Of a stretch of DNA of 34,453 nt, positions 1 through 34,453 are shown in pieces. The stretch lies in assembly GCA_019057775.1 (NCBI GenBank), contig JAHLWT010000161.1:1-34453 (forward strand), given 5' to 3'. The stretch is from Promethearchaeota archaeon. Lineage in GTDB: Archaea > Asgardarchaeota > Lokiarchaeia > Sigynarchaeales > SOKP01. Position 1 is the first letter of the stretch, and each line of letters starts with the position of its first letter. Position numbers and translations under genes: made by a program. Below the pieces are notes generated by a model. It worked only from the letters and a program-made list of their open reading frames with translations, had not been told where the DNA came from and did not search any database.

Positions 1-148
1 AATACAAGAAACTTAAAAAAGAATAGATAATTGAAAACTTAAAATTTCCTCAATTCACTAAATTATATGTTTAAACGATAATACAAGTTTTTTAAATTAA
101 TTATTATGAATTATTAATTATATTCTGATACTTGAGAGAAAATCTACC

Positions 149-970
149 ATGCCAGAAGAAAAGAAAGAAAACAATGAATCAAATAATGACATTCAGCAAG
201 AAATATCCTCTGATGAATCAAATAATCCCGAAGTAATTCCTGAAATCGTTATTGAGACTGAAGAAATCAAACGATTAGAGGAAAAAGAGCACTATGAATT
301 AGAATATTTTTCAAAAGATAAGGTTCTTGAAGAAAATAAGCAACTTGGAGAAGATTTGAAGAATATTAAAGAAAAAGTAGCAAAACTACAAATAGATAAT
401 GCTGATTCTAAGAAGAAGTTCATGCACCTCCAAGCGGAATTTGAAAACGCTCAAAAACGATGGAACAAAAATCGGCAGAATTTAAGGATTGATTATACGG
501 CTTCTGTTCTAAAGAAATTCTTACCTCTCTATGATTCATTTAAAAAAGCCATCGATAACGCAGAGGAAGCTGAGAAGAAAGGGTTGGTAAACTTTTATAA
601 CCAGTTCATGAACGTGTATAAGTCCTATGGGGCTGAACCAATACAAGTTACCATAAATGATCAATTTGATTACTCGAAACATGAAGCATTAAGTTCGTTA
701 GAAAAAGAAGATGTCCCTGAAAATAGTATTGTAGAAGTAATTCAGGATGGATTTAAATATGGCAAAGAAGTTATTCGTTATACTAAAGTCATAGTTTCTC
801 GTAAACCAAAGCCTCCTGAACCTGAAGTTAAAGAAGAAGTAATTGAAGATGTAAAAACTACAGAGGCTTCACTTGAAGATGACAAATCTAAAGAAGAATC
901 AAAAAAGGATAAAACTAAAGAAAAGAAACCAAAGAGAAAGAAGGAAAAGGAGAATAAAAAATCAGATTAA
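149..970 (+). CDS. grpE: GrpE, nucleotide exchange factor of DnaK (Hsp70)
   Basis: GrpE opens the nucleotide pocket of DnaK so that ADP leaves and ATP can rebind; it acts as a cytosolic dimer. The protein is 273 aa. Residues ~1-70 are acidic and low in complexity. A long helix (~60-115) predicted as coiled coil forms the dimer stalk and ends in 'LQAEFENAQKRW'. It is followed by the four-helix region ('LKKFLPLYDSFKKAI') and the beta-wing (~165-215, with 'HEALSS' and 'GFKYGKEVIRYTKVIVS'). The Lys/Glu-rich tail (~220-273) is longer than in bacterial GrpE and looks disordered. The ATG is the only good start and has no obvious Shine-Dalgarno. DnaK and DnaJ are not in the window, so any heat-shock operon must lie upstream or elsewhere. 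Confidence 0.93.
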   Translation: MPEEKKENNESNNDIQQEISSDESNNPEVIPEIVIETEEIKRLEEKEHYELEYFSKDKVLEENKQLGEDLKNIKEKVAKLQIDNADSKKKFMHLQAEFENAQKRWNKNRQNLRIDYTASVLKKFLPLYDSFKKAIDNAEEAEKKGLVNFYNQFMNVYKSYGAEPIQVTINDQFDYSKHEALSSLEKEDVPENSIVEVIQDGFKYGKEVIRYTKVIVSRKPKPPEPEVKEEVIEDVKTTEASLEDDKSKEESKKDKTKEKKPKRKKEKENKKSD

Positions 971-1222
971 AACATTTTTTTGATTTTATCTTTCATATTG
1001 TTTCATTCTGCAACAAATTTCATATAAATTCTTTAACTTTGAAACAAAATAAAAGAAATTGACCACAAACTTAAACTAATTAAGGATTTTTATTTTTTAT
1101 GCGTTAATTTTAAAAATCTAAATCCCTTAAATAATTTTTGTGAAATTTTCGGATTAAAAAAGTAATGCTAAATTTTGAGTATTAGATATTAGAATTTAAA
1201 ACAGCAGAAAAGAGGGTAAAAA

Positions 1223-1654
1223 ATGGGAATGTTAAAAGGGAAAGTCGCCATTATAACTGGCGCAGGTCGTGGTTTAGGTCGAGAAGAGGCTTTAGCTATG
1301 GCAAGAGAAGGATGCAATTTGATTATTAATGATTTAGGTTCTAATTTTGATGGGACTATTATTGGAGTTGAAACTAAAGTTGCTGATAGAGTAGTTGAAG
1401 AGTGTAGAAATCTTGGAGTTAAAGCTGTTGGAAATTATGAGTCTGTCACTAACTTTAAAAAAGCAAAATGCATGATTGATCAAGCAATTTCTGAATTTGG
1501 AAGGTTAGATATTTTAATTAACAACGCTGGAATTCTGAGGGATAAAATGATCTTTAATATGACTGAAGTCGATTTCGATGCCGTTTTTGCGGTTCATATG
1601 AAAGGAACTTTCAATATGACTAGGCTTATATATATATATATGCCCGGGCGTTAA
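1223..1654 (+). pseudogene. Short-chain dehydrogenase, N-terminal half only (truncated)
   Basis: The reading frame begins as a classical SDR of the multifunctional-enzyme-2 / 3-hydroxyacyl-CoA dehydrogenase type. It has the Rossmann motif 'TGAGRGLG' (~12-19), 'INDLGSNFDG' (~35-44), and the conserved 'NNAG' near residue 100 followed by 'DFDAVFAVHMKGTFNMTR'. Family members continue for another ~120-160 residues with the catalytic Ser and YxxxK; here the similarity stops after 'NMTR'. The DNA then runs through a TA-dinucleotide tract (about 1628-1640) into an unrelated gene fragment, and the frame ends after a few non-homologous residues. A GAGGGT Shine-Dalgarno precedes the ATG, so the promoter-proximal part looks like a normal gene. 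Without the catalytic Tyr/Lys the product should be inactive. It may be a real deletion or an assembly joint. Confidence 0.8.
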
Positions 1655-1782
1655 CTAATTTGGAAAACGTCTGTTGGGTTTGTAATGCTCCAATTGATTA
1701 TTCAAAACCGGTTAAACCATATAAGGAAGAAGAAAAAGTAGAGGTTGAAAAAAAGGGAAAAAGTACCTCTCATAAAAAATAA
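1642..1782 (+). pseudogene. 3' remnant of a RING-like/zinc protein gene (paralogue of the 15976-17091 gene)
   Basis: One frame reads ALTNLENVCWVC and then an acidic/basic tail ending TSHKK before a stop at 1780-1782. This matches the end of the membrane RING-like protein further along the window, which reads ALTDLENECWVC with a tail containing KTSHK. Only the last CxxC pair of the eight-cysteine domain is present. There is no start codon and nothing upstream belongs to the gene: the SDR fragment abuts it at the TA tract. It is therefore a stranded 3' end of a second RING-like gene. DNA divergence from the intact copy shows it is an older paralogue and not a recent duplicate. Confidence 0.75.
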
Positions 1783-1982
1783 TGTAATCATTATAACAGT
1801 TTGTTTGTATTCTAAGGATTTCTACCTTACGTTTTAATATCATTTTATTTGTTGTTATTGATTTTTCCTTTACAATATATTTGATTTTTATTAGAATTAA
1901 CCTAAAAGATTAATAGGTTTAAATTGTTATTAAATTTAAGAATCATAAAATATACGAACTAACCGAGGTTATTGATTGAATT

Positions 1983-2237
1983 ATGGCAGAAGAACCGCAA
2001 CTCCCCGCTATTCCAGATATAGGCGAGGTAATGGACCGGAAAAAACGACTTTTTGAAAAAATAACTACAGTCGTTAAATGTGAAGAATGTAAGGAAAAAT
2101 ATTCTCGTGTATTCAAACTAGGGGATTACATCTTTAGAAAAATACCCGAAGAAGAATGCGAAAAGTGTCATAAACTACAATCCTTAACAATAATTGAAAT
2201 CTATTCTGAATGGGTTGATCCTAAAAAAAAGTTATAA
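1983..2237 (+). CDS. Small zinc-ribbon protein, function unknown
   Basis: An 84-aa protein with two CxxC knuckles, 'CEEC' (~34-37) and 'CEKC' (~59-62), separated by about 21 residues. This is the spacing expected of a zinc-ribbon that binds one Zn through four cysteines. The rest is charged, with a Pro-rich N-terminus. No signal peptide or membrane segment is seen. I do not recognise a specific family; small Asgard zinc-ribbons of this kind are often nucleic-acid- or protein-binding adaptors, but nothing in the sequence settles that. The ATG follows a stretch without a clear Shine-Dalgarno. It lies 200 bp downstream of the RING-like gene fragment and convergent to the Pr6Pr gene. Confidence 0.7.
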   Translation: MAEEPQLPAIPDIGEVMDRKKRLFEKITTVVKCEECKEKYSRVFKLGDYIFRKIPEEECEKCHKLQSLTIIEIYSEWVDPKKKL

Positions 2238-2258
2238 CTTGAATAATGTATTTATGTT

Positions 2259-2894
2259 TCAATCTCTCGTTCTTCTTCTATTAGTCGCAATATAAAGACA
2301 TCCTAAAGCAATACCAAATAGGATTAAAATTGAGACATACATAACAAACCCTAAGATGCCGAGTGCGCTGATATTGAAAAAGTAATATAGATAATTACCC
2401 GTAATTGTGCCATGGATAACAGCAAATACAACATAACATAATGGATATATTATCCAATAAGGTAAGTAGTTCCATTTATATTGCACTTTATTTTCTGTCA
2501 ATATCCAATCGACTATGAATGCAATTGGGGTGATATAATGTAGAACTAAATTGCTAAATGCTGCCCATCCCGTAGGGCGATAAAACATCTGTAATAGAAT
2601 TGCAAAGATCACGAATGTTATTGTTATATACAGAGTAAAAGCACCTTTTAGGAGTCCGGTAATCTTTTCAAGGGATTCTGGTTTATTATGCCATATAATT
2701 GCTAAAGTAAACCATATTGTAACTATTAAATTTGTTTGCATAGTGAATGCCTTAAAGCTATTAAACCATTCGAGGATCGGACCATATGTAATAACATAAA
2801 TAAAGGCGCCTGCTATAATAGTAAACCAACTTAATGCAGCAAAAATTATACGATAGATTAAAATACTTTTATCTGATATTGTCCATTCTTTCAT
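2259..2894 (-). CDS. Pr6Pr (FAR-17a/AIG1-like) family membrane protein
   Basis: A 211-aa protein with about six hydrophobic segments. Family-like motifs are the 'FTMQTNLIV' stretch after the second helix (~50-58), a conserved His before a Pro-containing helix ('LHYITPIAFIVDW', ~118-130), and an aromatic, Gly-containing loop ('IHGTITGNYLYYFFN'). This arrangement fits the FAR-17a/AIG1-like and Pr6Pr membrane proteins. Eukaryotic relatives of these (AIG1/ADTRP) are Thr/His-dependent lipid hydrolases; whether this prokaryotic branch shares that activity is unknown. The gene follows meaB on the same strand after a 100-bp gap, so cotranscription with the mutase operon is possible but not evident. 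Confidence 0.65.
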   Translation of the reverse strand: MKEWTISDKSILIYRIIFAALSWFTIIAGAFIYVITYGPILEWFNSFKAFTMQTNLIVTIWFTLAIIWHNKPESLEKITGLLKGAFTLYITITFVIFAILLQMFYRPTGWAAFSNLVLHYITPIAFIVDWILTENKVQYKWNYLPYWIIYPLCYVVFAVIHGTITGNYLYYFFNISALGILGFVMYVSILILFGIALGCLYIATNRRRTRD

Positions 2895-2994
2895 CTTTAG
2901 TATCTCATTAAATAAATTTAGTTACGTTTATAGGCAGAATAATAAAATTTAAACTATTTCTTTTCCACATTTTTATAGTATCGTTAAAATCAGT

Positions 2995-3990
2995 CTATTT
3001 TTCAAGACCTAGCATTTTTATTATTAAGTTTGCCATAGAATAAGGATCTAAGGCCTTTTGGATGGCTTGATTAATATAATGCCCTATATCAGTATTAGTC
3101 TTTAGTAATTCTTCAACTTTTTCAGTCAATTTGTGTTTTAAAATTTGGAGCGTTTCGTTTGTAATTCGATTCTCCAAGTAATTCGAGATGACTCCTGATT
3201 CTTCGAGAAATTTTTTATGTTTTTTAATTAACTCCAGGAGTGTATCGAAGTTTTCGCCTGTTCTTGAATTCACTTTAGTAATTTCTGGTGTCCATTGTTC
3301 TATTTTGGCATATTTTGTACCTAAAACTTTTGAGTCATATTTGTAATTCTTTCTTAATTCTAACATTTGCATGATCTCCGCTACTTTTTTGTCTGATCCG
3401 GGTAAATCCATCTTATTCACAACAAAAATGTCTGTAATTTCCATAATACCAGACTTTATTGCTTGTATATCATCTCCCAATCCTGGAACTAACAGAACCA
3501 CTACTGTATGAGCAGATTTAAAGATGTCTACTTCAGATTGTCCTACACCAACAGTTTCAACAATTATTAAATCACAACCATATACATCTAATATTTTTAT
3601 CACATCTTCAGTTGCTCGAGCGAGGCCTCCCAATTGTCCTCTATTAGCCATACTTCTAATAAAAACATTATTGAGAGAGAAGTGTTGCTTCATACGGATT
3701 CGGTCTCCGAGGAGAGCTCCCCCTGTTAAAGGTGAAGTTGGATCAACACAGATAATACCGACTTTTTTCCCCAATTCAACATAATTTTTAATTAGTGTTG
3801 AAATAAAGGTAGATTTTCCCGTACCTGGAGCCCCTGTAATTCCTAAAATATAAGCTTTACCCGTGTGCTTATAGATCGAATTTATTATATCCTCTGCGGC
3901 ATTTATATCATTTTCAACAATGGTAATTAATCGAGCAGCAGCCCGTGTATTCCCACTTATTAACTTTTGAGTTAATTCAGAATAATCCAT
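2995..3990 (-). CDS. meaB: MeaB/ArgK-type GTPase, chaperone of methylmalonyl-CoA mutase
   Basis: A G3E-family P-loop GTPase that guards B12 loading and protects methylmalonyl-CoA mutase from inactivation. The Walker A motif 'GAPGTGKST' is at ~53-61. Other motifs are 'VDPTSPLTGGALLGDRIRM' (a family hallmark), 'VETVGVGQSE' at the switch region, and 'NKMD' (G4) near 192. A C-terminal helical dimerisation arm follows. At 331 aa it has the usual length. Its start lies 7 bp downstream of the B12-binding subunit gene, in the same minus-strand operon, which supports the assignment directly. Confidence 0.95.
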   Translation of the reverse strand: MDYSELTQKLISGNTRAAARLITIVENDINAAEDIINSIYKHTGKAYILGITGAPGTGKSTFISTLIKNYVELGKKVGIICVDPTSPLTGGALLGDRIRMKQHFSLNNVFIRSMANRGQLGGLARATEDVIKILDVYGCDLIIVETVGVGQSEVDIFKSAHTVVVLLVPGLGDDIQAIKSGIMEITDIFVVNKMDLPGSDKKVAEIMQMLELRKNYKYDSKVLGTKYAKIEQWTPEITKVNSRTGENFDTLLELIKKHKKFLEESGVISNYLENRITNETLQILKHKLTEKVEELLKTNTDIGHYINQAIQKALDPYSMANLIIKMLGLEK

Positions 3991-3997
3991 TATGATA

Positions 3998-4399
3998 TTA
4001 TCTTTTTAAATTGGATTTCACAAATTTTACAATTGTCTTCAAATCTGTTCCAGGACCATGAAAACCTTTTAAACCATGACTTTCTAGGAATTTTTTATCT
4101 TCATCAGGTATAATTCCACCAACCGCAACAAGCACATCATCTATATCATGCTCTTTCAATTTTAGCATGATTAAAGGGCATAACGCATTATGCGACCCTG
4201 ATAACATACTTAACATTACAGCATCGGGATCTTCCTGGATAATAGTATTGACAATATCATCTGGTGTTTGGTGAATTCCTGTGTAAATCACTTCCATCCC
4301 AGCGTCCCTTAATGCTCTAGCTAAGACTTTCGCGCCTCTATCGTGCCCATCTAAACCTGGCTTACAAACTAATACTTTTATTATTCTTTCATCAGTCAT
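3998..4399 (-). CDS. mcmA2: Methylmalonyl-CoA mutase, cobalamin-binding (C-terminal) subunit
   Basis: A 133-aa stand-alone B12-binding domain. The DxHxxG base-off/His-on motif appears as 'DGHDRG' (D17, H19, G22); His19 would be the lower axial ligand of cobalt. 'SMLSGSH' and 'VGGIIPDED' are the other cofactor-contact loops. In most bacteria this domain is fused to the catalytic barrel; the split form seen here is typical of archaea. It lies 14 bp after the catalytic subunit gene and 7 bp before meaB. The complex interconverts methylmalonyl-CoA and succinyl-CoA. No epimerase is in the window. Confidence 0.95.
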   Translation of the reverse strand: MTDERIIKVLVCKPGLDGHDRGAKVLARALRDAGMEVIYTGIHQTPDDIVNTIIQEDPDAVMLSMLSGSHNALCPLIMLKLKEHDIDDVLVAVGGIIPDEDKKFLESHGLKGFHGPGTDLKTIVKFVKSNLKR

Positions 4400-4413
4400 T
4401 TTACATTTTCCCC

Positions 4414-6078
4414 TTAAAATATTGAATCTTCAAAATAGGTTCCAAATACTTCTTTTAATGAATTCATAATTTCTCCTATGGAAGCATATTCCCTTACCGC
4501 ATCCATAATAAATGGCATTACATTTTCAGAACCCTTAGCAGCTTCTTTCAATCTGTCTAATTTTTCTTTTACCTTATCATTATTTCTTCTTTCTTTAAGA
4601 TCATTTAGTTTTCTCATTTGTTCATTCGCAACCTCCTCATCAATTTTTAGGAGAGGGACGCTGCAAGGTTCTCTCTGTTGGAATTGATTTACAGCAACTA
4701 TTGTTCGTTCTCTATTTTCAACTTCTTGTTGATACTTATAAGAAGCATTAGCAATTTCTTTTTGAAAGAAATTAGCTTTTATTGCTGGAATCACTCCACC
4801 CATTTCTTCTATCCTTTGAAAATAATTTTCTGCTTCTTCTTCCATCTTGTTCGTGAGCCATTCAACATAGTAAGACCCCGCTAATGGATCAACTGTATCA
4901 GTAACACCTGACTCATGAGCAATTATCTGTTGTGTTCTTAAAGCAATTTTTACCGCATTTTCTGTAGGGAGACATAAAGCCTCGTCGAATGAATTAGTAT
5001 GTAAGGATTGTGTGCCTCCTAAAATGGCAGCTAAACCTTGTAGGGTTACTCTTACAATGTTATTTTCAGGTTCTTGAGCCGCTAATGAAACTCCTGCTGT
5101 TTGGGTGTGAAATCTAAGTCTCATTGATTCGGGTTTCTTTGCACCATATTTATTTTTCATTCTCTTTGCCCAAATTCGCCTTGCTGCACGATATTTACAG
5201 ACTTCTTCAAAAAAGTTATTATGAGAATTAAAGAAGAACGACAATCGAGGAGCAAAATCATCAATATCAAAACCTCGTTCTAAAGCTGCTTCTACATAAG
5301 CAAAACCATCTGCTAAGGTGAAAGCCAATTCTTGAACTGCTGTGGATCCTGCTTCTCTAATATGATATCCACTAATGCTAATGGTATACCATTGTGGAAC
5401 ATATTTAGTGCAATACTCAATGGTGTCAATTATAATTCTCATTGATGGTTCTGGAGGAAAAACCCATGATTTTTGAGCAATATACTCTTTTAAAATATCA
5501 TTTTGAATAGTTCCTCTCAACTGTTCTGGAGTATGACCTTGTTTTTCCGCAGTCACGATATATAACGCTAATAATATAGATGCTGGTGCGTTGATTGTCA
5601 TCGACGTGCTTATTTTTGAAAGATCAATTCCATCGAATAATGTTTCCATATCCTCCAAAGAATCTATAGCAACTCCCTCTTTTCCAACTTCTCCTAGCGC
5701 TTTTTCATCTGTCGCTTCAATTCCATAAATTGTATGCAAACTAAAGGCAACACTTAATCCAGTATTCCCATGTTCAATTAGAAATTTATAACGATTATTA
5801 GTTTGCTCAGCTGTCCCAAACCCAGCAAATTGTCTCATTGTCCACAATTGCCCCCTATACATATTCGGATAAGCACCCCGAATAAATGGATATTGCCCAG
5901 GAAATCCTAAATCCCGTTCATAATTTAAATCTTTTACATCATTAGGAGTATATAATCTCTTAATTTCTATATTTGAGAGATTTTTGTAACTTTTTTGGTG
6001 TTCTTTCTTTAATGGGATGGATTTTTCCCATTTTTCCATATTTTCTTTTATCTTATCGAATTCAGTCATAAAAACCAT
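4414..6078 (-). CDS. mcmA1: Methylmalonyl-CoA mutase, catalytic (N-terminal) subunit
   Basis: A 554-aa TIM-barrel subunit that holds the acyl-CoA substrate and pairs with the separate B12 subunit. Diagnostic stretches are 'YPFIRGAYPNMYRGQLWTMR' near 65, 'GNTGLSVAFSLHT' (~105-117), 'TINAPASILLALY' (~161-173), 'ISISGYHIREAGSTAVQELA' (~234) and 'RLRFHTQTAGVSLAAQEPENN' (split barrel, ~320). 'GTQSLHTNSFDEAL' and 'DPLAGSYYVEWLT' follow. It is the first gene of the mcmA1-mcmA2-meaB operon, so the 240 bp upstream, shared with a divergent redox gene, should hold the operon promoter. A second in-frame ATG three codons in (at 6069) is an alternative start. Confidence 0.95.
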   Translation of the reverse strand: MVFMTEFDKIKENMEKWEKSIPLKKEHQKSYKNLSNIEIKRLYTPNDVKDLNYERDLGFPGQYPFIRGAYPNMYRGQLWTMRQFAGFGTAEQTNNRYKFLIEHGNTGLSVAFSLHTIYGIEATDEKALGEVGKEGVAIDSLEDMETLFDGIDLSKISTSMTINAPASILLALYIVTAEKQGHTPEQLRGTIQNDILKEYIAQKSWVFPPEPSMRIIIDTIEYCTKYVPQWYTISISGYHIREAGSTAVQELAFTLADGFAYVEAALERGFDIDDFAPRLSFFFNSHNNFFEEVCKYRAARRIWAKRMKNKYGAKKPESMRLRFHTQTAGVSLAAQEPENNIVRVTLQGLAAILGGTQSLHTNSFDEALCLPTENAVKIALRTQQIIAHESGVTDTVDPLAGSYYVEWLTNKMEEEAENYFQRIEEMGGVIPAIKANFFQKEIANASYKYQQEVENRERTIVAVNQFQQREPCSVPLLKIDEEVANEQMRKLNDLKERRNNDKVKEKLDRLKEAAKGSENVMPFIMDAVREYASIGEIMNSLKEVFGTYFEDSIF

Positions 6079-6320
6079 TTCTAACTATAAAAAAGATTAA
6101 TAATAAAATTACTTTGTATTGTTTAATCTCCAAATAGATAAGAGTTTGAAATTATATTAATTTTTTTTATAGAACTTTTCAGTTATAACCTCTTAATTAA
6201 TGTGTAAATATTGGAATTGTTTCAATTAATCTTATTTATGTTATTTAATACTATTTTAATTGAATTACTAAAATTCTTCATTATAAATTATAAAATACAT
6301 TAACTATTTTGTAAAAGATC

Positions 6321-7061
6321 ATGGCTAATAAAATAATTTTTCTTGGTTGTTTAAGTAATAAGAACTACCAATCGTCGTGTAAAAACGCCATAAAGATTAT
6401 TCAATTCCTTGATGATGATTTCCATGTTATTGACGATCCTCCTTGTTGTGGGGCTCTCGCTTATAATATAACTCCTGATGAGATAATGATAAAGCATGTT
6501 GAGTTTGTTAATGAGTGGTTTAAAAGGAATAATGTAGATGAGCTTGTTACTACATGTGCTGGATGTTATTCTTATTTCATTCGTTATTATACTGAATTTT
6601 TAGGCTCTGAATTTAAAGTTAAAGTACAACATTTACTCCAATTGATGGCTAAGCCTGAAAATTTAAAAAAGTTAAATTTACGGCATTCTGGAAAAAAATT
6701 TAAAGTAAACTATCATGATGCATGTCATCTACGAAATTCATCCGTTCCAATAATGGAAGAACCGAGAATAATATTAGATGCAATTGAGAATATTCAACTA
6801 AACGAACTAGATTTTAACAAAAAAAGTAGTCTATGTTGCGGAGCAGGTGGAGGAGTTTATTCAATTTTCAAAGAAAATAGTGATTTTAGTGCCAAAGCTA
6901 TTTTTGAAAATATGAATAAGAGTAAAACCTTACTTACTGCTTGCCCATTTTGTTATACTGCATTGAAACGCATAAAAAAAATAAATCAAATAAAAAAAAA
7001 CGTTTTCAAATTTGAAGATTTTATTGTTAATTTAATGGAAGGAGCTGATCAACTCAAGTGA
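6321..7061 (+). CDS. CCG-domain iron-sulfur protein (HdrB / LutA-like)
   Basis: A 246-aa protein with two cysteine-rich CCG units. The first includes 'DPPCCGALAYN' (~44-54) with 'TTCAGCYSYF' (~78-87); the second includes 'HDACHLRNSS' (~132) with 'SLCCGAGGG' (~172-180) and 'TACPFCY'. CCG domains bind unusual 4Fe-4S clusters in heterodisulfide reductase HdrB and in the LutA subunit of lactate utilisation proteins. The stop codon overlaps the start of the next gene (4-bp GTGA overlap), so the two are translationally coupled and probably form one complex. The partner carries LUD and ferredoxin domains, which argues for a LutA-like role in electron transfer or organic-acid oxidation over a true methanogen HdrB. 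Confidence 0.85.
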   Translation: MANKIIFLGCLSNKNYQSSCKNAIKIIQFLDDDFHVIDDPPCCGALAYNITPDEIMIKHVEFVNEWFKRNNVDELVTTCAGCYSYFIRYYTEFLGSEFKVKVQHLLQLMAKPENLKKLNLRHSGKKFKVNYHDACHLRNSSVPIMEEPRIILDAIENIQLNELDFNKKSSLCCGAGGGVYSIFKENSDFSAKAIFENMNKSKTLLTACPFCYTALKRIKKINQIKKNVFKFEDFIVNLMEGADQLK

Positions 7062-8359
7062 GCAATACTGGAAAAGAACTATTTGAAGAATTAAAGGCGC
7101 GAGTCAATAAATTAAATGAAGAGAATAGCCCTGAAAAAAAATATTGGGATGTATGGAAATTAGGTTGCATTATGAAAACAAAGCAACTGGATTTAAGAAA
7201 ATCTTATGATGACACTAGTCGAGAATACATAGACAAATATAGAGAACAACTAATAGAAATGAGAGAAAAAGTTTTCGAAAATATTGATTCATTTGTAGAA
7301 AAATGTATAAACGTTATGCGTAACACTAATAATTTTAGAGTTTATTATGCTGAAACTAATAAAGAAGCTCAAAAAATTCTCATGGATGAACTTGGAGATA
7401 ATAAAATCATCTATAAATCAAAATCCAATGAGGCAAAAGATATTGGGATAATTGAAGCCTTAAAGAATAATGATATAACTATTAAAGAAACAGATTTAGG
7501 TGATGTCCTTGTTCAATTATTTGATTATAAACTACCTAGTTTTCAGATCGGACCAGGAGCTCATTTTCAAATCGATGAGATTATTGCAAAAATCAAGGAA
7601 GTTCATGGCGTAGAACTCGAGCCAACTCCAAGTGCTATTGTCGATTATTATAGAAAAACATATCGAAAAGAACTATTAAATGAAGTAAAAATATCATTAA
7701 CCTCTGCTAATGCAATTTCAGCTGAGGAGGGGACTATTGTACTCGGTGAAAATGAAGGAAATATAAGTTTATTGACAAGAGCAACTGATAAGCATATTGT
7801 GGTATGTGGGATTACTAAGATTGTCCCCTCGATATTAGATGCAGTACTTGTGGCTAGAATACAATCGAGAATTAATAATGTTCCTTTTGCATATATCAAT
7901 CTTATCTCGAGTCCCTCCTGTTCGTCTGATATTAGAGGAATTAATGTTCTAGGGATGTATGGTGCTAAAGAAGTAGTGATTATTCTCGTAGATGAGTGGC
8001 GTAAAAAAGCCATGATTGAGAATCCAATTTACAGAGAGTTTTTGAAATGCATTAATTGTGGAAGTTGTAATTATGTCTGCACCGCTTCAAGAGCTTTTGG
8101 TAATATTTTTGCATCTAAATATGGATGGGGGGCAATTGCTATTATTAGAGATTACATTCATAATGGAGTCAAGGCTGCAGTAGAAGATGGTTTATTTCTT
8201 TGTACTGGATGTGAAAATTGTTATCATTGGTGTCCTGTGTCAGTAAATCTAGGAGAGATCATGAAATCGATAAAGAAGGAAGCAGTAAAAGAAGGATTAT
8301 GCCCTCCTCCACTAAAACAATACCAGGAGAAAATCCTTAAGGATAAAAACCCTTTTTAA
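7058..8359 (+). CDS. LUD-domain protein with two 4Fe-4S ferredoxin motifs (LutB-like)
   Basis: A 433-aa protein starting at GTG within the stop of the preceding gene. Residues ~60-310 form a LUD (LutB/LutC) domain with 'SANAISAEEGTIVLGENEGN' and 'HIVVCGITKIVPSILDAV'. The C-terminal part (~328-400) has two CxxCxxxC-type ferredoxin clusters, 'CINCGSCNYVC' and 'CTGCENCYHWC'. LutB proteins work with LutA in an electron-transfer complex that oxidises L-lactate or related organic acids; the actual donor and acceptor here are unknown. Start choice is fixed by the GTGA overlap. Confidence 0.87.
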   Translation: MSNTGKELFEELKARVNKLNEENSPEKKYWDVWKLGCIMKTKQLDLRKSYDDTSREYIDKYREQLIEMREKVFENIDSFVEKCINVMRNTNNFRVYYAETNKEAQKILMDELGDNKIIYKSKSNEAKDIGIIEALKNNDITIKETDLGDVLVQLFDYKLPSFQIGPGAHFQIDEIIAKIKEVHGVELEPTPSAIVDYYRKTYRKELLNEVKISLTSANAISAEEGTIVLGENEGNISLLTRATDKHIVVCGITKIVPSILDAVLVARIQSRINNVPFAYINLISSPSCSSDIRGINVLGMYGAKEVVIILVDEWRKKAMIENPIYREFLKCINCGSCNYVCTASRAFGNIFASKYGWGAIAIIRDYIHNGVKAAVEDGLFLCTGCENCYHWCPVSVNLGEIMKSIKKEAVKEGLCPPPLKQYQEKILKDKNPF

Positions 8360-8405
8360 TAAATTGGGTGATATTAAAAATATATAGAGAAGAAGTTAAA
8401 AGAAA

Positions 8406-9296
8406 CTATTTTGATTGATTTAAAATAAATTCTCCTAGTTTTCCTAACTTCTTAACTTCCTCATATAAGTTAGGAGATTTATCTTCTAAGAACTCCTTAA
8501 AAAGGTCCCAATTTTCTTTTTTTTCTTCAGGGGTTCCCTTTATAATCATCTTCATAGCTTCAAAAGAAGTGGGGTAGATTAACTCATCATTAACTCTATT
8601 TCCATACTTAGATAGTACAAATAAATAATAATCATTCAAATCCTCCGGATTTAATACATTCGGAGGTTTATTTCCATCCCCAGCTCGCCTCCCTCGTAAC
8701 ATCCTTGTATCAACTTGCATTGGGAGTATCATGTTTACATTAATATTTTCCTTTTTATACTCTGTTGCTAGTTCTCTTTGTAATCCTACGACTCCATATT
8801 TCGATGCAGTATAAGATGAAAAGCGCCCCATGACGGTTGGGTACACAGAACTTCCAGTTATTACGAATCTTGCTTTATCTTTTTTATCATCCTTCTTTAA
8901 ATGTGGATATGCTGCTTTAAAAGTGTGAAAAACTCCTATAATATTTACGTTAATGACCATCGCAAATTTCTCTGGATCTACTTCATGAGCACTTGCCATC
9001 CAAGATCTACCGGCATTAGCAATTACACCATTTAATAAGCCTAATTCTTCACTAAATTCATTAAATGTTTTCTCAACTTCTTCATAAATTGTGATGTCCG
9101 CAGTTTTTACAACTATTTTGACTCCTGTACCTAATTCTTCAATTTCTTTCTTTGCATTATTCAATTGCTCCAGAGATCTCGATGTTAAACCGACATTTGC
9201 ACCCTCTTTGGCACAAGCTAATGCAACTGCTCTTCCAATACCTCTTCCGGAACCAGTTATAACTACATTCTTATCTTGTAACAACATAATCTTCAA
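8406..9296 (-). CDS. Short-chain dehydrogenase/reductase (SDR), intact
   Basis: A Rossmann-fold NAD(P)-dependent oxidoreductase. The nucleotide motif 'TGSGRGIG' is at ~14-21, 'NAGRSWM' at ~93, a Ser in 'VITGSSVYP' at ~145, and the catalytic YxxxK in 'YTASKYG' at ~161-167. At 296 aa it is a little longer than classical SDRs, with extra residues near the substrate lid. The substrate cannot be told from the sequence. Two starts are possible: residue 1 and Met4 ('MLLQDKNV'); most SDRs would begin near Met4. It is convergent with the LUD gene (46-bp gap). Confidence 0.88.
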   Translation of the reverse strand: MKIMLLQDKNVVITGSGRGIGRAVALACAKEGANVGLTSRSLEQLNNAKKEIEELGTGVKIVVKTADITIYEEVEKTFNEFSEELGLLNGVIANAGRSWMASAHEVDPEKFAMVINVNIIGVFHTFKAAYPHLKKDDKKDKARFVITGSSVYPTVMGRFSSYTASKYGVVGLQRELATEYKKENINVNMILPMQVDTRMLRGRRAGDGNKPPNVLNPEDLNDYYLFVLSKYGNRVNDELIYPTSFEAMKMIIKGTPEEKKENWDLFKEFLEDKSPNLYEEVKKLGKLGEFILNQSK

Positions 9297-9431
9297 TGAA
9301 AATTATCTAAACAATAAATTATATCTTTATTAGAATAAAAATACGAATACAATTTTAAAGTTGTAGTAAACCTTTTCAATAAGAAAATAGGTAAGATTAC
9401 TGAGCTACTTTCTCTGTAATTGTTTAATAAG

Positions 9432-10571
9432 TCATAGAGTTTTGTATGCTTCACTAATTGATGAGCAATCCCCGCACCGGACACAACCTGCGAAGTTTTC
9501 TAAAGGGTTAACTCCATAATCTTTCATTAATTCAGCAGTCTTCCTATAGATTTCAATTAAAACTTTGAAATCAGTAAAAGGTAGATTCTTTTTTCCTGCA
9601 ATGGATCTCACAGGAGTGATATAAGGTATAACACCAATGGATACAATATTTTCGACACGTTTTATAAAGTCATCAAGAGATTCTCCGAATCCGGTCAAAA
9701 TATAACTACTCACTTGATTCTTTCCAAAAGCTAATAATGCTTGCTTCCAATTCTTTTCAAAAAGTTCATAAGACAAATGAAATTTACCTGGCGTAATTTT
9801 ACTACGTAAATTCTCATCAAGAACTTCAAGATGAATACCAATAGTATCAGCTCCAGCCTCTTTTAATTTATCTATATATTCTATATTCTCTAAAGCTTCG
9901 ATTTGTACATGTATAGGGATATCAGGATGATTGTTTTTTACTCCCTTTAAAAATTCGATATATCGATTTGCACCTTTATCATCAGTTTTATCTGTTCCAC
10001 TAGTTAATGTCATATGATTACATCTGTCTTCCTTTTTAGCAACAGTGATTACTTCTGACATCTGAGTCGCGTTCTTTTCTAAAATAGTTGCATCGTTTTG
10101 TAGGCTATATTCAATTCCACAAAATGCACATGCTTCTCCACAAGCCCAATATGCGCATTTTTGGTAAATAGTAGTTGATAAACAATCTGTTCCATGTACT
10201 AGTGCTATCTTTTTCATTTCAATTCCATCTGAAGTTTTAAATTCGGGGTTGTAGTAAAGAGGGTTTTGTACTAACTTTAATTTTCCAAAGTTTACCTTCT
10301 TTACCCTATTATAAATTTCAAAATACCCATTTTTGTTTTCTTTTAAAACTAAATCAGTTTTATCTGGATCTGACCACAAAGCTACATTAACTAAGGTTAT
10401 CAAATCGTCAAAAATGAAATATTTTCCTCCAGAAGGACCAGCTCCTCCTTTTCGGCCATAGTCAATGTCAATTCCTTGACTTTTATAGTGTGGGATAAGA
10501 TCCTTATCAAGATATAGTCCTTTACAGAGTAACTCTGTTTTCTGCTTCAGTAAGGTTTCAGAATCTATCAT
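9432..10571 (-). CDS. Radical SAM protein, possibly MSMEG_0568-like
   Basis: A 379-aa radical SAM enzyme. The [4Fe-4S]-SAM motif CxxxCxxC appears as 'CGEACAFC' (~143-150), preceded by 'QKCAYWA'. A TIM-barrel follows with 'MTLTSGTD' (~190), 'VQIEALENIEYIDKL' and 'GADTIGIHLEVLD'. A C-terminal 'CVRCGDC' motif (~364-370) could bind an extra metal or cluster. The N-terminus has a conserved Gly-rich stretch, 'RKGGAGPSGG' (~40-49). This layout recalls radical SAM proteins of the MSMEG_0568 type found beside nitrilase-family genes, but no such neighbours are here, so the subfamily is tentative. The substrate is unknown. Confidence 0.82.
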   Translation of the reverse strand: MIDSETLLKQKTELLCKGLYLDKDLIPHYKSQGIDIDYGRKGGAGPSGGKYFIFDDLITLVNVALWSDPDKTDLVLKENKNGYFEIYNRVKKVNFGKLKLVQNPLYYNPEFKTSDGIEMKKIALVHGTDCLSTTIYQKCAYWACGEACAFCGIEYSLQNDATILEKNATQMSEVITVAKKEDRCNHMTLTSGTDKTDDKGANRYIEFLKGVKNNHPDIPIHVQIEALENIEYIDKLKEAGADTIGIHLEVLDENLRSKITPGKFHLSYELFEKNWKQALLAFGKNQVSSYILTGFGESLDDFIKRVENIVSIGVIPYITPVRSIAGKKNLPFTDFKVLIEIYRKTAELMKDYGVNPLENFAGCVRCGDCSSISEAYKTL

Positions 10572-10926
10572 TATTAATAAAAAAATTTTATCATCTAATA
10601 AAACAATTCTTATAAAATTCTATTAAAATAAAATGTCTAACTTATTTAATTTTAATTCTTATCAAAAATAAACATTATTCTACTAAATTTAGATTTTAGA
10701 ATTAAAGATTTGCTTTTTTTAGCTTTTTAAATCAATTTTCTTGTCAAAATAGAAGACAAATATTCAATTACATCCAAAATTGAAAAAATTAGTGTATCTA
10801 AATACCAGTCTATCTATTAATAAAACTTATTAGAAATATATCACTTTCATAATTCAACTTTGAATATAAAATTGTCAATAGAATTACTTGAATACATAGC
10901 AAGAACAGCGTAAAAGGTGAATAAAT
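10572..10926. other. Intergenic region between radical SAM gene and L10e gene
   Basis: About 355 bp of AT-rich sequence between divergently transcribed genes. It should carry the promoters of both. I see several T/A-rich stretches but no TATA/BRE pair that stands out from the background. No RNA gene was recognised. Confidence 0.5.
10915..10920 (+). promoter_or_regulatory. Shine-Dalgarno AGGTGA that sets the L10e start
   Basis: AGGTGA is a full match to the anti-SD core and lies 6 nt upstream of an ATA codon at 10927. The last three bases (TGA, 10918-10920) are also the in-frame stop that bounds the L10e reading frame, so translation of L10e must begin downstream of this point. Confidence 0.7.
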
Positions 10927-11553
10927 ATAGCTAATAAGAGACCTTGGCATTGTTATAGTAAGTGGTCGAGAAGACCTTTTCAGCATAAAAGAAGTAGTAA
11001 TCATCGACGTGAATATGCGAGAGGAGGGGCTCAAAGTAAAATAGTTAGATTCTGGGGTGGCTCAAAAGAGACACCTTGGGAAGATTACGAGATAGTAGTG
11101 GGATTAAAAGTTAAAAATCAGAGTCAGATTTCTTCAAATACTCTTGAAGCAATACGAATTACTATTAACGGTGTCCTTCAAAGAAAACTTGGAAGACAAA
11201 ATTACAGACTTCGAATTCGACCAAAACCGTTTCAAAAATTTAGGGAGAATCGGATGTTAGCTTTTGCGGGAGCAGATCGGGTACAATCAGGGATGCGAAA
11301 CTCTTTTGGAAGATCTACTGGAGTATGTGCTAGAGTTAGAGCCGGACAAATTATTGTTGATGTAGGAACTAGTTTGAAGGATTTACCACTTGTGCGAGAT
11401 CGTTTACGAGTTGCTAACATGAAAATATCAAGCCCATGCCAAACTGTAATTCTCAAGTATAAAACTCCAGAACTTCTTAAACAATCTGGTTTACCCTTGT
11501 ATGATGCTAAAAAACGAAGGGAAATCCCGATTTACGAGTTAGTTACTGTTTAA
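10927..11553 (+). CDS. rpl10e: Large-subunit ribosomal protein L10e (uL16)
   Basis: A 208-aa protein of the 50S subunit near the tRNA A/P sites and peptidyl-transferase centre. The frame opens with I/M-A-N-K-R-P-W-H-C-Y, then a basic segment, then the conserved core: 'ARVRAGQIIVDV', 'ENRMLAFAGADRVQSGMRNSFG' (the archaeal/eukaryal uL16 loop) and 'PLVRDRLRVANMKIS'. The first ATG or GTG in frame (GTG at 11098) would remove 57 conserved-looking N-terminal residues. The ATA at 10927, with a perfect AGGTGA six bases upstream and a MANKRPW-like continuation, is therefore the likely start. ATA starts are rare, so a point mutation or base-call error of ATG is the other option. The 3' end overlaps the convergent transporter gene by 15 bp. 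Confidence 0.9.
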   Translation: MANKRPWHCYSKWSRRPFQHKRSSNHRREYARGGAQSKIVRFWGGSKETPWEDYEIVVGLKVKNQSQISSNTLEAIRITINGVLQRKLGRQNYRLRIRPKPFQKFRENRMLAFAGADRVQSGMRNSFGRSTGVCARVRAGQIIVDVGTSLKDLPLVRDRLRVANMKISSPCQTVILKYKTPELLKQSGLPLYDAKKRREIPIYELVTV

Positions 11554-12429
11554 TTCCCTACTGATTTTTTCATTATTGTTTTCTTTATCTTTCTTAAATA
11601 TATTCATTAAGAAAACTCCCGTAATAATTATCATAATCGATAAAATTATACTAGGGGATATTCTTGAACCTTCAATCATGATTAACTCAAAAATAATTGG
11701 TGAAATAATGTATAGTGAATTGTAAATTGGAACTAATTTCGAAGCTTCAGCTCCTTTTGCAAATCCTATTTGAGTAAGTAAAAATGCTAATAATCCGAGA
11801 AAGAAGCTTATCACAAAAATAAAACTGAGTAATTCTAATCGAAAGACACCCGCAAAAGCTTCCAAAAAATTACTAGAGCTCAATCCCATTCTCTTAAAAA
11901 CATTATCCATTCCTCCAAACGTCCCAGCAACCAATCCAAAAATAAAAGCTACCATTATCTTCTTTTTCCAAGAGATACTGATGAGTATTGAGAAAATTAT
12001 TACTATCACTATCAAAAGAGTAAAAAAATTCAAATAAATAATAGCTCCAGTTTTGGGGGGTTTTATTATATAAGAAAAACCAACAAAAGTAGTTCCAATA
12101 ATGATTAGTATGGCCCCAATTAATTCTGATCTCTCAATTTCCTCATGTAATATGTAATGTGAATAAACCATCAAAAGAATAAGTCCTAACCCAAAAACAC
12201 TAGAAAATACTGCTGCTGAAGCAAAGGATGTCCCTATAATTTGCCAAATCATGACTGTATTATTTAAAATAAGTCCAATAATGTAAATTAAAGGTTTTTT
12301 GCCTTTTTCTTTTAGAGTTTTCTTTCTTGAGAAAATTTCAATTCCTTGTCGTTCCATACTTTTAGCAAGGTGTAAAATTAAAGTATTTATAATCCCGAAT
12401 AATAACCCTAAGGCAATTGAGTCTGCCAT
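11539..12429 (-). CDS. DMT-superfamily (EamA/NIPA-like) membrane transporter
   Basis: A 296-aa protein with about nine to ten hydrophobic helices arranged as two repeats of the drug/metabolite transporter fold. Recognisable segments are 'NTVMIWQIIGTSFASAAVFSSVFG' split over helices 3-4 (~54-80), 'LHEEIERSELIGAILIIIGT' (~94-113, typical of the end of the first repeat) and 'LLTQIGFAKGAEASKLVPIY' (~212-231) with the parallel end of repeat two. It could export metabolites or carry Mg2+ as NIPA proteins do; the substrate is not readable. The tail is charged and cytosolic. Its 3' end overlaps the convergent L10e gene by 15 bp. Confidence 0.75.
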   Translation of the reverse strand: MADSIALGLLFGIINTLILHLAKSMERQGIEIFSRKKTLKEKGKKPLIYIIGLILNNTVMIWQIIGTSFASAAVFSSVFGLGLILLMVYSHYILHEEIERSELIGAILIIIGTTFVGFSYIIKPPKTGAIIYLNFFTLLIVIVIIFSILISISWKKKIMVAFIFGLVAGTFGGMDNVFKRMGLSSSNFLEAFAGVFRLELLSFIFVISFFLGLLAFLLTQIGFAKGAEASKLVPIYNSLYIISPIIFELIMIEGSRISPSIILSIMIIITGVFLMNIFKKDKENNNEKISRELNSN

Positions 12430-12712
12430 GATGAACTCTTTATATGTTTTTTAACCTGATTCATGATAAAATACTTTGATTAATCTGTTTTAATTATTAA
12501 ATATTACAAAATATTATTGATCAAAAATAATATGTTATCAGACCAATTCAAAAGTAGAAATGAAACATTTTATGTTAATTTTTAAACTAAAGTATTTTAA
12601 CATTGACGCGCTAAGAAAAACCCATACCTTTATTAGCTAATATGAAAATTTATTTTATATCTCTCGATTTTTTATTTATATTCGCAAAACAATACACAAA
12701 AATTGATTAAAT

Positions 12713-14062
12713 TTGAACGACCTTAAGTCTTTTTTTAACCCGAGAAGTATTTTGATCATTGGTGTATCTAGAAAGGAGTTTACCTTTAATTACACAATTT
12801 TAAAAAACCTTTTAGAGATCTTCTATAAGGGAAAAATCTATGTAATGAACCCAAACGCGAATGAAATCTTGGGTGTTAAATCCTATTCATCATTGGAAGA
12901 ACTTCCTGAAGTTCCAGATTTAGCTGTTATCGTTATCAATAAAAAAATTGTAGAAATAATAGAGAAATTAGGACAATTTGGAGTGAAATATCTAACAATA
13001 CAATCTGAATTGAAACCGGGGACTAAGTATTATAAAACAAGTTTAATGATTGGAGATATTTGTGAGAAATATGGAATCACTTACTTGGGGCCTTCTATGC
13101 TAGGAATAATTAATTTTAGTGATAATTTTACCACTTCAATCATTCCAGTCAGAAAACATATTATGAGGAAGAATAGAAATGTTAAAGAAGGTGTTGGAAT
13201 TATCGCACAATCAGGGGGCCTTGCTGGTGCTTTAGGATGGTGGTCACCCTCTCAAGATTTACCTATTTCCAAAGTGATTCACTTAGGAAGAGGGTTCCAT
13301 ATCGAAGAATCTGATATTTTAGAATACTTCTTAAATGACAGTACCATTAAAGTAATTTCAATATTCTTAAGAGATATCTCAGCTAAATTAATTGAAACCG
13401 TAAAAAAAGTAGCTTCAGTTAAGCCAATTCTATTTTTCTACGTGGGAAAAGATGAGGTTATGGAAGAAAAATTAAAAGATGCAGGAGGAATCTCTGTAAA
13501 TCATTATATTGAACTATTTGAAATTGCTAAGATTTTTCTCTGGTGTCCCAGACCAAATGGTCCAAATTTAGGTATTATTGGGCCTTCATCTGGAGCTATA
13601 CACTTAATCGTAAGAGAGATGAGAAAGCAACACTTATCACTAGCTAAACCTGGAAAAAAAGCTCAAGATGTAATTTTAGCAAAAGTGGGAGGTTCAACAT
13701 GCGAATTTGGGAACCCTGTCGATTATTGGCCTCCAGAAAGGTTTATCGGAACAAAAATCTGCGATATCTACAATACATCGGCAAATACGCTATTACAGGA
13801 TGAGAACGTTGATGGTCTTATCCTTGCTTTAGAATTTTTCATTGAAATAGAGTTTGACTTTATGATATTTAAAGATTTAAGAAATTTGTATCCAGACAAA
13901 CCTATTATTACAATTCTTATTCAAGCGGAGAGAGAAGGTTCTAAACGTGTCATTAATACTGCTTCTGAGCTAAAAATTCCAGTTTATGAGAACGAAATAG
14001 AACGTGCGATACGAGGTTATAGACTTTTATATGACTATTATTCACAAATATATAAAAAATAG
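12713..14062 (+). CDS. ADP-forming acyl-CoA synthetase alpha-subunit-like protein lacking the phospho-His loop
   Basis: A 449-aa protein starting at TTG. Residues ~1-125 are a CoA-binding Rossmann domain ('FFNPRSILIIGVSRKEF', 'GKIYVMNPNANEILG', 'PDLAVIVI'). Two succinyl-CoA-synthetase-like flavodoxin domains follow ('IIAQSGGLAGALGWW' ~166-180; 'LGIIGPSSGAIHLI' ~286-299; 'GNPVDYWPPERF'). In acetyl-CoA synthetase (ADP-forming) the second domain carries a loop with the phosphorylated His, usually in an AAxSHTG context. Here 'FFYVGKDEVMEEKLKDAGG' runs directly into the next helix and the SHTG segment is missing. No ATP-grasp (beta) domain is fused or adjacent. The protein may bind acyl-CoA without making ATP, or act as a regulator. 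Confidence 0.78.
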   Translation: MNDLKSFFNPRSILIIGVSRKEFTFNYTILKNLLEIFYKGKIYVMNPNANEILGVKSYSSLEELPEVPDLAVIVINKKIVEIIEKLGQFGVKYLTIQSELKPGTKYYKTSLMIGDICEKYGITYLGPSMLGIINFSDNFTTSIIPVRKHIMRKNRNVKEGVGIIAQSGGLAGALGWWSPSQDLPISKVIHLGRGFHIEESDILEYFLNDSTIKVISIFLRDISAKLIETVKKVASVKPILFFYVGKDEVMEEKLKDAGGISVNHYIELFEIAKIFLWCPRPNGPNLGIIGPSSGAIHLIVREMRKQHLSLAKPGKKAQDVILAKVGGSTCEFGNPVDYWPPERFIGTKICDIYNTSANTLLQDENVDGLILALEFFIEIEFDFMIFKDLRNLYPDKPIITILIQAEREGSKRVINTASELKIPVYENEIERAIRGYRLLYDYYSQIYKK

Positions 14063-14080
14063 AAAAAAAAATAGCTTAAC

Positions 14081-15376
14081 TTAACTAGAAAAGATATCTT
14101 TTAGCTCTTTAGGGATTTCCGTAGTTTCATCCATTAAGGAAAGAGCATAAACCGATTCTCCACAGTTACATTCATTTCCTTCGAATAAATAGAATTTGAA
14201 CTGATCTTTCCAATTACAAATTTGCACATTACTAATTTCTGCTACATCTCCACAGACACAATAAATTGCCATGCTTTCAGAGTAGTTTGGAACTATTTCA
14301 TTGAAATGTTTAGGAGACTTGCTAAATTCTGATTCATTTAATATATTATTGATACTATCAGCCATCATGTCTTTCAGAGTTGGAATAAAAGAAGTGATTA
14401 CACCCTCTTTTCCTTTCATTTCTGAAAGGACAATAAAATTCTTCTCCGGTTTTTCAGTTCTCTTCTTATCTGGAAATATAGGTTGTTGGAATTGCTGGAG
14501 TTTTTGAGGGATTGGAATTGGTTCTACTCCTTCAGGATATGCAAATGTGTAGAAATATTGCATAGTTCCTTTCATATTTTTCTGATTAAGTAAATTTAAA
14601 TTTTCATAATCCTGACTATGGAGTACAAACTTAATTAACTGAAGAGGTACATTCAATTCCAGAAGTCGTGAACGTATATTGTCTAACACTTCACTAGCAA
14701 AGCCTTTCAATATCATTATATCCTCTCTACTCCCTGCGTAAATAACGTTTTTGTTTTCTTCTTTAAAAGCATGCCATTTCTTAACAACTTTGCCTTTAAC
14801 TAATTGGGGCAACATGCAGAAAACGCATAAGACTGGAAATAGAAAGAAAATATCTATTGGTAGAAATGCTAAAAGAAATACAACAGCAAACAAGGGCAGC
14901 GTAATAAGTAATGTTAGTTTACGCAAACGCTTATCCATTGATCCTTTTACTCCTTTTTCCTTAGCTACTCCTTCTGCCTTCTCTTTTAAACCATTTACAA
15001 CATCAATAATCTTTTTTGATTTAAAACTTTGTAGTAAAAGTCGGTCTTCTTCTCTACCCTCTCCAAATGCCTCAATATGAGTGGATATTTGCTTGGTATA
15101 TTGGTTTACCGTATTATCTTTAAAGATAAAATCTAACGTTTCTTCAGCAAAATAATCCATAAATCGAACAATGAAGAGTTTTTTCTCAACATCTTGAATA
15201 TCTGTTGGATTTAGTCCTAATGCTTCTTGAATTACTTGGCCTTGTGTTTTTTTCACTCGCTTCCCTGGTTTTTTAGTTTTTTCTTTAGGTTTCTCTGAAC
15301 TCTCAGAATTTTCTTCTTTGATATTTTCAGTGTTTTTCATAATATTCTCATAATAACTTAGTTTAGAATATACCAT
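14081..15376 (-). CDS. Unknown membrane-anchored protein with C-terminal Cys pairs
   Basis: A 431-aa protein (419 if it starts at the inner ATG, Met13, at 15340). The N-terminus (~13-50) is Lys/Glu-rich and disordered. A helical segment leads to one tight pair of hydrophobic helices (~155-190, 'LTLLITLPLFAVVFLLAFL' and the next), so most of the chain faces the cytosol. The C-terminal ~50 residues have two C-x-C pairs ('CVCG' and 'CNCG') about 30 residues apart, possibly a metal site. I do not recognise the family. It ends convergent to the acyl-CoA synthetase-like gene and lies just upstream of the ubiquitin region, but no functional tie is shown. Confidence 0.7.
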   Translation of the reverse strand: MVYSKLSYYENIMKNTENIKEENSESSEKPKEKTKKPGKRVKKTQGQVIQEALGLNPTDIQDVEKKLFIVRFMDYFAEETLDFIFKDNTVNQYTKQISTHIEAFGEGREEDRLLLQSFKSKKIIDVVNGLKEKAEGVAKEKGVKGSMDKRLRKLTLLITLPLFAVVFLLAFLPIDIFFLFPVLCVFCMLPQLVKGKVVKKWHAFKEENKNVIYAGSREDIMILKGFASEVLDNIRSRLLELNVPLQLIKFVLHSQDYENLNLLNQKNMKGTMQYFYTFAYPEGVEPIPIPQKLQQFQQPIFPDKKRTEKPEKNFIVLSEMKGKEGVITSFIPTLKDMMADSINNILNESEFSKSPKHFNEIVPNYSESMAIYCVCGDVAEISNVQICNWKDQFKFYLFEGNECNCGESVYALSLMDETTEIPKELKDIFSS

Positions 15377-15554
15377 ATGTAATTATAGAAGGATAATTAA
15401 CTTTTGTAAAATAACCAGACTTAATAGGATATTTCTACAATTAAAGTAGATTGAAATGTATTCTGAGTTAAATTGTAATATCATAACTTGATCAAAAGAT
15501 TTAATAACAAATACGTCCAAATATTGAATTATTATTGTTAAAGAAGAAATTCAC

Positions 15555-15788
15555 TTAATAATCAACTGGAGTTGTAACATATTTTATTTCAACATCTCCT
15601 ACATCAGCGTTAAGATTCAATTTTCCTATAGGAGAAGAATTGTCTGGAGCATATTCATAAGTAAGTAATTCATCAATCGTTCCGTAATTTGAAAAACCAC
15701 CTGAAAGAGTTAGAACTGGAATAGTTATTATCAAACTGAGTCCAATAATTATCATCATAATAAGTGAGATAATCCTTTTATTCGTCAT
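15555..15788 (-). CDS. Short membrane-anchored or exported protein, possibly truncated
   Basis: A 77-aa protein with a basic start, one strong hydrophobic segment (~7-30) that could be a signal anchor, and a short extracellular part ending 'LNADVGDVEIKYVTTPVDY'. The last ~20 residues have the alternating pattern of the first strands of a beta-helix/adhesin-type (DUF4097-like) domain, which normally continues for 150 residues or more. Here a TAA stop follows, and the downstream sequence has no coding look in any frame. This could be a gene that has lost most of its length. Confidence that it is expressed is moderate. Confidence 0.45.
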   Translation of the reverse strand: MTNKRIISLIMMIIIGLSLIITIPVLTLSGGFSNYGTIDELLTYEYAPDNSSPIGKLNLNADVGDVEIKYVTTPVDY

Positions 15789-15975
15789 TTTTAGTTCTAG
15801 ATAAGATAATTAATATACTTATAATTAATTAGATAAGAGAAATTAGTATTTAATTATTAGTTAAATCAGTCTTTCGAAATCATCATTACGATCAAAATTC
15901 TTTTATACTGATTTCTCTTATATGCTTATGATACACGAATTTAAATTCACACATCTTTTAAGGTGAAACCCAAGA

Positions 15976-17091
15976 GTGCTGTTTATCGTTTTCGATCCGT
16001 TAGAACGTTTTTTCTCAAGTGTGGCAATTATAGCACTAATTTTTTGTAGTATCCTATATATAAACCGAGGACTTAAGAGAGATACTTTAGATGAAAAAAT
16101 TCTCATGTATGGGTTTGCCACTTTTTGGATTAGTATTGCTTTAATAAGAATATTTTTCTATTTTACTGATTTCTTTCTAGAAGGAACATATACAGGTGAT
16201 CTATCCGCAATATTTCAGACTTATAGTGCCAAGCGTTATATATTCCTCTATTTTTATTTGTATTTATATATCTATGTTCTTGTTAACGTAGTTTCATTAA
16301 GTATAATGTATATTTGGTTTTCAATTCGATCAAAAAAAGAGTTCCAAGCAATCTCATCAGTGATGACTATTGGATTTGCTGTTTTTTTAATGGGTTGGGC
16401 TTTTGAGATATGGATAATTAAAGCAGAAAGCTTTATCCCTCCGGCATTATCATCCATCTTTGTTTTAATTGGTGCATTAGTAGCCTTTGCTCCATTGATT
16501 ATTAATCTGGAGTTTTTCTCAAAACGTATAGCTAATATATTGGTTATTATATCAATTGGTTTTATTTTACTCTTTCTGAGTTTGACTATCTTTTCAGCAT
16601 TAGAACTGGAGGGGATTGTTATTATCATTATAATGGTTGCTGCTTTTGTTCTTGCGATTGTAGTCATTTATATGGTTGTTCTTGTAATAAGAAGTCTCAT
16701 TTCACCTTCAACTGCGGTTTTTAGTTTAGAAGAAAAAGCAGAGCTTAAAGATTTCATGAAAATGTTTGCAAAACCTCAAGGATTTACAGAAGAAGAAGTC
16801 GCTTTTCATAGGGAAAAGAAAATTTGCTTAGTGTGCAAAAATAAAATATCACGATTTAACTATGTTTGCCCCGAATGCGACGCTCTTTATTGTATTAAAT
16901 GTTCAAACGCTTTAACTGACTTAGAAAATGAATGTTGGGTGTGCCAAACACCATTTGATGAATCAATGGCATTAAAGGCTGCAAAAGAACCTGAACAAGC
17001 AGTAGAAATAGAAGATGAAATTGTTGTAGACACAGGGAGTCCTATACAAAAAACATCTCATAAGATTGATAAAAAGGGTGATCCAAAATGA
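15976..17091 (+). CDS. Seven-helix membrane protein with C-terminal RING-like eight-Cys domain (candidate E3)
   Basis: A 371-aa protein with about seven transmembrane segments (roughly 12-30, 42-62, 88-112, 126-148, 157-177, 187-207, 213-240). A cytosolic linker is followed by an eight-cysteine domain: C284, C287, C298, C301, C306, C309, C320, C323 (C-x2-C-x10-C-x2-C-x4-C-x2-C-x10-C-x2-C), then an acidic tail. The spacing fits a RING-like cross-brace or a double zinc ribbon binding two Zn. Small RING-like proteins accompany E1/E2/Ub genes in archaeal ubiquitin clusters such as that of Caldiarchaeum; here the domain is tethered to a membrane. The GTG start has AGGTGA nine bases upstream. The next gene overlaps its stop (ATGA) and ubiquitin follows. 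An E3 role is inferred from context; a membrane adaptor is the alternative. Confidence 0.72.
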   Translation: MLFIVFDPLERFFSSVAIIALIFCSILYINRGLKRDTLDEKILMYGFATFWISIALIRIFFYFTDFFLEGTYTGDLSAIFQTYSAKRYIFLYFYLYLYIYVLVNVVSLSIMYIWFSIRSKKEFQAISSVMTIGFAVFLMGWAFEIWIIKAESFIPPALSSIFVLIGALVAFAPLIINLEFFSKRIANILVIISIGFILLFLSLTIFSALELEGIVIIIIMVAAFVLAIVVIYMVVLVIRSLISPSTAVFSLEEKAELKDFMKMFAKPQGFTEEEVAFHREKKICLVCKNKISRFNYVCPECDALYCIKCSNALTDLENECWVCQTPFDESMALKAAKEPEQAVEIEDEIVVDTGSPIQKTSHKIDKKGDPK

Positions 17092-17330
17092 TCTTACAAA
17101 TAACTCCAGTAGCTTTGCTGGGAATTTTACTAGCAATATTTATTATAGTTCCTTTTGTGATCTTAACATTTATAGCAATCTGGGTCTATAAAGACGCTAA
17201 ACAAAAAGGAATTAATACCGTCGTGTGGGTTTTAACTGTGTGGATAATCCCATTTTTCATTGGATTTATTATATATTTAATCGCGAGAAATAAGATTATT
17301 GAAAACCCTACACAAAATCATAATGGATAG
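17088..17330 (+). CDS. Small two-helix membrane protein (PLDc_N-like)
   Basis: An 80-aa protein with two hydrophobic helices (~5-30 and ~43-65) separated by 'VYKDAKQKGINTVVWVL'. This pattern, with a second helix ending 'WIIPFFIGFIIYLIARNK', matches the phospholipase D N-terminal-like (PLDc_N) short membrane proteins common in archaea and bacteria; these have no phospholipase activity alone. Its ATG overlaps the stop of the RING-like gene by 4 bp, so the two are translationally coupled and the products may sit together in the membrane. It precedes the ubiquitin gene by 263 bp. Confidence 0.7.
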   Translation: MILQITPVALLGILLAIFIIVPFVILTFIAIWVYKDAKQKGINTVVWVLTVWIIPFFIGFIIYLIARNKIIENPTQNHNG

Positions 17331-17430
17331 AATAATTTCATTAACACATAAATATTAAAAACAACTAAAATATTGTTAAGATACCGAAGGATCTTGGCAG
17401 TAAGTTTCTATAATTTAGAAAAATAGTACA

Positions 17431-17446
17431 TTTATATATATATAAA
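17431..17446 (+). promoter_or_regulatory. Possible TATA element upstream of ubiquitin
   Basis: TTTATATATATATAAA is the clearest TATA-like run in the 197 bp before the ubiquitin leader. It is about 150 bp from the ATG, so it would give a long leader. In such AT-rich DNA this is weak evidence. Confidence 0.25.
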
Positions 17447-17551
17447 AATAATTATAACATAAGAAACCAATAAAGATTAAATAAACATTATAAAAATAAT
17501 AAAAATTATTTCCTGCTCCCGCTTAGTTTGTTCTTCGTACTTATTACTCAG

Positions 17552-17593
17552 CTAAGCCGAAGGGGTGTTATCCTAAGCCGAAAAGGTGTTATC
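17552..17593 (+). repeat. Two tandem 21-bp units, each with a Shine-Dalgarno, before ubiquitin
   Basis: Unit 1 (17552-17572) and unit 2 (17573-17593) differ at two of 21 positions (GG versus AA). Each contains a purine-rich (G/A)GGTG core; the second copy, AAGGTG, lies 5 nt before the ubiquitin ATG at 17594. Because 21 is a multiple of three, the frame stays open through the repeat and would encode LSRRGVI-LSRKGVI if translation began upstream (TTG at 17528). Confidence 0.85.
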
Positions 17594-17851
17594 ATGCGTA
17601 TCAGTGTTGAAGATTCTAGAACTGGAAAGATAATTAAATTGGATGTTAAAAATCATCATCAAGTTGAGAGGATTGTTGATATTATTATCAAACATATGGG
17701 TATAATCAGTGCTGAACAACGGTCTTATTCCTTAGTTCTTCAGGACCAAGAGCTTCCTTCAAGTATAACTATCGAAGATGCCATCCATAAGTTTGGTTTG
17801 AAAGAAAACGATAAATTAGTGTTGTGGGCGAAAGTTATAGGGGGTTCTTAA
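17594..17851 (+). CDS. Ubiquitin-like modifier, precursor ending Gly-Gly-Ser
   Basis: An 85-aa beta-grasp protein: 'MRISVEDSRTGKIIKLDV' (hairpin), a helix (~22-37), 'YSLVLQDQELPSS' and the final strand 'DKLVLWAKVIGGS'. The diglycine at 83-84 is followed by a single Ser85, so the precursor needs one residue removed before activation. An Rpn11-like JAMM protease, an E1 and an E2 are encoded next to it. The ATG at 17594 has a well-spaced AAGGTG; an upstream TTG at 17528 would add 22 residues through the tandem repeat but is less likely. Lysines at 12, 15, 19, 33, 66, 70, 74 and 80 could serve in chains. It is convergent with the E2 gene (25-bp gap). Confidence 0.88.
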   Translation: MRISVEDSRTGKIIKLDVKNHHQVERIVDIIIKHMGIISAEQRSYSLVLQDQELPSSITIEDAIHKFGLKENDKLVLWAKVIGGS

Positions 17852-17876
17852 TTAAAAAGGAGTTTAGACGTCGAAT

Positions 17877-18440
17877 TTAATCTTCAATGATTAAAATATC
17901 GTCATCATCATCTTCTCCCTCTGCTTCCAAATCTTCTTCCGTGACTCCTAGTTCCTCTTTAATCTCCTTCATTGTTTTATTTTTGAAGTATTCCGCAGCA
18001 TCTAAACACATTTGATAATTTAAAGGATCATCAGGATTTGGATTTTGTATTAAAGACATCAGAGCTTTAACAGTAGTCTCTAAATCAGAAAGACGGGACC
18101 ATTTTTTCAAAACATTCAAACAAATGTATCCTGTACCTGGATTCCCTGAAGAAGAATCAACGGGGTGAATATTTGGGTGAAAAATATTAGAGATCCATGA
18201 AAAATCAATACCTCCCGGATACGGGAAACTACGGTTGAGCTTTAAAAAAATATTATGAGATCGTTGTGGTACTAACTTTCCTTTTACTCGCATATATCCT
18301 AAGGTTCTTACATTTATATGGAATTCAACACTAGTATTATCTCTAATTATTGAATGTTGATCCAATACTTTTTGATTTTTAATGTTCTGGAGTTCATTTT
18401 CAACTCTATCTTTCCAAATTTCAAAGGGAAGCTCTGGCAA
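17877..18440 (-). CDS. Ubiquitin-conjugating enzyme E2-like
   Basis: A 187-aa UBC-fold protein. The HPN motif is intact ('NIFHPNIHP', His88-Asn90) and the catalytic Cys is C107 in 'GYICLNVLKKWS', followed by the conserved Trp and by 'SLIQNPNPDDPLN' (~128-140), a close match to eukaryotic E2s. The N-terminal helix ('WKDRVENELQNIKN') suits E1 docking. An acidic tail with five consecutive Asp (~170-187) recalls the acidic tail of Cdc34-type E2s. Translation begins at TTG with GAGGT nine bases upstream. It is probably the last gene of the minus-strand run longin-GTPase, longin-GTPase, JAMM, E1, E2. Confidence 0.92.
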   Translation of the reverse strand: MPELPFEIWKDRVENELQNIKNQKVLDQHSIIRDNTSVEFHINVRTLGYMRVKGKLVPQRSHNIFLKLNRSFPYPGGIDFSWISNIFHPNIHPVDSSSGNPGTGYICLNVLKKWSRLSDLETTVKALMSLIQNPNPDDPLNYQMCLDAAEYFKNKTMKEIKEELGVTEEDLEAEGEDDDDDILIIED

Positions 18441-18571
18441 CTCTTGTCTACCTCTATTATAATTTTACCCTATTAAGTTATTATTATGTTAGCTTTTTTA
18501 TTTATTACTTTTTCTGTTAATTATTTTTTTTGAATTACACTCGGTAATTATTCCATTTAATTGTTTTTTTT

Positions 18572-19456
18572 TTACGTATTTTTTTCATATGAACATGTCC
18601 AACATTTAGGATCCTTTGACTTTTTAACTACTTTGAACGTATTTAATAGCCCGTTATAATTCATCTGCTCACCTATTAAAGGTTTACCTATATTCGGATT
18701 CCACTTCCCATGTTCTTTAAAGTAGTCAAGTCCTAATACAAATTTCAGTACTTGTTGCGACTGTAGTCCACCGATAATGGAAGTCGTCGTTATGATCGTA
18801 GCTATTTTAGGTACCGTCTCACCTTCTGAAGATTCGATTTCTTCACCTGTACAAGAAAATTTCTTCCACATTAAATCTAAATCTGTACCCGAGATACTAC
18901 ATTGTAAGCATGCAGAGTCCCTTTCTCCGGAATAAACTGCTTGAACACTCCCAAAGAATTGTTCTATCCCCGAATCAATAAAGGGAACGTCATAATAATA
19001 TGAATAATTATTTGACTCCAATCGAGCCTCTACATTATCAAGGCAAGAACATACGACATCAGCTTTTTTATAAAGGGCTTTATCGATATCTTTTAAATCC
19101 TTTTTTATACCAATAATTTCCGTATCTGGGCTTAGTTCTTCACAGGCATTTTTAATAGCATCAACTTTATAATCATTATTTAATGCGCTTTGATTGTCAA
19201 ATAAGATACATCGATTTAAATTAGACACATTTATGAAATCATAATCAATTAGCATAATTTTTCCAATCCCAGTTAAAACTAAATTTTTAACAACCTCATT
19301 ACCAGTAGCTCCTGCCCCAACAATCATAACTGTTGCATCTGAAATTTTCTTCTGATCCCAACCAAGGATTCGTTTCTGGCGATCGAACTTATCTGAATCT
19401 ATCGATTCAACCTCAAAGACGGTGTAATCATCCTGATTATTTTCTTTATTTGCCAT
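18572..19456 (-). CDS. Ubiquitin-activating enzyme E1-like (ThiF/MoeB fold)
   Basis: A 294-aa adenylating enzyme that would activate the ubiquitin C-terminus with ATP and form a thioester. The nucleotide motif 'GAGATG' is at 47-52, 'DYDFINVSNLNR' at 71-82 contains the Asp and Arg-finger region, and 'CSCLDNVEAR' (~136-145) contains the catalytic Asp. A structural zinc is bound by C183/C186 and C285/C288. The candidate thioester Cys is C202 ('FSCTGEE'), in the crossover loop before 'VPKIATIITTTSIIGG'. It is a single-domain protein, unlike the duplicated eukaryotic Uba1, and lacks a fused ubiquitin-fold domain. It lies 25 bp after the JAMM gene. Confidence 0.92.
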   Translation of the reverse strand: MANKENNQDDYTVFEVESIDSDKFDRQKRILGWDQKKISDATVMIVGAGATGNEVVKNLVLTGIGKIMLIDYDFINVSNLNRCILFDNQSALNNDYKVDAIKNACEELSPDTEIIGIKKDLKDIDKALYKKADVVCSCLDNVEARLESNNYSYYYDVPFIDSGIEQFFGSVQAVYSGERDSACLQCSISGTDLDLMWKKFSCTGEEIESSEGETVPKIATIITTTSIIGGLQSQQVLKFVLGLDYFKEHGKWNPNIGKPLIGEQMNYNGLLNTFKVVKKSKDPKCWTCSYEKNT

Positions 19457-19481
19457 TATTCAATACTTTAGGGATCCATCG

Positions 19482-19973
19482 TTAACTTGTTCCTATAACC
19501 GCATAACTAATTGGTTTATACCCCTTCTCTGAATTGTTTGCTAACGTATAAAATCCAAGCTCGTCTCGAATGGGATCTACAACCAATGCTACTTGGTATG
19601 ATTCTGGAAAAAAATATTTTTGAGTTTTTAAATCTGTATTTGATAAAAAGCAACCGAAGCCTGGATGAGAATGCCACCATCCAACTACTCTAAGGGATGT
19701 ATTCTCTGACTTCCTTTTCAATCTTTGAAATTTATTCTCATACTTACCAGCAGCACCCTCTATTTGGGCGGTCGAGTATTCTTCACTGTGAATTGCTCCT
19801 AGAAGAAAAAGTAAATCCTCGATTTTAACATAAAGTTTATCATCCCATTTTAATATGCTTCCAATCAAATATCCAAAAATTTCCTTTTCAAAACTTTTAC
19901 AATACAGAATGATTTTTTTTGTAGTATTTTCATTAATGTACACAGGAAATACATAATTTTCTTCTATTGTCAT
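19482..19973 (-). CDS. JAMM/MPN+ deubiquitinase, Rpn11-like
   Basis: A 163-aa zinc metalloprotease. The JAMM motif is complete: Glu31 ('KEIFGYLIG'), and 'HSHPGFGCFLSNTD' with His101, His103, Ser111 and Asp114. 'VVGWWHSHPGFGCFLS' is close to eukaryotic Rpn11 ('VVGWYHSHPGFGCWLS'), including the Ins-1 substrate-binding loop, and is less like generic bacterial JAB proteins. The expected jobs are trimming the Ser after Gly-Gly of the ubiquitin precursor and removing ubiquitin from targets. The C-terminal helical extension of proteasomal Rpn11 is absent. It lies 48 bp downstream of a longin-GTPase gene and 25 bp upstream of E1, so it is probably cotranscribed with both. Confidence 0.93.
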   Translation of the reverse strand: MTIEENYVFPVYINENTTKKIILYCKSFEKEIFGYLIGSILKWDDKLYVKIEDLLFLLGAIHSEEYSTAQIEGAAGKYENKFQRLKRKSENTSLRVVGWWHSHPGFGCFLSNTDLKTQKYFFPESYQVALVVDPIRDELGFYTLANNSEKGYKPISYAVIGTS

Positions 19974-20021
19974 ATTTTTAAGTTCTTATAAATTTGTAAG
20001 ATTTCATATTTTATAATATGC

Positions 20022-20903
20022 TTATCTCTTTTCAAATTTCTCAATGATCGAAATTTCTAGCATTCTTTTAATTATTGTATAAATATTTTCTCGGGAATCT
20101 TTCTGAGTTGCTGAAAATCCGAATGTCGTTAATCCAAATGACTCACTAATTTTATGTGGATCAAAAGAAGAGTTTATTGAATCTTGAAAATTAGCAAGAA
20201 TATAAAAATCTGCTTTCTTTACCTGATCTTTTAAACGAGTGTATAAGCCCATTGTTCTACTTAAATTACCTGCTCCTGAATTTGTTACAATACAAATTAT
20301 ATTTACTGTTCTTAATAGCGAGCTATAATCCTTAGCACGCTCAACCAAGTTTTGAAAATTAATTTCTCGTAGAATGACCTGAGTAATTCCTTTTAAATCA
20401 GTTAAATTGACAGCCTTTTCTATAGTTTCGTTCATATCGTCATCTATTCTTAAAACAGTTTCTCCGGGAAATAAATTCATGATGGAAGTCTTACCTACCC
20501 CTGTTTCGCCGACTAATAATATCTTAGGTGGAACATAAATCTGGTCACATGCGAAATCATCTAAGTCCTCAATTTTAATTGAATTTCCTACTGGTTTTCC
20601 TACTTTAGTTTGCTGTTTGTAAAATTCTTCTTTTAATAAATTTAATTTATTTCTTACTTCTTCTTCTGGATCTTTAATATCACTGACAATTATAAATAAA
20701 TTATCTTGGTTATCATGTGAATACACATAATTAAAATTTGTAAAATTTAGGGAACTTATGCGTTCTCCAATTACTTTTTTCCCAACATGATTAATTGAAG
20801 TCAAAAATTTAATTGTTTCTTTATCTTGGTGATTTGACCCAAAAAATGTCTTAGAATAGACTAAATCGCCATTTGCTCCAATTATAATTATTTTCGATAT
20901 CAT
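20022..20903 (-). CDS. Longin domain fused to a degenerate small GTPase (copy 1)
   Basis: A 293-aa protein. Residues 1-~97 have a longin-type pattern: 'MISKIIIIGANGDLVYSKTFF', central strands ending 'NYVYSHD' and 'LFIIVSD', then helix 'EEVRNKLNLLKEEFY'. After a short linker a P-loop GTPase domain starts with 'KILLVGETGVGKTS' (P-loop 132-139). Later motifs are 'IICIVTNSGAGNL' and 'ILANFQD' where N-K-x-D is expected (G4, with Lys replaced), and a G5-like 'GFSATQ'. No canonical DxxG (G3) is visible. Longin domains act on GTPases in eukaryotic trafficking (SRX domain of SR-alpha, Mon1/Ccz1). Here both are in one chain, and a paralogue lies immediately upstream. Its role beside the ubiquitin genes is unknown. 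Confidence 0.8.
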   Translation of the reverse strand: MISKIIIIGANGDLVYSKTFFGSNHQDKETIKFLTSINHVGKKVIGERISSLNFTNFNYVYSHDNQDNLFIIVSDIKDPEEEVRNKLNLLKEEFYKQQTKVGKPVGNSIKIEDLDDFACDQIYVPPKILLVGETGVGKTSIMNLFPGETVLRIDDDMNETIEKAVNLTDLKGITQVILREINFQNLVERAKDYSSLLRTVNIICIVTNSGAGNLSRTMGLYTRLKDQVKKADFYILANFQDSINSSFDPHKISESFGLTTFGFSATQKDSRENIYTIIKRMLEISIIEKFEKR

Positions 20904-21024
20904 ATTAGATTTCTAATTACTCTCAACTAGAAATGGAAAATACATAATATTAACTTTTCCCAATCTACACTCTTAAAATTAAATATTATACACATATCCT
21001 ATTTTCCACTTTGAGCTTATTTTT

Positions 21025-21921
21025 TTAGGTTTCTTTACTTTTAATCTTTTCAGTAATCGATGCCCGTATCATTTTATTGAATATTGAATACATTTTTTCT
21101 TTTGCAGATTCATGGATTGCAGAAAATCCAAAAGTTTTGACATCAAATAACTCTTCTACCTTTTCTGGTTCATATGAGGTTTTTGTTAGATCTTGAAAAT
21201 TCGCGATAATATAAAAATCAGCTTTCTCTACTTTCTGTACCAATTGTGAATATAACCTTCTGGTTCGGCCTAGATTACTTGCACCTGAATTAGTAACGAT
21301 GCAAATAATGTCGAATGAGTCTAATATGGCTCTATAAATTTTGGAATGATCTATTAAATCTTTTAAATCCATTTCTCTTAAAATAGCTTCATTCATCCTT
21401 TTAATATTTGGCAAAGGAATTAGTTTTTGAATGATTTCATTCATATCATCATCTAATTCTAAAATAGTTTCTCCAGGAAAGAGATTTATGATTGTCGACT
21501 TGCCAACCCCACTTTCCCCGACTATTAATATCTTTGGGGGTAAGAATATATTGTCTTCAACAAACTCGTCGAAGGGTTCAAATTTTTTAGTTTCACAACT
21601 CCAATTTATTAAATCATCATGATAACGCCCGATAAACTCATTTTTTAACAAATCTAATTTCTCTCGTGCTTCTTCTTCAGGATCGTCAATATCAGTAACG
21701 ATTATGAACATACATAACTTTTCATCATCATGGGTATAAATAAAATTGAAATTTCTGAAATTTAATGATTCTATTTCTCCGCCACCAATCTCCTTTGCAA
21801 TATTACTAATTGCTGTGAGGAATCCGCTAACTAAATCATTATCAATGGTAGTATCTCCAAAAAAGATTTTTGAGTAACAGAGAACGCCACCAGACATTAT
21901 TATTAGAATTTTGGATATCAT
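21025..21921 (-). CDS. Longin domain fused to a degenerate small GTPase (copy 2)
   Basis: A 298-aa paralogue of the downstream gene with the same layout: longin 1-~100 ('MISKILIIMSGGVLCYSKIFFG', 'NFIYTHDDEKLCMFIIVTDI'), linker, then GTPase with P-loop 'GESGVGKS' (135-142). The G4 position is again 'ANFQD' and G5 'GFSAI'; 'ELDDDMNEII' is shared by both copies and may be a switch element. The two copies are clearly related but diverged throughout, so the duplication is old and both have probably been kept by selection. The gap between them is 121 bp. It is the first gene of the run leading to JAMM, E1 and E2, so its promoter (21922-22040) may drive the whole set. Confidence 0.8.
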   Translation of the reverse strand: MISKILIIMSGGVLCYSKIFFGDTTIDNDLVSGFLTAISNIAKEIGGGEIESLNFRNFNFIYTHDDEKLCMFIIVTDIDDPEEEAREKLDLLKNEFIGRYHDDLINWSCETKKFEPFDEFVEDNIFLPPKILIVGESGVGKSTIINLFPGETILELDDDMNEIIQKLIPLPNIKRMNEAILREMDLKDLIDHSKIYRAILDSFDIICIVTNSGASNLGRTRRLYSQLVQKVEKADFYIIANFQDLTKTSYEPEKVEELFDVKTFGFSAIHESAKEKMYSIFNKMIRASITEKIKSKET

Positions 21922-22042
21922 AGTTGAATTCTTAAATATTCAATTAATAATTAATTTAATAATAGATTGGTTGATTATTTAAAATAACTGTGCGAAACTT
22001 ATAATAATTTCATCTAACCAATATAAAAAACTGTGAAGCGAT

Positions 22043-22195
22043 TTGAATAACAAAGAAGAAAATTCAGAATCAGATGATCATGAGCCTACTATAATAGGAA
22101 CAGAAGACCAAACAATAGAAGAACAAAAACCACCTAATGATAAAATAGTTCACTATGAAATCATTAAAGATAATATGAACTCTGAATCAGAATAA
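22043..22195 (+). CDS. Possible small acidic protein (50 aa)
   Basis: A TTG-initiated frame of 50 codons, rich in Asp/Glu and hydrophilic ('NNKEENSESDDHEP', 'IEEQKPPNDK'), ends at TAA 22193-22195. It resembles a disordered acidic N-terminus, and downstream sequence is non-coding, so it could be a real small protein or the remains of a longer gene. The Shine-Dalgarno is weak. The rest of 21922-22560 holds only the NifU-type 3' remnant and AT-rich sequence. Confidence 0.3.
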   Translation: MNNKEENSESDDHEPTIIGTEDQTIEEQKPPNDKIVHYEIIKDNMNSESE

Positions 22196-22300
22196 GATAT
22201 GTTAATGATTTTATAAAACGCACTTAAAGAATTATAATCAAAAGCAGATCAAAAATAAAAAGGAAAAGAATAGTCGAATTAAATAGAGAATTAAAGCCTT

Positions 22301-22348
22301 TCTTATTAAAAAGGAACACTTACAACTTCTTTAACTTCAGATACGAAT
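22301..22348 (-). repeat. Detached 3' end of a NifU-like gene (repeat copy L)
   Basis: On the minus strand this encodes VSEVKEVVSVPF then TAA (stop at 22306-22308). It matches the end of the decayed NifU-like gene at 25771-26062, which ends VPEVKEVVAVPY. At DNA level 41 of 48 positions agree with 25766-25813 in the same orientation. Nothing else of a NifU gene is present here. The pair of copies brackets the HNH cassette. Confidence 0.75.
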
Positions 22349-22560
22349 ATAAGAACAGTTAAGCAATTTTTGCCAATCAAATTATTAATTTTATATATTT
22401 TTAGTATGTGAATTCTCTATTTTAATATATATCAATATTTCTGTATTAATAACGTAATTTTTATTAAATCCTAACCCTCTTTGATTTAAATAGCTATATT
22501 GTGCCATATATTATTGAATTTTAATTGTAAAAAAAATTATTAAATTTTATATTTTGAAAA

Positions 22561-23151
22561 ATGCCCAAACAAAGAATCCCTCAATCATTAAGATTCGCTA
22601 TTTGGTATGCTCACGATAAACAAAGTGGTTATGAAGGTATACCGATATTATTTGATGATATGGAAATAGATCATATTATTCCAGAACGAGTCTTATATAA
22701 TCCAAGAGAGCCAGATGAATTTGAAAAATGGAAAGAGAAATATGATTTAGATAAAGATTTTGATATTCACGGTATTGAAAACCTCTGCCCTTCCACGAGA
22801 GCTTTTAATTTAAAAAAAAGTGATAATGGTTTATACGATGAAACTGATGCTTTTAAGAAATACATAATAAAATCATTAATAAAATCAAGACAGTTAAAAC
22901 CTAAAATTGAGGAGCAAAGCAAAAAATTCAAAAAAGAATTTGATGCCAGGAAAACAAAAACGAGATTAATTGATATTAATACTATTGAACAAATTATCAA
23001 AAAATCAAACATAGGCATTAAAACAATAATCGAATCAACGGAATTACCATTTGATTATAATGTAATAACTGAGATAGAAGAAAAAAGGAAATACGATAAA
23101 ATTTTAGAAAAATACAGGATTAAAAGAGTGGTTTTTTTCAATTACGGTTAA
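22561..23151 (+). CDS. HNH endonuclease-domain protein
   Basis: A 196-aa protein. The HNH/beta-beta-alpha-metal core is 'MEIDHIIPERVL' (His of D-H, ~44-47) followed after a 40-residue insert by 'IHGIENLCPSTRAFNLKKSD' (~76-95, with the Asn and closing region). The N-terminus 'SLRFAIWYAHDKQSG' is typical of HNH proteins with an early aromatic helix. The C-terminal half (~110-196) is Lys-rich, helical and of unknown function. The TAA stop at 23149-23151 is followed by 49 open codons in the same frame leading into the next ORF, so the HNH part may originally have been the N-terminus of a ~780-aa protein. No methyltransferase or ATPase is beside it. Confidence 0.8.
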   Translation: MPKQRIPQSLRFAIWYAHDKQSGYEGIPILFDDMEIDHIIPERVLYNPREPDEFEKWKEKYDLDKDFDIHGIENLCPSTRAFNLKKSDNGLYDETDAFKKYIIKSLIKSRQLKPKIEEQSKKFKKEFDARKTKTRLIDINTIEQIIKKSNIGIKTIIESTELPFDYNVITEIEEKRKYDKILEKYRIKRVVFFNYG

Positions 23152-24903
23152 TATCTTGAAATTAAGGATTGTATAAGGTATTCCTACAACAATAAATTAG
23201 GTGAGGAAGCCTTTTGGATAAATATAATAGACGATTTCATTGAAAAAATTGATAATGGTGTTTTAAAGAAGAAACTGTTCTATGAAAAAGCATTCGCAAT
23301 GTTTAAAACAGAAAAAGATTGGACTCTAATCGAAGTTGAACTCTTGGGGTATTTTAAATCTATAAGAAATGAAGGGAATATGGAAGTTTTAGAACAATCA
23401 GCAAATCTTTTTAATATTTTTAATGGAGAATTTCAAAGAAATAGAGTAAAATCCGAATTATCGAGCGTTTTAGAAATAAGAAATATGCTAAAAGATGCAC
23501 TAGATTTGAGAATTCAAAATTCAGAGACAAAATCAAGAATTACTCAATTAAAATTTAGAAAATTAATGCTTAATTTCGGAATTAAACAAGAGGATATAAA
23601 AGAAAATAATGGTATTGTTGATAAAGATATAACTAATAAAGCTTGGGCGGATCGTATTATTCACGAATTTAGCGAGTTCACTTCATTAATAGAAAATCCA
23701 CAATATTTCGATACTTGTCAATACTATAATCTTTTAAAAGGTTTTTCTGAAAAAATTCCTATAATTGAAAATCATAATGATTTTGATAATTTATTCGAAA
23801 AAGTAACAAAGTTAAAAGATAGATACAACGGAAATAATTCATCAATAAAGGATTTAATGAAGAGAGCGATTAGAATTTTTAGGAGCGGAAATTATTCACG
23901 ATCAATAGAGCAGTTTCAAAAGATAAAAACAAAAGCATTTAACCCCGATAAATTATACGATTGTGTATTTGCATACTATTTCATTGGATTATGTTTTGAG
24001 CAAATTGGGTTGTTATACGCATCAAAATACTACTTTTTAACGGCGTTTTATTTGTCAAATGAATTAGATTCAGATTATAATGCTAAGCAACTTACTTATG
24101 AATGTGGAATGGACAGTATTGCAAAAATAAACTTTAGGTTAAATCACACGAAAGAAGCCGTACATTCAACTTTTAATTCATTAACGTTGAGGTTATATTA
24201 TTCTTCTAATATGGTTGATTTTGGAGATCGTGAAAACTCACAAAATAGCAATATCAATACGTTATTTAATCTCATAATACAAATCTACATAAACGAGAAA
24301 TATTATGGTTCTGAGGATACATTCAATCTAATGGTTAATTTACTCAACAATTTTGGGGTATTAGATATTATTGAGAGGAGTTTAGAATCCATAACTTCGG
24401 ATGAGTTGAAAATTTTCACAGATAATATTGAAAAAAAAGAAGATAGAACTCATTTAGATATCAAAAAGGATAGATCTTACAGTTGGCAACAACTTGATGT
24501 AAATTGGACGGTAAAATGGGACAACGAAGTGGTACCTCCCCAGATCTCGGATGAATTCATTTCTTATATCCAAATAATTCTTTTTAGCCTAAGAGATATA
24601 GATGTCTCATTTATTGAAGATACTATTTTAATCAATCTATCAATTTCTGAAGAAGTTGGATATGGCGGGATTCGGGATGGTTATGGTCACACAGTAAATT
24701 TAGCAGAAAGTGCAAGTAATAGTTCATACCGCTACAATATTAGTAATATATTTGGTGTTTTGTATGGTATAATCTCTAATTGTGCAATAGTATCGGAAGA
24801 ACAATTCCACGAAGAAATAAAACCCATATTCAGAGATAATTACCTAAGTAACTCATATCAATATATGTGGATTAATACTTTTGGAAGTGAGAGAATTGAC
24901 TAA
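23152..24903 (+). CDS. TPR-like helical protein downstream of HNH (same frame, no start before 23299)
   Basis: The frame is open from the codon after the HNH stop. The first ATG is at 23299 (534 aa to 24903), and no GTG or TTG lies before it. The 49 codons before the ATG read like protein ('NNKLGEEAFWINIIDDFIEK'). The body is helical, with a TPR-like region near residues 190-300 of the ATG form ('AIRIFRSGNYSRSIEQFQKI', then 'AYYFIGLCFEQIGLLYASKY'). The C-terminal part has 'YGGIRDGYGHTVNLAESAS' and no family I recognise. It is either a separate gene from 23299 or the second part of an HNH fusion split by a nonsense codon. It overlaps the next gene by 17-23 bp. Confidence 0.6.
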   Translation, partial: YLEIKDCIRYSYNNKLGEEAFWINIIDDFIEKIDNGVLKKKLFYEKAFAMFKTEKDWTLIEVELLGYFKSIRNEGNMEVLEQSANLFNIFNGEFQRNRVKSELSSVLEIRNMLKDALDLRIQNSETKSRITQLKFRKLMLNFGIKQEDIKENNGIVDKDITNKAWADRIIHEFSEFTSLIENPQYFDTCQYYNLLKGFSEKIPIIENHNDFDNLFEKVTKLKDRYNGNNSSIKDLMKRAIRIFRSGNYSRSIEQFQKIKTKAFNPDKLYDCVFAYYFIGLCFEQIGLLYASKYYFLTAFYLSNELDSDYNAKQLTYECGMDSIAKINFRLNHTKEAVHSTFNSLTLRLYYSSNMVDFGDRENSQNSNINTLFNLIIQIYINEKYYGSEDTFNLMVNLLNNFGVLDIIERSLESITSDELKIFTDNIEKKEDRTHLDIKKDRSYSWQQLDVNWTVKWDNEVVPPQISDEFISYIQIILFSLRDIDVSFIEDTILINLSISEEVGYGGIRDGYGHTVNLAESASNSSYRYNISNIFGVLYGIISNCAIVSEEQFHEEIKPIFRDNYLSNSYQYMWINTFGSERID

Positions 24904-25390
24904 ATTAAGCAAATTCTATAATGAGGATGAATCGAACAAAATGATTGAAAGGAGATATAAGAATTGTATCCCCTCAATTCGTCTAACATTAAAACGAATT
25001 ATTCCTACAAAAAGATTTCAATTTTTAAAGAACTCGTTACGATCACAAAGATGGAAAGATTGGCACATATTGATGGGAATATTCAATTTTGTAATGAATT
25101 ACAGGATGGAAAAAATGGGGATATCAGGAAATCGATATGCTATGATTAAATTTCAAGAAACATATCCATATCAAGAAGAAAAAGATGATAGTGTTTATGT
25201 TCCACTAAGTGAATTCACAGAAGAGAATTTAAAAGTTGGGTTAGAATCGAGTATGCTTGCGACTATTTGTGCATTGGGTTTAAGTCTTCCTCATAATACT
25301 GCAATAAAAAAAGAAAAAATAAGTGAAATTCTAAATAAGTTTAATTATTGGGAAGATGATGTTGAACACGAGGCATTATTTGATTTATAG
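24887..25390 (+). CDS. Small unknown protein, third member of the HNH cassette
   Basis: About 168 aa in the +1 frame relative to the preceding gene. GTG at 24887 or TTG at 24881 is a possible start; both lie inside the end of the upstream gene, giving an overlap of 17-23 bp. The N-terminal half is basic and helical ('RRYKNCIPSIRLTLKRIIP'); the C-terminal part is acidic. No motif recognised. Either translation is coupled, as in a working operon, or a frameshift has split this part from the upstream protein, since the two frames read into each other smoothly near 'FGSE'. Confidence 0.5.
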   Translation: MRELTKLSKFYNEDESNKMIERRYKNCIPSIRLTLKRIIPTKRFQFLKNSLRSQRWKDWHILMGIFNFVMNYRMEKMGISGNRYAMIKFQETYPYQEEKDDSVYVPLSEFTEENLKVGLESSMLATICALGLSLPHNTAIKKEKISEILNKFNYWEDDVEHEALFDL

Positions 25391-25521
25391 TGATATTTGA
25401 AAATGATTGATTTTTGAAATCAAACAAAACTTTCCAAGCGCTCATATAAAAGAGCTGGGCGTGGATTTTATTTTTCAAAGTGAACTAGAGCCATATTTGA
25501 AGAGATAACCCGAAAATTTAA

Positions 25522-25740
25522 ACTTCTGGAATACGTTTAAAAGCTATTGATTTACATTTTAACCAAATATCCCAAATTAAGGGTTTTGAGAATTTAAAAA
25601 ACTTGGAAACTTTATATTTAAGTAGTAATCCTCTTAAGACAAGTTACTTGGAAAAATTCGGCGGTCTAAGTTCAGTTGGATATGCTTTAGATCTTCAAGC
25701 TTTTGTCCAACATTCCTCACACAAGGTTCATAAAAAATAA
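25522..25740 (+). pseudogene. Leucine-rich-repeat gene remnant
   Basis: A frame open from 25522 to TAA 25740 without a start codon reads 'AIDLHFNQISQIKGFENLKN' and then 'LETLYLSSNPLKT', two clear LRR units with LxxLxLxxNxL spacing, then a non-LRR tail. It is the C-terminal end of an LRR protein whose upstream part is gone; the 130 bp before it have no coding look. It supports the view that this segment collects gene debris. Confidence 0.65.
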
Positions 25741-25765
25741 AAAAAGAATAGGGAAATCTTGTACC

Positions 25766-25813
25766 TCTTATTAGTAAGGAACAGCTACAACTTCTTTAAC
25801 TTCGGGAACGAAT
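25766..25813 (-). repeat. NifU-like 3'-end direct repeat (copy R)
   Basis: This is the partner of 22301-22348 (41 of 48 identical, same orientation) and belongs to the end of the decayed NifU-like gene. The pair is ~3.4 kb apart and flanks the HNH cassette plus the LRR remnant. Confidence 0.7.
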
Positions 25814-26062
25814 TGTTTTATAGCTTTTTCGATTCCAAACTTTATGGTCTGCTGTGCGTGCATTAAGCTCTTGTTCCTCGGAGATCGAGTCAAGTACAGC
25901 CTGCACAATGTCCAAGCAACTTTACCTTTACTGTTCCGTCGTCTTCGATCGATACGAGCTCAACATCTCCACCCTATAGAGCTTAGAGAAGTTCTAATAC
26001 CTATCCATCTGGAGTTGAGGGCGTATCTTTTCGATTACTTGTTTAATTTTCTCTTTATCCAT
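25771..26062 (-). pseudogene. Decayed NifU-like Fe-S scaffold (NifU C-terminal domain)
   Basis: Three pieces read in order on the minus strand. First comes MDKEKIKQVIEKIRPQLQMD from ATG 26062. After a TAG and ~30 bp of extra sequence comes 'GGDVELVSIEDDGTVKVKLL' with 'GHCAGC', bearing the first CxxC half. After a TGA and another ~35-bp interruption comes 'AQQTIKFGIEKAIKQFVPEV' ending in 'KEVVAVPY'. Together they retrace a NifU C-terminal scaffold domain (~75 aa) that normally carries a CxxC for cluster transfer. The two insertions and stops make it non-functional. Its 3' end, at 25771, is the part repeated at 22301-22348. A plus-strand frame over the same DNA is an antisense shadow. Confidence 0.82.
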
Positions 26063-26140
26063 TATTTTCACGTAATTATGTAATAGTCTTTAATATAGTA
26101 AATAAGAACTATCATTTAAAACATTAGATTATATAATATT

Positions 26141-26230
26141 AAGATTTATACGATATAATTATATTAGACAATAGATTTTTTGATAAATGTAATTTCACAT
26201 AAACGTAGAAGGATGTGAGTATTTTTGGAA
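26141..26230 (+). repeat. Duplicated ~90-bp leader, copy 1 (in front of a 10-codon frame)
   Basis: This segment matches 26801-26890 at about 78 of 90 positions without gaps (exact offset 660). Both copies end in GGATGTGAG, a few pyrimidines and TTGGAA. Copy 1 leads to a TTG-initiated frame (MEPKKILLIS) that stops after 10 codons (TAG), so the gene it once served has been lost. The stretch 26063-26382 otherwise holds no gene. Confidence 0.8.
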
Positions 26231-26382
26231 CCTAAGAAAATTCTTCTAATTTCTTAGAAAAATGTGAAAAATCCTTGTAAAACAGATCAAAATAACGTGA
26301 ATTACAATAATCTTGAGAATAAATGTTAAATACCTATTTTTGTTCCTAATAAATAATCTACAATAAAGTAAAAAACAGGAGA

Positions 26383-26682
26383 GTGATTTTTTTTAAGAAA
26401 AAAGTTAAAGGCTTAATTTTAGTCATAATTGGTTTTTATTTCTTATTTTTTAATACAATTTCATCGATTTTCTTTAATAGAGTTCATGCACCATGTATTC
26501 CTAATCCTTATGGTCCAGACTGTATTTCATTAGATCCAATAAATTATTTACAAGAGTGGTTAATGCAGTATGGATGGTATACTATCTTAATTGCTTTAGG
26601 AGGGTTAGCTCTGATCATTTATGGTAGTCGACATTTTTTAATAAAAAAAGAAATTGAAGATTTTAAGATAATTTCACCATAA
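26383..26682 (+). CDS. Small membrane protein, two helices
   Basis: A 99-aa protein starting at GTG after CAGGAGA. Hydrophobic helices at ~8-30 and ~65-84 flank an outer loop with two Cys and several Pro ('APCIPNPYGPDCISLDP'), which might form a disulfide outside the cell. The second helix ends in a basic stretch ('GSRHFLIKKE'), putting both ends inside. No family recognised. It lies between the two copies of the duplicated leader. Confidence 0.55.
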   Translation: MIFFKKKVKGLILVIIGFYFLFFNTISSIFFNRVHAPCIPNPYGPDCISLDPINYLQEWLMQYGWYTILIALGGLALIIYGSRHFLIKKEIEDFKIISP

Positions 26683-26800
26683 AAATTACCCTTTAATTAT
26701 AATCATTCAGTAAGAGTTTTCGAAACAATTGTGTGATACATTACCACGGAACTTGTTATTGTTTTATCACCCTTAGATTTAATAAAATTTTTTACAAATT

Positions 26801-26890
26801 AAGATTTATTCAATATAATTATTTTAGACAAGAGATTTTTTAATAAATCTAATTTCATATAAACATATATGGATGTGAGCCTTTTTGGAA
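26801..26890 (+). repeat. Duplicated ~90-bp leader, copy 2 (in front of an intact gene)
   Basis: Copy 2 of the segment at 26141-26230. It ends at the TTG start (26885) of a 125-aa gene and includes the GTGAG Shine-Dalgarno-like sequence and A/T-rich tracts that may be its promoter. Confidence 0.8.
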
Positions 26891-27262
26891 ACAAAAGAGA
26901 TAGTGAAACAGCTAAATATAGTTAGAGAATTAGTGAAGGAAGAGAAATATGATGATGCAATTACTTTAATAAATAAATTAAAAGAACTTGACAAAAATAA
27001 TGATTTTGATTATACATTTACACACCAATTGTATAAACTAGATTCTAATGCCCGTTCTTTATATAATCAGCAAATAATCCTGAAACAAATTCAGGAAATT
27101 TCTAACGATCAGAATTCAATTACATTTAATAATTTAAATCAACTACTAAAGCAAAAAACTGAATTAAAATTAAGTAACGATATCTTGAGACGCGAAATAG
27201 AGATTTTAATTTTAAGGAATCAATTAATATGTAAATTAGATGGAGAAAATATCATTCTATAA
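26885..27262 (+). CDS. Helical protein of unknown function
   Basis: A 125-aa, almost wholly helical, soluble protein. The first ~40 residues look like one TPR-type hairpin ('LVKEEKYDDAITLINKLKEL'). The rest is rich in Gln, Asn and Leu with a coiled-coil-like pattern (~60-115). TTG start after GGATGTGAG. It lies 160 bp before an MglA-type GTPase on the same strand; a partner or regulator role is possible but is only a guess from position. Confidence 0.6.
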   Translation: METKEIVKQLNIVRELVKEEKYDDAITLINKLKELDKNNDFDYTFTHQLYKLDSNARSLYNQQIILKQIQEISNDQNSITFNNLNQLLKQKTELKLSNDILRREIEILILRNQLICKLDGENIIL

Positions 27263-27423
27263 TTTATTTAAATCCCTTTTATCTTTACATTTCAAATCTT
27301 ATTTAGCCTTCTCATTTATTATTAGAAAGCACTTAGTTGTGTTTTCTCGTAGGATTTGAAAAAATATTGGCTTTTTTAAATCTATTTCTAAATTAACAAT
27401 TAAAAAGATTAGATGAATGATTA

Positions 27424-28017
27424 ATGATTATCGACCATTGCGATAAAACTATCAGTATTAAAATCGTATATTTTGGCCCAGCATTGAGCGGCAAGACTAC
27501 CTCAATTAAAGCCTTATTTTCACATTTTGGGAAAAAAGATGAACTGAAAAGCATTGAAAACACTGTGAATAGAACTCTTTTTTTTGATTATGGTACGGTG
27601 AGTTTTCAAAACGAAGAATGGATTCTAAAAATCCATATATATACAACTACAGGGCAAGACTTTTATTTAATTACTCGTCCTATCACTCTAAGGGCAGTTG
27701 ATGGAGTAATCTTTGTTCTAGATTCACAGAAAGCTGTATATGATCGTAATTTAATCTCGTGGAATGAATTAAATTCTTATTTTCAAGAGGCATTGAAGGA
27801 GATCCCTATTATAATCGCTTTTAATAAACAAGATTTGCCAGATAAGTTTAATTCAATACAATTTCTAAGACAAATTAATTATCAAAAATTTAGGAATATA
27901 GATTCACGCAATACAATAGCACTAAGCGGAGAAGGAATTTTGGGTTGCTTTGAAGATATTCTAAGATTGATTTTGCAAAAGTATTATAAACATAAGTTAG
28001 TCTCCGCCATGAATTAA
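27424..28017 (+). CDS. MglA/Rup-type small Ras-like GTPase
   Basis: A 197-aa Ras-superfamily GTPase. P-loop 'GPALSGKT' is at 18-25 with following TS; G3 is 'TTTGQ' (74-78), where the usual DxxG Asp is replaced as in MglA-type proteins; G4 is a normal 'NKQD' (134-137); G5 is near 'ALSGEG'. The YFGP before the P-loop and the missing switch Asp place it with the prokaryotic MglA/Rup lineage and not with Rab/Arf. There is no lipidation motif at either end. It lies in a region with three other GTPase genes (two longin-GTPases and a Rag-like gene), in line with GTPase expansion in Asgard genomes. Confidence 0.85.
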   Translation: MIIDHCDKTISIKIVYFGPALSGKTTSIKALFSHFGKKDELKSIENTVNRTLFFDYGTVSFQNEEWILKIHIYTTTGQDFYLITRPITLRAVDGVIFVLDSQKAVYDRNLISWNELNSYFQEALKEIPIIIAFNKQDLPDKFNSIQFLRQINYQKFRNIDSRNTIALSGEGILGCFEDILRLILQKYYKHKLVSAMN

Positions 28018-28038
28018 AGGGATTATCTTTAAAGTTCT

Positions 28039-29247
28039 TTAAAAGAAATCGCTAGAGACTGGAGATTGAATTCTAATACTTTTCTGTTCATTATCCTCTA
28101 AAATAGAGATTAACGCCGTCACATTTTGTTTTGTTTCATAGATAATCTCTTTTTCTTCATTTTGTTTCCAGAGATTAAAACCTGTTAAGCTTGGAGCTGT
28201 TTCAAAAATTCCCTCTTGTAATCCGGTAATTTTAACAGTTACACCATTCAGATCTTTATTTGAAGTGTTTTTAATTTTCAAACGATATCTATCAATATCA
28301 GAGTCAATTGAAGTGACTTTATAGGTTTTTTGGAATTTTGAAATACTATCAAATAGAGATGGTGCTCCAGATGTTCCTTCTGTAAATAAATCAACTCTAA
28401 TTTTTTCCTCGGAAATACGTCCGGCAGTTATTGTTATTGGTAGCTCAAATTTAACTGGTGTTAAGCCATATTCGGGCTTTTTCTTTCCTATAATTAACAA
28501 AGACCACTTTGTATAAGCTCCATATCTAAATCCAAACTGTTCTTTTTCAGATGGAGACCATAGGTAGTTATGACTAGGTTCTGCAATCTCGGGAACTTTC
28601 AATAATAAAAATCCTTTTTCCATATTCGTTGTTTTGGCATCTCCGGCAATTGCGGGGGGTAATTCTTCTACTTTTCGACAATTTTGGCCGTAAGCTTCAC
28701 AATAACACACTAAATTTGAGTCCTGTAATAATCTTACTTCTATGTGCTTAAGTTCTTCTGATGTGAAGGAAAGTTTTATGGTTTCACCTGGTTTAAAGAT
28801 ATCTTTGGTAAGTAGAACGTTTAACCCTGAGATTGAAAAAGAGATCGGGTTTGACTTTTTTACATGGAGTTCTGAATTTCTCGTTCTTATTTCAATATCA
28901 TGAGTTTTATTAATAACGAGATTATCTTCTGGATTAATTGGGTTAGGTTGTCTTAAAATTAATTTTAATCTATAATTTAAATCTCGATTCTTAATTGTAG
29001 GAACGACATTACTTTTAATTAGGAGGAATTTTTCACGATTATACTGTCCTGCTTCAAAATGACCTTTACTAAATATTTCTTCTTTTGCTACTTGAAGTTC
29101 TTTTGCGCATGGAGGGCTAGTAATTAATCGTATCCCTGTCCATAAAATATCGGTATCTTCTTCAAAATTGAATTTAGCATTGATCTTTAGTTTATCACCG
29201 ATAAAAACAGTCCCCTTATTTAAATCTGTTAATTCTAATTTTATCAA
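28039..29247 (-). CDS. Large beta-sandwich protein, possibly arrestin/Vps26-like fold
   Basis: A 402-aa protein rich in alternating beta-strand patterns. Residues ~1-130 ('FIGDKLKINAKFNFEEDTDI', 'GHFEAGQYNREKFLLIKSNV') and ~135-280 ('DIFKPGETIKLSFTSEELKH') look like two immunoglobulin/arrestin-type sandwiches; the C-terminal ~100 residues may form a third. Four Cys occur mid-protein ('CYCEAYGQNC' and a Cys at ~47). There is no signal peptide, so it is cytosolic. The repeating 'I..GD.L.i...f' openings resemble arrestin, Vps26 and Spo0M domains, but this is by pattern only. Confidence 0.5.
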   Translation of the reverse strand: MIKLELTDLNKGTVFIGDKLKINAKFNFEEDTDILWTGIRLITSPPCAKELQVAKEEIFSKGHFEAGQYNREKFLLIKSNVVPTIKNRDLNYRLKLILRQPNPINPEDNLVINKTHDIEIRTRNSELHVKKSNPISFSISGLNVLLTKDIFKPGETIKLSFTSEELKHIEVRLLQDSNLVCYCEAYGQNCRKVEELPPAIAGDAKTTNMEKGFLLLKVPEIAEPSHNYLWSPSEKEQFGFRYGAYTKWSLLIIGKKKPEYGLTPVKFELPITITAGRISEEKIRVDLFTEGTSGAPSLFDSISKFQKTYKVTSIDSDIDRYRLKIKNTSNKDLNGVTVKITGLQEGIFETAPSLTGFNLWKQNEEKEIIYETKQNVTALISILEDNEQKSIRIQSPVSSDFF

Positions 29248-29480
29248 GTCTAAATAAAATTAATGAAGTTTAATATGTTAATTTTATAAAAAGATAGAAT
29301 TTTATAAAAACTTTTTATTATTAGGCAAGGAATATAGATATCGTAAATCTCTCTTTTGTTTCTCGATTTATTATCTCATGATTGTCAGTTTTTACGCTTA
29401 ATTTAAGACGCTAAAAAGTAAATATACCCAATTATTTCAAATAATAGCAAAAAAAAATAAAACCATAGTGATGATGATCA

Positions 29481-30197
29481 GTGGACGGAAAGAGTAATCA
29501 TAAACTTAAAGCAATTCTTTTTGATTTGGATGGAACATTAATTCATGTTGATTTGGATAAATTTATCCCCCAATATTTAAGATTGTTGGCTCAAAGTGTT
29601 GCTCACCTCGTATCACCTAAGGATTTTATCGCTAAAATATTGAGAGCTTCTAAATCTGTTGAAGAAAGTGATGGAAGTGAAACTAACGAAGAAGTGTATG
29701 CTAAAGCTTTTTTCCCCTTGAAGGGATATTCTCGGGAGGAGATTGAACCATATTTCGATAAATTTTATGAACATGAATTCTCAAAACTACGTCAGTATAC
29801 TCGTAAAAAACCCGAAGCGAGGTCGGTTGTCCAAGATACTTTTGAAAAGGGTTACGACGTAGTAATTGCTACTACTCCTCTTCTTCCTGAAACGGCGATA
29901 TTACAGAGATTGGAGTGGGCTGGAGTATCTGATTTTCCGTACCGTTTAATAACAACAATTGAAAATAGCTATGCCACAAAAACTTTAGCAAACCAACTTT
30001 ATTATGAGCAAATTTTAGAATATATTGGATATCCCGCTGAGAAATGTTTAATGGTTGGCGATGAGGCAAAAGATATGATAGCAGCAAAATTAGGAATGCA
30101 AACATTTTTCATTATAGGCGAGAATGGGGAATTAGATAAGAGTATTCCAGAACCTACCTATAAAGGGTCATTAGCTGATTTAAAATCCATAATTTAA
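29481..30197 (+). CDS. HAD-superfamily phosphatase
   Basis: A 238-aa haloacid-dehalogenase-fold hydrolase. Motif I is 'FDLDGTLIHV' (nucleophile and acid/base Asp, ~14-23); motif II Thr lies in 'VVIATTPLLPE' (~125); motif III/IV is 'KCLMVGDEAKDMIAAKLGM' (~190-208). A helical C1 cap fills ~25-100. It resembles phosphoglycolate phosphatase-type enzymes but the substrate is unknown. GTG start with GTGATGATGA just upstream. Confidence 0.87.
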   Translation: MDGKSNHKLKAILFDLDGTLIHVDLDKFIPQYLRLLAQSVAHLVSPKDFIAKILRASKSVEESDGSETNEEVYAKAFFPLKGYSREEIEPYFDKFYEHEFSKLRQYTRKKPEARSVVQDTFEKGYDVVIATTPLLPETAILQRLEWAGVSDFPYRLITTIENSYATKTLANQLYYEQILEYIGYPAEKCLMVGDEAKDMIAAKLGMQTFFIIGENGELDKSIPEPTYKGSLADLKSII

Positions 30198-30245
30198 AAG
30201 CTTATCATTGATTAAAGAGATTTATCGAAAAATTCTATTAGATTA

Positions 30246-30452
30246 TTAAGATTCTTTTTTAATAACTTGAGGTTTTTTCCAGGTATACCCGAGTTTATTC
30301 ATAGAGTAAATATTTATTTTAGAGGAGTCTTCCATTAAAGACTTACCTAAACAAGCAGAGCATAGATAAACTTCTTTCTTTTTTCCTGTGGTAAAACACA
30401 TGAATAAATTTTCTTTCTTCAAGCACATTTCACATCTAATAAAACATCCCAC
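30246..30452 (-). CDS. Small zinc-finger protein, function unknown
   Basis: A 68-aa protein with 'CEMC' (~7-10) and 'CSAC' (~31-34), plus extra Cys at 3 and 19, suggesting one zinc-ribbon. The C-terminal half is basic and polar. It is convergent with the HAD gene. No further family assignment is possible. Confidence 0.6.
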   Translation of the reverse strand: MGCFIRCEMCLKKENLFMCFTTGKKKEVYLCSACLGKSLMEDSSKINIYSMNKLGYTWKKPQVIKKES

Positions 30453-30583
30453 CCAATCTTCATTTATATTACAAAAGAATAAAAATATTTGTATTAAAAA
30501 TACAAAAATATTATAATTTTAAGTGCTTTCAGTAAGTTTTAATGTTTCTACAGAGTTCCCAGCTCAAAAAATAGGATAAAGAA

Positions 30584-31171
30584 TTAGTTTTTTATGATTT
30601 GAATAATTTCTTTATATCTAAAACAATCTAACACATGATCATTGACCATTCCTATCGCTTGCATATGAGCATAAATGATTGTTGGACCTACAAATTTAAA
30701 GCCCCGCTTTTTTAAATCCTTGCTCATTTGTTCAGAAACTATAGTTTTTGGGGGTAAATCTTCTAGATTTTTGAATTTATTTATTATAGGTTTGCCGTCA
30801 ACAAATTGCCAAATGTACTTATCAAAGGAACCAAACTCTTTCTGAACCCTTAAAAATGCTTTAGCATTTGCGATAGTAGCCTCTATTTTAAGTCTATTCC
30901 TAATAATCCCTTTGTTGGTAAGTAGTTCTTCAACTTCTCGTTCTGTATAATTAGCTATTTTATTATAATCGAAACTATCAAAGGCTTTTCTAAAATTTTC
31001 CCGTTTGTTCAGAATTGTGCTCCAACTTAAACCGGCTTGAGCACCTTCTAATATTAAAAATTCAAAATGAAGCAGATCATCGTGAACAGGAACACCCCAT
31101 TCCTCATCATGATACTTTCTCATAAGATCGTTATATTCAGCCCATTTACATCGAATTACCATTATCTTCAC
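30584..31171 (-). CDS. tag: DNA-3-methyladenine glycosylase I
   Basis: Removes 3-methyladenine from alkylated DNA in base-excision repair. The 195-aa protein has the family opening 'RCKWAE...YHDEEWGVPVHDD', the active-site stretch 'LEGAQAGLSW' (~41-50, catalytic Glu42), and the C-terminal 'YAHMQAIGMVNDHVLDCF' with the last two zinc ligands (His, Cys). With Cys8 and His21 this restores the full HCCH zinc site known from E. coli TagI. The true start is more likely Met4 (MVIRC), which matches the family N-terminus. Monocistronic. Confidence 0.94.
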   Translation of the reverse strand: MKIMVIRCKWAEYNDLMRKYHDEEWGVPVHDDLLHFEFLILEGAQAGLSWSTILNKRENFRKAFDSFDYNKIANYTEREVEELLTNKGIIRNRLKIEATIANAKAFLRVQKEFGSFDKYIWQFVDGKPIINKFKNLEDLPPKTIVSEQMSKDLKKRGFKFVGPTIIYAHMQAIGMVNDHVLDCFRYKEIIQIIKN

Positions 31172-31429
31172 TTTTATTAAAATAAAATAATTAGAATGTC
31201 TTTATTTTATTAAGAAGAATAATGTTAAAAACCTTCTAAAAACTACTTAGAATAGTTCATATGTTTAAATTATTTTAACAATTAGGAATAGTAAAAAATA
31301 ATTAATGGCAATCTTTGCCACAAAATTATTATTAATTATTCGAGAAATAAATATAATAAAAAATTAATGCTACATCTCTAGATAAGATAATTTTAATTGA
31401 GTAAATAAATAAGTGAGTCTATTAATATC

Positions 31430-31768
31430 ATGGAAGAAAAGGTGGCATTCTGTGGATTAGATTGTCTCTCATGTCCCGTTTATTTCGCTACTCAGCATGG
31501 GGATAAAAATGCTTTAACACGCATTGCAGAAAAATGGTCTGGGTATGATCTCAAGTCTGATCCGGAAAATATCGATTGCGTTGGATGTACTGAAGATGGA
31601 AATCATTTTAATTGGTGTGATATGTGTCCAATTAGAAAATGTGGTATGGGAAAGAAAATTAAAAATTGTGCTTATTGTATCCATTATCCTTGTGAAGATC
31701 TAAAGGAATCTTTTGAAAAAACACCTGAAGCAAAGAAAAAACTTGAGGAAATTAGAAAAAAGATATAA
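31430..31768 (+). CDS. DUF3795-type cysteine-rich protein
   Basis: A 112-aa protein with about 14 cysteines. 'CGLDCLSCPVYFAT' near the start is the DUF3795 signature, followed by 'CVGC', 'WCDMCPIRKCGM' and 'NCAYCIHYPCEDL', enough for two metal centres, probably zinc or Fe-S. The function of the family is not known. The last ~18 codons and the next ~60 bp are repeated at 32999-33114, so this is the parent gene of that repeat. Confidence 0.85.
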   Translation: MEEKVAFCGLDCLSCPVYFATQHGDKNALTRIAEKWSGYDLKSDPENIDCVGCTEDGNHFNWCDMCPIRKCGMGKKIKNCAYCIHYPCEDLKESFEKTPEAKKKLEEIRKKI

Positions 31769-31831
31769 TTAGAAACTGTAATTTAAGATTATACGAGCCT
31801 TAATGAAATTTTACTAATTACTAAATTGAAA
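31715..31831 (+). repeat. Direct repeat A: 3' end of DUF3795 gene plus flank
   Basis: 117 bp starting 18 codons before the end of the DUF3795 gene and running ~60 bp past its stop. About 110 positions match 32999-33114 (six mismatches, one 1-bp gap). Same orientation; the HEPN/MNT pair lies between. Confidence 0.93.
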
Positions 31832-31950
31832 TTATAATTAGAGAAATAAGAATATCAATAAAAATTATCCTTCTTCTAATTGAAAAGTATTTATTTTCAA
31901 TTTATCTAAGAAGTATTTAAAATAAAAAAGCTATAATTTATTTAGGTGCA

Positions 31951-32472
31951 ATGAAAACTAATTTTTCTCAAGGAAGAAATTGGATTAGTTCAGCTATAAA
32001 CGACGTTAACATAATTATTAATGGTCTGAAAAGAAAATTTTATTCAATTGTTGCTTTTAGATGTCAATTCTCAATAGAAAAGTTTAATAAATCTCTTTTA
32101 AGCCTAATTGGTGTTAAAATCGAAAAAATTCATTATCCAAGTAAAATTTTGAGAGAAGTAATTAATGATGAAAAAGTATTTAACCTCAGTAAAAACCATA
32201 AAAATTTATTTGAATTAAACATGAAATTTTCAGAATTTTTTGAAGAACAAGGAACAATAACTAGATATGGAGTTTTAGAAGCAGATCAAATTAAATTTCC
32301 AGAAGATATATATCACTCCTTGGAAAATGTTCGAGAATTTATTAAAAATTTGTTTAATTACCTTGAAAATTTCTTAGAGATTTTAAAGCAGACATTTAAC
32401 ATCACTGAATCTCAATTTGAAGATTTAAAAAAATTAAAAAAACAACTAAAAAAATTAAAAAAATGGACATAG
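31951..32472 (+). CDS. HEPN-domain protein, partner of an MNT nucleotidyltransferase
   Basis: A 173-aa helical protein with an archaeal HEPN opening ('WISSAINDVNIIINGLKRKF', then the bundle 'FRCQFSIEKFNKSLLSLIGV'). HEPN members of HEPN/MNT modules are toxins or toxin-like RNases. The usual Rx4-6H catalytic motif is not clear: a Tyr follows Arg in 'TRYGVLEADQ', and the nearest candidate His is in 'IYHSLEN', so it may be inactive or use a variant site. The tail is Lys/Leu-rich and its last 10 bp overlap the MNT start. The A/T-rich region before it includes TTTATTTAGGTG with a Shine-Dalgarno close to the ATG. Confidence 0.75.
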   Translation: MKTNFSQGRNWISSAINDVNIIINGLKRKFYSIVAFRCQFSIEKFNKSLLSLIGVKIEKIHYPSKILREVINDEKVFNLSKNHKNLFELNMKFSEFFEEQGTITRYGVLEADQIKFPEDIYHSLENVREFIKNLFNYLENFLEILKQTFNITESQFEDLKKLKKQLKKLKKWT

Positions 32473-32951
32473 ATCTTTCATTTATAACAGACAATTATTT
32501 TACAGCTAGTGTAGAAGCATACATTAAACAATTATTTAAAATTAATAAAGAACTCAAAGGTATTTTACTATTCGGATCATTGGCAAAAGGAGAAGCTGTT
32601 TTTTCAGAAAAAAAAGCGAGTGATGTTGATTTATTTGTAATTTTTTCGGATAATGAACTTCCAAAAAATCACATTGATAGGATTAATGAAAAAATCGAAC
32701 TAATGGATTCAAAAGGCTTAGGATTTGATACTCTATGGGTAACAGAAACAGAATTTAAAAATTACGTTAAAATTAAAGCAGATATAATATTAAGCGCCCT
32801 ATACAAGGGAAAAATCTTGTTTGATCCAATTGGTTTAATAAAGGAGCAGAAACAAAAGTTATTTGAAGAACTGAAGAATAAAGGTGTGATAAAGCGCAAA
32901 AATTATTGGATTTGGCCAATAAAGCACCTTGGCGATGAAATTAAGTGGTAA
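32463..32951 (+). CDS. MNT-type nucleotidyltransferase (antitoxin of HEPN pair)
   Basis: A 162-aa polymerase-beta-like nucleotidyltransferase. The signature GS-x(n)-SDxDL is 'FGSLAKGEAVFSEKKASDVD' (~37-56) with the two catalytic Asp followed by 'LFVIF'. MNT antitoxins neutralise HEPN toxins by AMPylating them or by binding. Here a Lys-rich insertion separates G-S from S-D by a few more residues than usual. It overlaps the HEPN gene by 10 bp, so it is translationally coupled to it. Confidence 0.85.
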   Translation: MDIDLSFITDNYFTASVEAYIKQLFKINKELKGILLFGSLAKGEAVFSEKKASDVDLFVIFSDNELPKNHIDRINEKIELMDSKGLGFDTLWVTETEFKNYVKIKADIILSALYKGKILFDPIGLIKEQKQKLFEELKNKGVIKRKNYWIWPIKHLGDEIKW

Positions 32952-32998
32952 TAATAAATTTAGCTATAAAATTTAAAGTGTATTAAAAATAATAAAAC

Positions 32999-33114
32999 GA
33001 AAAAACTCCTGGAGCAAAGAAAAAACTTGAGGAAATTAGAAAAAAGATATAATTAGAAACTACAATTTAAGATTTACGAGCCTTAATGAAATATTACTAA
33101 TTACTGAATTGAAA
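32999..33114 (+). repeat. Direct repeat B: detached 3' end of the DUF3795 gene
   Basis: A second copy of 31715-31831 without the rest of the gene. It still encodes the last ~17 residues (KLEEIRKKI then TAA) but has no start. Together the repeats bracket exactly the HEPN/MNT module. Confidence 0.93.
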
Positions 33115-33164
33115 AGTCTAATTTAAAAAAATAGAAAAGGAGTAAAAAATTTAATATTATTTTT

Positions 33165-34105
33165 TTAATCTGAATGAGCTGAGATAATTAAATCCGCAAA
33201 TAACTTCATGTCGTTCAATAACAAATTTAATTTATCCTGAGATTCCTTGCTTAATTCTTCAGATTTCATTACTAAGACTGAAATGATGTATTTAAAGATG
33301 TGGAGTTCAATTTCCTTTCCATCATCATTGCGGCCCCAAAATTTTGCCGAATCTGACATGAATATATTTTCTCGTACTGTATTACAGGAATTAATAAAAT
33401 CTCTTAGATCGCCTCTCAACGTTAGTCCACTGCTTACTCCTTGCACGTTATGAACAATAACGTTACCTGAAATATCAGCGATAATGACTTTAGCTTTAAT
33501 TTCTTCGAGCTGCTTTTCTGCTTTTTCAACATGGGTCTTCAATTCAGCATATTGAGAAATTAAAATATCTCTGAAAACTTTCGCTAATTTATCATGTTCA
33601 TAAATACTCGTAAGCATGTAGCTAAAATCGTAATCTTTAAAAATTTCCAAGAAGAGTTCCTTCGCATTCTTAACGTTAGTATCGAGAAGCTCTTTCTGAT
33701 AATCCGTGGTATCAAATTTATGCAAGAATAAGAAAATCTTTGGTTTTTCATTATTCTTTCTGTAAAGATCTAATAAATCAGAAAAATATTTCTTTGCTTC
33801 GTCGAAAGTTCCTGGTTCATGTAGAGAGACTATTGGAATTAAAATGTCTGTACCTCTGAAAATTTCAGGTTTTTCCATATATTCACGCCTAAACTCTTCT
33901 TGACCTCCGAAATCAAAAATTCCGACTTGTAACCCCAGAAACGGATTTAAATTTAAAGAAAAGAACTTTTTCTTTAATGTCTTCTCGTTTCATAGAGTAT
34001 TGTTGGTGCTAAACCTTTAGTTTCTTCAGGAGATTTTGCGGCAAAAGCAACGGAATACACGCTTGTCTTTCCACAACCACTTAATCCAACTAGACTTATT
34101 TTCAT
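33165..34105 (-). pseudogene. Rag/Gtr-like GTPase with C-terminal roadblock/longin-like domain, frameshifted
   Basis: Two frames together give a full gene. From ATG 34105: 'MKISLVGLSGCGKTSVYSVA' (P-loop) through 'TKGLAPTILYE'; then a -1 shift at an A-run (T-run 33988-33990 on the plus strand) into the frame giving 'FLGLQVGIFDFGGQEEFRRE' (G3 DFGGQ) and on to 33165. G4 is 'HKFD', typical of Rag GTPases (HKxD). The C-terminal ~110 residues ('AKVIIADISGNVIVHN' and later strands/helix) look like the roadblock/longin module of Rag proteins. Adding one A at the run would restore ~313 residues. Eukaryotic Rags signal amino-acid status at the lysosome; the archaeal role is unknown. The single-base defect may be a sequencing error. 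Confidence 0.8.
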
Positions 34106-34271
34106 TTTAAAATATTGAATTTTTATTATTTGTACTTATATAATTATTTATATTATTTTTATATAATTATTTTTGATTTGGAATACTGAAATTAGATTAT
34201 TTCATTTATTAAAGATTTTTTCTAAAGAAAATTAAACATATATTTTAAAATAAATTAGAAAGGAAAAAAAG

Positions 34272-34453
34272 ATGGATAAAGAAAAATGGAAAAACTTTAA
34301 AGATTTAAAACCAATAGAACAAAGAAGTAAACCTACATTTAATTATCCAGACGGGGAAGTTCTTAACGGAATAATTATAGATGAAATTGTGTGTGTGGTG
34401 AGGCTTATAAAAGCACTCAAGATAAAAAATGGATTGTTAATGCACGTCGTTGT
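34272..34453 (+). CDS. Incomplete gene at window edge, possible frameshift
   Basis: ATG at 34272 after AGGAAAAAAAG. The first ~40 residues read 'NYPDGEVLNGIIIDEIV' and then a GT-dinucleotide run (34389-34397). In the starting frame the sequence continues open but basic and low in complexity. Skipping two bases (one GT unit) gives 'VCGEAYKSTQDKKWIVNARR', which looks more like a folded protein. The gene runs off the window, so neither option can be decided. No family recognised. Confidence 0.4.
   Translation, partial: MDKEKWKNFKDLKPIEQRSKPTFNYPDGEVLNGIIIDEIVCVVRLIKALKIKNGLLMHVV

Follow-up and report, generated by a model that had tools for sequence, protein, structure and literature searches.

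A lokiarchaeial locus for a probable ubiquitin conjugation and removal system with a membrane-bound RING-like protein as candidate E3

Do the genes for a ubiquitin-like modifier, an E1-like enzyme, an E2, a JAMM protease and a RING-like protein, lying side by side in an archaeal genome, constitute a working ubiquitin system, and does the RING-like protein serve it as an E3? The question bears on the origin of eukaryotes, in the course of which the ubiquitin system, at first only a few genes, came to include hundreds of E3s. The window, that is, the whole stretch of DNA that was analysed (34,453 nucleotides), comprises positions 1-34,453 of contig JAHLWT010000161.1 from a Promethearchaeota archaeon (Lokiarchaeia; Sigynarchaeales; SOKP01; assembly GCA_019057775.1). 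All five genes reported in a preliminary description of this DNA are present at 15976-19973, and its claim of a full E1, E2, ubiquitin and JAMM set in one locus was borne out, as E1, E2 and JAMM score over their Pfam cut-offs and their catalytic residues are invariant. The relatives of these genes are lokiarchaeial (Asgard). We consider it probable that the locus encodes a lokiarchaeial system for conjugating and removing ubiquitin, in which the membrane RING-like protein may direct the choice of targets; that E1, E2, modifier and JAMM act as a conjugation cycle can be proposed with high confidence.

The E1-like activating enzyme (18572..19456, minus strand, 294 aa) contains one ThiF domain (PF00899, E 7.1e-47; 160 bits against a cut-off of 28.1). 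Its nucleotide and zinc motifs, namely the GxG loop, NxxNR and two CxxC pairs, are retained in 22 of 22 members (G47, G49, N79, N81, R82, C183, C186, C285 and C288). C202, named earlier as the candidate catalytic residue, is invariant (22/22), and so are C83, C136 and C138; C202 would most likely be the thioester site, with the other three as further conserved candidates. The PDB alignments of this protein do not include the active-site cysteine, and the choice of C202 does not rest on them. The residue follows a CxxC pair and precedes a threonine, an arrangement which we take to be that of Uba1, SAE2 and Uba3. Compared to a canonical ubiquitin E1, the second (inactive) adenylation domain, the separate cysteine domain and the ubiquitin-fold domain are absent from this short protein with its single ThiF match, and it may work like an E1 as a minimal form. 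In size and in its single adenylation domain it resembles E1s of the UBA5/MoeB type, however the position of the candidate cysteine differs.

The E2 conjugating enzyme (17877..18440, minus strand) was recognised as a UQ_con member (PF00179, E 4.4e-12; 46.2 bits against a cut-off of 27). Its H88-P89-N90 motif and C107 had been named correctly and are invariant in 22/22 members, one further member being a fragment that lacks the region. Relative to Rad6, a 9-residue insert is found between HPN and the cysteine. Where a genome of the phylum matches PF00179, it carries 1-5 E2-family matches, so the E2 of the window may have rivals as partner. The JAMM protein, a predicted Rpn11-type deubiquitinase or maturase (19482..19973, minus strand, 163 aa), matches JAB (PF01398, E 2e-12; 47.4 bits against a cut-off of 22.5), and its best PDB match is yeast Rpn11 (2.4e-12). 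The five residues assigned to its active site (E31, H101, H103, S111 and D114) proved correct, all being invariant in 22/22. It shares these residues and the HSHP-x-x-G-C loop with eukaryotic Rpn11, but is a single short protein.

The modifier precursor (17594..17851, plus strand) has 85 residues and ends in WAKVIGGS, so that the Gly-Gly-Ser terminus noted previously is correct. Its start was placed at the ATG at 17594 and not at the TTG at 17528 because relatives begin with MRISVED; the 107-residue frame from the TTG is too long and was rejected. Among the best 120 relatives, Gly-Gly is kept in 119 after a hydrophobic-basic stretch and is followed by 0-10 residues, hence most of these proteins would need trimming. 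The C-terminal pattern over 40 aligned members is W-[AT]-[KR]-V-[IV]-G-G. Similarity to ubiquitin is weak by single-sequence search (PDB E 0.083), and a Pfam scan of the modifier in the window gave no match over cut-off. Using hhalign, the 40-member profile (residues 9-84) aligned to a 70-residue piece of ubiquitin with 88.1% probability over 69 columns. A match to poly-ubiquitin chains (E 1.6e-12) was discarded because it summed repeats, single-copy chains giving E of about 0.3-1. An apparent avoidance of charge right after Gly-Gly (5/107 vs 23/147 further on, p 0.007), which the Caldiarchaeum mutants might lead one to expect, is not claimed, the values for unique tails being 5/58 vs 23/129 (p 0.12). 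The identifications of the modifier and of the RING-like protein are weaker calls than those of E1, E2 and JAMM.

The suggestion that the JAMM enzyme matures the modifier is plausible, because Gly-Gly is fixed, the tail is variable and Caldiarchaeum Rpn11, according to the accessible text of PMC6043591, trims pro-ubiquitin exactly after Gly-Gly; with good confidence, we regard maturation by this enzyme as likely.

The split arrangement of the locus, with gene ends meeting, had been considered noteworthy. This view did not survive comparison: the tail-to-tail placement of the modifier and E2 genes is the normal lokiarchaeial layout, since it is common to 22 of 28 loci. The preliminary description also overlooked that this neighbourhood includes a GTPase with a longin-like N-terminal part as well as a small hydrophobic protein. 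The latter (17088..17330, plus strand, 80 aa) shows a weak PLDc_N-like match (E 0.049); the RING-like gene and its own gene overlap, stop with start, and its relatives occur in several loci. The Arf-like GTPase with a longin-like N-terminal part is present in two copies on the minus strand (20022..20903 and 21025..21921) which are 49% identical. The P-loop and G-domain fold are present, and the predicted model is Arf-like. For the longin-like part, the order of secondary structure fits beta2-alpha-beta3-alpha, the fold-search rows do not span it, and Fuz_longin_1 scores below cut-off on the first copy (15 bits against 26.1). We would give even chances to the GTPase acting in the same process as the ubiquitin system.

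The protein on which the assignment of targets would depend (15976..17091, plus strand, 371 aa) is a membrane protein with a helical bundle and a C-terminal C4C4 RING-like domain (16825..16974, plus strand) of the pattern CX2C-X10-CX2C-X4-CX2C-X10-CX2C (C284 to C323). The domain falls below the Pfam cut-off (19.8 bits against 27), and Pfam matches among the members are all weak (C1_2 in 43/46, RING in 26/46, DZR in 18/46); among the 120 relatives listed, 117 retain all eight cysteines. Structure prediction, proposed earlier as a check, gave RING-like topology for this protein: the AF2 model places a strand pair and a helix in RING order at residues 281-330 (pLDDT 75-83). Foldseek searches with the model gave no match at E 0.001 or better; RING/U-box rows reached probabilities of up to 0.99 with a best E of 0.29, Prp19 superposing at an rmsd of 1.8 over 46 columns and the top TRIM37 rows badly, at about 15. 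The domain profile aligned to a TRIM37 RING piece by hhalign with 57% only. A double zinc ribbon is permitted by the cysteine spacing alone and has the weak DZR matches, however the RING is preferred because C5 is followed by a helix in the model.

While the fold claimed in the preliminary description is moderately supported, the E3 role is putative. The residue after the last cysteine (C8), at the linchpin position expected to hold an activating Arg or Lys, is E or D in 94/117 relatives, K in 3/117 and R in 0/117, and is Gln in the window; a Trp between C6 and C7 occurs in 0/117. The counterparts of these residues in the Caldiarchaeum E3 are R69 and W58, and their mutation impairs the cascade, as given in the available portions of PMC5654768/PMC6043591. 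A hydrophobic residue between C1 and C2 (V at C1+2) is present in 117/117 relatives, and C7+1 is Trp, not Pro, in 117/117. We give even odds to an E3 function of the RING-like protein.

The preliminary description also did not notice that the RING-like protein belongs to a large family. Across the Asgard phylum, 1-24 matches to the domain were counted per genome, and it is attached to very different proteins, for instance one ORF that has an Ig-like match and another that has a PNPOx domain. It lies within 4 kb of the modifier gene in 20/28 loci and was not seen at L003, L004, L007, L014, L016, L023, L025 and L027; in five of these (L003, L007, L016, L023 and L027) the sequence runs out less than 4 kb from that gene on one side. 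Taking one locus per genome, the domain was found near the modifier in 17/25 against 0.36 expected by position, and a strong match to it occurs in 26 of the 27 genomes that match this modifier strongly, against 9/200 others, kinship being ignored in both comparisons. Some extra modifier copies form satellite modules in which an Arf-like GTPase and a RING-like membrane protein stand beside the modifier, while E1, E2 and JAMM are absent.

The most serious alternative is that the cascade is real but the RING-like domain serves as a zinc-bound module for binding rather than as an E3, recruiting partners or binding the modifier at the membrane while conjugation proceeds by E2 only or via another E3. 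The best PDB profile match of the domain is to TFIIH p44 (E 0.047 only), a C4C4 RING with identical cysteine spacing in the second half, although p44 is a soluble transcription factor subunit. The mostly acidic linchpin fits such a module, and attachment to dissimilar proteins is possible for a generic module too. Against it stand the strong linkage to modifier genes, satellite modules included, the presence of several RING/U-box domains of E3s in the Foldseek results and the invariant V at C1+2. We consider this alternative to be true with somewhat less than even chances.

Two further explanations concern the system as a whole. As the E1 is of MoeB size, matches ThiF/MoeB models and aligns with MoeB in the PDB (3e-16), the modifier could be mainly a sulphur carrier of the ThiS/MoaD/SAMP kind with protein conjugation as a secondary role. 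This is very improbable in view of the dedicated E2 with its invariant HPN and cysteine and of the Rpn11-type JAMM; moreover, the best PDB matches of the E1 are eukaryotic ubiquitin E1s, and all of its 23 NCBIfam matches, the ThiF/MoeB models among them, are far below cut-offs. The E1 and the JAMM gave PADLOC matches of E1-E2 and JAB type (best 2.3e-18 and 8e-07), which speaks for a bacterial-type antiphage island of the Bil, Bub or CBASS E1-E2 kind acquired by the archaeon. For the E2, modifier and RING-like protein, however, PADLOC gave nothing at E up to 0.01, the nearest PDB entries to both the JAMM and the E1 are eukaryotic and the lokiarchaeial loci share a conserved layout, making this origin very improbable.

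Returning to the preferred reading of a conjugation and removal system, we infer each reaction step from the genes, their invariant catalytic residues and conserved linkage, and the modelled RING-like topology and Arf-like fold. The Rpn11-like JAMM would trim the residue after the Gly-Gly of the modifier, upon which the E1 would adenylate the glycine carboxylate and form a thioester, most likely at C202, and the modifier would pass to C107 of the E2. The membrane-anchored RING-like protein would dock the E2 via its V286/W321 side, steering conjugation towards proteins located at the membrane, and the JAMM would also take the modifier off; the neighbouring GTPases may tie the system to membrane traffic. 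A bolder and rather doubtful extension is that the ubiquitin system of Lokiarchaeia centres on membranes and has an E3 family that expanded independently, in which multi-pass and other proteins carry one C4C4 RING-like domain with a mostly acidic linchpin. Duplicated satellite modules (modifier, RING-like protein, small hydrophobic protein and longin-Arf-type GTPase) would borrow E1 and E2 encoded elsewhere, ubiquitylation would have been coupled to membrane control by small GTPases in an Asgard lineage before or beside eukaryotes, and activation chemistry would differ, for example if the acidic residue paired with K/R80 in the modifier.

Should the RING-like domain prove to be an E3, a prokaryotic lineage that has a compact E1-E2-JAMM set next to the modifier and up to about two dozen matches per genome to this one domain would show E3s expanding independently. 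It would also connect ubiquitin with the membranes of Asgard archaea directly and in a testable way, several RING-like genes being genetically tied to the modifier and to Arf-like GTPases. Otherwise, the domain is nonetheless a partner of ubiquitin with strong but unexplained linkage.

Archaeal ubiquitin clusters were already known, as the preliminary description remarked for Caldiarchaeum and Asgard genomes; those of Lokiarchaeota (PMC9192718) and Caldiarchaeum (PMC5654768) are described in the accessible parts of both papers. The Lokiarchaeota ubiquitin regions (Hatano 2022, PMC9192718) belong to the same lineage and hold the same core genes, and are described in the available text as discrete and separate from ESCRT, with IPR018611 as the E3 marker; a membrane RING-like family, the GTPase and satellite modifier modules are not mentioned in that portion. 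The core set is thus known in the lineage, and the RING-like family with the linked GTPase looks like an undescribed extension. The Caldiarchaeum subterraneum operon (Rpn11, Ub, E2, E1 and srfp E3) shows, in the excerpts at hand of PMC5654768 and PMC6043591, the same five roles, a pro-ubiquitin tail after Gly-Gly and an Rpn11-type JAMM; its cascade was reconstituted earlier in vitro (PMC5654768), and these homologues perform the cascade chemistry there (PMC5654768, PMC6043591). Set against it by description, not alignment, the locus reported here has an E1 of one ThiF domain and an E2 with the insert against Rad6. In those excerpts the Caldiarchaeum E3 is a small RING-H2 protein with an important arginine, whereas the RING-like protein is membrane-bound and C4C4, with no basic residue at that position. 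Lastly, in comparison with Arf-family GTPases, those encoded next to the system have an added longin-like N-terminal part, and NFQD replaces NKxD.

On detailed examination of the window, all five genes placed at 15976-19973 by the preliminary description (modifier, E1, E2, JAMM and RING-like protein) were found there. In a Pfam family search the E2, E1 and JAMM exceed the cut-offs, and their nearest PDB matches are Rad6 (3.2e-09), ubiquitin E1s (1.8e-21, or 2.5e-32 using a 19-member profile) and Rpn11 (2.4e-12), respectively. Residue conservation was assessed in sets drawn from the window and 28 ubiquitin loci from 25 reference genomes, and the key residues named beforehand held throughout: C202 of E1 is invariant (22/22), likewise R82 and both CxxC pairs; E31, H101, H103, S111 and D114 of JAMM are invariant (22/22); and HPN and C107 of E2 are invariant in 22 of 23 members, the remaining one being a fragment. 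C202 probably corresponds to the canonical cysteine of Uba1, SAE2 and Uba3 (CxxC, a dozen or so residues, Cys-Thr). Since the E1 is a single ThiF domain, its recruitment of E2 must differ from that of canonical E1s.

The modifier itself comprises 85 residues (ATG at 17594), and its profile aligned with a 70-residue ubiquitin piece at 88% in hhalign. Amongst the best 120 of 177 relatives, Gly-Gly is retained in 119, followed by no residue in 12 cases, one in 48 and up to 10 in one, and no conserved sequence was seen in the tails beyond Gly-Gly of the relatives compared. A modifier precursor trimmed by a protease should show just this combination, with Gly-Gly fixed and the tail free; the accessible text of PMC6043591 describes Caldiarchaeum Rpn11 as trimming pro-ubiquitin after Gly-Gly.

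Named relatives of the window proteins are Asgard, mainly lokiarchaeial, with one locus record (L027) labelled Bathyarchaeota. The modifier and E2 genes lie tail to tail in 22 of the 28 loci, and 18 of the 21 loci bearing JAMM have a GTPase gene directly after it (Arf-like with a longin-like N-terminal part in the window); in the other three, the sequence ends inside JAMM (L005), the GTPases lie on the other side (L015) or there is none (L012). The split layout, previously regarded as noteworthy, is therefore the lineage's norm. Upstream of the cluster, a 431-residue protein without a Pfam match (14081-15376) and a CoA-binding protein (12713-14062) keep their position in L001-L004. In L007 (1223-5352) a short E2 ORF and E1 are about 2.8 kb apart, unlike other loci. 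The window also carries another Arf/Ras-like small GTPase (27424-28017) and an ordinary methylmalonyl-CoA mutase and MeaB chaperone GTPase gene (2995-6078).

The RING-like protein (15976-17091, forward strand; 371 residues) consists of a helical bundle and an eight-cysteine C-terminal domain with the pattern CX2C-X10-CX2C-X4-CX2C-X10-CX2C, present in full in 117 of the 120 best of 328 relatives. Pfam zinc-domain matches of the window protein are weak, and with matches accepted at E up to 0.1, 46 members gave C1_2 in 43, RING in 26 and double zinc ribbon in 18; the top profile match of the domain is TFIIH p44 (E 0.047). An AlphaFold2 model shows a strand pair and helix in RING order (pLDDT 75-83 for residues 281-330; whole-model pTM 0.57). 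Foldseek returned 205 matches with this model, none at E up to 0.001; amongst the best 50, the top place goes to TRIM37 (prob 0.99, E 0.29), albeit with rmsd about 15 over 79 columns; Rad18, PRC1 RINGs and Prp19 (E 2.6, rmsd 1.8 over 46 columns) stand lower, and others are membrane and helical proteins. Match length suggests that the RING-type matches cover the C-terminal domain, the fold of which is probably RING. By sequence, its E3 marks are mixed. Amongst the 117 relatives with the full pattern, a hydrophobic residue two positions after the first cysteine is retained in all, Trp between the sixth and seventh cysteines is absent in all, and the residue after the last cysteine is E or D in 94, K in 3 and R in none; the window protein has Gln there. 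For the small RING-H2 E3 of Caldiarchaeum, the accessible text of PMC5654768 reports that I30Q abolished the reaction and that W58A and R69A impaired it, and that of PMC6043591 places E3-like RING finger proteins in Asgard archaea.

The RING-like protein or domain was matched in all 25 genomes behind the loci, with 1 to 24 matches each, a figure in which a broken gene may be counted twice. Crude hydropathy counting gives at least four hydrophobic segments in 36 of 50 distinct domain-bearing ORFs from the loci. Five such ORFs were scanned: one has a PNPOx domain, one double zinc ribbons, one an Ig-like match over the cut-off and another under it, and one, a membrane protein, gave nothing beyond a weak C1_2 match. 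In a set of 227 genomes of the phylum, the domain reaches E 0.001 or better in 61 genomes and 1e-10 or better in 35, and this modifier occurs in 28 (27 of them at 1e-10 or better); strong domain matches fall in 26 of the 27 strong-modifier genomes versus 9 of the other 200 (Fisher 1.8e-25, with no control for kinship). In 20 of 28 loci the domain sits no more than 4 kb from the modifier, the others being L003, L004, L007, L014, L016, L023, L025 and L027; counting one locus per genome, this holds in 17 of 25, against an expectation of 0.36 given the number of matches and the genome size. L049, L050 and L051 carry the domain inside very long open frames (1616-2279 residues), with Ig-like matches in the scanned parts of L049 (under the cut-off) and L051. 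At 1223-1782 of the window, a short-chain dehydrogenase ORF is interrupted near 1640, where an (AT)n run leads directly into the end of another RING-like membrane gene, comprising the C7-C8 end of the domain; this looks like a misassembly or deletion junction.

The best evidence tying the RING-like protein, the small hydrophobic protein (80 residues, 17088-17330, forward strand) and the GTPase to the modifier is provided by satellite modules, where a modifier paralogue with Gly-Gly lies beside a GTPase and a RING-like membrane protein (twice in L026, once each in L028 and L011); those of L026 and L028 also contain the small protein. No E1, E2 or JAMM profile match was found in these three loci, of which L011 spans only 2.9 kb past the modifier on the GTPase side and L028 only 3.4 kb on the opposite side. 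L026 shares its chromosome with the complete cluster L021, and L011 its assembly with L012; the modules could therefore use the E1 and E2 encoded there. The RING-like gene differs in position and orientation from the core cluster in L026 and L028, so its link to the modifier survived rearrangement. Beside the clusters of L017 and L021, ORFs of 868-880 residues (at 12442-15084 and 12358-14964, respectively) join a longin-type GTPase to a carbon-nitrogen hydrolase domain; ORFs of similar length occur in L011, L024, L009 and L010.

Genetic and residue evidence, with all chemistry carried over from the Caldiarchaeum work, makes a cycle likely in which JAMM would trim the precursor, E1 would adenylate the modifier and form a thioester at C202, the modifier would pass to C107 of E2, the RING-like protein would direct conjugation at membranes and JAMM would remove the conjugated modifier.

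A literature search confined to freely accessible passages of main text, including those of PMC5654768, PMC6043591, PMC9192718, PMC10936438, PMC10307638 and PMC11291895, turned up nothing that describes the RING-like membrane family, satellite modules or a link to the GTPase. The membrane RING-like and GTPase extension is apparently undescribed, and the RING-like protein is a candidate E3. The core gene set is already known, because it was reported by Hatano et al. (PMC9192718), and the locus holds a real ubiquitin system whose kind and lineage are both known.
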